Source of the DNA: Colwellia sp. 20A7
GTDB lineage: Bacteria; Pseudomonadota; Gammaproteobacteria; Enterobacterales; Alteromonadaceae
Direction: 5' to 3'
Length of the DNA stretch: 64,000 nt
Assembly (NCBI RefSeq): GCF_009832865.1
Contig: NZ_CP047130.1
Coordinates: 3,596,001 to 3,660,000, forward strand
The notes under the pieces were generated by a model. It searched no databases and was not told where the DNA came from. It saw only the letters and a program-made list of their open reading frames with translations. Of this stretch, positions 1 to 64,000 are shown piece after piece. A program made the position numbers and the translations under genes. Every line of letters starts with the position of its first letter. The first letter of the stretch is position 1.

Positions 1-758
1 TGACCAACGCAATCGTCAAATGCAGCAATAGTGTAAGCCCCTAAAATAGCTTCCGTTGGCGCAGCAGCATCTAAGGTTACGCCATTAAATGCTACACCAA
101 TACTATCTCGACCGACTGATGAAGGACTATCTCGTGGCACAGGTGTTGTTGGAATTAAAAAGGTCGACGAAATTCCTTCACCATCATCACCGCTGTAATA
201 ACTAATTTCACATTGCACACAAAAGTTATTATATTCTTCAGCGACATCAGGTCTTGCTGCCGCTTCGCATGCTATTTGTGTATCGGTAATATTAACTTCA
301 CCAGTGTCTTCATTGTATAACTGCCAAGTACTATCACCGTAAAAAACATCTAAATTAGTAATAAACTCGCCAGTAAGATCATATAACACACCATCATCAA
401 ACCATTTGCCAGCATCAGCTGCTTCCGTGGAAGTCGATTCTGGACAAAATGGACCCAGTACCGTTCTATCTGAAGGAAAGCCACTCACCGTAATAGAGTA
501 ACAAGTCGATTCCTCACCGTTTGATAACGTACAGGCTACTTCGGTTACCGATTCAGTTAACGATGCTTCAAACCTTGTGGTATCAACTAAATAATTACCT
601 GGCTCATTATCATCCTCAACCACAACTTCCGTTAATTCTTCAGTTTCATTTTGTGAATCACTACTACCGCAGCCAAAAAGCAATAAACTACTAACGACAG
701 GAACACACAAGGTAACTGCTTTTCTTGCAAAAGATTGGGTTATATAAATTTTACGCAT
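1..758 (-). CDS. YHYH-domain lipoprotein (3' end outside window)
   Basis: Open frame from the ATG at 756-758 running leftward off the window (about 252 codons visible). The N-terminus is a lipoprotein signal peptide with lipobox LLLFGC, so the product is probably an envelope lipoprotein. An acidic linker (about residues 35-50) follows, then a Cys-containing globular part. The last visible residues (SIGVAFNGV, then AYTIAAFDDCVGH) match the segment just before the HxxYHYH signature of YHYH-domain proteins; that motif itself would lie outside the window. The molecular function of YHYH proteins is not established. Divergent from the gene at 1187. Confidence 0.75.
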   Translation of the reverse strand, partial: MRKIYITQSFARKAVTLCVPVVSSLLLFGCGSSDSQNETEELTEVVVEDDNEPGNYLVDTTRFEASLTESVTEVACTLSNGEESTCYSITVSGFPSDRTVLGPFCPESTSTEAADAGKWFDDGVLYDLTGEFITNLDVFYGDSTWQLYNEDTGEVNITDTQIACEAAARPDVAEEYNNFCVQCEISYYSGDDGEGISSTFLIPTTPVPRDSPSSVGRDSIGVAFNGVTLDAAAPTEAILGAYTIAAFDDCVG

Positions 759-1186
759 AAGGACGCTCTCATTATTTGTTTAAATAATGATATCGAATGA
801 TTGTGTAAAGAATATGCAAAACAATAAAAATAATAAAATTAACTATTTCTGATCATCAGAATGTACTTTTTATCTTGTTTATAAATTACTTACGTCACTG
901 CAACCAGAGCTTCTCTATATTCTCTTTACTTTAATTATCTTTAATTTTCATTACCTTATTCACCTCAGCCTAAATTTACTCATTGTTATAAGACTAATGT
1001 TTCTTTTTACTTTATAGTATTAGCTAACAATACTGGCAGCGTTTGTAACATAATGATCTCAGTACTTTTTTAAGGTACTGCTCGCGTTAAGCTGTTACAC
1101 GATAAAGTTACTTAGTTAGCTGTCATAATTAGCCAGCTATCATTTTTAAAATTACCATTTCACAGTGCGATCACAATAGGAATATT
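759..1186. other. Divergent intergenic region
   Basis: AT-rich 428-bp spacer between two divergent exported-protein genes, presumably holding both promoters. Short inverted repeats are visible: CAGTAC at 1060-1065 with GTACTG at 1075-1080, and TAGCTG/CAGCTA near 1118-1140. I see no ORF of interest and no convincing -35/-10 pair. Confidence 0.4.
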
Positions 1187-2356
1187 ATGTTTAAAAAGAA
1201 AATATTACTAACCATAACCGCCTTACTGCTAAGTAATGCTACTTATGCAACGCAATTAACGGTTGAAGAGTTACGCATTGAAAACGCGATAATTAAAATG
1301 CCTGAGGTAATGAAGGCTTTTACCACTAATATTGATGACTTTAAACAAGCATGGCAAGCAGCAGATAGTTATCAAAATGCTAAGAACATAACAATATTAC
1401 ACGCTCAAAAGCTCTGGTTCGACGCAAAAAACAAAGTACAATCGGCAGCAACACTCGACGATCGTCCTTTATACTGGGCTCGACTGCTTGCAAGTAAAGT
1501 TATTCGCTCAAATTCGCCATCATTCGAGCTTTCTATGCAGCAAACACAGGCTTTATTAACCTTGTTTGAACAAGGCTCTAGAGGACAAATGGATCTTGAG
1601 TATACGCAAGCCACTCATAAAAAAATATTATTAACCGGGTTCGACCCATTCTTGCTTGATAAAAATATTAACCAAAGTAACCCTTCAGGTATTGCTGCAT
1701 TAAAGCTTGATGGTCAAGTAATTACCTATAAAGGTATTACAGCTGAAATTAACACAGTTATGATCCCTGTTCGCTATAAAGATTTTGATGAAGGACTCAT
1801 TGAATCACTGCTTGCACCCTATTACGCATTAAATAATGTAGATATGATTGTAACCGTGAGTATGGGGCGTAAAGAATTTGATTTAGAGCGTTTTCCTGGC
1901 AAGCGTCGAAGTGTAACAGCACCCGATAATTTAAATATTCTTTCCGGTGGTACTAAAGAAGCCCCCATCATTTCCAAACTTCATAATAAACCATTACCTG
2001 GTGAAGAATTTGTGCTTTTTAGTCTTCCTATAAAGCAAATGCAGCTTGCTAAGGGCCCTTATAAAGTCATTGATAATCATAAAGTAACCAGTATCGATGA
2101 GTCACTCAAGCCAAAAGATATTGAGCCTCATACCCTGTCACAACTTAATGGTCATGTAGCGGTTAACGGATCAGGCGGTGGTTATTTATCAAATGAAATT
2201 TCATATCGCAGCATAAGATTAAGAGATCAGCTCAACTCCAATATCCCAACAGGTCATATACATACGCCTAGAATTCAACAATTTGAACCAGAAATTGAAG
2301 CGAAAATAGTACAGCAAATTCGCACTATGCTAGAGCTATCATTAGAAGCCATTTAA
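1187..2356 (+). CDS. Exported pyroglutamyl-peptidase I (C15)-like protein, Cys to Ser
   Basis: 389 residues starting with a Sec signal peptide (Lys-rich start, hydrophobic core, cleavage near ATYA). Residues about 145-375 resemble peptidase C15 (pyrrolidone-carboxylate peptidase): KILLTGFDPF corresponds to the family GFxPF start. The catalytic Glu appears kept (E234 in FDLERF) and so does the His (H359 in GHIHTP). The catalytic Cys position is occupied by Ser (S335 in GYLSNEISY, where the family has a (Y/F)VCN-type motif). About 120 N-terminal residues before the domain are extra; cytoplasmic Pcp enzymes are about 215 residues. RBS AGGAA at 1178-1182. It could be an inactive binding homologue or a serine-based peptidase; periplasmic location is inferred from the signal peptide. 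Confidence 0.7.
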   Translation: MFKKKILLTITALLLSNATYATQLTVEELRIENAIIKMPEVMKAFTTNIDDFKQAWQAADSYQNAKNITILHAQKLWFDAKNKVQSAATLDDRPLYWARLLASKVIRSNSPSFELSMQQTQALLTLFEQGSRGQMDLEYTQATHKKILLTGFDPFLLDKNINQSNPSGIAALKLDGQVITYKGITAEINTVMIPVRYKDFDEGLIESLLAPYYALNNVDMIVTVSMGRKEFDLERFPGKRRSVTAPDNLNILSGGTKEAPIISKLHNKPLPGEEFVLFSLPIKQMQLAKGPYKVIDNHKVTSIDESLKPKDIEPHTLSQLNGHVAVNGSGGGYLSNEISYRSIRLRDQLNSNIPTGHIHTPRIQQFEPEIEAKIVQQIRTMLELSLEAI

Positions 2357-2384
2357 CCTTATTGCGTAAAGTAATAATGTAAAA

Positions 2385-2526
2385 GGCGAATAAATTCGCC
2401 CCTACGATAATTATAATCAATCGCTTCATAGGACGTTTCTGTATGGGCGACTTCAGTCGTCTGTCCTACGGTGATAATAATCACCACCTTCGCAGGACAT
2501 TTTTTGTAGGGGCGACTTCAGTCGCC
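2385..2526. repeat. REP cluster 1 (5' of RAYT gene)
   Basis: Contains REP-b (2385-2405, stem GGCGAA/TTCGCC followed by CCTAC), a degenerate REP-a (2441-2460) and an intact REP-a (2506-2526: GTAGG head plus stem GGCGACTTCAGTCGCC). A GTAG tetranucleotide followed by a hairpin is the canonical layout of REPs handled by REP-associated transposases, and a RAYT gene follows immediately. Confidence 0.85.
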
Positions 2527-2610
2527 TGATAATACCAATCAATTAACCACAACAAAGACCTCAATTATTTGACTATAATAAATACAAATCACATCAAAAA
2601 GATTTTGATT

Positions 2611-3072
2611 ATGCCACGTACTAATCTTATTAAAGGTAGAACATCTCTTAAACATCATGTCTACCACATCACAACATGCACAGAAAATCGCAAACCATTC
2701 TTTCATAACTTTCAATGCGCTCGTTTGTTAATTAATGAAATGAAAGGCCTAACTAACCAACATGAAGTTAAATCCATTACCTGGGTGATCATGCCAGACC
2801 ATTTACATTGGTTATTTCAGCTAACGTCAGATAAGAGTTTGTCAAAAATGATTCAAACATTAAAAGGTCGTAGTTCTAGAGCTATTAATAAACACAGCAA
2901 CAAAATAAAATTTTCATGGCAACGCGGTTTTCATGATCATGCCATTAGAACAGAGGAAAGTTTAATAGCGGTATCACGATATATTGTCGCCAATCCATTA
3001 CGCGCAGGTTTAGTAGAAAATGTGGGAGATTATCCGTTATGGGATTCAGTATATTTGGATGGCGATGAATAA
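2611..3072 (+). CDS. REP-associated tyrosine transposase (RAYT, Y1/HUH family)
   Basis: 153 residues from the ATG at 2611; an upstream in-frame TTG at 2569 is less likely because MPRTNLIKGRTS matches typical RAYT starts. The HUH-type metal-binding motif is visible in MPDHLHWLF, and the catalytic Tyr is in SRYIVANPLRAGLV, both characteristic of Y1_Tnp/TnpA-REP proteins. Such enzymes nick single-stranded REP hairpins next to a 5' GTAG and are usually single-copy, domesticated genes flanked by REPs. Arrays of GTAG-headed palindromes lie on both sides (2385-2526 and 3101-3541), and matching elements recur through the window, so this protein is the best candidate for having spread them. Full length with both motifs intact suggests it is or was recently active. 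Confidence 0.88.
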   Translation: MPRTNLIKGRTSLKHHVYHITTCTENRKPFFHNFQCARLLINEMKGLTNQHEVKSITWVIMPDHLHWLFQLTSDKSLSKMIQTLKGRSSRAINKHSNKIKFSWQRGFHDHAIRTEESLIAVSRYIVANPLRAGLVENVGDYPLWDSVYLDGDE

Positions 3073-3078
3073 ACCTTT

Positions 3079-3545
3079 TGTAGAGGCGCTTTCTGTATTT
3101 GGCGAATAAATTCGCCCCTACGGTCATGATTTGAAAATTGTTCATATGTTATTTGCTATAGGGGCGTTTGTAGGGGCGACTTCAGTCGCCTGAACACAAT
3201 ACACGCCAATAACTTTGCATTATGTTATATCCCATTATTTGGCGAATAAATTCGCCCCTACGGTGATGATTTGAAAATTGTTAATATGTTATTTGCTATA
3301 GGGGCGTTTGTAAGGGCGACTTCTGTCGTCTGTTCACAATACACGCCGGTAACGCTGCATTATGTTATATCCCATTATTTGGCGAATAAATTCGCCCCTA
3401 CGGTCATGATTTGAAAATTGTTCATATGTTATTTGCTATAGGGGCGTTTGTAGGGGCGACTTCAGTCGCCTGAACACAATACACGCCAATAACTTTGTAT
3501 TATGTTATACCTCATTAATAGGCGAATAAATTCGCCCCTACAGTG
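3079..3545. repeat. REP cluster 2: tandem array with 140-bp period
   Basis: REP-b hairpins start at 3101, 3241, 3381 and 3521, exactly 140 bp apart. REP-a copies at 3170-3190, 3310-3330 (degenerate) and 3450-3470 alternate with them in inverted orientation. The spacer between is also conserved (TTGAAAATTGTTCATATG and CATTATGTTATATCCCATT segments), so the whole 140-bp unit was duplicated. Lies immediately 3' of the RAYT gene. Confidence 0.9.
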
Positions 3546-3640
3546 ATGCACTTCGAGATTGAATCTGCCAATTTCTTCTTGGTGCGGTATTTGAAAAACT
3601 AACAGCAGAAGAAGCGCTAATCGGTATACTGCAAATAAGA

Positions 3641-3667
3641 AAAAACCGACATAAAAGTCGGTTTTTT
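3641..3667 (-). terminator. Intrinsic terminator of dnaX-ybaB
   Basis: AACCGAC / GTCGGTT hairpin with a 6-nt loop flanked by A and T runs, 52 bp past the ybaB stop. The flanks make it usable in both directions. No recR follows before it. Confidence 0.75.
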
Positions 3668-3718
3668 ATAAGCTTACTATGGGTTTTATATAAAAATATA
3701 GCACCTCATATAATAAAC

Positions 3719-4045
3719 CTAAAACGGCATTTTCATCCCTGGTGGTAATTGCATACCGCCAGTTAATGAGCCCATTTTATCTTTATTTTGTTCTTCTACA
3801 CGGCGTACAGCATCATTTACTGCAGCAGCAAGTAGATCTTCAATAAGATCTTTATCATCTTCCATTAAGCTATCATCAAGCTCAACTTTACGTACGCTGT
3901 GGCTACCAGTCATAGTAACTTTAACCATACCTGCACCAGATTCACCTACCACTTCCATTTTGGCCAGTTCTTCTTGAGCTTTTTGCATTTTTTCTTGCAT
4001 TTGTTGGGCTTGCTTCATCAAATTGCCCATACCGCCTTTCATCAT
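3719..4045 (-). CDS. ybaB: Nucleoid-associated protein YbaB/EbfC
   Basis: 108 residues with the family N-terminus [20 protein letters not shown] (residues 7-26), a heterogeneous middle and a Met/Pro-rich tail. YbaB/EbfC is a small homodimeric DNA-binding protein with tweezer-like shape that coats the nucleoid. It lies 107 bp downstream of dnaX in the same direction, the usual gammaproteobacterial arrangement, and is preceded by a GGAGAG ribosome-binding site. The usual next gene, recR, is absent: a terminator, REP arrays and the RAYT gene follow instead. Two consecutive Met codons leave the start uncertain by one residue. Confidence 0.93.
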
Positions 4046-4152
4046 TACTCTCTCCGATAAGTTATTTTAAAAATGGTTAAAAATATTTATTGCTCTCATT
4101 ATACCAATATGGTGTCAAAGCAACATTTTAAAAGGTGTTATTAACAAAAAAA

Positions 4153-6369
4153 TCAAATTGGCGTAATACTATCTTCATCCAAGGTCGCTTGAAAGTGTTG
4201 TACTAAGCCTTGTACCAATTCATCTTTTCTCAATAAGTCTTTTGCATAATCATAACGTTTATCATTTATATGTGACTGAATTTGATAAGGATCAGCAACG
4301 GTTTGCTCAACTATATTAATAGTTACTTGTATATTGCGTGATAAAAACTGACTGATACTTTGTTGTAGTTGCTGTTGCGCTGTGTCAGTGTATAAATGTT
4401 TTGTCGCTTGATTTAAGCATAAAATTAAATTGTTGTCTGTCGAATTCTCATCAATAGTTGCATGAATTGCTAACTGCCTTAAACGCGCAGTAAGCTCCAT
4501 TGAATCAATCATATGTGCCCATTGATCAACTTGATTCGCTTTACGAATAGTTGCAGGGTCAATACTTTCCGCTTGATATGGCTCGGCAGGTTTAGGTAGC
4601 GCTATTTTTTCAACATCAGCCTTTGCTGAACCTGTATTTTCTGAGCCTTTGTTTAATGTACTTTGATTACCGATATCAACTTGACGCGCTATGGCGCCAT
4701 CAGACTTTTTTCCCTGCTTATCCAATTGTTTTTTTCGGCTGCGTAACATATTACGAGTCGCTAACACTGAGCTTACCGGGCTATTAAATGCAGATGTATC
4801 ATCTGCTTTTATTGGTGCAGTTGATGTATTCGTAGGATCTGCGTGCATGGGCTCTGGGTGTATAGGTCGCTCATTAAGAGTTTGCTCTTGAATCGCGGGC
4901 TTCTGATGTTGTTTTTCTTGTTCATGTTCATGTTCTTGTTTTTGTTCTTGTCCAGAAAAATTATTTTCTTGCGTCGGTGCTATTTCTTCTACGATACCTT
5001 GCGGTACAAAGTTTTGCGTGGCTAAATCTGGTGACGCTTCACCTTGTGGAACATAGCTATTATCTTCTGCAACATGAGGCACTTCATCTGCTTGACTTGA
5101 AAATGGTATTGGCTCAGCTTGTTGAATATCAACCGCCTGTTGCTCTATATCATGCATTTGTTGTGCTAAAGCTTGCTCATCACTTGAAGACGTTTCCATA
5201 AACGCATCATCTAAACTCTTGATGTCAGATACAGGAGCAGTTTGATTAAGTGCACTCGCTTCTATTGGCGGTAACGACTCTTTCTGCATTGGTTTAAACG
5301 CAAATAAACGCAGTAACGTCATATCAAACGCTGCTTGTTCATCTGATGCATAAGGCAAATCTTTACGGCCATTAACACAAATTTGATAAAAAAGTTGCAC
5401 ATCTTCTGCGGACATCGACTGACTAAATTTTTTCAGTAATTGTGCGTGTTCTGTAGGTAAATCAAAATGTTGATCAACAATTTGTAATATCGCTATTTGA
5501 TGGAAAAGCTGTATAAGCTCAGCGTATAAACGGCTATAACTAGGCGCATAACTTGCTATTTCTTGGGATAACGCCATTAAACTTACCCCGTCTTGTTTTA
5601 ATAACGCAATAACAATTTTATACACCCAATTTTGATCTAATCCACCTAACATTTCTTGAATATTAGGCAACGTTATATTGCCCTGACCTTGCGCTATCGC
5701 TTGGTCAGTTAAACTTAAAGAGTCACGCATACTGCCTCTGGCAGCTTTAGCCAGTAAGGTTAATGTACCACTAGCATGGGTAACGTTTTCATAGCCTAAT
5801 ATTTCGGTCAGTTTACTTTCAATTTGCTTAACCGTTAGCGCTTTTAAATGAAACTGTAAACAACGAGATAACACAGTAACCGGCAATTTTTGCGGATCGG
5901 TAGTCGCTAAAATAAATTTTACATGTTCAGGCGGCTCTTCTAACGTTTTCAATAACGCATTAAAGCTATTACGCGACAACATATGCACTTCATCAATAAG
6001 GTAGACTTTATAGCGACCACGTGTTGGCGCATACTGCACGTTATCTAGAATTTCTCTAGTGTCATCTACCTTAGTTTTTGAGGCTGCATCAATTTCAAGT
6101 AAATCAACAAATCTACCTTGATCTATTTCCAAACAGGTATCACATTTTCCACATGGTGTGGCTGTAATACCTGTTTCACAGTTCAAGCTTTTAGCAAAAA
6201 TTCTGGCGATTGTGGTTTTACCCACACCTCGTGTTCCCGTAAATAAATACGCATGATGTAAACGTTGTTGCAGTAAAGCATTAACAAGTACAGTAACTAC
6301 ATGTTCTTGCCCTACAAGCTCTTCAAAACACTTGGGACGCCATTTTCTTGCTAAAACTTGATAACTCAT
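4153..6369 (-). CDS. dnaX: DNA polymerase III subunits gamma and tau
   Basis: 738 residues. AAA+ clamp-loader motor: Walker A GTRGVGKT at 45-52, zinc module Cys64/73/76/79, Walker B LIDEVH near 124-129, sensor 1 ATTD at 155-158, SRC motif at 168-170. A lid and collar follow to about residue 370, then an unusually long Gln/Glu/Ala-rich linker (about 370-600; it includes an EQEQKQEHEHEQEKQHQ stretch) and the C-terminal tau domain that binds Pol III alpha and DnaB. E. coli tau is 643 residues; the extra length is in the linker. At codons 553-555 the frame reads GGA AAA AAG, the same A AAA AAG slippery heptamer used in E. coli dnaX, and -1 slippage reaches TGA after one codon. That would give a gamma form of about 556 residues. 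Lies 6 bp downstream of apt. Confidence 0.97.
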   Translation of the reverse strand: MSYQVLARKWRPKCFEELVGQEHVVTVLVNALLQQRLHHAYLFTGTRGVGKTTIARIFAKSLNCETGITATPCGKCDTCLEIDQGRFVDLLEIDAASKTKVDDTREILDNVQYAPTRGRYKVYLIDEVHMLSRNSFNALLKTLEEPPEHVKFILATTDPQKLPVTVLSRCLQFHLKALTVKQIESKLTEILGYENVTHASGTLTLLAKAARGSMRDSLSLTDQAIAQGQGNITLPNIQEMLGGLDQNWVYKIVIALLKQDGVSLMALSQEIASYAPSYSRLYAELIQLFHQIAILQIVDQHFDLPTEHAQLLKKFSQSMSAEDVQLFYQICVNGRKDLPYASDEQAAFDMTLLRLFAFKPMQKESLPPIEASALNQTAPVSDIKSLDDAFMETSSSDEQALAQQMHDIEQQAVDIQQAEPIPFSSQADEVPHVAEDNSYVPQGEASPDLATQNFVPQGIVEEIAPTQENNFSGQEQKQEHEHEQEKQHQKPAIQEQTLNERPIHPEPMHADPTNTSTAPIKADDTSAFNSPVSSVLATRNMLRSRKKQLDKQGKKSDGAIARQVDIGNQSTLNKGSENTGSAKADVEKIALPKPAEPYQAESIDPATIRKANQVDQWAHMIDSMELTARLRQLAIHATIDENSTDNNLILCLNQATKHLYTDTAQQQLQQSISQFLSRNIQVTINIVEQTVADPYQIQSHINDKRYDYAKDLLRKDELVQGLVQHFQATLDEDSITPI
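4683..4711 (-). promoter_or_regulatory. Programmed -1 frameshift site in dnaX
   Basis: On the minus strand the heptamer AAAAAAG occupies 4711-4705 in phase A AAA AAG. After a -1 slip the next codons are GTC then TGA, the same one-codon-then-stop layout as in E. coli dnaX. Just downstream, GATGGCGC CATA GCGCGTC can fold into a stem with one bulged G, a plausible stimulator. I do not see a clear Shine-Dalgarno stimulator upstream. Confidence 0.7.
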
Positions 6370-6375
6370 ATAATT

Positions 6376-6921
6376 TTATTCACCAGAATATTGCACAAGA
6401 GATGACGTAGTAAGGCCGATTGCTTCTAATCGCTTCTCACCCCCTAAGTCAGGTAAAGAAATAACAAAACCTGCATCCTTCACTTCAGCACCAATGCGGC
6501 GTATCAATTTCGTCGTCGCCTCGATAGTGCCACCGGTTGCAAGTAAGTCATCAATAATTAACACTTTGTCATCAACACTTAACGCATCACGATGAATTTC
6601 TAATACATCTTCACCATATTCAAGTTGATAAGCTTGTGCAAAAGTTTGTCTAGGAAGTTTACCGGGTTTACGAACAGGAATAAAACCAAGACCCAATGCT
6701 AGTGCTAAAGGCGCACCAAATAAGAAACCTCTAGCTTCAGTACCAACAACCTTGGTAAATCCTTGGTCTTTATATTTTTCAGTGAGCAGGTCTATCGTTA
6801 ATGCAAAGGCTTCTGCGTTTTCTAGTAGACTAGTAACGTCGCGGAATAAAACACCTTCCACAGGGTAATCAGGGATTGCTTTGATGGCAGATTTTAATTG
6901 TGCTAATTGTTGTTCAGTCAT
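6376..6921 (-). CDS. apt: Adenine phosphoribosyltransferase
   Basis: 181 residues, usual length for bacterial Apt. It makes AMP from adenine and PRPP in purine salvage. The PRPP-binding motif [13 protein letters not shown] is at about 120-132, the dimer/loop segment [11 protein letters not shown] at 84-94, and EARGF at 62-66 is typical of Apt. Ends 6 bp before the dnaX start, so apt-dnaX-ybaB is probably one transcription unit, an order also found in E. coli. Confidence 0.96.
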
Positions 6922-7012
6922 TACTGTTCTTATACCGAGTAAAAATTTAATAATGACAAAGAATAAAACAATTCAGCCGATATTTATAGTGATGATCTTA
7001 TTTACATTACTA

Positions 7013-7396
7013 TTACAGGGCTATTTTTGTTCGGACATTACCCAGTAAACACTTTACTGTAGACATAAACTTAGTTTCATTCACAGGTTTAGTGACAACA
7101 TTACTAAATAAATTAAATTCTGGTAAGTTTTCTACACTTTGTTTATTTTGCGTTGTCATAAACAAAACAGGCGTTGGCGCACAAAAAGGTGTTTGCTTAA
7201 GGTTTTTAGTTAAGGTTGCACCATTCATTAATGGCATAAGGTGATCAATAATATAAAGATGAAATGATTCTTTTTGCGCTTTTTCAAAGCCATCTAGCCC
7301 GTTAACCGCGGTAGTAATAGTGTACCCAACTGATGTTAATAGTTTACTAATATTTTCTCGTACACTTTTGTTGTCATCAATTACTAAAATATTCAT
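7013..7396 (-). CDS. Single-domain response regulator (CheY-like receiver)
   Basis: 127 residues consisting of one receiver domain: acidic pair D7-D8 (LVIDDNK), phosphoacceptor D51 (IIDHLMPLMNG), Thr at 81-82 and Lys103 in VTKPV. There is no output domain, so it acts by protein-protein contact like CheY or as a phosphorelay intermediate. The ATG at 7396 is preferred over an in-frame GTG at 7408 because receiver domains begin at MNILVIDD. The partner kinase is not in the window; it stands alone between apt and pgi. Confidence 0.85.
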   Translation of the reverse strand: MNILVIDDNKSVRENISKLLTSVGYTITTAVNGLDGFEKAQKESFHLYIIDHLMPLMNGATLTKNLKQTPFCAPTPVLFMTTQNKQSVENLPEFNLFSNVVTKPVNETKFMSTVKCLLGNVRTKIAL

Positions 7397-7408
7397 ATAA
7401 AACTTCAC

Positions 7409-7756
7409 GCCTATATATCAATTAGTCCTTATTTCGGACTACGCTACAAAGATATAGCTTCCCTTCACGGTGCGTATTTTACCCTAAATAAAGATAATAA
7501 CAAAGCCCAGTATTATTACAGTTTTATTCTAGTGTTACTATTTCCTTACACGATGTTGTTCTATTTATTTATGGTTAATTAAGCGGTCGTCTAGAGAAGT
7601 TATGTATGCGGGGATTGCTCAAACTAGTGCAGGTAAATCACCTTAAGAATAAAGCAGCTAAACACCAAAGATTAGGGCTGTCTGTACTCAGCCCTATAGC
7701 TTCCTATATGGCTGAGTACTCGCTGAGTATATGGCTAAGCATATAAAATATGGTTA
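7409..7756. other. Intergenic region pgi / response regulator
   Basis: 348 bp without a convincing gene. TAGTCC/GGACTA forms a small hairpin just upstream of the response-regulator start (about 7424-7442). TAGGGCTG/CAGCCCTA at 7673-7696, 60 bp after the pgi stop, could end pgi transcription but lacks a good U-tract. Confidence 0.35.
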
Positions 7757-9433
7757 TTATGTTTTTTTATTTTGATCTAGGAAAAGCGTGATTAACTTAA
7801 GACTCGATGACGACATACTCTTATCTATATTATCAGCGTAAGCTTCGCCTTCCATATAGGTAAGTACTTGCTCACTTAATTGCTTTCCTAATTCGACACC
7901 CCATTGATCATAAGAATTTACTTGCCATAACATACCTTGTACAAAAATCTTGTGTTCATACAGGGCGAGCATGGCACCAAAGCATTTAGGTGTTAATGAC
8001 TGCATTAACAAGGTACTACTTGGCGTATTTCCTTTCATCGTTTTATGCGGTGCTAAAGCAGTAATCTCTGTTTCAGTTAGGCCATTATTAAGCAATTCAG
8101 CCTTTACTTGTTCTATGTTTTTACCTTGCATTAATGCTTCACTTTGCGCAAAGCAATTAGCAACTAGCACTTTATGATGTTCCTCTAACAAACTTGTCCC
8201 TTGTAAAGCAACAATAAAGTCTGTTGGTATAATCTCATCACTTTGATGCATCAATTGCATAAAAGCATGTTGGCCATTGGTTCCTTCTTGTCCAAAGACA
8301 ATCGGAGCTGTTTTCCAACTCAACTTTTCTCCTTCGCTAGACACTGACTTACCGTTACTTTCCATATCCGTCTGTTGAAGGTAGCCAGGAAGCGCTCTTA
8401 ATGCATGATCATAGGGCAAAACAGCCAAACTGGCATAATCCAAGCCATTACGATTCCACAAACCAATCAACGCCATTAACACCGGCATATTTTCAGAGAA
8501 ATCACTTTCTTGAAAGTGCTTATCCATTTGATAAGCCCCAGCCTTAAAAGCATTAAAATGTTCAGTACCAATAGCTAATGCCAAAGGTAAACCAACTGCA
8601 GACCATACAGAAAAACGTCCGCCAACCCAATCCCACATAGGCAGAACATGGCTAGGCTCTAAACCAAAGGCTTGTGCTTTATCCACATTACTACTTATCG
8701 CAAACCATTGTTTTGCAATCGCATTATCATCAGCTAGTTGCGTTAGCATCCAGGTTTTAATCGCTTTCGCATTTAACAAGGTTTCTTGTGTGGTAAACGT
8801 TTTAGAAATAATAACGACTAGCGTTGTAGCAGCATTGAGGGTATTAAGTTTTTCAGTAACAGCGCCGCCATCAACATTAGCAATAACATGCACCTTCAAG
8901 CCAGTACAGTGATAAGGTTGCAAAGCACTTAAACCAACTTTAATACCATAATAAGAGCCACCAATGCCAATAGCTAATACATCAGTAAACTTTTCTCCTG
9001 TTGCGCTTAGGAGTTTTCCTTTTTGTATATCATCAACAATATCAGCCATGCGTTGTTCAGTTGCTTCAACTTGCTTGGCTTCGTTTCCTAAGACTCGTTT
9101 CTTTACCTGTTCAGGTGCTCGTAATGCAGTATGTAAAACAGCACGCTGTTCAGTGTTATTTATTTTGTCACCACGGAACATCGATTGCATTTTTTGAGCT
9201 AACCCCTGAGTATTTGCCCAAGAAATTAACTGCGCGATCTCTGCTTTAGTGATGTTTTGTTTAGAATAATCGAGGTAAAGTTCAGCAGCACTGACAGAAA
9301 AATCGTCTGCTCTATTTGGCATACTGCGTAACGAATCAATTGCTGATTCGGCTGGTAAATCGAACAATGAAAAAATCGAACGTTCTTTCGCTAGCTTTGC
9401 CTTTTGTTGAATAGTTTTATTAAAGAGTTCCAT
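7757..9433 (-). CDS. pgi: Glucose-6-phosphate isomerase
   Basis: 558 residues; E. coli Pgi is 549. It interconverts glucose-6-P and fructose-6-P. The family signature regions are visible: ADDIV-type helices, VGGRFSVWSAVGLPLAL (about 270-286), the catalytic Glu region QQTDMESNGK (about 354-363), and GTNGQHAFMQLMHQ with the conserved His (about 384-397). Single gene on the minus strand, 208 bp from galU; both supply hexose-phosphate and nucleotide-sugar metabolism. Confidence 0.97.
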   Translation of the reverse strand: MELFNKTIQQKAKLAKERSIFSLFDLPAESAIDSLRSMPNRADDFSVSAAELYLDYSKQNITKAEIAQLISWANTQGLAQKMQSMFRGDKINNTEQRAVLHTALRAPEQVKKRVLGNEAKQVEATEQRMADIVDDIQKGKLLSATGEKFTDVLAIGIGGSYYGIKVGLSALQPYHCTGLKVHVIANVDGGAVTEKLNTLNAATTLVVIISKTFTTQETLLNAKAIKTWMLTQLADDNAIAKQWFAISSNVDKAQAFGLEPSHVLPMWDWVGGRFSVWSAVGLPLALAIGTEHFNAFKAGAYQMDKHFQESDFSENMPVLMALIGLWNRNGLDYASLAVLPYDHALRALPGYLQQTDMESNGKSVSSEGEKLSWKTAPIVFGQEGTNGQHAFMQLMHQSDEIIPTDFIVALQGTSLLEEHHKVLVANCFAQSEALMQGKNIEQVKAELLNNGLTETEITALAPHKTMKGNTPSSTLLMQSLTPKCFGAMLALYEHKIFVQGMLWQVNSYDQWGVELGKQLSEQVLTYMEGEAYADNIDKSMSSSSLKLITLFLDQNKKT

Positions 9434-9641
9434 ATCTTGTTAGTGTACTTCCTGATTCACCGTTATTGTTTTCTTAAATTGATGCATTAGACTAAGTGCT
9501 TCTTAATTAATTTTTTTTCCTAACTTTTAGCTGAAGTTGATGCCGAAATATCTAACCAATCACGGCATCAATAACTAGTATAGCTATCACATTACGATAG
9601 TTATCATTACCTCAGTTTAAAAACTAAGACTATCACAATAA

Positions 9642-10541
9642 CTATAGAGACAAGGTTTTCAAGAAATCTTTAAACTCTGCGCCTAACTCATGATGTCTTA
9701 ATGCATATTCAACATTGGCTTTCATATAACCTAATTTGGAACCACAATCATGTGATTTACCTGTCATATGAAAAGCTTCAACCGTTTCTTTTTCCATTAA
9801 CATCGCAATAGCATCAGTTAATTGAATTTCATCTCCTGCACCTGGAGGCGTTATTCTTAATAATTCCCATATTTTTTCAGATAACACATAACGACCAACA
9901 ACGGCTAAGTTTGAAGGCGCATCTTCGACTGCAGGTTTTTCAACAACCGCTGTCATAGGTTGTGATTCGCCAGGAGCTAGCTCAACGCCACCACAATCAA
10001 CTACACCATAACTACTTACTTGTTCCATAGGTACAGGTTCAACCATTATTTGGCTATAACCACCCACATCTTGGTATCTGCGAAGCATTGCCGCTAAATT
10101 TTCAGTTTTTAAATTAGCAGAAGCTTCATCTAAAATAACATCAGGTAATACTACAACAAATGGCTCTTCGCCAATAATAGGTCGTGCTTTTAATACCGCA
10201 TGACCAAGCCCTTTTGCTTCACCTTGGCGAACATGTAATATGGTGACATCTTTAGGACAAATTGCTTGAATCTCTTCAAGCAATTGACGTTTAACACGTT
10301 TTTCTAATGTAGTTTCAAGCTCAAATGATTTATCAAAATGATTTTCAATAGCGTTTTTAGAAGAGTGAGTAACCAATACTATTTCTTTAATACCTGCAGC
10401 AACACATTCGTCAACAATATATTGAATTAATGGCTTATCAACTATCGGTAGCATTTCTTTTGGAATAGCTTTAGTCGCTGGTAACATACGTGTACCTAAC
10501 CCTGCGACAGGAATTACGGCTTTGGTTATTTTCTTGTTCAT
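9642..10541 (-). CDS. galU: UTP-glucose-1-phosphate uridylyltransferase
   Basis: 299 residues, close to E. coli GalU (302). It forms UDP-glucose from UTP and glucose-1-P. The nucleotidyltransferase loop [18 protein letters not shown] is at about 14-31 and the VVEKP motif near 200; the Asp in VLPDVILDE aligns with the metal-binding acidic residue. UDP-glucose feeds LPS, capsule and osmoprotectant synthesis, possibly including the glycan cluster at 46.8-52 kb. Divergent from the gsp operon. Confidence 0.96.
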
Positions 10542-10922
10542 TCTAATCCTTCATTTTTAATTAATACAAAAAAAACATATCCTATGCTACACCTGCCTTA
10601 TGTTAATAGTAAATACGTAACTTACCTTATTTACAATTATGCTGGTGATTAGTTGTTATTTGAGCATTTTAATCAAGTTCTTGTATCAAGAGAGCATTAA
10701 TATAAGTGTTAGTGTAACTATTACTTTAACTATTCATTTAACAATAAAGCAAAAAAACAGAGCACAGCCTCTCGTCATAGGTTCTCGCAATAAAATTTAT
10801 AATAAACGAAACAAACTAATTAAATTGTAAAATAAAGTTACATCCCTTGTTGCTATCATCTAGGTCAAGTATCATTACTGTTCGACATTTATCTAATTTG
10901 TTTGTAATCACTTTTTACATTC
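10542..10922. other. Divergent intergenic region galU / gspC
   Basis: 381-bp AT-rich spacer expected to hold the galU and T2SS promoters. No promoter matches consensus well enough to call. A 63-codon frame at 10639-10830 has no RBS and low-complexity composition and is not called. Confidence 0.35.
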
Positions 10923-11906
10923 ATGGTTTATTCAATGGTTTTACCCAACAATTTCATTTTTATTAACAACTTAATAGCCAAATTACCTCAGAAAAAAATA
11001 GCGCAAGCTATCTGTCTCTGCTTGTTAATTTATATCGCTTTTATCTTGGCCAAGATCACCTGGATGATAATGCCAACGGCGGGACAAAGCATTGGTAATA
11101 AAAATGCAGGTAATCTCAGTGCCGCTCAACGACAAGCACAAAATCAATTACAAGGTAATAAGGTTGATTTATCGCAATTACAATCGTTGCATTTGTTTGG
11201 CGAGTATAATCAAGTAGCCAAAACACAAACGATAGAAGAAATCACCTCAGCACCTGAAACGCGTTTACAACTGACCTTATCAGGTTTAGTGGCCAGTGAT
11301 AATATGGCGATTGCGGCTGCGGTTATTGAACATAATAAAAAGCAAGCGACCTACGGTATTGATGACATTATTGAAGGTACGCGGGCAACGCTTGAAAAAG
11401 TATTAATTGACCGGGTTATCATTAAGCAGTCAGGACGTTTAGAAACCTTGATGCTTGATGGCGCTGACTATAATCAACCGGCGCAAAGTGTGTCGCATAA
11501 AAAAGCGCACAATGCGAATGCCGCTGAGCGAAGTGGCCCGAAAGTCGCTCCTGAAAAGGGCACGGTCATTGACCAACGCAAGAATGATAATTTAAAACAA
11601 GCAGCACAACAGTTACGTAATGATTTAAACAACAATCCAGGAAAAATAACCGATTACCTTCGCATTACACCGGCCCGTAAAAACGGTCAGATTTCGGGGT
11701 ATCGTTTATCACCGGGTAAAAGTCCTGAGTTTTTTGCCTTATCGGGTTTAAAGTCAGGCGATGTAGCAACACAAATGAATGGGCATGATTTATTGGTGCC
11801 TTTAGAGGCAGCACAAGCGATGTCAGCCTTAAAAACAGCACAAAACATTTCATTGTTAGTTGAGCGAAACAACGAGCTAATTGAAATAATGTTTAGTATT
11901 GAATAA
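10923..11906 (+). CDS. gspC: Type II secretion system inner-membrane protein GspC
   Basis: 327 residues: short cytoplasmic start, one membrane segment (about 28-50), periplasmic HR domain (about 75-165; LHLFGEYN is typical) and a C-terminal PDZ-like domain (about 235-320; GLKSGDVATQMNG). GspC links the inner-membrane platform to the GspD secretin and takes part in substrate choice. First gene of gspCDEF-GHIJKLMN. Start is uncertain: ATG 10923 and ATG 10935 both lack a good RBS. Confidence 0.94.
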   Translation: MVYSMVLPNNFIFINNLIAKLPQKKIAQAICLCLLIYIAFILAKITWMIMPTAGQSIGNKNAGNLSAAQRQAQNQLQGNKVDLSQLQSLHLFGEYNQVAKTQTIEEITSAPETRLQLTLSGLVASDNMAIAAAVIEHNKKQATYGIDDIIEGTRATLEKVLIDRVIIKQSGRLETLMLDGADYNQPAQSVSHKKAHNANAAERSGPKVAPEKGTVIDQRKNDNLKQAAQQLRNDLNNNPGKITDYLRITPARKNGQISGYRLSPGKSPEFFALSGLKSGDVATQMNGHDLLVPLEAAQAMSALKTAQNISLLVERNNELIEIMFSIE

Positions 11907-12010
11907 CAACCTATTTTAGCATTAACGTTTGCATTTATCTTGAGTGTGAGCCTTTAGTATTAACCTTTGGTATTCATCGTGGATAGCAAAGAAGCAATAA
12001 GGAATTTTTC

Positions 12011-14176
12011 ATGGGCACAACCTTAAACGCCATTGTGGTTAAGCCATTACGCCACAAGTTTAAGCAACTTCAATCATTGAGTTTGGTTTTAGTGACAGCA
12101 TTGAGCTTTAGCGGTATTTTTGCGGTGGGACAAGCGAGCGCTGCGGAGTATTCGCCAAGCTTTAAAGACACAGAAATTGTCGAGTTTGTCACTATTGTGG
12201 GTAAAAACTTGAAAAAGACCATGATTGTTGACCCGAACGTGCGCGGTAAAATTAATGTGCGCAGTTATGACTTGTTATCGGAAGAGCAATATTATCAGTT
12301 TTTCTTAAACGTGTTAGCGGTGTATGGGTTTGCGGCGATTGAGCGTGAAAACAACATTGTAAAAATCATTCGTAATAAAGATGCTAAAACCTCAGCTATT
12401 CCGGTAGTTGACAGCGGCGGCAGTATTGTTGGCGATGAAATGGTGACACGCATTGTTGAAGTAAAGAATGTCACGGTACGTGAGCTTGTGCCGTTATTGC
12501 GTCAACTGTCTGACCAAGCAGGTGGCGGTAACGTCACAAACTATGACCCAGCTAACGTCATTATGTTAACGGGTACAGCGGCGACGGTTAATCGTTTAGT
12601 GAACATCATTGAACGTGTTGATAGAGCGGGTGACCAAGACGTAGAAATTATTAAATTACAATATGCATCAGCAGGTGAGATGGTGCGTATTATTGAAGCG
12701 ATGAATAAGCCAAGTGCCGGTAAAACAGCGCAAGCAACCTTCTTAATTCCGACCATTGTTGCCGATGACCGCAGTAACAGCGTTATTGTTAGTGGTGAAG
12801 TAAAAGCACGTGAGCGCGTTGTGCGTTTAGTGAAGCGACTTGATAGCGAATTAGAGAGCAACGGCAATACCCGTGTTTACTACTTAAAATACTCAAAAGC
12901 TGAAGATTTAGTCAAAGTGCTTAGCGGTGTTAGTAAAACTATATCTTCTGAAGCACAAGCGTCAAGAGCCGGTGGTAAAACAAATGGACAAAACGAAACC
13001 AGTATCGAAGCCCATGAAGCAACCAATACCGTTGTTATCACCGGACAACCTGAGATGTTACGTTCATTAGAAGGCGTTATTCGCCAATTAGACGTACCAA
13101 GAGCACAAGTTCATATTGAAGCCATTATTGTTGAAGTCTATGAAAGCGATGGCGCACAACTAGGTGTGCAATGGTACAGTGAAGCGGGTGGTTTTACTCA
13201 GTTCACTAACGGCGTAGCGCCTGTTTCAAGTATTGCCGCGGGTGTTAAAGCTGCGGACAGTATTGATGGTGATACCGTTCCTGCGGTGTACTCTTCTGAA
13301 ACGGGTGAGAAAATTTCAGATGAATATACACTCAATGATACCGACGGTGATTACACTTTATTAGCGCAGCTATTGGGTACTGTTAGTGGCGGTATGTTTG
13401 GTATTATGAAAAATGACTGGGGCGCGATTGTACAAGCAGTTAGCTCAGACACTAACTCTAATATTCTAGCAACCCCTAGCATTACCACCATGGATAATGA
13501 AGAAGCATACTTCTTAGTAGGCCAAGAAATCCCAGTGATTACAGGCTCTCAAACGGGTAGTAATAACGATAATCCTTTTCAAACGGTTGAACGTCAAGAA
13601 GTGGGAATTAAATTATTAGTGACGCCACAAATTAACGAAGGTAACAGCGTACAGCTTACCATTGAGCAAGAAGTCTCCTCGGTGAGTGGCGCAACGGGTG
13701 TCGATATTTCAATTAACAAACGTGAAATCAAAACCACCGTGATGGTAGAAAGTGGTCAAACGGTTATCTTAGGTGGCTTGATTGATGAAGATGTACAAGA
13801 AAGCGTGCAAAAAGTACCGTTACTTGGTGACATCCCGATTATTGGTCACTTATTTAAGTCAACAAGCAGTAGCACGCGTAAGCGTAACTTGATGGTATTT
13901 CTTAAGCCGCAAATCATTACTGATTCAGCAATGATGCACAGTATGGCGAAAGAGAAATATAACTTTATTCGCGCAGACCAATTACGCAAGCAAGAAGAAG
14001 GTTTATCGTTAATGGACGATGATAACCTACCTCTTTTGCCGCAGTGGAGTGATGAATTAACATTACCGCCATCGTTTGAAGCGTATCAAGAATCAGTACA
14101 AGACGATAAGCGCCTTAAAGAATACTCAGTAAAAGACGACTTGCCGGTCAATGATGTTAAAGAGAATGATGAATAA
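12011..14176 (+). CDS. gspD: Type II secretion system secretin GspD
   Basis: 721 residues with a signal peptide ending near ASA (about residue 45). N0 begins at YSPSFKDTEIVEFV, followed by N1-N3 repeats (about 120-375) and the secretin domain (about 375-640) with LATPSITTMDNEEA and VPLLGDIPIIGHLFKS. The C-terminal tail beyond 650 is probably the S-domain/pilotin region. It forms the outer-membrane channel. RBS AAGGAA 8 bp before the ATG. The stop overlaps the gspE start (TAATG), implying translational coupling. Confidence 0.96.
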   Translation: MGTTLNAIVVKPLRHKFKQLQSLSLVLVTALSFSGIFAVGQASAAEYSPSFKDTEIVEFVTIVGKNLKKTMIVDPNVRGKINVRSYDLLSEEQYYQFFLNVLAVYGFAAIERENNIVKIIRNKDAKTSAIPVVDSGGSIVGDEMVTRIVEVKNVTVRELVPLLRQLSDQAGGGNVTNYDPANVIMLTGTAATVNRLVNIIERVDRAGDQDVEIIKLQYASAGEMVRIIEAMNKPSAGKTAQATFLIPTIVADDRSNSVIVSGEVKARERVVRLVKRLDSELESNGNTRVYYLKYSKAEDLVKVLSGVSKTISSEAQASRAGGKTNGQNETSIEAHEATNTVVITGQPEMLRSLEGVIRQLDVPRAQVHIEAIIVEVYESDGAQLGVQWYSEAGGFTQFTNGVAPVSSIAAGVKAADSIDGDTVPAVYSSETGEKISDEYTLNDTDGDYTLLAQLLGTVSGGMFGIMKNDWGAIVQAVSSDTNSNILATPSITTMDNEEAYFLVGQEIPVITGSQTGSNNDNPFQTVERQEVGIKLLVTPQINEGNSVQLTIEQEVSSVSGATGVDISINKREIKTTVMVESGQTVILGGLIDEDVQESVQKVPLLGDIPIIGHLFKSTSSSTRKRNLMVFLKPQIITDSAMMHSMAKEKYNFIRADQLRKQEEGLSLMDDDNLPLLPQWSDELTLPPSFEAYQESVQDDKRLKEYSVKDDLPVNDVKENDE

Positions 14177-15914
14177 TGTCTGACGATGTAATAAAAGACA
14201 GCGGAGCAAGCAAAAGCAACACGGTCGCTACAATCGACGAGCAAAGCGCAACAGCGCTTGGTGAGTCGGTTGACTTGGACCATGCGGCCATTGCAGATGA
14301 TGTTGACAGCTTAGTGGAGAGTTTAGTCAGTAATACCTCGGGTATAGTACAACTGAGGCGAGCGCTGATAACAACGCTAACAACGCAGCAGATAACCTAA
14401 GCGACAGTGAGCGTGAAGCGTTAACTGAAATCAGTGAAGAAACCGCTATCGCGTGGCGTTTACCGTTTGCCTTTGCGAAACGTTTTGGCGTATTGCTCGC
14501 TAAAGAAGATGAGCACTATGTGCTGCATTGCTTGGCCAATATCAGCGTTGATACCATTGTTGAAGTGCGCCGTATTATTAAAGCGCCCTTTAGCTTTCGA
14601 GTACAAGAAGTTGCCGCCTTTGAGTTATTACTCACGCAAGCGTATCAACGTGATTCATCAGAAGCGCAGCAGATGATGGAAGATATTGGTAACGAAGTTG
14701 ATTTATACTCCCTTGCTGATGAGATGACCGAAAGCGAAGATTTACTCGAAAATGAAGATGACGCGCCAATCATCAAACTCATTAATGCGATGCTCAGTGA
14801 GGCCATTAAAGAAGGTGCCAGTGATATTCACATTGAAACCTTTGAAAATGCCCTGCAAATACGTTTTCGTGTTGATGGTGTGTTACGTGAAGTATTAAAA
14901 CCGAATCGTAAACTTGCCTCATTGCTTGTTTCACGTATTAAGGTCATGGCGAAGCTTGATATCGCTGAAAAACGTATCCCACAAGATGGTCGTATTTCAT
15001 TGCGTATTGGTGGTCGTGCAGTTGATGTACGTGTATCGACCATGCCAACCGGTCATGGTGAGCGCGTAGTATTACGTTTACTTGATAAAAACGCTGCGCG
15101 ATTAGATTTACAAGATTTAGGCATGACTGATGCTAATCGTCACGCCTTTGGTCAGCTAATTGAAAAACCGCACGGTATTATCCTTGTTACTGGGCCAACG
15201 GGCTCGGGTAAAAGTACGACCTTGTATGCGGGATTAACACAAATCGATGAGCGTGAACGTAATATTCTAACCGTCGAAGACCCAATCGAATTTGCGATTG
15301 AAGGCATTGGACAAACCCAAGTGAACACCAAGGTCGACATGACCTTCGCCAGAGGCTTACGTGCTATTTTACGTCAAGACCCGGATGTTGTGATGGTGGG
15401 TGAGATTCGCGATTTAGAAACGGCACAAATCGGCGTGCAAGCCAGTTTAACTGGTCATTTAGTCTTATCGACCTTGCATACCAATACGGCTGCTGGGGCA
15501 ATAACGCGAATGGAAGATATGGGCGTTGAGCCGTTCTTATTATCGTCGAGTTTATTGGGCGTACTGGCGCAGCGCTTAGTGAGAACCTTGTGTCCACATT
15601 GTAGAGAAAGTCATTTACCCAGTGCAGAAGAGTGCACGTTACTGAATTTACCGAGCGACAATCAACAAGTGATTTACCACCCGAAAGGTTGCAAGGAATG
15701 TAACTTTAAAGGTTATCGTGGCAGAACCGGTATTCATGAATTACTCGTGGTTGATGACACTGTCCGTGAGTTGATTCATAACGGGCATGGTGAGCAAGGT
15801 ATAGAGAAATATATACGCACCAACACCGCGTCAATTAGACGTGATGGCTTTGATAAAGTTATGTTGGGGCAAACAACGCTTGAAGAAGTATTGCGCGTTA
15901 CCCGAGAAGATTAA
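14176..15914 (+). CDS. gspE: Type II secretion ATPase GspE, frameshifted near the 5' end
   Basis: The coupled ATG at 14176 (TAATG with gspD) opens a frame that stops at 14398-14400, while the conserved protein runs in the -1 frame from about 14334 to 15914. That second frame has no ATG, GTG or TTG before 14493, yet the conserved N-terminal segment [15 protein letters not shown] lies upstream of 14493. Inserting one base, for example a T at about 14343 (GGT TAT AGT), joins the two halves into about 579 residues. The catalytic parts are intact: Walker [10 protein letters not shown], Walker [10 protein letters not shown], His box [12 protein letters not shown] and the zinc-binding CPHC...CKEC. 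It powers pseudopilus assembly. Either a sequencing error, a true mutation in the variable N-terminal extension, or recoding; no slippery heptamer is visible. Confidence 0.85.
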
Positions 15915-15951
15915 TGGCACATTTACAAACAACAAGAAATGATTAAAAAAT

Positions 15952-17184
15952 ATGGCAGCATTTGATTACCTTGCGGTTGATAGCCGTGGGAAAAATAAAA
16001 AAGGTGTTATTGAAGGTGATACACCAAGGCAAGCCCGCGCATTATTGCGTGAACAAGGTTTAATGCCGACGGAAGTAACCCCTACCCTTACTCATAATAA
16101 AAGTAAAACAGGTAAAGCTAGCTCGGGTAAGAGCAAAGGCACAGGAAAAATATCTGCTGCTGAATTGTCTTTAATTACTCGCCAGTTAGCTACCTTAGTA
16201 GAGTCGGGATTACCACTAGAAGAGTCGCTAGTAGCCGTTGCCGAGCAAGGTGAAAAAAATCGTATTAAAAGTATGATTATGGGTGTGCGCACCAAGGTAA
16301 CTGAAGGTTATGGCTTAGCAGAAAGTCTCGCTGAATATCCAAAAGTATTTAATCATTTATACCGTGCTATGGTTGCGGCAGGTGAAAAATCAGGACATTT
16401 AGATAAAGTATTAAACCGTTTAGCTGATTATACTGAAAAACGAGAACAGATGCGTTCTCAACTTATTCAAGCCTTAGTGTACCCTGTTATTATGACAGTG
16501 GTTGCTATTGGTGTAATCGCGATATTGTTAACTAAAGTTGTTCCCCAGATTGTAGGGCAATTTGAGCACATGGGCGCAAATTTACCTGGTTCAACTAAAT
16601 TTTTAATTGCCAGCAGTGAGTTTTTACAAGCGAATGGTCTTTTGATTGTTTTATTCATTGCCGGTCTTATGTTAATAGTTTCAGAGCTATTGAAGAAACC
16701 AAAGTATCAGATGATCTTCCATCAAAGACTTATCTACTTACCGGGTATTGGTAAAGTAGCTAAAGGTCTTAATACTGCACGTTTTGCTAGAACCTTAAGT
16801 ATACTGTCCGCGAGTGCTGTGCCGTTATTAGAAAGTATGAAAATTTCAGGCGAAGTACTTGATAACTTATACATTAAACAGCAAGTAAAGTTAGCGTCAG
16901 ACAAAGTACGTGAAGGATCAAGTCTACATTTATCACTTGAACAAACAAAATTATTTCCACCAATGATGTTGCATATGATCGCCAGTGGTGAAAAAAGTGG
17001 TCAAATAGAGCAAATGTTAGGTCGCGCCGCTGACAACCAAGATAACGAATTTGAAGCATTAATGAATATATCATTAAAAGCATTCGAACCCGCGTTAATG
17101 GTAGGCATGGCAGGGGTTGTTTTATTTATAGTTATGGCCATATTAGAGCCTATATTGAAGTTAAATACCTTTGTTGGTGGATAA
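15952..17184 (+). CDS. gspF: Type II secretion platform protein GspF
   Basis: 410 residues, the usual size. N-terminal segment MAAFDYLAVDSRGKNKKG is typical of GspF. Two cytoplasmic T2SSF domains (about 75-195 and 275-395) are separated by membrane segments near 175-200, 225-245 and 378-400. It is the polytopic core of the inner-membrane platform. It lies 37 bp after gspE. A REP array of almost 500 bp separates it from gspG, which is unusual for this otherwise tightly coupled operon. Confidence 0.96.
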   Translation: MAAFDYLAVDSRGKNKKGVIEGDTPRQARALLREQGLMPTEVTPTLTHNKSKTGKASSGKSKGTGKISAAELSLITRQLATLVESGLPLEESLVAVAEQGEKNRIKSMIMGVRTKVTEGYGLAESLAEYPKVFNHLYRAMVAAGEKSGHLDKVLNRLADYTEKREQMRSQLIQALVYPVIMTVVAIGVIAILLTKVVPQIVGQFEHMGANLPGSTKFLIASSEFLQANGLLIVLFIAGLMLIVSELLKKPKYQMIFHQRLIYLPGIGKVAKGLNTARFARTLSILSASAVPLLESMKISGEVLDNLYIKQQVKLASDKVREGSSLHLSLEQTKLFPPMMLHMIASGEKSGQIEQMLGRAADNQDNEFEALMNISLKAFEPALMVGMAGVVLFIVMAILEPILKLNTFVGG

Positions 17185-17221
17185 ACGTAATATGAAGCGA
17201 GATCCTGAATCAAGTAGATCA

Positions 17222-17690
17222 GGCGACTGAAGCCGCCCCTACAAAACGTCCTATGAAGGTGTTGATTATTTCACTGTAGGGGCGAATTTATTCGCCTAAT
17301 AATGGGATATAACATAATGCAGAGGTTAGTAGTGTGTATTGTGGACAGGCGACTGAAGTCGCCCCTACATACGCCCTAACAAAAACATTGTTAGGCGAAG
17401 GTGAACAACATCACCGTAGGGGCGAATTTATTCGCCTAATAATGCGATATAACATAATGCAGAGGTTAATAGCGTTTATTGTGAAAAGGCGACTGAAGCC
17501 GCCCCTACAAAACGTCCTATGAAGGTGTTGATTATTTCACTGTAGGGGCGAATTTATTCGCCTAATAATGGGATATAACATAATGCAGAGGTTAGTAGTG
17601 TGTATTGTGGACAGGCGACTGAAGTCGCCCCTACAAAAAGATCCTACGAAGTGATTGAATTATTTAACCGTAGGGGCGAATTTATTCGCC
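17222..17690. repeat. REP cluster 3 inside the gsp operon (266-bp higher-order repeat)
   Basis: REP-a hairpins start at 17222, 17348, 17488 and 17614 (spacings 126, 140, 126); each is followed about 50 bp later by an inverted REP-b (for example 17276-17296 and 17670-17690). The units starting at 17222 and 17488 look identical, so the array is a 266-bp dimer repeated. Alternate units also contain a CCTAACA/TGTTAGG hairpin. The spacer (ATGGGATATAACATAATGC) is the reverse complement of the spacer in the array next to the RAYT gene. Confidence 0.9.
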
Positions 17691-17720
17691 TAATAATGTG
17701 TTCAGGCAACAATCTCCGTC

Positions 17721-17746
17721 ATTCCGTAGGTCGCTTAATACGGAAT
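17721..17746. repeat. ATTCCGT palindrome (second repeat family)
   Basis: ATTCCGT...ACGGAAT, 7-bp stem with a 12-nt loop, 48 bp upstream of gspG. Same family as copies at 23850, 24162, 26394, 34796 and a degenerate copy at 57699. Confidence 0.75.
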
Positions 17747-17793
17747 CTCAGGATAATAGAAGTTAAATTTATAAAAGTAATTAGGAAAAAATA

Positions 17794-18246
17794 ATGATTA
17801 AGAAAAATTTAAAAAATACACACAAAAAAGCACAAGGTTTTACGCTATTAGAAGTAATGGTGGTAATTGTAATTATCGGCATGATGTTAAGTGTGGTGGT
17901 ACCAAACTTAATGGGTAGCCAAGACACAGCTAAATTACAAAAGGCCGTGCAAGATGTTACCGCACTAGAAAACTCTTTAAGTATGTATAAATTAGATAAC
18001 TACGATTATCCAAGTACTGAACAAGGGTTAGAAGCATTAACAGATCAAACCGATATTGAACCTATCCCACGTCGCTTTCCTGATGGTGGTTATGTAAAAC
18101 GTCTTCCTAAAGATCCGTGGGGCAACGAATACTTTTTATTGAATCCAGGCGAGCAAGGAAAAATGGATGTATTTACTGCAGGACCAGACGGAGAGGTTGG
18201 CACTGAAGATGATATTGGTAATTGGAATTTGGGCGATTACCAGTAA
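17794..18246 (+). CDS. gspG: Major pseudopilin GspG
   Basis: 150 residues. Prepilin site AQG^FTLLEVMVVIVIIGMM (cleavage after the Gly, Glu at +5), then the C-terminal calcium-binding motif GPDGEVGTEDDIGNW typical of GspG. It polymerises into the T2SS pseudopilus after processing by the prepilin peptidase, which is not in this window. RBS AGGAAA. First gene after the REP array, so its expression relative to gspCDEF may be affected by it. Confidence 0.97.
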   Translation: MIKKNLKNTHKKAQGFTLLEVMVVIVIIGMMLSVVVPNLMGSQDTAKLQKAVQDVTALENSLSMYKLDNYDYPSTEQGLEALTDQTDIEPIPRRFPDGGYVKRLPKDPWGNEYFLLNPGEQGKMDVFTAGPDGEVGTEDDIGNWNLGDYQ

Positions 18247-18280
18247 TTGAATTTAATAAGAAGCACACAACATATAACGG

Positions 18281-18919
18281 ATGAATAGTATTTTGAAGAG
18301 AACATTTACCACAAAAAATAAAGGCTTTACCTTACTTGAGGTATTGGTGGTGATCGCATTAATTGGCTTAATTATTTCAGCGGTGCAATTTAACTTCTCA
18401 ACAAAACGTCCAGAAGATACCTTAAAAAAAGTAAGCTATGAATTTTCAACACTTTTTGAAAGTGCGGCAAACTATGGCTTACTCAATAATATTGAACTGG
18501 GTTTATATATTGATAAAAGTAGCTATCAATTTCTTGGCTATGACGGTCTAAAATGGAGTGAAATACCTGAGCAAGATTGGTTAGCAGCTCAAGAGTTACC
18601 AGAAGGGGTTACCTTTACCTTAGAATTAGACGATTTACCCATTGAAGAGCCATTACTTTTTGACTCTTCTGCATTCGGAACTGAAGAAGAATCATACCTT
18701 TCTTTTGATGACATCGAAAAAACTAAAAAATCCGACGATGAAAAAGGGTTAACACCGCAAGTGTATATTTTATCTGGTGGTGATATTACCCCTTTTAGCC
18801 TTACATTTTACTTTACCGATGAAGCATCACTTAATGAAGATTTATCTGATTTAGCTTATCGGGTCAGTGGTCTATATAGCACACCATTAAAAGTTGAAGG
18901 ACCCGTGTTAGATGATTAA
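18281..18919 (+). CDS. gspH: Minor pseudopilin GspH
   Basis: 212 residues with prepilin signature NKGFTLLEVLVVIALIGLI at about 13-31. The rest is acidic and poorly conserved, as is usual for GspH. Minor pseudopilin located near the tip of the pseudopilus. Its end overlaps gspI by 8 bp. Confidence 0.92.
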   Translation: MNSILKRTFTTKNKGFTLLEVLVVIALIGLIISAVQFNFSTKRPEDTLKKVSYEFSTLFESAANYGLLNNIELGLYIDKSSYQFLGYDGLKWSEIPEQDWLAAQELPEGVTFTLELDDLPIEEPLLFDSSAFGTEEESYLSFDDIEKTKKSDDEKGLTPQVYILSGGDITPFSLTFYFTDEASLNEDLSDLAYRVSGLYSTPLKVEGPVLDD

Positions 18920-19331
18920 TTCATTAAACATAAAAAACGTCAACGCTAAGGCTTTACGTAAAAAAAGATCACCTGGCTTTACCCTTATTGAAGTTATGCT
19001 TGCTTTAGCTGTTTTTTCGATTGCAGGTATCGCATTACTCGGGACAGCCAGTAATAATGCCCGTAACATCGGTTATCTAGAAACTAAAATGTTTGCCGGT
19101 TGGGTTGCCTCGAATCAATTAGTTGCAGTAAACCTAGATAAAACATGGCCACCAAAAAACAATGTTAAAGGCGAAGTAAAGCTTGCTGGCCGGACTTGGT
19201 ATTGGCATAAAAAAGTAATTAAAACCACTGATGATGATATGCGCTCTGTTGTAATAGAAATTAGAAAAGATCCAGATGACGAACTAGCCGTAAGCAGTTT
19301 AACCACCTTTGTTTCTAAAGTGGAATCCTAA
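18912..19331 (+). CDS. gspI: Minor pseudopilin GspI
   Basis: 139 residues with prepilin signature SPGFTLIEVMLALAVFSIAG at about 20-39 and the conserved RNIGYLETKMFAGWVASNQL segment. Forms the tip complex with GspJ and GspK. Stop overlaps the gspJ start by one base. Confidence 0.95.
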   Translation: MINSLNIKNVNAKALRKKRSPGFTLIEVMLALAVFSIAGIALLGTASNNARNIGYLETKMFAGWVASNQLVAVNLDKTWPPKNNVKGEVKLAGRTWYWHKKVIKTTDDDMRSVVIEIRKDPDDELAVSSLTTFVSKVES

Positions 19332-20008
19332 TGCTAACTAACCCCATAATACACTCACAACCTTATATAACACGTAATAAAGGATTTACTTTATTAGAAG
19401 TACTCATTGCTATTGCTATATTTTCAATTATTAGTCTATCTAGTTTCACTATTTTTAATTCGGTATTAAGTGGCGATGAAATGGCGAAAAAACATAGCGA
19501 ACGACAAAACGAGTTACAACGTGCTTTTTTAATTATAGAGCGTGACCTTACCCAGATCTCACGTCGTAGTATGCGCCTTAATGGTGAAGCACCACAAACA
19601 CGTTTAATACAAAGCTCTAGTGACGGTTTCGAAAACGAAGAACAAGTAATCGCTTTTGTACGAAGTGGATGGACTAATCCTAGACTATTATTACCTCGTA
19701 GCGACATGCAACCAATAGCTTACAGAATAACAGAAGAAACACTTGAACGTTTACACTTTAATTTTGTTGATTCAGTGGTCGGTGAAGAGCCAAAAGTAAG
19801 ACCATTAATTCATGATGTTACCAAGGTCGATTTTGAGTACTTTGACGGTAAAGATTGGTTAGAGCTTTGGGAAAAAGATACCTTACCGTTAGCAATCGCC
19901 ATTGAAATTGACACAAAAGATTATGGTCTTATTCGGCGTCAGTATTTGGTACCTGGTGATGGATTGCTTCAAAAAACAACGGATAAAGCACTAGGTTTAG
20001 GCTCGTAA
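19331..20008 (+). CDS. gspJ: Minor pseudopilin GspJ
   Basis: 225 residues; prepilin signature NKGFTLLEVLIAIAIFSII at about 15-33, followed by the RAFLIIERDLTQISRR region typical of GspJ. Tip component of the pseudopilus. Coupled to gspK through TAATG. Confidence 0.95.
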   Translation: MLTNPIIHSQPYITRNKGFTLLEVLIAIAIFSIISLSSFTIFNSVLSGDEMAKKHSERQNELQRAFLIIERDLTQISRRSMRLNGEAPQTRLIQSSSDGFENEEQVIAFVRSGWTNPRLLLPRSDMQPIAYRITEETLERLHFNFVDSVVGEEPKVRPLIHDVTKVDFEYFDGKDWLELWEKDTLPLAIAIEIDTKDYGLIRRQYLVPGDGLLQKTTDKALGLGS

Positions 20009-21036
20009 TGATAAATTCCAAAAGATTTAATAAACAACAAGGTGTTGCACTAATAACCGTTATGCTTATCGTTGCACTTTGTGCTGTTATTGCCAGTCAA
20101 ATGACGGCGCGTTTACAGGTACAAATGCAGCGTAGCGCTAATGTTAGCTTTAACCAACAAGCTTATTGGTATGCCATGGGCGCTGAAGCGTTTACCAAAA
20201 GAGTATTAATAAAAGTTTTTACAGCAGAGCCAAATGTTACTAACTTAGGCCAAGCTTGGGCTGAAGGTGAAACCACTTTTCCGGTCGATTTCGGTGAAAT
20301 AACAGGCGAAATAACAGATCTACAAAGCTGCTTAAATTTAAATGCATTACGCGCCCCATATAAAGAAGATCAAGACCAAAGTAATAATAATACGAGGAAT
20401 CAGGGCGATAATAAGGCCCCTGCTCGTCTTGCCTTTGAAGCGCTATTAATTAACTTACAACTAGAAAATGTTAGTCAATTTGAAGCTGAATCAATGGCGG
20501 ATGCCCTCACCGATTGGTTAGATGCAGACACAAGTATAAGTAGTGCCGGTGGTGCAGAGGATAATGATTATGCCTCACGTGAGTTTCCTTATCTTGCGGC
20601 CAATAATTATTTAGCCAGTGTCAATGAATTAAGAGTTATTGAACATTTTACTCCTGCTGTTATTAATGCAATTAAACCTTATGTTTGTGTTATCCCTGGC
20701 AGTGAATTACACAAAGTAAACATTAATACCATTAACAGTAAACACGTTGAATTATTACAAGCGCTTCTTGGCTCAACAGTAGAACAAGCACAAGATGTAT
20801 TAAGCGCTAGAGGTGAAAAAGGCTTTGATTCACTCGACACTTTTTACAATTTACCTGCCATTGTACAAATTGAAAACTTCAATGATAAAAAAGATAGCTT
20901 TGATATCGATAGCGAATATTTCAACCTGAAAGCGAGCGCCAGTTTTAATGAAAGTTATTATGCCATGAACTCCGTAATGAAAATAACCGAGAATAAGTAC
21001 ATCAATGTGCTTAGTCGCACCGTAGGACGAAATTAA
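20008..21036 (+). CDS. gspK: Pseudopilin tip protein GspK
   Basis: 342 residues. Prepilin-like N-terminus QQGVALITVMLIVALCAVIA without the Glu at +5, as expected for GspK. The large globular domain has DLQSCLNLNAL and a helix-hairpin-helix-like VNINTINSKHVELL. It caps the pseudopilus. Coupled to gspL by a one-base overlap. Confidence 0.95.
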   Translation: MINSKRFNKQQGVALITVMLIVALCAVIASQMTARLQVQMQRSANVSFNQQAYWYAMGAEAFTKRVLIKVFTAEPNVTNLGQAWAEGETTFPVDFGEITGEITDLQSCLNLNALRAPYKEDQDQSNNNTRNQGDNKAPARLAFEALLINLQLENVSQFEAESMADALTDWLDADTSISSAGGAEDNDYASREFPYLAANNYLASVNELRVIEHFTPAVINAIKPYVCVIPGSELHKVNINTINSKHVELLQALLGSTVEQAQDVLSARGEKGFDSLDTFYNLPAIVQIENFNDKKDSFDIDSEYFNLKASASFNESYYAMNSVMKITENKYINVLSRTVGRN

Positions 21037-22478
21037 TGGCCGAAACTTTATATATACGCCTAGGTAGCCAAGCCCAAGATGAAATATCTTGGTTGATATT
21101 CAATACGCTAGAGCAAGAAATTATTGCCAGTGGTGTATTAACCCATGCTGAGCAGTTAAGCGCATTAACCGAAAAAGCACAACAACGTATTGTTAAGGTC
21201 TTTGTACCCAGCTGTGACGTCTTATTAAAACGTTTAACCGTACCCACTAAGTCACACAGAGCAATGCTTTCTGCTGTGCCTTACATGTTAGAAGATGAGT
21301 TAGCACAAGATGTTGATGAGTTATTCTTTGCCTATGCCAATATTACTAATGATAACAGCGAACATAACTGCTTTGTTGCCATTACTCAACGTGCACAAAT
21401 GTTATTGTGGCAGTCTTGGCTAGATGACGCCGGTATTAATACTAAAAGCATGCTGCCTGATGTATTGGCGATGCCTTATGTTGACGAGCAGTGGAGCGCT
21501 ATTGCGCTACACCCTGAGCGTGTTTCATCGCAAGCGACTGTAACGGGACAGCGCTTAAGTGGGCAACATAAGCCAACGCAGATTATTATTCGCCAAGGTG
21601 CATGGCAAGGCTATGCACTTGATAGTGAAGCGTGGCAATTTACGCTACAAAATAGAATTGCTTTAGCCCAAGCGGCAGAAGACGTCAGTGACAAAAAAAA
21701 TGCCGCTAAAAATGCGGTTAAAAGTGATGCGCAAAATAGTAGTCAAAGCAATGCTCAAAGCAATACAACGTCAGACAATATCTTAACGATTAATGCTTAT
21801 TCAGCTTTACCCGCATTTGAATCAATCGATAAGCTTGATGCTAAAGACAGCAAGTCAGCGATTACCATAGTCAATGCAGGAGAAGAGCTACCGTTAGCCT
21901 TGTTTGCTCAACAGAGCAGTCAAAAACATAGCCAAGCGAGTACATTCAACTTATTGCAAGGCGAGTTTAAAGTAAAAGAGCGCCGCTCACCGCATATTAA
22001 TAATTGGCTTTGGGCAGCAGGATTTGCTGTTTGTGCTTTATTGTTAAATGTGGGTTATAAAAGTGCACAGTTATTTCAACTCTCAGCACAACAAGCAGAC
22101 ATTGAAGCGCAAATTATTAAACAATATCAGCAAGCATTCCCTGGGGCTAAACGTGTTCGTATTGGCACAATAAAATCACAGCTTAGCCGAGAGTTATCAA
22201 GTTTGGGTAGTGCAACTGAGCAAGTTGGCTTTTTATCGATGTTGGCACAAGTACAACCCGCCTTTGCTAAAGTCCCGAGCTTAAAACCTGAGTCGTTAAA
22301 GTTTGACGGTAAAAGACAAGAGCTTAGGTTACAAGCCATTGCTGATGATTATCAGCACTTTGAACAATTTAAAAATGCATTAGCCTTAGCAAACGTTGAG
22401 GTAAAACAAGGTGCACAGAATAATCAGGGTGAGCAAGTAACTGGCTCCTTTAGTATTGTTAGCAAGGAAGGCTCGTAA
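21036..22478 (+). CDS. gspL: Type II secretion protein GspL
   Basis: 480 residues: cytoplasmic actin-like domain (1-about 310) that recruits GspE, one membrane segment (about 326-345, NWLWAAGFAVCALLLNVGY), then a periplasmic ferredoxin-like domain. An Ala/Asn/Gln-rich insert (about 210-245) lengthens the cytoplasmic part beyond typical GspL (about 400). Coupled to gspM via TAATG. Confidence 0.94.
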   Translation: MAETLYIRLGSQAQDEISWLIFNTLEQEIIASGVLTHAEQLSALTEKAQQRIVKVFVPSCDVLLKRLTVPTKSHRAMLSAVPYMLEDELAQDVDELFFAYANITNDNSEHNCFVAITQRAQMLLWQSWLDDAGINTKSMLPDVLAMPYVDEQWSAIALHPERVSSQATVTGQRLSGQHKPTQIIIRQGAWQGYALDSEAWQFTLQNRIALAQAAEDVSDKKNAAKNAVKSDAQNSSQSNAQSNTTSDNILTINAYSALPAFESIDKLDAKDSKSAITIVNAGEELPLALFAQQSSQKHSQASTFNLLQGEFKVKERRSPHINNWLWAAGFAVCALLLNVGYKSAQLFQLSAQQADIEAQIIKQYQQAFPGAKRVRIGTIKSQLSRELSSLGSATEQVGFLSMLAQVQPAFAKVPSLKPESLKFDGKRQELRLQAIADDYQHFEQFKNALALANVEVKQGAQNNQGEQVTGSFSIVSKEGS

Positions 22479-22963
22479 TGAATATCGCTTCACTTAAAAC
22501 ATGGTGGCAAGGGCTTAACTTACGTGAGCAACGTTTAGTGATGGGCGTTGGCGCAGTATGTTCACTTTTTTTACTGTATAGCCTCATTTGGCAACCTCTC
22601 AATGATAATGTTGCCAATGGCAAAACAAGACTTGAGAGCAGACAAGCGCTACTAACATGGGTAACAGAAAACACAGCACGTTATAAAAGCGCGAAATCAG
22701 TCGGTGGTGTAAAGCAAAGCAGTGGTAGTTTATCAAGTATCGTTAATCGCACGGCAGAGCGTCAACAACTGACCATTACACGTATGCAGCCTCAAGGTGA
22801 GATTTTACTGGTGTGGCTTGATAGTGTCCCATTTACCCAGTTACTACTCTGGTTAGAGAGCTTAGCGAATAATGAAGGGTTACAAGTGCAAGCTATTGAC
22901 CTATCGCAAGGTGATAACCAAGGCGAAGTACGAGTGCGTCGTTTACAGCTAGGTAAGCACTAA
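22478..22963 (+). CDS. gspM: Type II secretion protein GspM
   Basis: 161 residues: short cytoplasmic N-terminus ending LREQRLVMG, one membrane segment (about 22-40), then a periplasmic ferredoxin-like fold. Partner and stabiliser of GspL. The ATG overlaps the gspL stop. Confidence 0.93.
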   Translation: MNIASLKTWWQGLNLREQRLVMGVGAVCSLFLLYSLIWQPLNDNVANGKTRLESRQALLTWVTENTARYKSAKSVGGVKQSSGSLSSIVNRTAERQQLTITRMQPQGEILLVWLDSVPFTQLLLWLESLANNEGLQVQAIDLSQGDNQGEVRVRRLQLGKH

Positions 22964-23046
22964 GCGAGTACTCTTTTTAATTTTACGTGTTCCACTGAGT
23001 TAATCAGCAAGAAACAATCAATGAACAACCAAGACTGAGATAATCA

Positions 23047-23811
23047 ATGAGAAATAAGATTGCCATGGGGATTATTTTTTTAATCGCTTATATTGGCTTT
23101 TTAATCGCAACATTACCCACTGCCTTTGTATTAAAGCATGTGACCTTACCTAAAAACGTGATGAATAGTATTTATCTATCGGGGGTGAGCGGCAGTGTTT
23201 GGCATACTCATATTAACCAAGCGATGATTAACGGTGCACCGATTGATAAAGTGGAAGCACGCGTCAGTTTTTGGTCTTTATTGAGTTTAACACCGAAGCT
23301 ATCTATTACTTTTGGGGATTCATTTAAAGCAGGTCCTGAGGGTCAGTTTGACTTAGCACTGTCGTCAGATAAAGCGACATTAACAAACCTTAACTTATTA
23401 GTCAGTGCTAATGACGTTGCACAGCAACTACCACTGCCTTTACCGATGCTAGCGCAAGGTGATGTTAAGTTAACAGTATCATCAGCAGAAATTGACCTCA
23501 CTAAAAACAACCAATGTATTAGTGCAACCGGTAATGGCGCGTGGTCGAAAGCCGGTATTACTGCATTAGATAAAACAGTGCCATTAGGTCAACTTAGCGC
23601 TGACATTAGCTGTGCAAACGGGGTATTAACCTTAGTGATGTCACCAAAAAATGATTTAGGCTTAACCTTTACCGCATCAGTTGGTCAAAATGGCAAAGCA
23701 TCTGGCAAGGGATATTTAACACCAGGCCCTAAGTTTCCAGCCGCCCTTAACGACGCCTTACCTTTTTTAGGTACGCCAGATAGCCGTGGCCGCTACCGTT
23801 TAGTGTTTTAG
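23047..23811 (+). CDS. gspN: Type II secretion protein GspN
   Basis: 254 residues with an N-terminal membrane anchor (about 4-26) and a periplasmic domain; the GSVWHTHINQAMING and GTPDSRGRYRL segments are typical of GspN. It is an accessory T2SS protein not present in every system. Last gene of the operon, 83 bp after gspM; a REP cluster follows rather than a clear intrinsic terminator. Confidence 0.92.
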   Translation: MRNKIAMGIIFLIAYIGFLIATLPTAFVLKHVTLPKNVMNSIYLSGVSGSVWHTHINQAMINGAPIDKVEARVSFWSLLSLTPKLSITFGDSFKAGPEGQFDLALSSDKATLTNLNLLVSANDVAQQLPLPLPMLAQGDVKLTVSSAEIDLTKNNQCISATGNGAWSKAGITALDKTVPLGQLSADISCANGVLTLVMSPKNDLGLTFTASVGQNGKASGKGYLTPGPKFPAALNDALPFLGTPDSRGRYRLVF

Positions 23812-23849
23812 TTTTTTCGTTAACTAGTACACAGGTCACCACCTTTGTC

Positions 23850-24187
23850 ATTCCGTAGGTCATTTAATACGGAATCCCATGCATGTGGTTGAATAGTCGG
23901 TAGGATGGCGACTGAAGTCGCCCCTACATACGCCCTTACAAAAAACATTGCTAGGCGAAGGTGATCGACATCACCGTAGGGGCGAATTTATTCGCCTAAT
24001 AATAAGAACTGGCGACTGAAGTCGCCCCTACATTCACCCTACATACGCCCTTACAAAAAACATTGTTAGGCGAAGGTGATCGACATCAACGTAGGGGCGA
24101 ATTTATTCGCCTAATAATAAGAGCTGGCGATATTCGTCGTCACTCCGTTGCCCTGCCTGTCATTCCGTAGGTTACTTAATACGGAAT
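23850..24187. repeat. REP cluster 4 between gspN and the peroxidase gene
   Basis: Order: ATTCCGT palindrome 23850-23875, REP-a 23907-23927, REP-b 23976-23996, REP-a 24011-24031, REP-b 24091-24111, ATTCCGT palindrome 24162-24187. The two REP pairs form units of about 104-115 bp with the inner TGTTAGG and GGTGAT...ATC segments. The remaining sequence to 24432 is AT-rich with a direct repeat TTATACGT at 24333 and 24345. Confidence 0.88.
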
Positions 24188-24432
24188 CTCATGCGTATGG
24201 TTGAATAGTACCCAAGCTACTGATTACGCTATATGTAATAAAATATTCTTGTTTTATTTTTAAATATGCGTATATTTTGTTGCTTGAAATTTTAAGTCGC
24301 ATTTATACCAATTAAACTGCAATTTTCGTTACTTATACGTAATGTTATACGTTAATTGAGTACTACCTGAGCATAAATTGGGAATTAAGCGACTTTAAAA
24401 TTAAGAATGAAGAATTAATTTATTTATATAAA

Positions 24433-26079
24433 ATGGCGAAAAACAACATGTCCCGAAATCTATCACGGAAGATCCAAATGAGTAATCTTTCACTTAACAA
24501 CTCACAGTATATCAATTCATCTTTATCGAAATCGCCAAAGAAGGGAGTTAAAAAAGTACTAAAAAATAGCTCAATAATGCTCGCATTATCCCTATTTTTA
24601 GCTGGTTGTAACGACAATAATTCAAGTACTGATGATAACGTTCCGACAGAGCCAGTTATTTCTCTAGACACTGAACTTAGAGAAATTATTACTGCACAAA
24701 AACTAACAGGCGATCCAAGTACTGACCGCGAGCTACCAAGTATTGACGACCCGCAAGCTCAATTAGGCATGAAATTATTTTATACTAAAAGCTTAGGGGG
24801 CGATTTAGATTCCGCTTGTGTTAGTTGTCATCACCCTATGCTAGGCGGTGGTGATGATCTTGCCTTACCTGTCGGTGTAGACGCTGAACAACCTGATTTA
24901 TTAGGCCCAGGTCGAGTTCACAGTGTTACTGGTGAATATTATTATAGTGGTGCTGCAACAGTGCCAAGAAACTCACCTACAACGTTTAACATTGCTCTTT
25001 GGGACAGCTACATGTTTCATGATGGTCGAGTTGAAAGTTTAGGTAAAACTCCGAAAATGAACGGAAACGATGGCTTAGGTATTCGCACGCCTGATACGGC
25101 TTTTGGCATAAGTGATAGTAACGCAGCTAATAACTTAGTTGCCGCACAAGCAAGGTTTCCTGTTACTTCAGATGAAGAAATGAAAAACTACACTAACTTT
25201 GAAGGCACAACAAATGCAGAAGTGAGAGATAATTTAGCTCAGCGTTTAGGTAATTACGGTAATCCGTTAGGGGGTATGTTAGCCATGAACGAATGGTTAG
25301 CAGAGTTTAAAACAGGTTTTGACGATCCCGATGGCACAGCAGAAGAGTTAATTACTTTCAACAATATTGCGCAAGCGATTGGCGAATATGAAAGATCACA
25401 AATATTTGTTCAAACCCCTTGGAAAGAATACGTACAAGGAGATGATAACGCGATAAGCGACACCGCAAAACGTGGTGCAAAGCTATTTTTTAATACAGCA
25501 GAAAATGGTGGTGCAAACTGTAGTTCATGTCACAGTGGTGACTTTTTCACAGACGAAGACTTCCACGTTATTGGTATGATACAACTTGGCCGAGGTAAAG
25601 GTGACGGCGAAGATGGTACAGAAGATTTTGGTCGCTATAGAGAAAGCCTTAATGAAGATGAAAAATATGCTTTTAGAACACCTTCATTACTCAATGTTAC
25701 CGCGACAGGTCCTTGGGGACACGCTGGTGCGTCAAAAACCCTTAGCCATGCTATTCGTACTCATTTAAATCCACAACAAGCATTAGATGAATACGACTTC
25801 TCTCAATTAGATCCAGCTATTCATGCCACAGACAGCGTAATGTATACTCAACGCGCTATTGATAAACTAGTACTAAATCGCGCTGCTGGTATTCCAAGTA
25901 TTGAAGATATAACACTCACTGATACTGAGGTTGCTGAATTAGTCGCGTTTGTTGAAACACTAACGGATCCTTGTGTTGAAGACAGAGAATGTATGAGCCA
26001 ATGGATCCTTGACGACAACGAGGCTGATCCTGATGGCTTACGCCTAATTGCTATTGATGGCGAAGGTAATGCTTTATAG
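24433..26079 (+). CDS. Di-haem cytochrome c peroxidase / MauG-family lipoprotein
   Basis: 548 residues. A hydrophobic stretch with lipobox LFLAGC lies near 52-58, so the ATG at 24433 would leave a long basic N-terminus; a later start such as the Met at about residue 48 may be real. Two haem-binding motifs: CVSCH at 129-133 and CSSCH at 363-367. Between them FHDGRVES matches the di-haem peroxidase fold. Such proteins reduce H2O2 or oxidise protein-bound substrates in the periplasm. The C-terminal tail (DPCVEDRECMSQWI) is typical of a MauG-like subgroup in marine bacteria. Stands alone between two REP clusters. Confidence 0.85.
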   Translation: MAKNNMSRNLSRKIQMSNLSLNNSQYINSSLSKSPKKGVKKVLKNSSIMLALSLFLAGCNDNNSSTDDNVPTEPVISLDTELREIITAQKLTGDPSTDRELPSIDDPQAQLGMKLFYTKSLGGDLDSACVSCHHPMLGGGDDLALPVGVDAEQPDLLGPGRVHSVTGEYYYSGAATVPRNSPTTFNIALWDSYMFHDGRVESLGKTPKMNGNDGLGIRTPDTAFGISDSNAANNLVAAQARFPVTSDEEMKNYTNFEGTTNAEVRDNLAQRLGNYGNPLGGMLAMNEWLAEFKTGFDDPDGTAEELITFNNIAQAIGEYERSQIFVQTPWKEYVQGDDNAISDTAKRGAKLFFNTAENGGANCSSCHSGDFFTDEDFHVIGMIQLGRGKGDGEDGTEDFGRYRESLNEDEKYAFRTPSLLNVTATGPWGHAGASKTLSHAIRTHLNPQQALDEYDFSQLDPAIHATDSVMYTQRAIDKLVLNRAAGIPSIEDITLTDTEVAELVAFVETLTDPCVEDRECMSQWILDDNEADPDGLRLIAIDGEGNAL

Positions 26080-26151
26080 CCGAAATAAGTAGGTAAAAGT
26101 AGCCAAGGAATGTAGGAGTTAAGCCCAGTCATCCCTTGGTCGCCCTGCCCG

Positions 26152-26419
26152 TCATTCCGTAGGTCCCTACATAAGCCCTTACAAAAACATTGTTAGGCAA
26201 AGGTGATCGACATCACCTTAGGGGCGAATTTATTCGCCCAATAATAAGAACTGGCGACTTAAGTCGCCCCTACATACGCCCTTACAAAAACATTGTTAGG
26301 CAAAGGTGAACGACATCAACGTAGGGGCGAATTTATTCGCCTAATAATAAGAACTGGCGACATTCGTCGTCACTCCGCTGCCCTTCCTTTGTCATTCCGT
26401 AGGTCACTTGATACGGAAT
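26152..26419. repeat. REP cluster 5
   Basis: Starts with a chimeric element (ATTCCGTAGGTC joined to CCTACATAAGCCC at about 26154-26175). REP-b follows at 26218-26238, REP-a at 26253-26273 (here GGCGACTTAAGTCGCC, a perfect palindrome), REP-b at 26321-26341 and an ATTCCGT palindrome at 26394-26419. Degenerate TTCAGAATGAC repeats continue to about 26570. Confidence 0.85.
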
Positions 26420-26486
26420 CCCATGCGTGTGGTTGAATAGTCCGTAGGGTAGCGAATTCATCAACTACACAACATAACGTTTGAGA

Positions 26487-26572
26487 TTCAGAATCAAGTT
26501 CAGAATGACGGTGTTTGTTCAGAGTGACGAGGCAGTAGTTCAGAATGACAAGGCAAGAGTTCAGGGACGGTG
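26487..26572. repeat. TTCAGAATGAC direct repeats
   Basis: ATTCAGAATCAAGTTCAGAATGACG followed by several degenerate copies of GTTCAGAATGAC(A/G)AGGCA. A related copy (ATTCTGAA...TTCAGAAT) is at 44503-44524, just before REP cluster 7. These look like a third short repeat type associated with the REP clusters. Confidence 0.6.
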
Positions 26573-26651
26573 AAATAATAGTTCTGATAAATTATTGTAA
26601 TAGTATTAGTAAGCTATTAGTTAATGAAAATCGATATTTAGCAATTTAAAA

Positions 26652-26689
26652 TTTGTTTATATTGATTGCAAGCAACCAATATAAACAAA
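26652..26689 (-). terminator. Strong hairpin terminating the Sel1 gene
   Basis: TTTGTTTATATTG pairs with CAATATAAACAAA, and inner TTGC/GCAA extends the stem to 17 bp with one mismatch. AT-rich flank follows on the minus strand, 47 bp after the stop at 26736. Confidence 0.65.
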
Positions 26690-26735
26690 ATATTATTCTA
26701 TTAAGCCATACAGGTCAATATTGTACTTAATGACG

Positions 26736-27536
26736 CTATTTAACGAGTCGCTTAAGCATTTGCTTAGCCCTATCATTGCCACCATCTGCGGCTTTGGATA
26801 AATATTCTTTTATCAAGTTAATATCTCTGTCAACACCAAGACCTTTATCATACAGCATTGCTAACATTAAATTTCCTTCTGATATACCATTAACAGCAGC
26901 TTGTGTAAAAAGTCTTTTTGCTATGTCATATTTCTTAATTGATACGTGATATTTACCTAACTCCATTTGAGCAAAGCCACTATTTCCTTCTGCAGCTAAA
27001 CCATACCAATGAATAGCTTTTTCTAAGTCTTGATATTTCCCAGGCATACGATAAAAGTTGGCTAAATTTACCTGCGCTTCTAAAGAATATTTTTCTGCAG
27101 CTTTAGTTATCCACATCAAGCCTTTATCAATATCCTTTTCTACTCCACGCCCTTCCATGTACAAGACCCCTAAATTTGCTTGCGCATAAGGGTCATTATG
27201 CTTAGCTGCAAATTGATAATTTGAAACCGCTTTATCTATGCTTTGGGGTAATAAATTACCTGTTTCATATAATCGGCCAATTTTGTACCTTACTGCAGCT
27301 TTATTTGAGCTTTCTGCTTTAGCGTACCAAAATAAGGCTTTTTCCTTATTTTTGATAACACCATCACCATGATGATAAGCATAAGCTACATTATATTGAT
27401 TTGTTGCGTTGCCATCCTCAGCCAACGTTAACTCTTGTGCAAATTGCTCAGGGCTAAATTGGTTTGAGTCAACTTGTTCAGCTAAAAGTGGACATGAAAA
27501 TATCAACATAATAAGTAAATAATTGAGTTTTTTCAC
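26736..27536 (-). CDS. Exported Sel1-like repeat protein
   Basis: 266 residues with a Sec signal peptide (cleavage after LLAEQ region, about residue 19-20). The rest is about six Sel1-like/TPR helical repeats of about 36 residues, e.g. AQANLGVLYMEGRGVEKD and NLMLAMLYDKGLGVDRD. Such solenoids mediate protein-protein contacts in the periplasm; the partner is unknown. Lies 41 bp downstream of the small exported protein gene at 27578, so the two are probably cotranscribed. Confidence 0.85.
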   Translation of the reverse strand: MKKLNYLLIMLIFSCPLLAEQVDSNQFSPEQFAQELTLAEDGNATNQYNVAYAYHHGDGVIKNKEKALFWYAKAESSNKAAVRYKIGRLYETGNLLPQSIDKAVSNYQFAAKHNDPYAQANLGVLYMEGRGVEKDIDKGLMWITKAAEKYSLEAQVNLANFYRMPGKYQDLEKAIHWYGLAAEGNSGFAQMELGKYHVSIKKYDIAKRLFTQAAVNGISEGNLMLAMLYDKGLGVDRDINLIKEYLSKAADGGNDRAKQMLKRLVK

Positions 27537-27577
27537 CTTTATCCCTCTTTATTGATTAAGTTAATATTACAAACTTA

Positions 27578-28060
27578 CTAATTTTTGATTAACTGCCAGT
27601 CACCCGTTGATAAAGTACCGTCTTCTTCAACGGTGAATAATGCTTTAGGTGTCGGAAAAATGGCTTTATTACGTTCTTCTGGATAAATTAATTGTAATAC
27701 TGAATCATTAATTACTTTATAAGTACCTTGTACTTCAGCTTCTTGTGTTGTGCCATCTTTTGTGACAATGCGTTTATGACGGTAATGTGTTTCGTCAATA
27801 ATCTCTACCACAAGCTCCGCTTCAAAAGTGTCAGTTTTACGGTATTGACTATAAGTACCAAAATAGCTTATTTGGGAAATATCAACACCTGTTGCTAGGT
27901 CTACGTCTTCTTCAACTCTTGTAATGCCAACGGCACTGTTAGCTTGTTTTGGTGCTTTATTTTCAACAGCTAACTCATTGCTACTGTCATTATTTATAAA
28001 CTGGTTGTAACCAAGGTAGCATGACAATGCGATGATAAAGATGATTAGTATATTTCTCAT
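27578..28060 (-). CDS. Small exported/membrane-anchored protein, function unknown
   Basis: 160 residues from the ATG at 28060, which has a good GGAGAG RBS; an in-frame TTG at 28072 overlaps that RBS and is unlikely. An N-terminal hydrophobic segment (MRNILIIFIIALSCYLGY) serves as anchor or signal. The remainder looks like a small beta-rich domain (EAELVVEIIDETHYRHKR, GTYKVINDSVLQLIYP) reminiscent of lipocalin/META-type periplasmic proteins, but I cannot assign a family. Upstream of the Sel1 gene in the same direction. Confidence 0.75.
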   Translation of the reverse strand: MRNILIIFIIALSCYLGYNQFINNDSSNELAVENKAPKQANSAVGITRVEEDVDLATGVDISQISYFGTYSQYRKTDTFEAELVVEIIDETHYRHKRIVTKDGTTQEAEVQGTYKVINDSVLQLIYPEERNKAIFPTPKALFTVEEDGTLSTGDWQLIKN

Positions 28061-28128
28061 TATTCTCTCCAATAAAAATTTTATAAATGACTATTTGTAT
28101 AACGAATTTACAGCGCTACTATAAATAA

Positions 28129-28153
28129 AAAAGAGAGCCGAGGCTCTCTTTTT
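28129..28153. terminator. Bidirectional intrinsic terminator
   Basis: AAAAGAGAGCC GA GGCTCTCTTTTT: 11-bp stem with A and T flanks, 25 bp after the stop of the large lipoprotein gene (minus strand). Confidence 0.88.
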
Positions 28154-28177
28154 AATTAACTCAATTGTAAGTTAATA

Positions 28178-31100
28178 TTATTGAGTGTTTTGCCAGTTGA
28201 AACGACCTGCACTTGTTTGTGCGCCGTCAATCAATGAGCTATCCACTACAGTATTAAAGATGAAGTCAGATACACCGAAATCAACACCGTTATTACCCGC
28301 AGAAATATTCAAAGTAATAGTTCTAAAGTCAGCACTAATTACAATTGAACCTGTAGCTGCACTTGCACCATTAGCTGTTGCAAAAGTACCAGCAGTACCA
28401 GTATTAGTAAGTACATCAGCTGAACCAATATCTTCAAGACCAAAGATTGCATTCATAGCAGGTAAATCAGCAGCACTTGCTGAAGTAAAGGTCATTTGAG
28501 ATGTTGAACCATTACCATATGCAGACCAAGTACCCGTTACAGCAGCGTTAATAGCATTACCTAGAGCAGTACCAGTACCACCATCAACAGTTGACGATAA
28601 GTCAATTGGGTGTGTGAATGTAATAGCAAATGTTACGTTACCATCAGCATCAGCAAGCGCACCTGCATTATTAACATCTTCATAACCCGTTGTAGCTACT
28701 GAGTATGTGAACGTTCCTACACCGTTAACCATTAAGAAACGTGGAGCACGTACATCATAACGATTTTCAGGAGTAACAGTAGTATAGTTGAATGTTTCCC
28801 ATTTATTACTGTTAGTATCTGAAATACCATCCCATGCTAATACTGCATGATTTTCTTCGCCAGTAGCTGCAGAGTTATCTTCATACAAGAACTCATTATC
28901 GTTACCATTAGCGAATAAAGTACTAATAGTACCAGCTTCAGTTGAACTTAAATCAACTGTTAACGTTGTACCATTATCAGTTAATGTACCATTCGTTGTA
29001 GTAACACCAACAGAACCTGGGCCCGCGGTAGAATCTTCTGGTGAGTAAACAGTTAAGTTACTTGCTGTAGAGCTTAATGTAATAGCTTCATTGAAAGTAA
29101 CAATTAATTGAGTACCGTTCCAAAGTGCGCTTGTAACCATTGGTGGCATAGCATCTAAAAGCACAACTTGTGCATTTGTATCTGCGTCTGCAACATTACC
29201 TCTGATATCAGCAACTGCATCAGTAAACGCTAAAATAGAGCCGTGATCATCATTTGCAAGGCCAACAACATCAGTTGCATTAAAGATAACTAAGTCAGCT
29301 TCAACTGCTACAGTGTTATTATTCGCTAAAAGAACATTAGCATTACCATCAACATCTGATGTTACTGAATTTTCAGCAGTATAACCGTTAATGTAAGCTG
29401 CAGTACCAGTATAAATTGGAGCACCTGTAGCTAAAGCAATTTCTTCAGAGAATGCAACACCAATATCTTGACCTACAGTCCAAGATTCAATAGCTTCAGC
29501 ATCATAAAGAGCTGCAGTAAGTGTTGCGTCATTTGGAGCAAATACACTTAGTGTAGATTCATTACCAGCAGCAGCACTTGGTGTTTCACCAGAACCTAAA
29601 CGGTCTGACATATCGGCTACTAATTCATCAAACTCAGTACCACGTGCAGGTGCTACATTACTAGTACCTTTTTGAGCTAAGTGACGAGGTTGAATGTAAA
29701 TTGTTGGGTTACCAGGGATATCACTAACACCAGGGTTAGATGTTTCACCACCGTTACCGTATTGTGCTTGACCACTTGTTGAAACTGTTGCCGTGTAAGT
29801 ACCAGTATTGTTATAACCATGTAGGTCATAATCATCTTGAATTACAGTAGTAGGCTTAGCTTGGTCTGTAACCGTAACTTTTTCAGTTTTAGTTGTTACA
29901 TCTAAATCATCAGTGTAATTAATTGTTACTTGAGAGTTATGTGAAACATTATCAACATCTAAAGTAGGATTATTAGATGTAGAAGCAACAGAATCTGAAC
30001 CAGATGTAGCAGTAGCAGAACCGTCAAACTCAATTGCAATACGTGTTGAAGTATCAACATATGTAGCAGGAATGTAAGTAACTGTTAATACATCACCAGC
30101 TAAATAACCTGGAACTGTTAATACATTACCAGATACAGATGTAACAGCTGTAACTGTACCATTAACTGTGTAGCTAGCGATAGCTGCTGGAGTATCACTT
30201 AATGTAATAGTAGTACCAGCTAATGTTGCAACATCAGTAGATGAAGTACGAGCAACACTGCCTTGAATAGCACGGAAAACAGATAAACGTTCTGCAGAAT
30301 CTGCACCGTTAATTTGTTGTATTACGCTATCATTATTATCTTCACGTGAATCGACAAAAGCATTACTGTATGCAGCAAGTAGTGCAGAATCACCATCTTC
30401 ACCTGATTTATCATCAACGATTTGAGTACCAGTACCAGAACCACCAGTAGTAGGCTCAATGAAGATACATAAGTTAACTCTTAAGTATGATGCTTTACCT
30501 GAGTTAGCAGTTGTGAAGTCATCAAATTCAATTTCAGGGTCAAGATTATCGTTAGCAGTAATGCTAAAGAAGTTACCTGCAACATCAGTTGCATCAGCTT
30601 TAGGGATAAAGAAAGCAACTTTATCGCCTTCATCTAATGCTTCAGTTAATACAACAGTTAATGATGTAGCATCATCACTTAATGTAGCTGTATCAATTGT
30701 TAAGTATGAATCTTCGCCTAATGTAGCTAATACATCATCTGTATTAAATCTATCAGCATCAACTGCTTCATTAAACCAGATAGTAAACGTTTGGTTTACG
30801 CCACGGTTAAGTACACCCCACGTTTGGCCACCAGAAGTTTTGGTTTCTTCAATGTAACCAGTAACATTTGTAATGTATGGGTTAACATCATCATTTGATG
30901 TGATTATACAAACATTTGTATCACCAAGGTTATTAACAATACCTTCGGCAGTAGTAGAAACACCACCTTGTTCAAATTCTATTGCAGTGTCATCGTTTGC
31001 AACTGAAGTGTAACCTTCAACAGCTAGAGTTAAATCAGAATCAGTAGGAAGTGCGTCAAAAGAGAAAACACCACCAGCACCTGTAGTTGTAGTAAATGTT

Positions 31101-31759
31101 GGAACGCCAACGTTTACGTTACTACCAGCATTTGTACCTGTAGTTGTAATTTTCCAAAAATCAAGAGCAACTGTTACGCCAGCAGGTAAAGCAGCGCCTG
31201 TTTTACAGTTACGTAAAACACCTGTTACTTGAGCTGAGAACATAGGTAAGTTAGCAGTATCTGCTTGTGCTAAGAAACCGTCAAACCAAGTGATTTGCTC
31301 ACCATTATTAGTAGTGTTCTCACCGTTACTACCGTTGTTACCAGAATCAATTTGAATATTCTGAGATGTAACACTAACAGTTGCACTAGCGTATCCGTCA
31401 GGGCCTGTAATTGTAACAAGATAGGCGCCTTGATTTTCATTAGCAGAGTTAGAACCATCAACACCTGCAACTGGTACATTAGTGAAGTGATAGTAACCAC
31501 TTGCATCAGTTACCATTGACTGGCCTGCTATAGAAACTGTAGCACCTAGTACTGGTAAGCCGTTAGTATCTTGAACAGTACCTTGTACCGTACCTGAACC
31601 TTGTGCTTGTTCAACTGTATTGCCACCGTTATCTTCAACTACAGACTCTGAAGTTGCAGTATTTGCATCGCCGTCTGAATCACCACATGCTGCTAAGCCT
31701 AAACTTAGTACAACTGCGAGTGCTACTTTTGTTTTATAAAATTGAGTTTTATTAACCAT
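28178..31759 (-). CDS. Large Ig-like surface lipoprotein
   Basis: 1193 residues; lipoprotein signal with lipobox GLAACG (about 20-25), then an acidic spacer. Residues about 55-125 form a carboxypeptidase-regulatory-like beta domain (GTVQDTNGLPVLGATVSIAG, DASGYYHFTNVPVAG); a second similar domain (about 180-260) follows. The rest is a series of Thr/Ser/Asp-rich beta modules including Big_5-like Ig segments (FTIWFNEAVDADRF and later LIVTFNEAITLSS). Probably outer-membrane anchored and surface exposed or periplasmic; no protease, adhesin head or sorting motif is visible. Composition is strongly Thr/Ala/Asp biased. Likely a structural or adhesion protein; specific role unknown. Confidence 0.8.
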   Translation of the reverse strand: MVNKTQFYKTKVALAVVLSLGLAACGDSDGDANTATSESVVEDNGGNTVEQAQGSGTVQGTVQDTNGLPVLGATVSIAGQSMVTDASGYYHFTNVPVAGVDGSNSANENQGAYLVTITGPDGYASATVSVTSQNIQIDSGNNGSNGENTTNNGEQITWFDGFLAQADTANLPMFSAQVTGVLRNCKTGAALPAGVTVALDFWKITTTGTNAGSNVNVGVPTFTTTTGAGGVFSFDALPTDSDLTLAVEGYTSVANDDTAIEFEQGGVSTTAEGIVNNLGDTNVCIITSNDDVNPYITNVTGYIEETKTSGGQTWGVLNRGVNQTFTIWFNEAVDADRFNTDDVLATLGEDSYLTIDTATLSDDATSLTVVLTEALDEGDKVAFFIPKADATDVAGNFFSITANDNLDPEIEFDDFTTANSGKASYLRVNLCIFIEPTTGGSGTGTQIVDDKSGEDGDSALLAAYSNAFVDSREDNNDSVIQQINGADSAERLSVFRAIQGSVARTSSTDVATLAGTTITLSDTPAAIASYTVNGTVTAVTSVSGNVLTVPGYLAGDVLTVTYIPATYVDTSTRIAIEFDGSATATSGSDSVASTSNNPTLDVDNVSHNSQVTINYTDDLDVTTKTEKVTVTDQAKPTTVIQDDYDLHGYNNTGTYTATVSTSGQAQYGNGGETSNPGVSDIPGNPTIYIQPRHLAQKGTSNVAPARGTEFDELVADMSDRLGSGETPSAAAGNESTLSVFAPNDATLTAALYDAEAIESWTVGQDIGVAFSEEIALATGAPIYTGTAAYINGYTAENSVTSDVDGNANVLLANNNTVAVEADLVIFNATDVVGLANDDHGSILAFTDAVADIRGNVADADTNAQVVLLDAMPPMVTSALWNGTQLIVTFNEAITLSSTASNLTVYSPEDSTAGPGSVGVTTTNGTLTDNGTTLTVDLSSTEAGTISTLFANGNDNEFLYEDNSAATGEENHAVLAWDGISDTNSNKWETFNYTTVTPENRYDVRAPRFLMVNGVGTFTYSVATTGYEDVNNAGALADADGNVTFAITFTHPIDLSSTVDGGTGTALGNAINAAVTGTWSAYGNGSTSQMTFTSASAADLPAMNAIFGLEDIGSADVLTNTGTAGTFATANGASAATGSIVISADFRTITLNISAGNNGVDFGVSDFIFNTVVDSSLIDGAQTSAGRFNWQNTQ

Positions 31760-33043
31760 TATAGTGTTCCTATCACTTAAATATTACTTTAATACTACAT
31801 ATGCCAACATATGAGTACATTTAAATCGTGTTTTCGGTTTACAACATTATCATGCTTTACGCACAAAAAGTATCTGCCATCATGTTTTTATTGGCAAATA
31901 TTTTTTGTTGTAGAAACATGTTGTTTATAGTTTTAAACCTGAAACAATATCATGTTGGAATTCTGCTTCAAACTGAATTTTACGCAACAAATCACAAAAT
32001 ACGTAAAACAAAATATCACCTACAACCTACATGTTTCAAAAAGATAGTAACTTTATATTTTTTAATAATCAACACATAAAGTTAATTATTTCTTATATAT
32101 ATACGACAAAATTATTATAAATTGTAATTTGTTGTAATCTTGTAATCAGTTCAGCCTACAGCTAGTTGTGCAGCCTTGCTCTTTTATCATTTGTCAACTC
32201 TATAGATTGACTAGATCAACTAACACGCAAGCCTTTAATATCAAGCACTGTACGTATAAACCACTATAAATATTAGTATCAAAACTATTAAACCTTTTTC
32301 AAACTAACGAAGTAATCGCTGGGTAATAGTAGGGTAAACAGAATAACAGGAAAAAGTTCCACCTAAGATGTTACCTATTGTTTCGTATGTTACTTTTCTG
32401 TTAATTTATTGTTGGTTTTTTTATAGTTTTTTGTGGCGTTATTTTTTACTATTACTTTATTTTTTTGTTGTATTGTTGTGTTGTTATGTGTTGTTGTAAA
32501 GAATATTATCGCTGTTTATTTGAGCTTAAATACGTTTGATTGTACTAAGCTTCACTGGCTTTTTACTGGGGTAATTAAGGATGAATGCTAAAGTCAATTC
32601 ATAATGATAAAGTGCAGAATGACACAGTTCAGAAATTGAATTTTAATAAAAAATAGGCCGTAAAAATATTTATATTCATATTAATAGTAATTTTAACGAA
32701 TAAATTATGAAGTTTGGCCTATTGTGTTGTTGCTATGCTGGTGTTGTCTTGTTTGTATTTTAGGTCATTGTTTCTAGTCGTGGCTTTCGGGTATTATTTT
32801 CCGGATATTAGCTTTCAGTTGTTCACTCTTAATCCTCAACTCTAGATTTAAGCATTTTATAGTACCTATAAAAGTAGGTACTATAAAAAATAAATGCCAT
32901 AAAAATAATATAACAACGCTTAGCTATATTTCTGTTCTTATTGTTACTTCTTCTATTGTTCTTTTAGCCTTTTCACCATGACTCTTTACCGCTTGTTGAT
33001 TAGGCTTACTTTTGCTTTAGTAGCAGAGCACCCGTGTTGCTGA
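31760..33043. other. 1.28-kb intergenic region
   Basis: Very AT-rich, no convincing gene; an 83-codon frame at 31828-32079 lacks an RBS and has unlikely composition. The part near 31760-31850 should hold the promoter of the large lipoprotein. ATAGGCC near 32653 and GGCCTAT near 32714 form a spaced inverted repeat, and a 14-bp stem-loop lies at 32855-32888. Confidence 0.4.
32855..32888. terminator. Long perfect stem-loop, likely terminator
   Basis: TTTTATAGTACCTA and TAGGTACTATAAAA form a perfect 14-bp stem with a 6-nt loop (TAAAAG), with A-rich flank. It lies 156 bp past the MBL gene stop on the minus strand and may end that transcript. Confidence 0.55.
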
Positions 33044-34699
33044 TTAGCCCATTGGAATTTCTATTTTGGCATTCGGCAATAGTTGTTGATATTTTTGTGC
33101 TAAAGCTTGTTTCGCATCTTCGTCGCCATGCACTATTTTTATATGTTGTGGTTTGTGGTGCATGCGCTTAACAAAATTAATCAGGCCATTTTGATCGGCA
33201 TGGGCAGAATAACTACTAATGGTATGCACCATGGCGTTAATTGTTATTCGGCTACCGTCTATATAAACATACCCTTGTTTATTGGGCTGTGCGAGTGTTG
33301 GCCCATATTGCTGAATACTGCGTCCTAAAGTTCCTTGTGTTTGATAGCCAACAAAAAGCACATCAGTAGTGCTGTCGGTTAAAAACGCTTTAAGATAATT
33401 TACTATTCTGCCACCACTACACATTCCACTTGCGGCAATAACGATAGCAGGCTTTGCGTTAGTAAAATTTCGTCCTTTGGCTAAATAAGCAATTGTGTCG
33501 AGATGCTCTTGATGACTATTAACGGTATAAAGCTGTTCAAAGTTTAATGGATGACGACCAGCGTTAAGTTTACGTTTAGCTTCGTTGTCCCATAAGGTTT
33601 TAAAGTTGCGGTATTGCTCGGTAAATTTTGCTGCCATGGGTGAGTCGACAATAATGTCGATATTTTGCCACATTGTTGCAAGCTGATCGGCTTGATCTGT
33701 TTGCTGTTTTTTTTGTTGATTATTTTTTGAGACGGCTGTTTGATTGGCTTTTTGTTGTTTAGCTCTTTGATGTTGGGCTCTTTGTTGTTGAAAGATGATA
33801 CTTTCTAGTTCGTATAAGAGTTCTTGTGTTCTACCAATGCTAAACGCAGGAATAAGTACTACGCCATTGTCAGCCACCGCTTTTTCAATAATATGTTGTA
33901 ATTGTTGAGTGCGCTCTTTTCTACGTTGATGATTTTTATCGCCATAGGTAGATTCTATAATTAAGGTATCAGCGCGATAAGGACTTTTAGGTGCTGGTAA
34001 CAATGGAGCATAAGGCGCACCGAGATCACCAGAGAATACGATGCGATGTTTGGTGCTTTTATGATGGTTACTTTTATTCGTGTTGTTTTGGGTACTGGCT
34101 ATTTCTACCTCTATATAAGCAGAGCCTAAAATGTGCCCTGCCATTTGAAATTTAATTTTAGCCGTTGTAGCGTCTTTAATCGCTGCTGCTTTATTCTCTG
34201 CTGCTTTACTCGCTGATTTTTCATTAGCTGGTTTTGTATTCGTTATGTTGATTGCTTGCCATTGTTTGTAGTCTACGGGGATAAGTTGGTTTTTTAATAA
34301 TTTTAAGCAGGCATCAATAATCGATTTATTGCGAGTAACACCAACTTTTAACGCGTCTTCAATCACTAAAGGTAATAATTGGGCAGTCGCTTTTGTGGCG
34401 TATATTGGCCCGCGAAATCCTGCTGCGAGTAGATAAGGAATTCGGCCAACGTGATCGATGTGGCAATGGGTGACAATTAATGCTCGTACAGTGCTGATGT
34501 CAAAATCGATAGTGAGCTGTGCTGCGTTACTTACTTCGTCATTGGTGTCATGGTTATTGTCAGCACTGGTTTTTCCGCCATCTTTTTCTGCACCTTGAAA
34601 TAGACCGCAGTCGATTAGGATTGAGTTCTGGTTGTTGATATGAAGTTGATGACATGAGCCAGTAACACCATTTACCGCCCCGTGATGTTGAATATTCAT
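33044..34699 (-). CDS. Beta-CASP metallo-beta-lactamase RNA-processing nuclease
   Basis: 551 residues. Metal motif THCHIDH at 77-83, further MBL motifs GHILGSAYIEVE and FSGDLG, then the beta-CASP region (STYGD, SGMCSGGRIVNYL) and an RMMBL-like end with SYSAHADQ. The order matches CPSF73/Ysh1-like exonucleases rather than ribonuclease J. Bacterial members are presumed RNA endo/exonucleases. Two low-complexity inserts are unusual: a Lys/Ala-rich one at about 150-175 and a Gln/Lys-rich one at about 305-345. A REP cluster separates it from glnE. Confidence 0.9.
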   Translation of the reverse strand: MNIQHHGAVNGVTGSCHQLHINNQNSILIDCGLFQGAEKDGGKTSADNNHDTNDEVSNAAQLTIDFDISTVRALIVTHCHIDHVGRIPYLLAAGFRGPIYATKATAQLLPLVIEDALKVGVTRNKSIIDACLKLLKNQLIPVDYKQWQAINITNTKPANEKSASKAAENKAAAIKDATTAKIKFQMAGHILGSAYIEVEIASTQNNTNKSNHHKSTKHRIVFSGDLGAPYAPLLPAPKSPYRADTLIIESTYGDKNHQRRKERTQQLQHIIEKAVADNGVVLIPAFSIGRTQELLYELESIIFQQQRAQHQRAKQQKANQTAVSKNNQQKKQQTDQADQLATMWQNIDIIVDSPMAAKFTEQYRNFKTLWDNEAKRKLNAGRHPLNFEQLYTVNSHQEHLDTIAYLAKGRNFTNAKPAIVIAASGMCSGGRIVNYLKAFLTDSTTDVLFVGYQTQGTLGRSIQQYGPTLAQPNKQGYVYIDGSRITINAMVHTISSYSAHADQNGLINFVKRMHHKPQHIKIVHGDEDAKQALAQKYQQLLPNAKIEIPMG

Positions 34700-34795
34700 A
34701 AATAATCCTTTGTTTATGCTTTTTTCGAGTATAGCTGAGATTTGGCATATTTACCGTCTTGGATGGTTGTCATTCTGAACAGCCACACGTGTGGG

Positions 34796-35062
34796 ATTCC
34801 GTATTAAGTGATCAACGGAATGACGAAGGAAGGGCAGCGGAGTGACGATGAATGTCGCCTGTTCTTATTATTAGGCGAATAAATTCGCCCCTACGGTGAT
34901 GATAATCAAACCTTTTGTGGGGCTTATTTTTTATCTGGCGAATAAATTCGCCCCTACGGTGATGTTGTTCACCTTCGCCTAACAATGTTTTTGTTAGTGC
35001 ACATGTAGGGTGAATGTAGGGGCGACTTCAGTCGCCTGTTCTTATTATTAGGCGAATAAATT
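34796..35062. repeat. REP cluster 6, running into the glnE stop codon
   Basis: ATTCCGT palindrome in inverse orientation (34796-34821), REP-b at 34874-34894 and 34937-34957, REP-a at 35016-35036, and a truncated REP-b from 35051 (GGCGAATAAATT) that ends in the glnE stop codon (TAA on the minus strand, 35061-35063). Confidence 0.85.
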
Positions 35063-37976
35063 ATTCAATAAACTTATGCCAAAGCGCCGTTACTTGTTCT
35101 TTTTCTGGAATCAAAGATTTATCGATGAGCAAGTTTTCATTACGTAGCGTGGCTACATGGCCCAAATGTCTTAGCTGTTGATAGTTACTGGTTAAGGTGT
35201 TTTGCTCGGCACTGGTTAATATTTCGAGTTTTGTTAGTAACTTAAAAATACCTAAATTGTCGCAACGCTCTGTTAAGTTTTGATGTTCACAACTATGTGC
35301 TAAGACTAAATATTGCGCGATAAATTCAATATCGACTAAACCGCCTACCCCTTGTTTAATATCAAAATGGGTTTCGTCAGACTTATCAAGGTGATTACGC
35401 ATTTTTTCACGCATCGCTTTTACGTCTTCTTTTAACTTGGCTTTATCTCTGCTTTTATTTAGCACTTGTTCACGAATTGTTTTAAACGTATCAATAATAG
35501 GCTTGTTGCCATAAACAACACGCGCTCGTACAAGTGCTTGATGTTCCCATGTCCATGCTTCTTCTTGCTGATATTTACCAAAATTGTTGATATGGATAAC
35601 TAGCATTCCCGCGTTACCCGACGGACGTAAACGCATATCTAGTTCATATAAAATACCGCTGTTCATGCGGGTGTTAAAAATATGCATAATACGCTGGGCA
35701 AATTTCACATAAAACTGACTCGATGAAACAACTTTATTCCCGCCAGCTAAACCAGTGGTTTCTTCACCTTCTGGGCTGTGATGTACAAAAACCAAATCTA
35801 GGTCTGAGCCATAACTCAGCTCTTTACCACCTGTTTTTCCGTAAGCGATAACACCGAAGCCTTTATTTTCGCTATCAACGGTTGATAAAGGTACACCAAA
35901 ACGATTGGCTACTTGTTGCCAGGCAATATTTATTACTTCGTTAAGGATTGCTTCGGCTAATGCGGTTAAATGATCGCTAACCGTCATCACATCTAATACC
36001 CCAGCAATATCAGCTGCGGCAATACGTAATTGTTGTGCTTGTTTGAAAAGACGTAGGCCGTCCATTTGCGCTTCAAGATCTTCTTCTGGAATACGCAACA
36101 TACTTTCTCTTAACTCAACGCCGTAAGTCGATAATTGCGGTGGATTATGAAGCAAGGTTGGGTCAATTAATTCATCTAATAAAATAGGATATTTAGCAAT
36201 ATAGTCAGTTACCCAACTACTGGCTTGGCATAAATGTATTAATTGTTTTAAAGCGCCCTCGTTTTCAAATAATAATTCTAAATAAGCGGTCCGAGTTACT
36301 ATTCTTTTAAATACGTGCAAAACTCGTTCAAGTACAAATTCGGCTTGCTTGGCTTGTTTTATGTGACAAATAAGTAAAGGAATGAGTTTGTCTAATACTT
36401 GTCGGCCCCGGCTGCCAATGCTGCGCTTGCTTACATCATCTCTAAAGTCTGATAGTAAACGCCAAATGGCTTCACTATTCCATATAACCGAATCTTGAGT
36501 TGTGTGTTCTTGTTCAACCCAGGCGATAGATTCTTCATCACTCCAACGACTGTTCCAAAGTACACTCCAATGTTGGTCTTCGGCCTGATGGTTAGGGCTT
36601 TCAACACCAATTAATTGCTCGAACGTTGCATGCACATCATCCATATGCGCTTGTAGAACGAGCATAAAGGCTTGCCAAGCATCAAAATTAAGAATAGTGA
36701 TCAATCGTTGTTTGTCTAAATCATTATCAGGTAGTGTTTGAGTTTGTTTGTCGGCTAAAGCTTGTAAAATATTTTCAACACGGCGTAAAAAACAATAAGC
36801 ATTTTGTAATACTCTTTTATCGTCTTCTTCGAGCTCGCCAGCAATAACCAGCTGAGGTAAAACGGTGAGTAAATTGCGTTGCTGTAATTCTTCAACTCTG
36901 CCACCACGAATAAGTTGAAATACTTGGACGATAAATTCAATTTCTCGAATACCACCGGCCCCAAGTTTAATATTATTGACCAATTGTTTGCGACGAACCT
37001 CTTGGGAAATCATGCTTTTCATTTTACGCAAACTATCAATAACACTAAAATCGATATAACGGCGATAAACAAAAGGTTTTAACATGGTGGTTAATTGTTG
37101 GTGATAGTCTTCCTCTTGAGTTGGCGACGTTGCTAAATGAGGGATAACACGCGCTTTTAGCATGGCGTAACGTTCCCAGTCTCGGCCTTGCTCTTGGTAG
37201 TAATCTTCCATAGCATTGAATGTTAATACCAGTGGACCACTATCGCCAAAAGGTCTTAATCGCATATCAACCCGATAGACAAAACCGTCTGCGGTTTGTT
37301 GATGAAGAGCGGCAATTAATTTTTGCGCTAAACGGGTAAAAAACTGTTGGTTGTCTAAGCTACGTCGGCAGCCCTTGGTTTCTCCGCTATAAGGATAAAC
37401 AAAAATTAAGTCGATGTCAGACGAGAAGTTAAGCTCTTTTCCGCCCAGTTTGCCCATACCATAAACAAGTAACTGTTGAGGTTGGTCGTCATTACTGGTT
37501 GGTACGCCCCACTTTTCTTGGCAAAATTCGGTTAACCAATGCAAACTTGTTTGAATAAGAGCATCTGCCAGTAACGACAATCTTTCTAACGATTTTTCAA
37601 GATCAATGTTTAGTACTAAGTCTGCAACAGCAATATTAACCATTTGCTGTAATCGAAAGTTTCTTAAAATCTTATGTAGTTGCTCTTCACTTTTACAGTC
37701 TACTAATAAATCTTGCAGTAACGTTTCGTAGGCTGGTGTGGTGGTAAGGTAAACACTTTTACTTACAAATAATTCGAACACTAATTCAGGCGCTTGCAAT
37801 GCACTTGCTAATATAAAGTCGCTTAAGGTAATTGCGATTTTAAAGTGTTCAAGCTGCTGTTGTGTTAGTATTTGATAACTGTCAGCGTGCTGCTGGCTAA
37901 ACTGCTGCCAACTTTTATGTTGCTGCTGTTCAAGTAACTTATTATCATTAAGTTGAGACAAGGTGAGAAGTGACAA
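35061..37976 (-). CDS. glnE: Bifunctional glutamine synthetase adenylyltransferase/deadenylase
   Basis: 971 residues; E. coli GlnE is 946. Two nucleotidyltransferase domains are visible: GMGKLGGKELNFSSDIDLI (about 171-189, adenylyl-removing half) and YGKTGGKELSYGSDLDLVF (about 695-715, adenylyltransferase half), each followed by a helical PII-responsive/GlnD-UR domain. It tunes glutamine synthetase by AMPylation in response to PII. The last codons and stop touch a truncated REP element. In E. coli ygiF follows glnE directly; here the CYTH homologue is 7.3 kb away. Confidence 0.97.
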   Translation of the reverse strand: MSLLTLSQLNDNKLLEQQQHKSWQQFSQQHADSYQILTQQQLEHFKIAITLSDFILASALQAPELVFELFVSKSVYLTTTPAYETLLQDLLVDCKSEEQLHKILRNFRLQQMVNIAVADLVLNIDLEKSLERLSLLADALIQTSLHWLTEFCQEKWGVPTSNDDQPQQLLVYGMGKLGGKELNFSSDIDLIFVYPYSGETKGCRRSLDNQQFFTRLAQKLIAALHQQTADGFVYRVDMRLRPFGDSGPLVLTFNAMEDYYQEQGRDWERYAMLKARVIPHLATSPTQEEDYHQQLTTMLKPFVYRRYIDFSVIDSLRKMKSMISQEVRRKQLVNNIKLGAGGIREIEFIVQVFQLIRGGRVEELQQRNLLTVLPQLVIAGELEEDDKRVLQNAYCFLRRVENILQALADKQTQTLPDNDLDKQRLITILNFDAWQAFMLVLQAHMDDVHATFEQLIGVESPNHQAEDQHWSVLWNSRWSDEESIAWVEQEHTTQDSVIWNSEAIWRLLSDFRDDVSKRSIGSRGRQVLDKLIPLLICHIKQAKQAEFVLERVLHVFKRIVTRTAYLELLFENEGALKQLIHLCQASSWVTDYIAKYPILLDELIDPTLLHNPPQLSTYGVELRESMLRIPEEDLEAQMDGLRLFKQAQQLRIAAADIAGVLDVMTVSDHLTALAEAILNEVINIAWQQVANRFGVPLSTVDSENKGFGVIAYGKTGGKELSYGSDLDLVFVHHSPEGEETTGLAGGNKVVSSSQFYVKFAQRIMHIFNTRMNSGILYELDMRLRPSGNAGMLVIHINNFGKYQQEEAWTWEHQALVRARVVYGNKPIIDTFKTIREQVLNKSRDKAKLKEDVKAMREKMRNHLDKSDETHFDIKQGVGGLVDIEFIAQYLVLAHSCEHQNLTERCDNLGIFKLLTKLEILTSAEQNTLTSNYQQLRHLGHVATLRNENLLIDKSLIPEKEQVTALWHKFIE

Positions 37977-38025
37977 AAGTGTTCCTTTTTATTTAGTTAA
38001 GTTAAGATAAACAACCAAGACAATA

Positions 38026-38060
38026 GACATAATATGTCGTTAGTGCTATTAATACGACAT
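38026..38060 (+). promoter_or_regulatory. GACATAATATGTC operator before the lipoprotein gene
   Basis: GACATAATATGTC (38026-38038) is the core of the dyad found twice before the DUF2170 gene. A third half-site, GACAT at 38056-38060 within ACGACAT, pairs with ATGTCGT at 38034-38040 and lies 30 bp (about three helical turns) from the first. Located 55-67 bp before the ATG at 38093. Confidence 0.65.
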
Positions 38061-38092
38061 TAACTATTAACTTAAGAATAACATAGCACTTT

Positions 38093-39127
38093 ATGGAGAT
38101 GATGGCAGTAATGCAAAAGCTAATATACTCTTTTCCTCAGCAGTTTTTTAAAAATATGTGTACTAAATCAATATTTATAGTCACTATTTTATTCTTGTCT
38201 GCTTGTGGAGATCCAATTAAAGAACAAGCTTTACAACAATTGCCTATTACCGAGCAACGTGTTGCACAGTTGGGCGATGCCCTAGCAAGTGGCCAAGTTC
38301 GTAATGCCGTTTTAATTCAGCAATATGCACAGAAGGTGTTGGCGATAAAGCCAAACTTATCGACATTAATTAATGAATTTAAAAAAGATGCCACGGTACA
38401 AGGGCCAATGTACTTATCCTTACTTGATCGGGTTAATACAACAAAAAATAATCCGCAAATGTTTGCGTCAAGCCAAGCACTTTATGATGAATTACTTAAT
38501 ATTTATCAAGCAGCTGATCCTACTTTATTTTCTGAAGCATTAAGTGATCCACTCAATGTTTTAGCTGATATGTCTGATGGACAACTACCGCGTGTTAATT
38601 CGTTGTCGAAAGCACAAAGCCAAAGTGCCAATAATGCACAAGATTTTGGTACCGGTGAACAGCTAATTGGTAACCCAAGTTATGGTAGTTGGCAAACAGG
38701 CAGTAATGGCATGTCGTTTTGGGCATGGTATGGCATGTATTCAATGATGGGTGATTTACTTGGTCGTCGTACTTCGTACAATGACTGGGGCAGAAGTCGT
38801 AATTACAGCTATTACAATGATTATGGTAGAACCCGTTATAGCTCGCCTAGCCAGTTAAATAATCAAACTAAACTTGATGAACGTACTAAAAAGTCATTTG
38901 CTAGCAAGGGACAAAAATACTCAAGTCCTTATAGTAAAAACCGTACTGGCTCTTCGAGCTTATCAAGTAAGAGTAAAACCGCACAAACTAGCGCTAATCG
39001 CTTTCGCAGTAATACTGCTAAAAAAAGCAGCTTTGCCAGTAAAAGTAGCTATTCAAACAAAAGCAAAAGCTCAAGTTTTAGAAATTCAAATACCAACACT
39101 TCACGCAGTTTTCGACGTGGCAAGTAA
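38093..39127 (+). CDS. Lipoprotein with Ser/Lys-rich basic tail (psp-like locus)
   Basis: 344 residues by the first ATG; the lipobox LFLSACG at about 33-39 suggests a shorter start, such as the ATG at 38111 (preceded by GGAGATGATGG) or at 38156. After the Cys come about 120 helical residues, then an aromatic segment (MSFWAWYGMYSMMGDLLGRR) and a roughly 110-residue low-complexity tail rich in Ser, Lys, Asn, Arg and Tyr ending SFRRGK. I do not recognise a family. The tail recalls YgiB/YjfM-type (DUF1190) proteins that accompany YjfL in E. coli, but sequence identity to them is not evident. 24 bp before the DUF350 gene, so cotranscribed with it. Confidence 0.75.
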   Translation: MEMMAVMQKLIYSFPQQFFKNMCTKSIFIVTILFLSACGDPIKEQALQQLPITEQRVAQLGDALASGQVRNAVLIQQYAQKVLAIKPNLSTLINEFKKDATVQGPMYLSLLDRVNTTKNNPQMFASSQALYDELLNIYQAADPTLFSEALSDPLNVLADMSDGQLPRVNSLSKAQSQSANNAQDFGTGEQLIGNPSYGSWQTGSNGMSFWAWYGMYSMMGDLLGRRTSYNDWGRSRNYSYYNDYGRTRYSSPSQLNNQTKLDERTKKSFASKGQKYSSPYSKNRTGSSSLSSKSKTAQTSANRFRSNTAKKSSFASKSSYSNKSKSSSFRNSNTNTSRSFRRGK

Positions 39128-39151
39128 CCAGTAATAGGAACCAAATATATT

Positions 39152-40054
39152 ATGAATACATTAATTGAGCTTGTTGGTGTAAATCAAGAACTACTCATTT
39201 ATTTAGCTATAGATATCACGATTGCCATTGCGCTTTTAGGTGCTATGCGCTTTTTATTAGGATTAACGAGCAAAGTTAATACCACTGAAGAATTAGCCCA
39301 TAAAGATAATTTTGCTTTTGGTGTAAGTGTTGCGGGTAGTATTTTAGCGTTAGGTATTGTGCTAACTGGCGCAATCACTGGTGAAAATGCCCCAAGTTAC
39401 TTGATGGAAATAATAGGCATGCTTGCCTACGGTACTTATGGTTTAGTTTTAATTAAAGTTGGCCGAATTGTTCAAGACAAAATTGCATTACAACATTTAA
39501 ATAAAACTGAGTTAATAAAAGAGCAAAACCTTAGCATTGGTATTATTGATGCAGCAGGTGCTATTGCAACAGCAATTATTATTCGCTCGGTACTGCTTTG
39601 GGTGGACGGTTTAAGTATAGCTACCTTTATCGCCATTACTAGTGGCTTCATTGTTGCTCAAGCGGTGCTGGTATTAGTGACGCGTATTCGCGAAGGTAAA
39701 TATGCTAAAAACAATCAAGAAGATTGTTTGCAAGAAGCGTTAAGTGAAGGTCAATTAGCACTTGCGATACGCTATAGTGGTCAAGTTATTAGTACAGCGC
39801 TTGCGGTTACAGCTGCTAGCCACTTCCTTATTTACAGTCCGGACACCTTGATAGTAAACCTGCTTGGCTGGTTAGTATTCGGGCTTATTATGACGGTATT
39901 AGTATCGCTGTTAACATCGCTCGCAAAACGCATTGTATTATGGGGTATTAATTTAGTAGAAGAAGTTGATCAACAACATAATATTGGTGTTGCTAGTATT
40001 GAAATGGCTACCAGTATTTCTATTGCCTTAATTTTAACGGCGTTAATGGCTTAG
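39152..40054 (+). CDS. DUF350 (YjfL-type) membrane protein, duplicated domain
   Basis: 300 residues with about eight membrane segments in two four-helix halves (about 10-140 and 150-300), consistent with tandem DUF350 domains; E. coli YjfL has a single domain of about 132 residues. FAFGVSVAGSILALGIVLTG is typical of DUF350. The function is unknown; DUF350 genes commonly neighbour PspA-like, YjfI/YjfK and ATP-grasp or spermidine-synthase genes. An intrinsic terminator follows. Confidence 0.85.
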   Translation: MNTLIELVGVNQELLIYLAIDITIAIALLGAMRFLLGLTSKVNTTEELAHKDNFAFGVSVAGSILALGIVLTGAITGENAPSYLMEIIGMLAYGTYGLVLIKVGRIVQDKIALQHLNKTELIKEQNLSIGIIDAAGAIATAIIIRSVLLWVDGLSIATFIAITSGFIVAQAVLVLVTRIREGKYAKNNQEDCLQEALSEGQLALAIRYSGQVISTALAVTAASHFLIYSPDTLIVNLLGWLVFGLIMTVLVSLLTSLAKRIVLWGINLVEEVDQQHNIGVASIEMATSISIALILTALMA

Positions 40055-40117
40055 TTAGTTATCTGTACTAACTTATGAATGCTAAAGAGCCTTGACGTGT
40101 TAGTTAGTTAACACTGT

Positions 40118-40158
40118 AAGTAGCGAGTATTTTAATCACAAGTACTCGCTACTTTTTC
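40118..40158 (+). terminator. Intrinsic terminator after the DUF350 gene
   Basis: AAGTAGCGAGTA pairs perfectly with TACTCGCTACTT (12 bp, 13-nt loop), followed by a T-run. It separates the lipoprotein-DUF350 unit from the spermidine-synthase homologue. Confidence 0.85.
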
Positions 40159-40205
40159 GTTGTGAACTCACCTTTATTCTCATTTATTTTACTGAATTTT
40201 CTTAT

Positions 40206-41924
40206 ATGCTTTCAAAAGACTCACGCCTGCTTGACGATATACTACTGATTTTAACTATGGCTATTCTCGCTGGCTGTGGATTAATTTATGAATACCTTCT
40301 TTCTCACTATGCCGGTAGAGTGCTTGGTGTAATGGAGAGCACTATTTATACTATGATTGGTTTAATGATAGTGTCGATGGGTTTAGGTGCCTTTGCTGCG
40401 CGTAAGGTACGTTGTGCGTTTAATGGCTTTGTTTATTTAGAATTAATTATCGCCTTACTTGGCTCAAGCGCTATTTTATTTATCGGCGGGTTAATCGCCG
40501 TTACCCAAACGTTACCCCATCTTATTGCCGATATGTTCGCCCTACCGCCTGATATGTTACCGCAAGGTGGCCTTTTTAATACTCTAAGCTTCCTCGCTAT
40601 TAAAAGTCCTTATTTTTTTGGTGTTGTTATAGGCTTTTTCATTGGTATGGAAATTCCATTAATTGCCCGCATACGTGAGCAAATTCATGGTCAACACCTT
40701 GCTAATAATCTAGGTACTATTTATGGCGCTGATTATATTGGTGCTGGTTTAGGTGCTGCTATTTGGGTTTTATTTCTATTGAGTATTGATATAAGTAAAG
40801 CTGCTGCTTTAACGGCTAGTTTAAACTTAATTGCGGGTGCATTTTTTATTATGCGCTATTGGCGACACTTACATTGGCCAAAAATGTTTGTTGTGGGTCA
40901 TGTGTTTTTAGCTTTGCTTATCGTTGTGATGTTTAATTATGGTAATCAATGGCTCAACCAAATGAATAGCCTACTCTATTTAGATAAAGTTGTTCATGTA
41001 CAAAAAACAAATTATCAACAGCTTACTTTTACTGAACGAGAAATGGGATTAAATACCACAGATTCAGCGTTAGGTAACACACAAAGTACAATTATTAACT
41101 TTTATATTAATGGCCGTTTGCAGTTTTCTTCTATTGATGAACATATCTATCACGACTATTTAGTTGCGCCTGTTTTAGCAGGCTCAGCGCGCCATGATAA
41201 TATTTTAATTATTGGTGGTGGCGATGGTTTAGCGTTACGCGATGTACTGAAATATTCCCCGAAGAATGTCACCTTGATTGATTTAGATAGTGAACTAATT
41301 GATATATTTCAAAACCCAGAAGATCACTTAAATGCAGACTTGGCGCGAAAAATAGCTTATTTGAATAAAAGTAGTTTACAAGATGAGCGCGTAACTGTTT
41401 TACGCAGTGATGCCTTTCTGACCATTAATACCTTACTTAAATCTGGTCAAATATTCGATGCTATTATTGTAGATTTGCCTGATCCTAGCCATCCTGATTT
41501 AAATAAGCTCTATACCGTTAATTTTTATGCTCGATTAAAACAATTACTTTCGGGTGATGGCATAATCGCGATCCAATCTACAAGTCCGTATCATGCAAAA
41601 GAATCCTTTATTTCTATAGGTAAAACCTTAAAAGCAGCCGACTATAATCATGTACAGCAATATCATGATAACGTACCAAGCTTTGGCGAATGGGGTTGGA
41701 CTATTGCAACCAAAATGGGAGCGAGCCCTTTAGCGCGACTTAATAAGTTGGATAAACTACCGGTAGAGCATACTTGGCTTAATTTAGAAATATTGAAAGC
41801 GGCCTTTATTTTTCCAAATGACTTCTATAAAAATGAAGAGAATATTGATATAAACACTCTAGGCAGCCACACCTTATATCAGCTTCATCAAAAAGCCTGG
41901 ACTAATCAACAAGGTGTTCAGTAA
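40206..41924 (+). CDS. Membrane-bound spermidine synthase-like protein
   Basis: 572 residues. N-terminal half has about seven membrane segments (residues 10-250). The C-terminal half is a SAM-type/aminopropyltransferase domain: glycine loop IIGGGDGLALRDVL (about 336-349), acidic residue in VTLIDLDSEL, and the DLPDPSHPDLNKLY motif (about 424-437) which carries the Asp used by polyamine aminopropyltransferases. Predicted to work at the inner membrane, perhaps on polyamines or membrane-linked substrates. Sits between the DUF350 and DUF2170/PspA genes, a neighbourhood seen in other bacteria. Confidence 0.85.
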   Translation: MLSKDSRLLDDILLILTMAILAGCGLIYEYLLSHYAGRVLGVMESTIYTMIGLMIVSMGLGAFAARKVRCAFNGFVYLELIIALLGSSAILFIGGLIAVTQTLPHLIADMFALPPDMLPQGGLFNTLSFLAIKSPYFFGVVIGFFIGMEIPLIARIREQIHGQHLANNLGTIYGADYIGAGLGAAIWVLFLLSIDISKAAALTASLNLIAGAFFIMRYWRHLHWPKMFVVGHVFLALLIVVMFNYGNQWLNQMNSLLYLDKVVHVQKTNYQQLTFTEREMGLNTTDSALGNTQSTIINFYINGRLQFSSIDEHIYHDYLVAPVLAGSARHDNILIIGGGDGLALRDVLKYSPKNVTLIDLDSELIDIFQNPEDHLNADLARKIAYLNKSSLQDERVTVLRSDAFLTINTLLKSGQIFDAIIVDLPDPSHPDLNKLYTVNFYARLKQLLSGDGIIAIQSTSPYHAKESFISIGKTLKAADYNHVQQYHDNVPSFGEWGWTIATKMGASPLARLNKLDKLPVEHTWLNLEILKAAFIFPNDFYKNEENIDINTLGSHTLYQLHQKAWTNQQGVQ

Positions 41925-42035
41925 TGGATAGTACTTAGATTAATGTTTAAGTTAATGCTCAGGTAATGTTTAAGTATCGACCTAGAGATTAAAAAGTAAG
42001 TTAAGTAAAAAATTATTAATAGTAAATAAAATAAC

Positions 42036-42089
42036 TTGACATAATATGTCAAAGTGATAAATTAAACCTCGTTGACATAATATGTCAAC
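42036..42089 (+). promoter_or_regulatory. Promoter with two TTGACATAATATGTCAA operators
   Basis: Two perfect dyads, 42036-42052 and 42072-42088 (the second extends to GTTGAC...GTCAAC, 42071-42089), 36 bp apart. The first supplies a consensus -35 TTGACA (42036-42041) with -10 TAAATT at 42058-42063 (16-bp spacer). A repressor on these sites would block RNA polymerase. The core recurs at 38026. Confidence 0.8.
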
Positions 42090-42120
42090 CGAAAGAAAAT
42101 AAATTGAGGATAGGAAATAC

Positions 42121-42534
42121 ATGAATATTCATACTATAGCCGATCATTTAAATGGTTTAGGCGACAACTCAGAAACTGGAATGAACTTTGATTGTCAACC
42201 AATTTCAGGTGAAGTCGATGTACTACAGATTACTATTTTAGGTAGAGAAGAGTTACCAATTTTTGTTTCAGTAACTGATGACCAAGTATTATGCATTAGC
42301 TACCTTTGGGGCGTTGATGAAGTAAAACCTGATAGCATTCCAGCAATGCATGAGAGTATGTTAGAAATGAACATTCCTATGCCATTGTCATCTTTTTCGA
42401 AAATAGGTGATAAATATGTGGTTTTTGGCGCGCTTTCTATCGGCTCAAGTTTTAACGATATAGAACACGAATTGGCGGTATTAAGTAATAACGCTGTTGA
42501 AGTTATTGATGATATGAGTGACTACCTACTTTAA
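42121..42534 (+). CDS. yjfI: DUF2170 protein (YjfI family)
   Basis: 137 residues; MHESMLEMNIPMPLSSFSKI and YVVFGALS are typical of the DUF2170/YjfI family. Acidic, soluble, presumably cytoplasmic. It heads the yjfI-pspA-like-yjfK set, the same order as E. coli yjfI-yjfJ-yjfK. RBS AGGA (GAGGATAGGAAATAC) before the ATG; expression is probably set by the two dyads immediately upstream. Biochemical role unknown; inferred to assist the PspA-like protein. Confidence 0.88.
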   Translation: MNIHTIADHLNGLGDNSETGMNFDCQPISGEVDVLQITILGREELPIFVSVTDDQVLCISYLWGVDEVKPDSIPAMHESMLEMNIPMPLSSFSKIGDKYVVFGALSIGSSFNDIEHELAVLSNNAVEVIDDMSDYLL

Positions 42535-42588
42535 CCAACTATTGAAGTTGATATTAATTGTAGAGTTACCTTATTTAGGAGAGAAAAA

Positions 42589-43278
42589 ATGAGTATATTT
42601 AAAAAAATTATGACCGCAATTCGTGGTGGCGCTTCAGAAGCTGGTGAAGCAATTATTGATGCGAATGCAACCCGTATTTTTGAACAAGAAATTCGTGATG
42701 CTGAAAATCATTTAACGAAAGCTAAACGTGATTTAACGGGTGTTATGGCTGAACAAATGGCAGCACAACGTGAAGTAACACGTTTAGAAAAAGAAATTAC
42801 TGAGCATGAAGGTTATGTAGCTCAAGCACTAGAAAAAGGTGATGAAACATTAGCATTAGCCGTTGCTGAAAAAATCTCAACCTTAGAAAGTGATTTAACA
42901 GCACAACAACAAGCACATGACAGCTTTGCGGGTAATGCTGAAAGATTAAAAGAATTAGTTAAGAAAAGTGAACGTCAAGTAAATGAGCATAAGCGCCAAT
43001 TGTCTATGGTGAAAACCACAGAAAGTGTGCAAAAAGCAACGTCTGCTATTACTGATAACTTTTCGTCAAGTAATTCTAAACTGTTAAGTGCTAAAGATTC
43101 TTTAGAGCGTATTAAAGCTAAACAGCAGAAATTTGATGATAAAATGAAAGCTGCTGAAGTACTTGAATCAGAAGATTCTGACACATCATTAGCTGCACAA
43201 CTTAAAGCTGCAGGTATTGGTTCACAAAATAGCAGTGCTAATTCGGTATTAGACCGCATTAAAGCGAAGCAAAAATAG
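42589..43278 (+). CDS. yjfJ: PspA/IM30-family protein (YjfJ type)
   Basis: 229 residues, predicted almost entirely alpha-helical coiled coil, starting MSIFKKIMTAIRGGASEAGE as in PspA/IM30/YjfJ proteins. ESCRT-III-like proteins of this family coat and repair the inner membrane under envelope stress. No pspF, pspB or pspC is near, so regulation differs from the classical sigma-54 psp operon. GGAGAG RBS; followed by a terminator. Confidence 0.9.
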   Translation: MSIFKKIMTAIRGGASEAGEAIIDANATRIFEQEIRDAENHLTKAKRDLTGVMAEQMAAQREVTRLEKEITEHEGYVAQALEKGDETLALAVAEKISTLESDLTAQQQAHDSFAGNAERLKELVKKSERQVNEHKRQLSMVKTTESVQKATSAITDNFSSSNSKLLSAKDSLERIKAKQQKFDDKMKAAEVLESEDSDTSLAAQLKAAGIGSQNSSANSVLDRIKAKQK

Positions 43279-43298
43279 TAATAAACAATACGTTTATA

Positions 43299-43335
43299 AC
43301 AGCGAGTAACGATTAAATACGTTACTCGCTGTTTT
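43299..43335 (+). terminator. Intrinsic terminator after the PspA-like gene
   Basis: ACAGCGAGTAACG and CGTTACTCGCTGT form a 13-bp perfect stem with an 8-nt loop, then TTTT. Downstream yjfK would need read-through or its own promoter. Confidence 0.85.
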
Positions 43336-43468
43336 GTTATTGTGGCTTTAAATATTGAAGACAATGTTTGAATAAATAGTTAAAGCCATTATTTAACAAG
43401 TGATGACTCAACTGATAATGATTTTAAAAGTAGTTATTTAAAAGTAATAATTGAGAAGGTAATATTTG

Positions 43469-44110
43469 ATGAGTTTTTTAAAAAAAATATTCAATAAAGA
43501 CAAACCCGTACAACGTAAACTAACTCACGTAGATCAATTATTAGTTGGTGATATTATTGTATTAACGGATAGTTTTGCGTTACCTGAGACCTTACGCAAT
43601 CAACAACTACAAGTAACAGCGGTAAACAGTTACGAATATGAAAATAATATTCAAACAGAATGGACCTTACAGGGAAACGATGATCTACTATTATTTTTGT
43701 CTTTAGATGTTGATGACGCGACTGAATTAAAGTTCGCCCTAAAGATTTTACCTGAAGATGTTGAAACATTATTTAATTTAGACGAATTTTCTGAAATTTT
43801 TGATGAGCCAGGTGAAGCTTTTTTAACGAAAAAAGCAGATAATAACTTAACAACCAACTGGAGTAGCGAGCAGTATCAACAAAGCACCTTCGCCAAAGTA
43901 GGTTATTTTCATCGTAAAGATCATCGTAGCGAAAATATTAGTGAGTATGAAGGTAAAGATAGCGGTGAACAATTTGAGTTTTACGCACTTTACAATGAAG
44001 ACCAAAGTAAAGGTGTTGATGTTGAAGTTTGGCAAGATGGTGATACCGATGTTTTTCTCACTATTTACCGTCCTTTAACTGACATTATAGATATGTACCC
44101 TGCAAGTTAA
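43469..44110 (+). CDS. yjfK: DUF2491 protein (YjfK family)
   Basis: 213 residues from the ATG at 43469 (GAGAAGG RBS at 43453-43459); the in-frame TTG at 43466 is not needed. N-terminus MSFLKKIFNKDKP and the acidic body with VDVEVWQDGDTDVFLTIYRP match DUF2491/YjfK. Cytoplasmic, function unknown; conserved partner of YjfI and the PspA-like protein. Confidence 0.87.
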   Translation: MSFLKKIFNKDKPVQRKLTHVDQLLVGDIIVLTDSFALPETLRNQQLQVTAVNSYEYENNIQTEWTLQGNDDLLLFLSLDVDDATELKFALKILPEDVETLFNLDEFSEIFDEPGEAFLTKKADNNLTTNWSSEQYQQSTFAKVGYFHRKDHRSENISEYEGKDSGEQFEFYALYNEDQSKGVDVEVWQDGDTDVFLTIYRPLTDIIDMYPAS

Positions 44111-44142
44111 TACGATAGTAATTGATGTAAGTAGAGACTCTT

Positions 44143-44472
44143 ATGACAAATAAAATGCCTGAAAAATGGCAATCATCAATAAAGGCAATAAAAGCAGTTC
44201 AAGTCGCTTTTGACATGGATGAAAAAATACAATTGTCCATTAGAAAGCAAGCGCTTGATGCTGGTTTAAGCCCGTCTGATCAAATTCGTGATATTTTAGG
44301 ACTTTCTATTAATAAACGCCCTAAGCGCCCTCGCCTTACGGTTAGTTTAGCGCCTGAAGATTATCAAGTGTTAGCTGAAAAATACGACCTAAAAGCGGAA
44401 CAACAACTAGAGATAAAAAGAAAGTTGATGGATGAACTGATTCAACACGTAAAGTTAAGTGATAATCCGTAA
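44143..44472 (+). CDS. Putative tandem ribbon-helix-helix protein
   Basis: 109 residues, no recognised family. Two segments fit a ribbon-helix-helix pattern (short strand, helix, turn, helix): about 17-52 (VQVAFDMDEKIQLSIRKQAL, then GLSPSDQIRDIL) and about 63-100 (RLTVSLAPEDYQVLAEKYDL, then a basic helix). Single-chain tandem RHH folds exist (TraY type). Next to yjfK and 33 bp after it, so it is a plausible candidate for the regulator that binds the TTGACAT...ATGTCAA dyads, but that is inference. Confidence 0.7.
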   Translation: MTNKMPEKWQSSIKAIKAVQVAFDMDEKIQLSIRKQALDAGLSPSDQIRDILGLSINKRPKRPRLTVSLAPEDYQVLAEKYDLKAEQQLEIKRKLMDELIQHVKLSDNP

Positions 44473-44525
44473 GTTCAACAGCTAGACAGCATAACGAGTG
44501 GGATTCTGAATCAAGTTCAGAATGA

Positions 44526-45187
44526 CGACTGAAGTCGCCCCTACATACGCCCTAACAAAAACATTGTTAGGCGAAGGTGAACAACATCACCGTAGGGGCG
44601 AATTTATTCGCCTAATAATAGGAACAGGCGACTGAAGTCGAACCTACATTCACCCTACATATGCACTAACAAAAACATTGTTAGGCGAAGGTGATCAACA
44701 TCACCGTAGGGGCGAATTTATTCGCCTAATAATAAGAACAGGCGACTGAAGTCGAACCTACATTCACCCTACATACGCCCTAACAAAAAACATTGTTAGG
44801 CGAAGGTGAACGACCTCACCGTAGGGGCGAATTTATTCGCCTAACAATAGGAACAGGCGACTGAAGTCGAACCTACATTCACCCTACATATGCACTAACA
44901 AAAACATTGTTAGGCGAAGGTGATCAACATCACCGTAGGGGCGAATTTATTCGCCTAATAATAAGAACAGGCGACTGAAGTCGAACCTACATTCACCCTA
45001 CATACGCCCTAACAAAAAACATTGTTAGGCGAAGGTGAACGACCTCACCGTAGGGGCGAATTTATTCGCCGAATAATAGGAACAGGCGACTGAAGTCGCC
45101 CCTACATACGCCCTAACAAAAAACATTGTTAGGCGAAGGTGACCGACATCACCGTAGGTCACTTAATACGGAATCCCATGCGTATGG
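44526..45187. repeat. REP cluster 7: tandem array of 114/115-bp units
   Basis: REP-a starts at 44526 (partial), 44627, 44741, 44856, 44970 and 45085; inverted REP-b at 44592, 44706, 44821, 44935 and 45050. Two unit types alternate (CATATGCACTAAC with AATAAGAACA; CATACGCCCTAAC with AATAGGAACA), so 44627-44855 and 44856-45084 are near-identical 229-bp dimers. Each unit also holds CCTAACA/TGTTAGG and, in one type, GGTGAT/ATCACC hairpins. In the central units REP-a has decayed (TCGAACC in place of TCGCCCC). The array ends in a chimera with the ATTCCGT element (about 45152-45173). Confidence 0.92.
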
Positions 45188-45238
45188 TTGTTCAGTGTGA
45201 TGCATAGTTTTCAGGGTGAAAAATATTACTTCTAAAGA

Positions 45239-45264
45239 CAAAAAACCTACTATTACTTAGGTTT
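45239..45264 (-). terminator. Terminator overlapping the CYTH gene stop
   Basis: AAACCTA / TAGGTTT hairpin followed by a U-run on the minus strand; its 5' arm contains the last codons of the CYTH gene. Confidence 0.65.
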
Positions 45265-45903
45265 GTTTATTTTATCGTAATATAAAGCATACCCACGTGC
45301 AGCTTTGCTTATATCAGAAGGTTGCATTGACACAATATTTAACAATTGTTTTGCTAAGGTAAATAACGCTTCTTTATCACCCTTCACTAATTCAATTTCA
45401 ATCTCGTTAATCACGAAACTAGGTTGCTCTGGTGTAGTCAAAATATCACCACTGTCTAAGGCTAATTCAATAATATTTTCATCTTGAGAAATAAGCCAAG
45501 TGTGTCGTGAGAAGTTAGTTGAGAATAGTACCTGTAAACTCTGTTGTAATGCCAGAACATCGACATTTTCAGGCCAGATATGAGATGGAAACAATGCTAG
45601 GTTTACTATTCTGCTTTCAATATCAACATTATATTCTGGTCGTTGATGCAAGCCATCTTTAACTATCCCAGCGGTTTTAATGGTTTGTTCATGTTTAGAG
45701 CCCTTCGTTCGAATTCTCAAACCAAAGTCCATTTTTCTTAAATCTAAAGTATCATTATCATAGTAATCATTGATGAGTTGATTTTGATTTGTTTCAAAAG
45801 TAATGTTTTTAGTATTAAGCATATCGGTTATAGCGGTAACAATTTCACTATTGTCTTTATACTTACTTGATAGCTGGTATTTTAATTCTATTTCTGTTGT
45901 CAT
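45253..45903 (-). CDS. CYTH-domain protein (YgiF-like triphosphatase)
   Basis: 216 residues. EIELKY at 4-9 is the CYTH ExExK-type signature, followed by conserved acid/base strands (YYDNDTLDLRKMDFGLRIRT, EQTIKTAG, EIEIELVKG). CYTH tunnels hydrolyse inorganic triphosphate or related substrates. E. coli YgiF (433 residues) has CYTH plus a C-terminal CHAD domain; this protein has only CYTH. Divergent from ygiM, as in E. coli. Confidence 0.88.
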   Translation of the reverse strand: MTTEIELKYQLSSKYKDNSEIVTAITDMLNTKNITFETNQNQLINDYYDNDTLDLRKMDFGLRIRTKGSKHEQTIKTAGIVKDGLHQRPEYNVDIESRIVNLALFPSHIWPENVDVLALQQSLQVLFSTNFSRHTWLISQDENIIELALDSGDILTTPEQPSFVINEIEIELVKGDKEALFTLAKQLLNIVSMQPSDISKAARGYALYYDKINKPK

Positions 45904-46051
45904 TTTCTCAAACTTTTATTTTGTTCAATACTCAATAGAATACACTTTGTTTATCAAGAGACCAAAGGATTCTTAATCTTAACTTGATATAAATACGCCA
46001 AACACATAATATCTACTTTTCAATGATTTAATTTTACTTAATGGCTGCTCA

Positions 46052-46669
46052 ATGAACTCTCCTATACTACATTTAAAAAAACTAATTAAGCATAATACTA
46101 TTAGTTTTATCATGGCTTTTCTTGCTGTTTTTTCAGCTCAAGCACAAGAAAATCAACAAGGTTATATTATTGATGACTTAAGCATTTTTATGCATGCAGG
46201 CCCTGGTACTAACTATCGTATTTTAGGTTCAATAAATGCAGGGGCTCAACTAAAAACAACCGGTAACACCTCGAACGATTATAGTGAAATAATTGATGAC
46301 AAAGATAGAGTGACTTGGGTGGAAACGAAATATATTACTCGCCAACCTGGATTAAGTTTTGTTGTTACAGATATCAAAGAAAAACTAGTAAATGGTAATG
46401 ACTACACTGCTCAACTTGATGGTGAGGTTAATGAATTAAAAAGTAGTATTGATTTAATTAACGAAGAAAAAAATCAGTTACAGACGGAACTTAAACAAGT
46501 AAAAACTGAGCTAGTAAAAACACAAAACAAATTAAAAGGCCAAGACACAGCCATTAAGAAAGAATGGTTTTTTAACGGCGCTATTGTTCTAGGTTTGGGC
46601 TTAATTTTAGGTCTTGTGTTACCTAAACTATTTACTCGTCGCAGAGCTTCAATGGATAACTGGGGATAA
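46052..46669 (+). CDS. ygiM: YgiM-like SH3-domain membrane protein
   Basis: 205 residues: signal peptide ending SAQAQ (about 31), bacterial SH3 domain (about 38-100; FMHAGPGTNYRILGSINAG), coiled coil (about 120-168) and a C-terminal membrane helix (about 176-191) followed by a basic tail. This matches the TIGR04211 SH3/YgiM family. In E. coli ygiM is followed by cca; here cca is 13 kb further on. Confidence 0.9.
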   Translation: MNSPILHLKKLIKHNTISFIMAFLAVFSAQAQENQQGYIIDDLSIFMHAGPGTNYRILGSINAGAQLKTTGNTSNDYSEIIDDKDRVTWVETKYITRQPGLSFVVTDIKEKLVNGNDYTAQLDGEVNELKSSIDLINEEKNQLQTELKQVKTELVKTQNKLKGQDTAIKKEWFFNGAIVLGLGLILGLVLPKLFTRRRASMDNWG

Positions 46670-46840
46670 GACTTAATTCATATAGACTTAGTTTATATAC
46701 TAAGTCTATAAAGCACTAGCTTATCAAGACTTACAAAGTTACTAAAAAATGGTAAATAATCACGGATGATATTACACATAAAGTAGAGATCTGCTCTCTA
46801 TTACTCGATAATAATCACTAATTAAGAATCGAACTAGTTA

Positions 46841-47734
46841 ATGAAAACAACCAAGACTTTCGCACCAAACTGGTATAACACTTATGCCATACATTTTTTT
46901 CGCTTAATTCTGAAGCATATATTACCTGCTTCTTGGTTTCGCTCGGCCCTACCAAAAATTGAAGAACGCACAGCTGTTGATGGCTTTTTCAAGTTAGAAA
47001 TTGTTAGTCATTGTTGGGGCTATTCCAACATGCTTGCTTATCAATTGAGTTCTTTTGTTAATTATCCACCAACAAAATGTGCATTAACCGTTACTATTTT
47101 TTATGCTAAGGAAGACACTAAATGCCAAGCGGTTTTAGACTTTTTTGGTCAAAAAAATGTAGATAATGTAACGTGGAATTTTCAAGCCCTTTCTAAAGAG
47201 AAGTTATTTAGACGTGCTATCGGCCGAAATATGGTAGCGCGCTCTACCGATGCCGATTGGTTATGGTTTACTGACTGCGATATTATTTTTCATGAAAATT
47301 GTTTAGATTCGTTAGCTGAACAGCTACAAGGAAAACAAGAAGCCTTATACTATCCAAAACAAGAACGTACTACTGAAATGCTAGCACAGGATGATCCTAT
47401 GTTACGTAAAGACAGTGAACCACAACTGGTTAATATTGATACCGCAGGTTTTAGCTTACATTCGCGCGATAAAGCAAAAGGCGCTTTTCAAATAGTTCAT
47501 GGCGATGTAGCTCGTGCTATTGGTTACTGTGACGGTTTATCAATTTATCAAACCCTGTCTGAGCATTGGTGTAAATGTTATGAAGACAGAGAATTTCGTT
47601 GGTTACTTGGCTCGGAAGGTGTGCCACTTGATGTAGATGGCGTTTATCAAATTAGACATGTTTATAAAGGTAGATATAAAGAAAATACTTTTCGGTCAAA
47701 GTTGCGAAGTAAGATTAGGCGTATGCAAGAGTAA
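46841..47734 (+). CDS. GT-A glycosyltransferase (family 2-like)
   Basis: 297 residues without membrane segments. LEIVSHCWGYSNMLAYQL begins a Rossmann-like GT-A fold; the metal/nucleotide motif is FTDCDIIF with DCD at 145-147. The acceptor region is not recognisable. First gene of a five-gene set on the plus strand (46841-51953) that looks like surface-glycan synthesis. No RBS stronger than weak AT-rich sequence is visible upstream. Confidence 0.75.
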   Translation: MKTTKTFAPNWYNTYAIHFFRLILKHILPASWFRSALPKIEERTAVDGFFKLEIVSHCWGYSNMLAYQLSSFVNYPPTKCALTVTIFYAKEDTKCQAVLDFFGQKNVDNVTWNFQALSKEKLFRRAIGRNMVARSTDADWLWFTDCDIIFHENCLDSLAEQLQGKQEALYYPKQERTTEMLAQDDPMLRKDSEPQLVNIDTAGFSLHSRDKAKGAFQIVHGDVARAIGYCDGLSIYQTLSEHWCKCYEDREFRWLLGSEGVPLDVDGVYQIRHVYKGRYKENTFRSKLRSKIRRMQE

Positions 47735-47826
47735 ACAAGCGCAATTTCACTTACAATATACATATACCTGAGACTAGATATAGATAGGTATAAACAAAGA
47801 GCAATTGAGAGTTTTCAATAATCGTT

Positions 47827-48876
47827 ATGACTAATTATTTTTTTATATCATCACCTTTACATTTTTTCATTGCGACTAATTTAGCTATTTCGCATAAAGG
47901 TGATCGCAATATTGCTATCTTCATTAGTAAGAACGAAGAAACAGCACAGCAGTATTCAAAAGCGACTCGACATTGCACCGACATTTTCCAACAAACTTAT
48001 GAGCTATCGGTTGACGATGAGCAAGCAAAATTTTCTAAGCGAAAAGTACGCTTTGCTCAGTTAAAAGCGTTAATATCGTCAACAACACCTGACCGAATAT
48101 TTACCGGTAGCGATAGAAGAATGGAATTTCAATTTGCTATGCATCAATCAAGAAAGTTAAATGCTGAGGTGGAAGGCGTTTATATTGATGATGGTACGGT
48201 AAGTTATCTTGGCCATAAATCTATCAATAGCATAGTGCATCAATATATAGACCCTACGCTAAAAAAACTCGTTTATGGTTTATGGTGGAAAAATGCATTA
48301 ACTACAGGTAGCTCAAGTTGGATTTCAAAAGCTTATCTAGCGGTTCCTGAAGAGGCTCACCCGTTATTAAAAACGAAAGAGCTTATAGCACTTGATCAAG
48401 ATATTTTTTCAAGTCAGGCTTTTCTAGATGTTAATGAGTTTTTAATTCAAAAGTACGACACATTAAATACAATAAACTTCAATGAAATAAAAGCGGTTCT
48501 ATGTTTGCCTAATGAATCATTTTATTTAAAAAACCCTCAGTTTTTACAACAAATAAAAAATACCATTCTTAAACATTTTCAACCACAGGACATTGCGATA
48601 AAAGCACATCCTAAAAGTAAAGATATGGCGTTATTAACACAGATGTTTCCTGAGAGTATTGCCTTACCGAATACATTAGGAATGGAACTTCTTTTACCTA
48701 AGCTGTCTAACGACACATCGATTATTGGTGATGTATCAACAGCACTGTTAACCGCAAAGTGGCTTAAGCCCAAAGTAACGGTGCAAGCGTTTGAAGTGAA
48801 TAGTGATATGTCAAAACAGTTGAAAAATTTATTCCATAGCTTAGGAATAACGTTTCTGTCGCTTGAGCCTGTTTAA
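47827..48876 (+). CDS. Polysialyltransferase/GT52-like glycosyltransferase
   Basis: 349 residues, soluble. NYFFISSPLHFFIATNLA, VYIDDGTVSYLG (about 118-129), IKAHPKSKD (about 258-266) and IIGDVSTALLTAKW (about 300-313) give the GT-B pattern of bacterial polysialyltransferase/GT52 families, which use CMP-activated ulosonic acids. The HP motif and the later Ser/Thr are their catalytic or CMP-binding elements. The family assignment is by motif recall only. A KdsB-like CMP-sugar synthase three genes downstream fits such a donor. Confidence 0.6.
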   Translation: MTNYFFISSPLHFFIATNLAISHKGDRNIAIFISKNEETAQQYSKATRHCTDIFQQTYELSVDDEQAKFSKRKVRFAQLKALISSTTPDRIFTGSDRRMEFQFAMHQSRKLNAEVEGVYIDDGTVSYLGHKSINSIVHQYIDPTLKKLVYGLWWKNALTTGSSSWISKAYLAVPEEAHPLLKTKELIALDQDIFSSQAFLDVNEFLIQKYDTLNTINFNEIKAVLCLPNESFYLKNPQFLQQIKNTILKHFQPQDIAIKAHPKSKDMALLTQMFPESIALPNTLGMELLLPKLSNDTSIIGDVSTALLTAKWLKPKVTVQAFEVNSDMSKQLKNLFHSLGITFLSLEPV

Positions 48877-48953
48877 CGCTTTTTTGTTAAAGAAGTTTTC
48901 ACTAAAAGCTTTTACTAAAAAGTTTTCACTAAAAATTCCAAAGGAATTAGTAA

Positions 48954-50567
48954 ATGTTTAAAATTTTAGATTGTACCTTACGTGATGGCGGATACTATAA
49001 TCATTGGGATTTTTCACCTGATGTTGTTCAAGCTTATATTCTTGCGATGGTCGCTGCCAAAATCGACTATGTTGAGTTAGGGTTGAGAAATTTTGCCCAA
49101 CCGGGTTTCCTTGGCGCTTTTGCTTATACTTCTGAGGATTTCCTTAATCGCTTAGATTTACCTGATGGCCCAACTTATGGCGTAATGATAGACGCTAAAA
49201 CTATTTTAAATGCCAACCTGTCAGTTGAAGATGCTATTGACGCCCTATTTGTTGACTGTGCTAAAAGTAAAGTCGACTTAGTTCGTATTGCTGCACATTT
49301 TCATGAAGTAGAACACTCAGAGCCTATTGTTAAAGCGCTTAAAGATAAAGGCTATATTGTTGGCTATAACTTAATGCAAGCGGGTGGCAAGCCTTCTTCA
49401 TTGATCGCTGAAAAAGCAAAAATAGCACAAAGCTGGGCGGGTTTAGATGTTTTATATTTTGCCGACTCATTAGGCAATATGGATGGCAACGAAGTTAAAC
49501 GTATCGTGTCAGCCTTAAGAGAACATTGGCAAGGTGAATTAGGTATTCATACGCATAATAATATGGCAAAAGCGCTCGACAATTGTTTAACCGCACGCAG
49601 TGTTGGTGTTAAATGGTTAGATAGTACAATTACCGGTATGGGTCGTGGTGCAGGTAATGCACAAACAGAAAACTTATTAGCTGTAGTTTCTCAAGAAGAT
49701 AATAATTATGTTGCTGGTCCCGTTTATGAGTTAGCCATTCGTCATTTTGAAAAAATGCAAAAAAAATGTGGCTGGGGTAGTAATTTATTGTACTTTTTAG
49801 GTGCTCAAAATAACTTACATCCAACTTATATTCAAAACCTATTGTCTGATAGCCATTTTGGTACTGATGAAGTTATTGGCGCGATTGAGTATTTAAGCCA
49901 ACAAGAAAATAAATCTTCTTATGTGAGCGATGTTTATCGTTCAGCTCTATCTTTCTCTGGAGAGAAAAAGCCGGTCAGCGGTACATCTGAGTTATGTAAT
50001 ATAGCGACCAATAAAGAAGTATTAATTATTGCCAATGGCCCTGGTTTACATAAATATTTGCCTGATGTCATTGCTTATATTCAGAAGAAAAATCCTATTG
50101 TAATCGCGATTAACGTCATTACTGAATTAAGTGATTTTGTTGATTATTATTGTTTATCTCACAACAACAAATTTCTTTCTGAGTCAGCAAGCTATAATAC
50201 GCTAGTAAAGCCGGTAATTTTACCAAAACATAGATTTAGTAATGAAGAGCTAGCGCTATTTTCACCAAATTGCTCATTAATTGATTATGGTTTAGCAGTA
50301 CAAACAGGTGAGTTTTATACTGAAGAAAAAAACTGTATTATCCCTTTTGATATAACCGTTGCTTATGCCTTCTCGGTTGCTGAAAACATGAAAGCCAATA
50401 ACGTAACACTCGTTGGTTTTAATGGCTATGATAGCAATGATACACGTCAGTTAGAAATGCTTGAAACACTCAATTTAATGCATAAATTTCAAATTAATAA
50501 TCATTTATTGGCATTAACACCAACAACCTACCCTATTGCTCAAGGATCAATTTATGCGCCCGTTTAG
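48954..50567 (+). CDS. DRE-TIM aldolase fused to a MptE/DUF115-like domain
   Basis: 537 residues. Residues 1-about 330 are an HMGL/4-hydroxy-2-oxovalerate-aldolase-like TIM barrel: DCTLRDGGYYNHWDF (DRE-type motif), ELGLRNF, and the metal-binding HTHNN in LGIHTHNNMAKALDN. Residues about 345-537 are a separate domain starting EVLIIANGPGLHKYLPDV, which resembles MptE-like/DUF115 proteins seen in glycan loci. Predicted to form or cleave a 4-hydroxy-2-oxo acid with pyruvate. Upstream of a phosphatase and a CMP-sugar synthase, so a biosynthetic role is likelier than catabolism. Confidence 0.75.
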   Translation: MFKILDCTLRDGGYYNHWDFSPDVVQAYILAMVAAKIDYVELGLRNFAQPGFLGAFAYTSEDFLNRLDLPDGPTYGVMIDAKTILNANLSVEDAIDALFVDCAKSKVDLVRIAAHFHEVEHSEPIVKALKDKGYIVGYNLMQAGGKPSSLIAEKAKIAQSWAGLDVLYFADSLGNMDGNEVKRIVSALREHWQGELGIHTHNNMAKALDNCLTARSVGVKWLDSTITGMGRGAGNAQTENLLAVVSQEDNNYVAGPVYELAIRHFEKMQKKCGWGSNLLYFLGAQNNLHPTYIQNLLSDSHFGTDEVIGAIEYLSQQENKSSYVSDVYRSALSFSGEKKPVSGTSELCNIATNKEVLIIANGPGLHKYLPDVIAYIQKKNPIVIAINVITELSDFVDYYCLSHNNKFLSESASYNTLVKPVILPKHRFSNEELALFSPNCSLIDYGLAVQTGEFYTEEKNCIIPFDITVAYAFSVAENMKANNVTLVGFNGYDSNDTRQLEMLETLNLMHKFQINNHLLALTPTTYPIAQGSIYAPV

Positions 50568-51219
50568 TGATTACAATCTACTTATCTTTGATTGTGATGG
50601 GGTAATACTTGATTCGAATACATTAAAAATTGACGCGATGAGAAGTGCGTTAACTGAATTTGATATAACAACCGATGAAGTAAACCGCTGTGCGCTATTT
50701 TTTGCTGAAAATTTTGGTAAGTCTAGGTTCTACCATGTTGATTATTTTGTAGAAAAGTTACTCAATATTAATGCATCAATGGCTGAGCAATTTAAAGCTG
50801 ATTTATTAGCCTCTTATTCAAAGAAATGTAAAAGCTTATATTTACTGGCTAGCAGCACACCATTTGTCAATGATGTATTTGTAAAAAGCAGCGCAATAAA
50901 ATATGTGGCGAGTGGGTCTGAGCAACAAGAGTTAAGAGATGTTTTTCAACAACGAGCATTAAACAATCACTTTAAAGAGATACTTGGTTCACCTGAAAAA
51001 AAGGTTAATCACGTTACTCAGATTTTAGCTAATCACCCAGCATCAACAGCGGTAATGATAGGCGATGCAGCATCTGATCTTGAAGCAGCAAAAGATAATA
51101 ATATCGATTTTATATTTTACAGCCCATTATCAAACGTTGAAGATAAAATGCGTGCCTTATGCTTAAAATATAATTATAGAATAATTGACTCCTTTGAAGA
51201 GGTTTTAAAAGAACTATGA
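50554..51219 (+). CDS. HAD-family phosphatase
   Basis: 221 residues from the ATG at 50554 (AAGGA RBS at about 50542); an in-frame TTG at 50536 is disfavoured. Motif I LLIFDCDGVILDSN with the nucleophile Asp and the +2 Asp, motif II LASSTPF, Lys in SPEKKVNHV, motif IV MIGDAASDLEAA. Has a helical cap as in beta-phosphoglucomutase-type HADs. Overlaps the aldolase gene end by 14 bp and the cytidylyltransferase start by 4 bp (ATGA), so tightly coupled. Could remove phosphate from an ulosonic-acid phosphate, as KdsC does for Kdo8P, though it is not of KdsC type. Confidence 0.8.
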   Translation: MRPFSDYNLLIFDCDGVILDSNTLKIDAMRSALTEFDITTDEVNRCALFFAENFGKSRFYHVDYFVEKLLNINASMAEQFKADLLASYSKKCKSLYLLASSTPFVNDVFVKSSAIKYVASGSEQQELRDVFQQRALNNHFKEILGSPEKKVNHVTQILANHPASTAVMIGDAASDLEAAKDNNIDFIFYSPLSNVEDKMRALCLKYNYRIIDSFEEVLKEL

Positions 51220-51953
51220 ATACACAAAACTTTGCCGTTGTTATTCCAGCAAGATTTCAATCTTCTCGCTTTCCAGGAAAACCATTAATTGATCTTTGTG
51301 GTAAACCTATGATTCAGCATGTATGGGAGCGTTGTTGTGAAGCAGTAGGCACCGAAAAAGTCTATGTTGCAACCGATAGTGATGATATTGAAAATGTTGT
51401 TGCAAGCTTTGGCGGCGCGGTAATAAGAACAAGCAGTGATTGTTTAACCGGCACAGACAGACTCGCCGAAGCAAACCAAACCCTTGATTGTGATTTTATC
51501 ATCAATGTACAAGGAGATGAGCCTTTAATAAGTCCTGACGATATTAATACCGTAGTTAGCGCTTATTTAGCCGGTGATGGTGCTGTTGTTAATGCCATGT
51601 GCGAAATTACCGATGAACGTGAATTCAATTCAACCACTGTACCTAAAGTAGTTTGCGATCAATCAGGCAAACTTTTGTATATGAGTCGTGCAGGCATTCC
51701 ATTAACAAAAAATGGTGAATTCAAGTTTGCGCATAAACAAGTGTGTATTTACGCCTTTTCTAAGGCGCATCTTAAATTCTTTTTAGCCAACCAGAAAAAA
51801 ACACCATTAGAGTTAGTTGAAGACATTGAGATATTAAGGTTTCTAGAATCAAACTACAGCGTACAAATGATAAAAGTTGATAGCGGCTCCATGGCTATTG
51901 ATATTCCTGAAGACGTTGACCGTGTTGTTGAAGCCCTTCAACGCTTGAGCTAA
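51216..51953 (+). CDS. KdsB-like CMP-ulosonic acid (CMP-Kdo) synthase
   Basis: 245 residues; E. coli KdsB is 248. VVIPARFQSSRFPGKPL (8-24) and NVQGDEPLI (about 97-105) are the nucleotide-binding signatures of KdsB, and the late RFLESNYSVQM, SMAIDIPED segments match too. It activates Kdo or a related 3-deoxy-ulosonic acid with CTP. Since a housekeeping kdsB normally sits with lpxK/msbA, this may be a second, cluster-specific copy; that cannot be checked in the window. ATGA overlap with the phosphatase gene. Confidence 0.85.
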   Translation: MNTQNFAVVIPARFQSSRFPGKPLIDLCGKPMIQHVWERCCEAVGTEKVYVATDSDDIENVVASFGGAVIRTSSDCLTGTDRLAEANQTLDCDFIINVQGDEPLISPDDINTVVSAYLAGDGAVVNAMCEITDEREFNSTTVPKVVCDQSGKLLYMSRAGIPLTKNGEFKFAHKQVCIYAFSKAHLKFFLANQKKTPLELVEDIEILRFLESNYSVQMIKVDSGSMAIDIPEDVDRVVEALQRLS

Positions 51954-52097
51954 TAGCATAACGTTAAACAGGTTAACCTTATTTTTCAGCCTTGGATACG
52001 TCAATATACAGGTAAGTTTTGCCTTTATTAAAGTTCAGTTAAGCACGTTTATATCCTTTGTTATAGCGCTTTGTTATAGCGCTAAACAATTAAATCA

Positions 52098-52127
52098 TTG
52101 ACACTAATTAGGTAAATGCGTTATTAA
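52098..52127 (+). promoter_or_regulatory. Putative leu operon promoter
   Basis: Perfect -35 TTGACA at 52098-52103 and -10 TATTAA at 52122-52127 (18-bp spacer; TTATTA one base earlier gives 17). It lies about 70 bp before the leader peptide start. Confidence 0.6.
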
Positions 52128-52201
52128 TAGCGTATTGAATAGTTTTTACTTAAAAGAGAATACTTATTAGCTTTTTTTACATTTTTAAACAAATAGAAAT
52201 A

Positions 52202-52291
52202 ATGAATGCTAATAACAAGAAAGAAATGATTAAATTAATTAAGCACAATAAAATTAACCTCCTCCTCCTCGCACTCAAAGTGCGCGGCTAG
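52202..52291 (+). CDS. leuL: leu operon leader peptide
   Basis: 29 residues from the ATG at 52202 (a second in-frame ATG at 52226 would give 21). Four consecutive Leu codons (residues 20-23, all CTC) plus Leu12 and Leu25, then KVRG and stop TAG. This is the design of leu attenuator leaders; the E. coli leader also has four Leu in a row and an IVRG segment. Ribosome stalling at the CTC run under leucine shortage would free the region after 52281. Followed by a terminator at 52374 and leuA at 52647. Confidence 0.85.
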   Translation: MNANNKKEMIKLIKHNKINLLLLALKVRG

Positions 52292-52404
52292 GTTTTATTG
52301 CTTATTAATTAACATTTTCAGAGATTACTCGCTAAGAGGTTACTCTAAAAATAAAAACAGATAATAAATAATTAAAACCCGCGCTAACTAACGCGGGTTT
52401 TTTT
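52270..52404 (+). promoter_or_regulatory. leu transcription attenuator
   Basis: Segment 1:2 hairpin CGCACT/AGTGCG (52270-52275 with 52279-52284). Terminator AAAACCCGCG/CGCGGGTTTT with seven T (52374-52404). Alternative antiterminator: GCGCG (52282-52286) and GGTTTT (52291-52296) pair with CGCGC (52380-52384) and AAAACC (52374-52379), which are the terminator's left arm. The antiterminator half overlaps the leader stop codon, so a ribosome that finishes the leader masks it. Confidence 0.82.
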
Positions 52405-52646
52405 ACGTCTATGCGTTGGTTAGTTTTTAAATAATACCAGTTTCATTAATTAGGTGAACAATTTTATACGTAGAAAGAGTTGCCAAATACAAGGCATTTA
52501 TTTCAATAACTAGTTGTTCTAATTATTAAATAAATAACGATGTAGTTGGTGATTTTAACAAGTAGAAATGATCACATAGTTAGTGAGATTGGTATAATAT
52601 TAGCAAACAGTATTAGTAACAATATTAGGCATACAAGGATACAAAC

Positions 52647-54248
52647 ATGAGCAATATCACATCAACCTCAAACCATTCGTCTTCAACAGATAATGTGATT
52701 ATTTTTGACACCACCTTGCGCGATGGTGAACAAGCATTAAATGCTAGCTTATCTGTGCATGAAAAATTACAAATTGCACTATCGCTTGAACGTTTAGGCG
52801 TCGACATTATGGAAGTAGGTTTTCCTGTTTCTTCTCCTGGTGACTTTGAGTCTGTTCAACAAATAGCACGTACAATAAAAAATGCCCGTGTTTGTGGTTT
52901 AGCTCGTGCGGTAGAAGGCGATATCGACGCTTGTGCGCAGTCATTAAAAGTAGCAGATCAATTTCGTATTCATACGTTCATTTCTACGTCAGATGTTCAT
53001 GTACAACAAAAATTGAAAAAAGAGTTTGCTGATGTTCAAGCTATGGCTGTACATGCAGTAAAATATGCTCGAAGATTTACTGATGATGTTGAATTTTCTT
53101 GTGAAGATGCCGGCCGTACACCTATTGATAATTTATGTCGTATGGTTGAGGCTGCGATTACTGCAGGTGCTACAACAGTCAATATTCCTGATACGGTTGG
53201 CTACACGCTACCTTTTGAGTTTCAAGGTATTATTACTGACTTATTTAACCGTGTACCAAATATTGATAAAGCGGTTATATCAGTACATTGTCATAACGAT
53301 TTAGGTTTAGCCGTTGCTAACTCAATGGCAGCGATACAAGCTGGCGCTCGTCAAATTGAATGTACTATTAATGGTATTGGTGAACGTGCCGGTAATTGCT
53401 CATTAGAAGAAGTGGCGATGATCATGCAAACACGCCAAGCGTTATTAGGTGTACACACTAATATTAACCATCAAGAAATTGCCCGTACGTCTAAGTTAGT
53501 TAGCACGCTTTGTAATATGCCAGTGCAATTAAACAAAGCAATTGTTGGCGGTAACGCATTCAGTCATTCGTCAGGCATTCATCAAGATGGCATGTTAAAA
53601 GCCAGCAATACCTATGAAATAATGACGCCTGAAAGTGTCGGGATTGCAAAAACAAAATTAAACTTAACTTCTCGTAGTGGTCGTCATGTAATTAAACATC
53701 GCATGGAAAGTTTAGGCTATCAAGAATCTGACTATGAAATTGAAGAGCTTTATGCTGACTTCTTAGCGTTAGCAGATAAAAAAGGCCAAGTTTTCGATGA
53801 TGATTTAGAAGCGTTAGTATTTAAATTACAACAAAAAGACTTGAAAGACTTTTTCAGGCTAGAACGAATCAATGTACAATGTGGCGATGGAGATTTTGCG
53901 ACTGCCAGCATTAAATTGATCTCTGGTGAAGAGTCAATTGAAGGTGAAGCGAATAACAGTAAATTGCACGCCGCTACAGGTAACGGTCCGGTAGATGCGC
54001 TTTATCAAGCAATTAAACAAAGTGTTGATATAGAATTTGAGGTTAGTGATTACACTATTTCAAATAAAGGCTCAGGTGAAGATGGCTTAGGGCAAGCAGA
54101 TTTAGTAATTACCTGGCAAGGCAGAAACTTTCATGGCTATGGTTTAGAAACTGATGTTATTGAAGCCTCTGGCCAAGCATTGATTCATGCACTAAATAGC
54201 ATCCATCGCGCCATGACTATTGCCGATTTAAAATCAGCCAAAAAGTAA
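52647..54248 (+). CDS. leuA: 2-isopropylmalate synthase
   Basis: 533 residues. First committed step of leucine synthesis: acetyl-CoA plus 2-oxoisovalerate. Catalytic barrel with [16 protein letters not shown] (about 20-35) and the metal motif HCHNDLG (about 213-219); C-terminal leucine-sensing domain about 400-530 ([26 protein letters not shown]). AAGGATA RBS. Controlled by the attenuator just upstream. leuA-B-C-D are in the standard order. Confidence 0.97.
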
Positions 54249-54419
54249 CATTAAGCCATTAGAAATAAGACAGTAAACGCTAAACACTGTCGCAAACGTT
54301 AGAGTAATTTAGCGTTTGCTAGATACATTAAAATTTGAGGTTAAATTCAATATTTAACCTGCTTTCTTATTGAAGATGCATCATCGAAGCGCAATTTAAA
54401 CCGTAATTCAAAAATTTAA

Positions 54420-55529
<1,110 letters not shown>

Positions 55530-55548
55530 GAAAAAGAGAGCGCTTAAA

Positions 55549-56964
55549 ATGACTACGTCTACCCCGAAAACTATGTATGAAAAATTATGGCAAAGCCACT
55601 TAGTTCAAGACACTAAAGGCGAGACACCATTACTTTATGTTGATCGTCATTTAATTCATGAAGTAACATCTCCGCAAGCCTTTGCAAATTTGCGTTTTCA
55701 TAACCGCCCGGTACGTCATCCTGAACGTACTATTGCGACTATGGACCACAACATTTCAACACGTTCAATTAAAATTGATGCTGCTGGCGAAGGCGCTGCT
55801 AATCAATTACGTGCACTAGAAAAAAACTGTAAAGAATTTGGTATCGAACTTTTCGGTATGGGTCATAAAAACCAAGGTATTGCCCACGTTATGGGTCCTG
55901 AACTAGGATTAACTTTACCTGGTACTATTATTGTTTGTGGTGACTCTCATACCGCAACACATGGCGCTTTTGGCGCACTTGCTTTTGGTATTGGTACTTC
56001 TGAAGTAGAGCACGTTTTTGCTACTCAGACATTACGTCAAAATAAAGCAAAAACTATGAAAATAGAAGTAAAAGGCAATGTTGGTGCTGGTATCAGTGCA
56101 AAAGATATTATCTTAGCTATTATCGGTAAAACAGGTAGTGCTGGTGCAACAGGTTATGTTGTTGAATACTGTGGTGATGCTATTGAAGCGCTTAGCATGG
56201 AAGAGCGCATGACTGTATGTAACATGAGTATTGAATTTGGCGCTAAAGCGGGTTTAATTGCACCAGATCAAACGACATTTGATTACGTTGAAGGCAAAGA
56301 ATACGCGCCTAAAGGTGAAGTATTTGAACAAGCTGTTGTTGATTGGACTAACTTAAAGTCTGATGACGGTGCTGAATTTGACGCAGTAGTAACATTAGAT
56401 GCAAAAGATATTAAAGCACAAGTAACTTGGGGTACTAACCCTGGGCAAGTAATTAGTGTTGATGGTGCTGTGCCTTCACCTGAAGACTTTAATGATCCTG
56501 TTGAAAAAGAGTCTTGTATTAATGCACTAAAATACATGGATTTAACCGCTGGTACTAAGATGGTTGATATTCAAGTAAATAAAGTGTTTATTGGCTCTTG
56601 TACTAACTCACGTATTGAAGATTTACGCGCTGCTGCAGACATTGTTCAACGCTACGAAGGACAAAAAGTAGTGGATAGTGTGGATGCGATTATTGTTCCT
56701 GGATCTTACCGCGTAAAAGAACTTGCTGAAAAGGAAGGTTTAGACAAAATATTTACCGACGCAGGTTTTGAGTGGCGCTTACCGGGTTGTTCAATGTGCT
56801 TAGGCATGAATGATGATGTATTAGAAGCGGGTGATCGTTGTGCTTCAACAAGTAATCGTAACTTTGAAGGTCGTCAAGGTCGTGGTAGCAGAACTCACTT
56901 AGTGAGCCCTGAAATGGCAGCAGCTGCAGCCATCACTGGTCACTTTGTTGATTTAAATGCCTAA
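55549..56964 (+). CDS. leuC: 3-isopropylmalate dehydratase large subunit
   Basis: 471 residues from the ATG at 55549, preceded by an AGAGAG RBS; a longer frame back to 55486 overlaps leuB and lacks the family start MxxxYEKLWxxH. Aconitase-family [4Fe-4S] enzyme: cluster Cys in GSCTNSR and in [29 protein letters not shown], and the C-terminal [19 protein letters not shown]. Works with LeuD. Confidence 0.96.
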
Positions 56965-56993
56965 CTGCCAACAAGCTTATTGAGGATTAGAAA

Positions 56994-57590
56994 ATGGAAA
57001 AATTTAACACACACACTGGCTTGGTTGCACCTTTAGATGTTGCCAACGTAGATACCGATCAAATTATACCAAAGCAATTTCTACAAAAAACCGAACGTGT
57101 AGGATTCGGCGTACATTTATTTCACGATAGTCGCTATCTTGATCATGCTGGTACACAAGAAAACCCTGAGTTTGTTATTAACAAACCAGAATATAAAGGC
57201 GCAAGCATTTTATTAGCTGGTGAGAATTTTGGTTGTGGTTCAAGTCGTGAACATGCGCCCTGGGCTCTACAAGAATTTGGTTTTCAAGTTATTATTTCAT
57301 CAAGCTTTGCTGATATTTTTTATGGTAATTGTATTAACATCGGTATTTTACCAATACAATTAACAGAAGCAGAAGTAGAACAGCTATTTAAGCTATCTAC
57401 AGAGTCAGTATTAACCATCACGGTAGATTTGCCTAATAACACGGTTACTTGCGGTGATTTAGTCTTTAAATTTAGCTTAAGCGAATTTCAACAATACAGT
57501 TTAGAAAATGGTGTTGATAGCGTTGGTTGGACGTTAAATAAATTAGATGCGATTAAAGCGTTTGAAGATAAAATGCCAGCTTGGCAGTAA
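56994..57590 (+). CDS. leuD: 3-isopropylmalate dehydratase small subunit
   Basis: 198 residues. Aconitase swivel domain: VANVDTDQIIPKQFL, FGCGSSREHAPWAL, SSFADIFYGNCINIGILP. Forms LeuCD with the preceding gene (29-bp gap). End of the leu operon; no clear intrinsic terminator before the next, convergent gene. Confidence 0.97.
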   Translation: MEKFNTHTGLVAPLDVANVDTDQIIPKQFLQKTERVGFGVHLFHDSRYLDHAGTQENPEFVINKPEYKGASILLAGENFGCGSSREHAPWALQEFGFQVIISSSFADIFYGNCINIGILPIQLTEAEVEQLFKLSTESVLTITVDLPNNTVTCGDLVFKFSLSEFQQYSLENGVDSVGWTLNKLDAIKAFEDKMPAWQ

Positions 57591-57698
57591 GCTTCAAATT
57601 TGTAGGCAGTAATTTAGATATTATTTATTACTGCCTACATCAATAACCAATTAGCATCGACAACTTTCTTTTCAATAACGGTAAATAAACTTCATGGG

Positions 57699-57724
57699 AT
57701 TCCGTATTAAGCCACTTATGGAAT
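57699..57724. repeat. Degenerate ATTCCGT palindrome
   Basis: ATTCCGTATTAAGCCACTTA then TGGAAT: the second repeat family in inverse orientation, with one arm mutated. It lies between the convergent leuD and gspAB genes. Confidence 0.6.
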
Positions 57725-57807
57725 GACGCATTATTTGTCATATTGAGCTTCAAAGTCGTTATCCTGAACTTGATTGACGATCTTAATAACGATGGATAAA
57801 CTTAATT

Positions 57808-59466
57808 TTACCAATTAGTCAGCGCGGGCAAACTAAATTTCTCACCACGATAAGTTAAAATGACTTGTTGAGGTAATATTTTCTCAATAATAACGCCATT
57901 AGCAATACTGTCACCTTCATAGCGATCTCGTCCATTAACGTTGACCCAGCCTTCACCATCAGACGCATAAATATGTTGTTCAAAGCGCAAACTCGGTACG
58001 CCTTCTTGTACCCATGCAGGCATCTTGGTTAATGACTTTATTTCACTATCTGTCGACTTCCCCTGCTTAATTGCTAATGAAGTTGACTGCTCTTCGCCCT
58101 TATTAGTTTCGGTTTCTTCAATAGCCGCTTGAAAACGTGCTAATAAATCGTCTGACACACCATCAACCGCTTCTATTTGATAGTTAGGTACTTCAACTTC
58201 TGGCTTCGTTGTGGGTTTTAATACTGGTTTCAGCCCCGGTTTTTCGGCGAGAATAGGTTGTTCAACAGGTATTTTAGCCTGTGGTTTAGGTGGCTCAATA
58301 ACTTGCTGCTGTGGCTTTGTTTTTTCTGACATGTTTCCTGGGGCATCACCGCTAACAATAATTTGTTCAACTTCTTGTTCTTGCGGATGTTCTGTTTTGT
58401 CAGCAACTATTTTTGTTGACTCTTCTACAGTTTCTTCTAGGTCTTTTATAACTGTTGGTAGTGTTTTATTATTCAATGATTGCGATGGGTCTTCTTGAAG
58501 CAATACAGGGATTTCACTACTGACTAGAGCTGAGTTTTGCGATTGCCCTAGCCAAAAACCAGCAACCAATACTAAAATGAATGCACTAGCCGCTGATGCT
58601 ATTTGAATATTTTTATTTTGCCACCAAGGAGTTTGTTCAAAATCATCACCTAACGCATGGCTGGCCGCTTTGAGAACAATTTTTTTATTAACAATAGCAT
58701 TATTACTATTATAAGCTTCCATTAAGGCACTATGGCAAAGCAAGTTAATAAGCCGTGGTATTCCTTGAGATAATTTGTGAATTGTTGCAATTGCACCTTT
58801 ATCAAACAGCGCTCTGTGGCAATCAGCTACCGATAACCTATGCTTGATATAAGATGCCAACTCTTGAGGGTTTAATGGTAATAAGTGATATCTAGCGGTA
58901 ATACGTTGTGCTAATTGGCGTAAGTCACGACGTTTTAATAATTGTTGTAATTCGGGCTGACCAATTAATATCACTTGTAATAACTTTTTAGTATTCGTTT
59001 CTAAGTTGGTTAACAAACGAAGCTGCTCTAACACTTGCGCCTCTAAGTGCTGAGCTTCATCAATGATCAATATAGTATTGATATTAGCCACATGATTTTT
59101 TACTAATTTTTCAGAAATTTTATCTGTTAACGTTTTTAACGTCGCCCCCGTTTTACGATAACGCACTTTTAATTGATCACAGATGGTTGCTAACAATTCT
59201 TCGCGCGATAATGTTGGGTTTAGAATAAAAGCTAATTGAGTGTTTTTAGGTAAATCATCCATCAAACAGCGACTTACTGTTGTTTTTCCAGTACCAACCT
59301 CTCCCGTTAGTAGTACGAAGCCACCATTATCACTTGCCCCTACGCCACCCAAACCATGGCTTAAATGCGTAAGCGCCTCACGATGCCTATCACTCATAAA
59401 TAAGTATTTAGGATTAGGTGCAATAGAAAAAGGTAATTCACTTAACGAAAAGAAGTTTGTGTACAT
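57808..59466 (-). CDS. gspA: GspA-GspB fusion (ExeA-type ATPase with T2SSB domain)
   Basis: 552 residues. N-terminal AAA ATPase of the ExeA/MshM type: YTNFFSLSELPFSIAPNP start, Walker A GEVGTGKT at 55-62, Walker B ILIIDEAQHL near 131-140. One membrane segment (about 284-304). Then a Pro/Glu/Lys-rich periplasmic linker (about 320-450) and a C-terminal domain (about 480-552: PSLRFEQHIYASDGEGWVNV, ILPQQVILTYRGEKFSLP) that matches GspB/T2SSB. In Aeromonas and Vibrio ExeA and ExeB are separate proteins that place the GspD secretin through the peptidoglycan. The usual ExeA peptidoglycan-binding domain is not evident. Probably serves the gsp system at 10.9-23.8 kb. Confidence 0.85.
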   Translation of the reverse strand: MYTNFFSLSELPFSIAPNPKYLFMSDRHREALTHLSHGLGGVGASDNGGFVLLTGEVGTGKTTVSRCLMDDLPKNTQLAFILNPTLSREELLATICDQLKVRYRKTGATLKTLTDKISEKLVKNHVANINTILIIDEAQHLEAQVLEQLRLLTNLETNTKKLLQVILIGQPELQQLLKRRDLRQLAQRITARYHLLPLNPQELASYIKHRLSVADCHRALFDKGAIATIHKLSQGIPRLINLLCHSALMEAYNSNNAIVNKKIVLKAASHALGDDFEQTPWWQNKNIQIASAASAFILVLVAGFWLGQSQNSALVSSEIPVLLQEDPSQSLNNKTLPTVIKDLEETVEESTKIVADKTEHPQEQEVEQIIVSGDAPGNMSEKTKPQQQVIEPPKPQAKIPVEQPILAEKPGLKPVLKPTTKPEVEVPNYQIEAVDGVSDDLLARFQAAIEETETNKGEEQSTSLAIKQGKSTDSEIKSLTKMPAWVQEGVPSLRFEQHIYASDGEGWVNVNGRDRYEGDSIANGVIIEKILPQQVILTYRGEKFSLPALTNW

Positions 59467-59538
59467 AAAACGTTGCTGCTACTTAAGAAGATAATAATTA
59501 AAGGTGATAGCGAAAAAGCTCAATCATCTGAACTTGGC

Positions 59539-59627
59539 TTAGTATACTACGAAAGCTTAATATACTACTAAAACTGAATATACTGATAAAGCCTAATATG
59601 CAAACAAGCTTAATATACTAGCAAAAT
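59539..59627. repeat. Five tandem 18-bp repeats
   Basis: Units start at 59539, 59557, 59575, 59593 (17 bp) and 59610; consensus TTAATATACTACTAAAAC/GC. They lie in the divergent region between gspAB (-) and cca (+). Confidence 0.75.
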
Positions 59628-59697
59628 TACTCTTTTAACGGGGTGATGTCTACGAATATTATGGTAAACTTTATGTATCATCTATAGGGGGTATCCT

Positions 59698-60981
59698 TTG
59701 ACAACGCATAACAACACTATTCCAAACATACCTGAGCTTGACATTTATCTTGTGGGTGGTGCGGTACGCGATCAATTGTTAAATAGACCCATTAAAGATC
59801 ACGACTATTTAGTCGTTGGTACTACGGTAGAACAAATGTTATCACTTGGTTTTCATCAAGTGGGTAAAGACTTTCCGGTATTCCTACATCCAAAAACTAA
59901 AGAAGAATTTGCCCTTGCACGTACCGAACGTAAACAAGGACAAGGTTATACCGGCTTTGCTTGTTATGCTGAGCCTGATGTCACAATAGAACAAGATTTA
60001 TTACGCCGAGATTTAACCGTTAATGCGATGGCAAGAAATACTTATGGTGAAATAATTGACCCTTATAACGGTCAACAAGATCTGAATAACCGAGTGTTAC
60101 GCCATGTTAGCGAAGCTTTTATTGAAGATCCTTTAAGAGTACTCCGTGTCGCTCGTTTTGCTGCTCGTTATCATGAATTCGGTTTTACTATTGCAGATGA
60201 AACGATGCGTTTAATGCAAAAAATTAGTGAAAGTGGTGAACTTAATAGTTTATCTGCGGAACGCGTTTGGCAAGAAATGCAACGTAGTTTAACTGAAGAT
60301 AATCCCGAAGTGTTTTTTAACGTATTACGTGAATGTAAAGCATTAAGTGTATTATGGCCTGACCTAGATAATTTATGGGGGATACCTAACCCAGCTGAAT
60401 GGCACCCTGAAATTTGCAGTGGCATTCATACCATGATGGTATTACAACAAGCCGTTTTACTAACAAAAGATAGTGAAAATAAAACTGCCATTCGTTTTGC
60501 TGCTTTATGCCATGATTTAGGTAAAGGGTTAACAGTAAGTGAGCTTTGGCCAAGCCATAAAGGCCATGAAAAGTCGGGACTACCCTTGGTAGAAGATATC
60601 GCAAAAAAACTTAGAGTGCCTAACTATTACAAGCAATTAGCCTTAAAAGTATGTGAACATCATTTACATTGTCATAAAGCTTTTCAGTTGAAGCCTAGCA
60701 CCTTATTAAAAATATTTGATCAACTTGACGTTTGGCGAAAGCCTACTGAGTTTGATGATTTTATTATTGCTTGTAAAAGTGACTTTTTAGGACGCCTTAA
60801 CTTTGAAGATCGCTCCTACCCTCAAGCAAAATATCTAAAAGAAGCTATGTTCTCGGCGTTACAAGTCAACGCTAAAACCTTCGTTGAAAAAGGGCTAAAA
60901 GGTCTCGAAATAAAAGAAGCTATGGCAAACGCCCGGTTAGCTGCCATCAAAATAGTGAAAGATAAGTATAAAATAGATTAA
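59698..60981 (+). CDS. cca: CCA tRNA nucleotidyltransferase
   Basis: 427 residues; E. coli Cca is 412. Adds or repairs the 3' CCA of tRNAs. GGAVRDQLLNRP (20-31) and the catalytic DHD at 34-36, RRDLTVNAMA (about 103-112), and an HD domain (CHDLGKG near 270) as in bifunctional gammaproteobacterial enzymes. The start is TTG, supported by a strong purine-rich AGGGGG RBS at 59685-59690; no in-frame ATG exists between the preceding stop and the conserved N-terminus. Confidence 0.95.
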   Translation: MTTHNNTIPNIPELDIYLVGGAVRDQLLNRPIKDHDYLVVGTTVEQMLSLGFHQVGKDFPVFLHPKTKEEFALARTERKQGQGYTGFACYAEPDVTIEQDLLRRDLTVNAMARNTYGEIIDPYNGQQDLNNRVLRHVSEAFIEDPLRVLRVARFAARYHEFGFTIADETMRLMQKISESGELNSLSAERVWQEMQRSLTEDNPEVFFNVLRECKALSVLWPDLDNLWGIPNPAEWHPEICSGIHTMMVLQQAVLLTKDSENKTAIRFAALCHDLGKGLTVSELWPSHKGHEKSGLPLVEDIAKKLRVPNYYKQLALKVCEHHLHCHKAFQLKPSTLLKIFDQLDVWRKPTEFDDFIIACKSDFLGRLNFEDRSYPQAKYLKEAMFSALQVNAKTFVEKGLKGLEIKEAMANARLAAIKIVKDKYKID

Positions 60982-61036
60982 TATCCAATTCATTGCGTTA
61001 TTGTTATTTGGATATCACTTATACATTACTTATATA

Positions 61037-61252
61037 TTACTTAATCATAGGTTCAAAAATACTTTCTAAGCCGTTCAACTTTATCTCATAAATAAAAGCT
61101 AATTGCTCGCCAATCTTTCCTTCAGGAAAACCTTTTGAATGAAACCACACTAAGTAGGGTTCAGGTAAATGTAATAATTTTCTGCCGGCATACTTTCCAA
61201 AAGGCATTTTCATATTAACCGTGGCAATAATTTGTTCGTTGCTTAAGTTCAT
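61037..61252 (-). CDS. DUF3820 small protein
   Basis: 71 residues. KMPFGKYAGRKLLHLPEPYLVWF is the DUF3820 signature (about 14-36). Members are small soluble proteins once annotated as quorum-sensing-regulated virulence factors; the biochemical role is not known. Convergent with cca. Confidence 0.85.
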   Translation of the reverse strand: MNLSNEQIIATVNMKMPFGKYAGRKLLHLPEPYLVWFHSKGFPEGKIGEQLAFIYEIKLNGLESIFEPMIK

Positions 61253-61351
61253 TTTTTTTCGCTAAATGTGTAGCTTCTAAAATAATAATAGAAGTATTTC
61301 TAAAAAGGTGTACTATAAATGCCCAAAATAATATGAAGGGGGATTTCAAAT

Positions 61352-62122
61352 ATGTACATCAATAAAAATTTGATTAATAACCTGATTATATTCTTAATGA
61401 TCTTTAGTGCCAATATTCAAGCAAAAGAATTAACGATTCTTACTGAACATTTAGCCCCTTTTCAAATAGTAGATAAAAACAAAATTTCCGGAATATCAAC
61501 AGAGATAGTAGAAGCAACGTTAAATAATTCACCGTTTGATTACAATATTGAAGCTTATCCTTGGTCGCTTTCCTACAATAGAGCCCTGTATGAAGAGGAT
61601 ACCTGCATTTATTCATTAGGCCGTATTCAAGAGCGTGAGCTTTTATTTAACTGGGTAGGCCGAATAATTAGCAGTACAGTGTCTATGTACTCATTAGCTT
61701 CAAGCAACATCAATATTCCTACCTTAAATGATGCAAAGAAATATAAAACGGCTGTAATACGTGATGATGTAACGCACCATTTTCTTTTATCAAAAGGCTT
61801 TATTGAAAATAAAAACCTGTATGTGATGGATAATTATGATTCTTTATTACAATTACTTGAAACGCCTAGCCGTAATATTGATTTAGTTGTGCTTAATGAT
61901 GATCTTATCTTCCATAGAGTAAAAAGCACTGAAGCAGCATCAAAATATAAAAGCGTTTATAGTGTACAAGATCTGACCTTAGATTTTCACTTAGCTTGCA
62001 GTATTAATACTGATGAAAATATCGTTGTAGAGCTAAAAGCAATAATGAAAAAATTGGAGCAAGAAGGAGTATTACCCGCCATTAGAAAAAAATGGACGCC
62101 AACCATGTTTAATACCATTTAA
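61352..62122 (+). CDS. Periplasmic solute-binding protein (SBP family 3)
   Basis: 256 residues with a signal peptide ending IQAKE (about 24). ELTILTEHLAPFQIVDKNKI and the following GISTEIVEATLNN match family 3 extracellular binding domains; the domain spans the rest. The usual ABC permease and ATPase genes are not adjacent, so it may sense rather than transport, as many orphan SBP_bac_3 proteins in Alteromonadales. Good RBS (AAGGGGGAT). Confidence 0.85.
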   Translation: MYINKNLINNLIIFLMIFSANIQAKELTILTEHLAPFQIVDKNKISGISTEIVEATLNNSPFDYNIEAYPWSLSYNRALYEEDTCIYSLGRIQERELLFNWVGRIISSTVSMYSLASSNINIPTLNDAKKYKTAVIRDDVTHHFLLSKGFIENKNLYVMDNYDSLLQLLETPSRNIDLVVLNDDLIFHRVKSTEAASKYKSVYSVQDLTLDFHLACSINTDENIVVELKAIMKKLEQEGVLPAIRKKWTPTMFNTI

Positions 62123-62424
62123 TCATATCAACAAGCTAAGCAAAGTCTAAATAGCACTAAAGCCCGCTTGCCAAAATAACTATCTAAATATATGGTTAGA
62201 TGTATACCTAATTTTATACCTAAAGGAAACTGAGAAGGTGATTCTAATTAATTTCATCTCATAGTCGCTAATACCAATCATTCCTCCCCCGTCGAAATAC
62301 TTCTGATCACATTGTCTTCAATTTGCAATCTAAGTGACATAAAAATGTCATTAAAAAAACCTACACTTAGCGCAATAACTTAGCTCTCTACATAACCTGA
62401 ATTCAGGTTAAATAAGGAAATACA
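62123..62424. other. Intergenic region with palindromes
   Basis: 302 bp without a gene. TGACAT/ATGTCA with a 4-nt spacer at 62335-62350, and the perfect palindrome at 62393-62410 directly before the next gene. Confidence 0.4.
62393..62410. promoter_or_regulatory. 18-bp perfect palindrome, probable operator
   Basis: TAACCTGAATTCAGGTTA, 14 bp before the ATG at 62425; too close to be a terminator for an upstream gene and without a T-run, so an operator is the better reading. Confidence 0.55.
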
Positions 62425-63558
62425 ATGTCTATTATGAGAAAACGAAATGCAGATCATAAAAGCTATATTCCTAATAATGCACGTGATAACCAATACATAT
62501 TAGCCGAATTTACAATCACAGATGAACTTATTCAACAATTTTCAAAATATCCTTTTCAACCAGGTGTTCAACAAGAAAATTTTTATAATTTTTATCAAGC
62601 TTTAGCAAAGATATTATTCGATTTATCTGATTTATTTGAAGTAGAAAATTGCCAATTTATTGCAAATGATAAAATAGCACGTGTTAGGTTTGGTCAAGAA
62701 ATGCATCAATGGCAGACAAATCAACAAATTCTATTTTACTATAATCCCGAAAATCATCACTTACAAAAAACCTTTTTTGATGCCAATAAACGCGCTAAGA
62801 AAATATCATTACTTTTTCTCACCTCTGGTACAAAGATCAGGGAGAATTCAGCACTTTTTCATACTAAAATTTCCCAGTTAGTACGTGCGTATGCCAAAGA
62901 GATATCATTAGATGAAAGTGAAGTTCGTTTACGAGATCATCAACATATTACTTATGATTTATTTGCGCAAAGTAAGCCCAATAATATAGATAATTCTTTA
63001 ACAACACGGGCACATAAACTGCGTCCCATTAATCATCGATATGCAAGTCAGGATGTTGAAGTACCCAAATATCACTCAGCAATGACATATGCTATTGTAA
63101 ATATTCCTATCTCAAATAGGTTACTCAATATGGTTGATATTGATCCAACATCAACTGATCCATATAATCCACTTTATACCTTTTTAACCGATACTTTTAC
63201 GCAAGCTTCAATGCAATTTAATTTAAATAATGGTGCTTTAATTGCCAATGGCTTAGTGCCGATTGTACGCTACAGTATTCATGATATTGTCTCCCGTATT
63301 GGTGAGTTGCAAATGCTAGGTTACAATCCTGAGCAAAACCCTTGCGGAATAGTGAGTAAGTGGGATGCGAGTGAACTAGTTGACAATGTACAACTTATTT
63401 TTGTTGCCACTGATAAAAATAAAACTGACCATGGTTTTGCGCGTTTTTTAAATCAAATAGAGAAAACCTTAAAGCTTATGGCTACTGGATTAAAGATGGA
63501 GCCAAATAAGGATGAGGTTGTTATTAGGTTCCATCAGCATATCGCTTATAACTTTTAA
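62425..63558 (+). CDS. DUF3083-like protein
   Basis: 377 residues, soluble, no signal peptide or membrane segment. Two homologous-looking halves begin near YILAEFTITDELIQQFSKYPF (about 24) and MTYAIVNIPISNRLL (about 222) and end with IRFHQHIAYNF, suggesting an internal duplication. I recall this as the DUF3083 family of Alteromonadales/Shewanella; function unknown. GGAAA RBS; the 18-bp palindrome lies directly upstream. Confidence 0.7.
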   Translation: MSIMRKRNADHKSYIPNNARDNQYILAEFTITDELIQQFSKYPFQPGVQQENFYNFYQALAKILFDLSDLFEVENCQFIANDKIARVRFGQEMHQWQTNQQILFYYNPENHHLQKTFFDANKRAKKISLLFLTSGTKIRENSALFHTKISQLVRAYAKEISLDESEVRLRDHQHITYDLFAQSKPNNIDNSLTTRAHKLRPINHRYASQDVEVPKYHSAMTYAIVNIPISNRLLNMVDIDPTSTDPYNPLYTFLTDTFTQASMQFNLNNGALIANGLVPIVRYSIHDIVSRIGELQMLGYNPEQNPCGIVSKWDASELVDNVQLIFVATDKNKTDHGFARFLNQIEKTLKLMATGLKMEPNKDEVVIRFHQHIAYNF

Positions 63559-63601
63559 CTTTTAACTTTTAACATTGCGATAAAATATAGGCTTAGTCTA
63601 A

Positions 63602-64000
63602 CTAACTTTTTACAGTATCACCCTGAGGCTTTTTTTGAAGCTTTCGCTGCAAGGTGCGTCTATGCATAGATAGTTGGCGAGCGGTTGCAGAAATATTACC
63701 GTTATTTGCTTTTAATACTTGCTGAATATATTGCCACTGTGCCTGTTCAGCAGAAAGTGTTTCCCCTTCTAGTTCGGTATCTGTTGAAATAGTTGATACT
63801 TTACTTTCATTAAGAGCCGCTAATAATGTTTGTGTGTCTAGCGGTTTAGATAAGTAATCATCAGCTCCTAACTTGATTGCATCAACAGCGGTAGCAATAC
63901 TGGCAAATCCGGTCAGTAAAATTATACGACTGTGGGGTCTCACCTTTCTTAGCGGTGCAATAATTCCCAAGGTAGTTTCCTGCGCTAATTTCATATCAAG
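63602..64000 (-). CDS. RegA/PrrA/ActR-type response regulator (5' end outside window)
   Basis: 133 codons visible, open at the right edge. The frame continues past the Met at 63994 into LDMKL, where the Asp (63995-63997) is the expected phosphoacceptor. Then LLTGFASIATAVDAIKLGADDYLSKP completes the receiver, a linker rich in Thr/Glu/Ser follows, and the C-terminal Fis-type helix-turn-helix is NGNISATARQLSMHRRTLQRKL. This layout is that of RegA/PrrA global redox regulators. Its sensor kinase would be upstream, beyond the window. Confidence 0.88.
   Translation of the reverse strand, partial: LDMKLAQETTLGIIAPLRKVRPHSRIILLTGFASIATAVDAIKLGADDYLSKPLDTQTLLAALNESKVSTISTDTELEGETLSAEQAQWQYIQQVLKANNGNISATARQLSMHRRTLQRKLQKKPQGDTVKS

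Follow-up and report, generated by a model that had tools for sequence, protein, structure and literature searches.

A RAYT gene and two subtypes of GTAG-headed REP mostly gathered in one region of the Colwellia sp. 20A7 chromosome

Introduction

The closest described counterparts of the locus reported here are the REPtrons, or RAYT-REP systems, in which, as here, a Y1/HUH-type RAYT gene has inverted, GTAG-headed and dimorphic REPs on both sides (PMC2817692; PMC8266576). The gathering of REPs near a RAYT gene has been reported before (PMC2817692), and local accumulation was therefore rejected as a new feature. RAYTs of E. coli, S. maltophilia and Marinomonas cleave single-stranded REPs, a reaction in which GTAG plays a part, and the copying of REPs is described as poorly understood (PMC8266576). 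REPs without a cognate RAYT appear quite often, which might indicate RAYT loss (Nunvar, 2013; PMC3686654).

Two REP subtypes in opposite orientation in intergenic regions, as found here, are also known as BIMEs and REP heterodimers (Di Nocera, 2013; PMC3733652). According to that survey, heterodimers are exclusive for enterobacterial GTAG-3 dimers, the GTAG-24 dimers of P. aeruginosa have different stems, and most families are spread throughout the genome, T. roseum being an exception; the Colwellia REPs, in contrast, are regional. The same survey describes CGTC repeats, which are interleaved with other repeats in Neisseria, and mentions a few families in which palindromes contain inserted REPs (PMC3733652). 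REPINs likewise consist of inverted REP pairs linked to a RAYT, and the number of REP doublets resembles a random extragenic spread (Bertels & Rainey, 2011; PMC3116915), whereas in Colwellia the GTAG ends of the two-REP clusters face inward and the majority of clusters are found close to the gene.

Neither the local REP pattern nor the two subtypes is new, since both are already in print and the repeat system has been described since 2010. Colwellia is not named in the main text of PMC2817692, and the literature searched (most subscription journals lying outside it) named no Colwellia RAYT REPs and contained no CGTC-nested GTAG pairs with a filled-versus-empty comparison. Added here are a landing-site control, a comparison with a close relative (genome G014) and the nesting of REPs in CGTC repeats. 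Compared with the main text on REPtrons (PMC2817692), the local pattern is examined with two controls, namely landing sites that are empty and a relative in which no RAYT was detected, and the RAYT gene stands at another chromosomal site than in relatives with related RAYTs. A closed genome with REPs packed round one RAYT, together with G014 and the filled and empty CGTC sites, provides a compact natural experiment on local action of RAYTs and on the possibility that recombination accounts for the remainder. The window analysed is a stretch of 64,000 nucleotides (positions 3,596,001-3,660,000) of the closed 4,580,615-base chromosome of the marine bacterium Colwellia sp. 20A7 (G000); coordinates below are those of the window unless given as genome positions.

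Results and Discussion

The RAYT gene and its surroundings

The gene for the RAYT (REP-associated tyrosine transposase), a domesticated transposase, occupies positions 2611..3072 on the forward strand and encodes a Y1/HUH protein of 153 amino acids from its ATG, the longest open reading frame over it beginning at TTG 2569. The RAYT-specific NCBIfam model NF047646 matched at 154.3 bits (cut-off 80) and Pfam Y1_Tnp at 69.6 bits (cut-off 23). The HLH and YIVANP motifs are kept in this protein and in those of four relatives; we take these to be the HUH motif and the motif with the catalytic tyrosine. Among PDB sequences there was a weak similarity to the solved TnpArep structure 4er8 (E 1.5e-7) and a weak match to an IS608-type transposase (E 0.001). 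As expected of a RAYT, or TnpA-REP, gene, inverted GTAG REPs lie on both sides, the flanking arrays together holding ten REPs at 2385-3541. The preliminary description of this DNA, which placed a Y1/HUH protein with these motifs between REP arrays, was thus correct.

A chromosome-wide search found a single copy of this type of RAYT. An IS200/IS605 insertion sequence does not fit the single transposase copy, nor the score of 46.4 bits with NF033573, below its cut-off of 55. The only other Y1 match on the chromosome, with 34% identity along part of its length, is a second Y1-type transposase gene, of 228 amino acids, at genome 453.1-453.8 kb (L112:7096-7782, forward strand), with no GTAG hairpin found within 1.5 kb. 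It was rejected as the source of the 456-kb REP cluster described below, being a different Y1 gene without such hairpins nearby, even though the cluster is only about 2.4 kb away. Long DNA matches in G014 end on either side of this second gene.

To the left of the RAYT gene is a gene whose 389-aa product weakly matches pyroglutamyl-peptidase, and to the right follow, in order, a short open reading frame (YbaB-like by eye), dnaX and apt. A galU-type gene is found at 9642-10541.

Two REP subtypes in alternating arrays

The two subtypes, REP-a (GTAGGGGCGACTTCAGTCGCC) and REP-b (GTAGGGGCGAATTTATTCGCC), have GTAGGGGCGA in common and differ in their inner stems; when folded alone, each forms a hairpin that leaves the GTAGG head free. 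The string GTAGGNGCGA occurs 31 times in the window compared with a mean of 0.19 in 100 shuffles. The window contains 39 REPs (19 REP-a and 20 REP-b), 36 of them with an intact GTAG head. On the whole chromosome there are 69 (34 REP-a and 35 REP-b), with a head of exactly GTAG in 63, a weak four-mismatch hit inside gspF at genome 3,612,065 having been removed ahead of counting. Both the GTAG head and the presence at the RAYT of two subtypes differing in the inner stem had been put forward in the preliminary description, and both hold.

The left array at the RAYT (2385..2526) consists of REP-b(-) at 2385-2405, REP-a(+) at 2441-2461, which has a GTAT head, and REP-a(+) at 2506-2526. The right array (3101..3541) has seven REPs, REP-b(-) and REP-a(+) alternating with a 140-bp period (family D6). 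Chromosome-wide, with the pair spanning the RAYT gene excluded, the subtypes alternate in opposite orientation in 49 of 57 neighbouring pairs. The regular spacing, with periods of 140 and about 114 bp, together with this alternation is that of BIMEs. The REPs had been described as paired with their GTAG ends facing inward, which is true of 28 of the 57 pairs, b(-) a(+), and of both two-REP clusters (3,572 and 4,323 kb). A further 21 pairs, a(+) b(-), face outward because the arrays simply alternate, and eight are arranged otherwise, six of these at 3,549 kb.

No REP cluster lies wholly within an ATG-started open reading frame of at least 100 amino acids, nor between divergent frames of this kind. 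A 136-aa frame overlapping the 3,549-kb array looks spurious.

Clustering around the gene

The 39 REPs of the window fall into six intergenic clusters, starting at genome positions 3,598 kb (at the RAYT, ten REPs), 3,613 kb (eight; 17222..17690, between gspF and the next open reading frame of a type II secretion gene cluster), 3,620 kb (four; 23907..24111), 3,622 kb (three; 26218..26341), 3,631 kb (three; 34874..35036) and 3,641 kb (11; 44524..45105, with a spacing of about 114 bp). The preliminary figure of at least seven clusters is reached only when the arrays left and right of the RAYT are taken as separate clusters. Five more clusters lie outside the window, at 456 kb (12 REPs), 1,284 kb (three), 3,549 kb (11), 3,572 kb (two) and 4,323 kb (two), which makes 11 clusters in all. 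A looser chromosome search allowing up to three mismatches gave no additional cluster; it did give two isolated three-mismatch hits, at 383.5 and 910.6 kb, which seem to be chance matches. Inside the type II secretion gene cluster, about 470 bp of REP cluster lie between gspF and the next open reading frame (17184-17794).

Eight of the 11 clusters and 52 of the 69 REPs are contained in 92 kb around the RAYT, or 2% of the chromosome. A single 100-kb window takes in eight clusters, a number never reached when 11 points were placed at random 100,000 times (maximum six). Of the ten clusters away from the RAYT, seven lie within 50 kb of it, compared with 0.22 expected. The very high density noted at first is therefore a regional one; the genome-wide dispersal usual for REP populations was not found, and high density across the genome was rejected.

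One of the distant clusters has a recognizable local counterpart. The 4,323-kb cluster is included in a segment that matches genome 3,618.5-3,620.0 kb with 98.9% identity along 1,528 bases and also carries a 254-aa open reading frame; the duplicated segment, of at least 1.5 kb (window 22500-24016 and genome 4,323.3-4,324.9 kb, in L116), is thus present 0.7 Mb apart together with a REP pair. If the local copy is the older, only two distant clusters, at 456 and 1,284 kb, require an origin of their own, and the 456-kb cluster is the more degenerate of these. A similar segment pair is also seen in G014 (90.6% identity over 1,029 bases).

REPs at related RAYTs in Colwellia

REP-a/b-type matches were found in nine of 39 Colwellia genomes. 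They include all five whose closest RAYT match is near full length and has an identity of 51% or more (G000, G029, G032, G019 and G036); G020, with a 50% RAYT match, has none, and G013, G017 and G007 have three, one and one, respectively. Genome-wide searches for the same REP type in four relatives, whose RAYTs are 81, 75, 69 and 51% identical, placed the matches no farther than about 0.6 kb from the RAYT in 6/6 cases in G029, 9/9 in G032, 2/2 in G036 and 10/14 in G019. The other four G019 matches are scattered, have one mismatch and look like chance or another REP family. In Colwellia sp. 12G3 (G029), G032 and Colwellia sp. MB02u-6, both subtypes likewise adjoin a related RAYT. Judged from this adjacency, a single enzyme for the two subtypes, as proposed in the preliminary description, appears plausible.

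The nearest named relatives of the RAYT are from Colwellia, and in the tree the RAYTs of G000, G029, G032, MB02u-6 and G019-C13 were grouped (96/94 support), with the order within the group left open. Long stretches are common to the RAYT neighbourhoods of G029, G032, G019-C13 and MB02u-6 in the five pairings run, and those of G036 and G032 have 130 bases in common, at the RAYT only. The RAYT is near dnaX in G000, whereas dnaX is far from the RAYT or on another contig in G029, G032, G019, G036 and G023. These different chromosomal sites indicate that the RAYT gene moved or was transferred within the genus.

A sister REP family (GTAGGCGGGA...) with RAYTs of its own was found in 18 of the 39 genomes. 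Its clusters were counted at more than 2 kb but no more than 50 kb from the RAYT gene in five of these, chosen for REP number and a known RAYT, with genome sizes rounded and contig ends ignored. G023 had 8 of 26 clusters in this range compared with 0.47 expected (P 1.4e-8, among the matches listed, 69 of 91), G019 3/25 compared with 0.57 (P 0.019), G020 4/20 compared with 0.98 for two RAYT positions (P 0.015) and G022 4/38 compared with 0.95 (P 0.015), all P values being uncorrected. No excess was seen in G010 (0/18 compared with 0.67 expected), whose RAYT locus has no sister-family hairpin. G019 and G023 count as one lineage and not as independent tests, because parts of the RAYT locus are common to both and their RAYTs are nearly the same. 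In G023, 52 of 91 sister-family REPs are contained in 89 kb around the RAYT. Sister-family REPs but no RAYT match were found in G025, G021 and G034. Among the genomes outside the five, G002 has 52 matches.

A close relative with REPs but no RAYT match

G014 has the same gene order as G000 and a protein identity of mostly 85-100% (in the stretches compared, matches under 60% being omitted), and it is on this basis, not on a tree, that it is called close. A genome search found 93 REP matches in G014, mostly at the same places as in G000. No RAYT match was obtained at E 0.001 in this assembly of 60 contigs, some of which start in REPs, so that the gene may sit in a gap; a search with window positions 1-7500 gave no DNA match to the RAYT gene either.

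In the stretches examined 92 REPs were located. Most (84) correspond in position to the G000 clusters at 456, 1,284, 3,549, 3,572, 3,598, 3,620, 3,622, 3,631, 3,641 and 4,323 kb. Six are on the starts of contigs C49 and C53, where their placement is uncertain and they perhaps represent the missing 3,613-kb cluster. The remaining two form a GTAG pair in a CGTC composite (L124, C9:97911-98000), none being seen in G000; the flanks of this pair had no unique match in the window and hence gave no clean empty site. The REPs of G014 are not decayed, since the scan found 70 of 92 to be perfect, and 47 of 68 when applied to G000. Compared with their G000 counterparts, two G014 arrays are longer (ten REPs compared with three and four) and others are shorter; arrays may thus be able to grow without the RAYT.

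The preliminary description would have given way if the repeats were equally abundant in related genomes without a RAYT, and formally G014 is such a genome. It may, however, be read in two ways. At the RAYT site of G014 the left flank leads to one REP-b and directly on to a spacer of the right-array type. This could be an empty site, in which case G014 never had the gene, the RAYT was inserted into an existing REP array in G000 and another enzyme spread the REPs earlier; the dnaX-side site is likewise without a RAYT match in five other relatives searched. Such a gain is unlikely, given that the relatives searched (G029, G032, G019 and G036) have REPs at a RAYT and that G000 and G014 both carry many REPs at the same loci, while a deletion between direct REP-b copies accounts for the junction in one step. 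The junction has the form expected after two REP-b copies have recombined, and for this reason loss of the RAYT from G014 is, from the sequence of the site, the likelier reading.

CGTC-type repeats at the REP clusters

Several REP clusters are hosted by a second repeat, which is composed of two units with CGTC heads, C1 (ATTCTGAACTTGATTCAGAAT) and C2 (ATTCCGTATTAAG...TACGGAAT). By eye, the C1 unit has the CGTC head, 8-9 bp stem starting AT and 4-5 nt loop of a CGTC repeat; C2 has a longer loop and fits less well. Published CGTC repeats resemble C1 in head, 8-bp stem starting AT and 5-nt loop, again compared by eye, and differ from those here, which hold GTAG REP pairs (PMC3733652). Two pattern searches of the whole chromosome gave 26 and 38 matches, or 31 loci after joining within 1 kb; at these loci the repeats are often heterodimers of C1 and C2 (e.g., L148-L157 and the window positions). 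Matches in the window are at 17717, 23846, 24158, 26150, 26390, 44501 and 57707. CGTC-type repeats flank the clusters at 23907..24111 and 26218..26341, lie on the reverse strand beside the 17.2-17.7 kb cluster (17717..17738) and the 26.2-26.3 kb cluster (26484..26506), and are joined to the cluster of 11 REPs at 44501-44523.

Seven REP clusters touch a CGTC-type repeat. All five CGTC loci within 50 kb of the RAYT have GTAG REPs, compared with two of 26 elsewhere, at 456 and 4,323 kb (Fisher one-sided 1.2e-4, the 50-kb limit having been fixed after the G000 positions were known). The 3,631-kb cluster was left out of this count because both patterns missed the variant repeat on its left.

These counts bear on whether the region is merely permissive and collects repeats of all kinds, with the RAYT there by coincidence. 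CGTC repeats themselves are somewhat dense around the gene, with five of the 31 loci within 50 kb and three more at 55, 56 and 83 kb. In addition, G000, G023 and G019-C8, whose RAYT genes belong to two REP families, each have a galU-type gene no more than about 10 kb from the RAYT; this proximity may be due to chance or to a neighbourhood common to some RAYT sites. Nevertheless, GTAG REPs are absent from the three CGTC loci at 55, 56 and 83 kb as well as from 21 more distant ones, while all five inside have them, and the REP-rich RAYT region of G023 has three open reading frame matches of at least 60% identity to the compared G000 stretches. A permissive region is therefore very improbable.

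Five of the ten non-RAYT clusters have a common stretch upstream of REP-b that runs past the REP towards the CGTC repeat, and this stretch was found at none of the 13 empty CGTC loci scanned (of 24 empty). The copied unit was thus larger than the REP pair. Such a junction would agree with ectopic gene conversion, in which recombination between occupied and empty CGTC loci moves the REP insert and produces the local pattern without RAYT activity. Homologous recombination is expected to favour near partners. Several clusters have CGTC sequence to their left and right, the 4,323-kb cluster is in a duplicated segment, and G014 has long, undecayed arrays with no RAYT found there, all of which are in keeping with conversion. 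On the other hand, neither pattern search gave a CGTC match at the 1,284-, 3,549-, 3,598- and 3,631-kb clusters (the last having its variant), the REPs of four relatives lie tightly at the RAYT, and the sister family is in excess near the RAYTs of other genomes. Conversion alone is a possible explanation, though hardly the probable one.

A more speculative proposal is that the GTAG REP pairs spread as cargo of the CGTC repeats. The RAYT would make or load the pairs near its gene, CGTC loci within about 50 kb would serve as landing pads, and short-range copying would fill them and might outlast the RAYT. If so, RAYT action would be limited in cis by chromosomal distance, and orphan CGTC repeats would gain a way to move with the help of a RAYT.

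The locus is most probably a REPtron, with a single-copy RAYT and dimorphic GTAG REPs, arranged as BIMEs of alternating REP-a and REP-b, that have multiplied mainly near the gene. We infer that the RAYT is the agent of this local bias. It would recognize REP hairpins in single-stranded form by binding GTAG and the base of the stem, which the two subtypes share, cleave both, and, by nicking nearby and joining ends, amplify REP pairs in place; this step near the gene is proposed from the published biochemistry of other RAYTs. Copies of the pairs may then reach intergenic sites in the vicinity, in many cases within or next to CGTC-type repeats. The arrays would later be reshaped as they grow or shrink and as segments are duplicated, and the RAYT could drop out through recombination between flanking REPs, as G014 suggests. 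Recombination is invoked on account of the flanks that clusters have in common, the duplicated segment and the junction in G014.

Orientation and stem at other RAYT loci

Orientation and stem were surveyed at 57 RAYT loci (49 of the 80 found and eight from Colwellia), 20 of which have at least three REPs of one group. The inner stem differs by orientation in seven Colwellia loci (L008, L010, L011, L012, L014, L030 and L033); the exception is G019-C13, with the same inner stem in both orientations and another head base. Outside the genus the stem is the same in both orientations in L035, L037, L040, L043, L044 and L061, differs in L042 and is mixed in L075. The case for strand-locked subtypes as a new feature is weakened, as heterodimers are already known. 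L012 and L014 (G011 and G016) contain distant Colwellia RAYTs whose REP stems are quite different (GTCGG...), and here too two subtypes are found on opposite strands.
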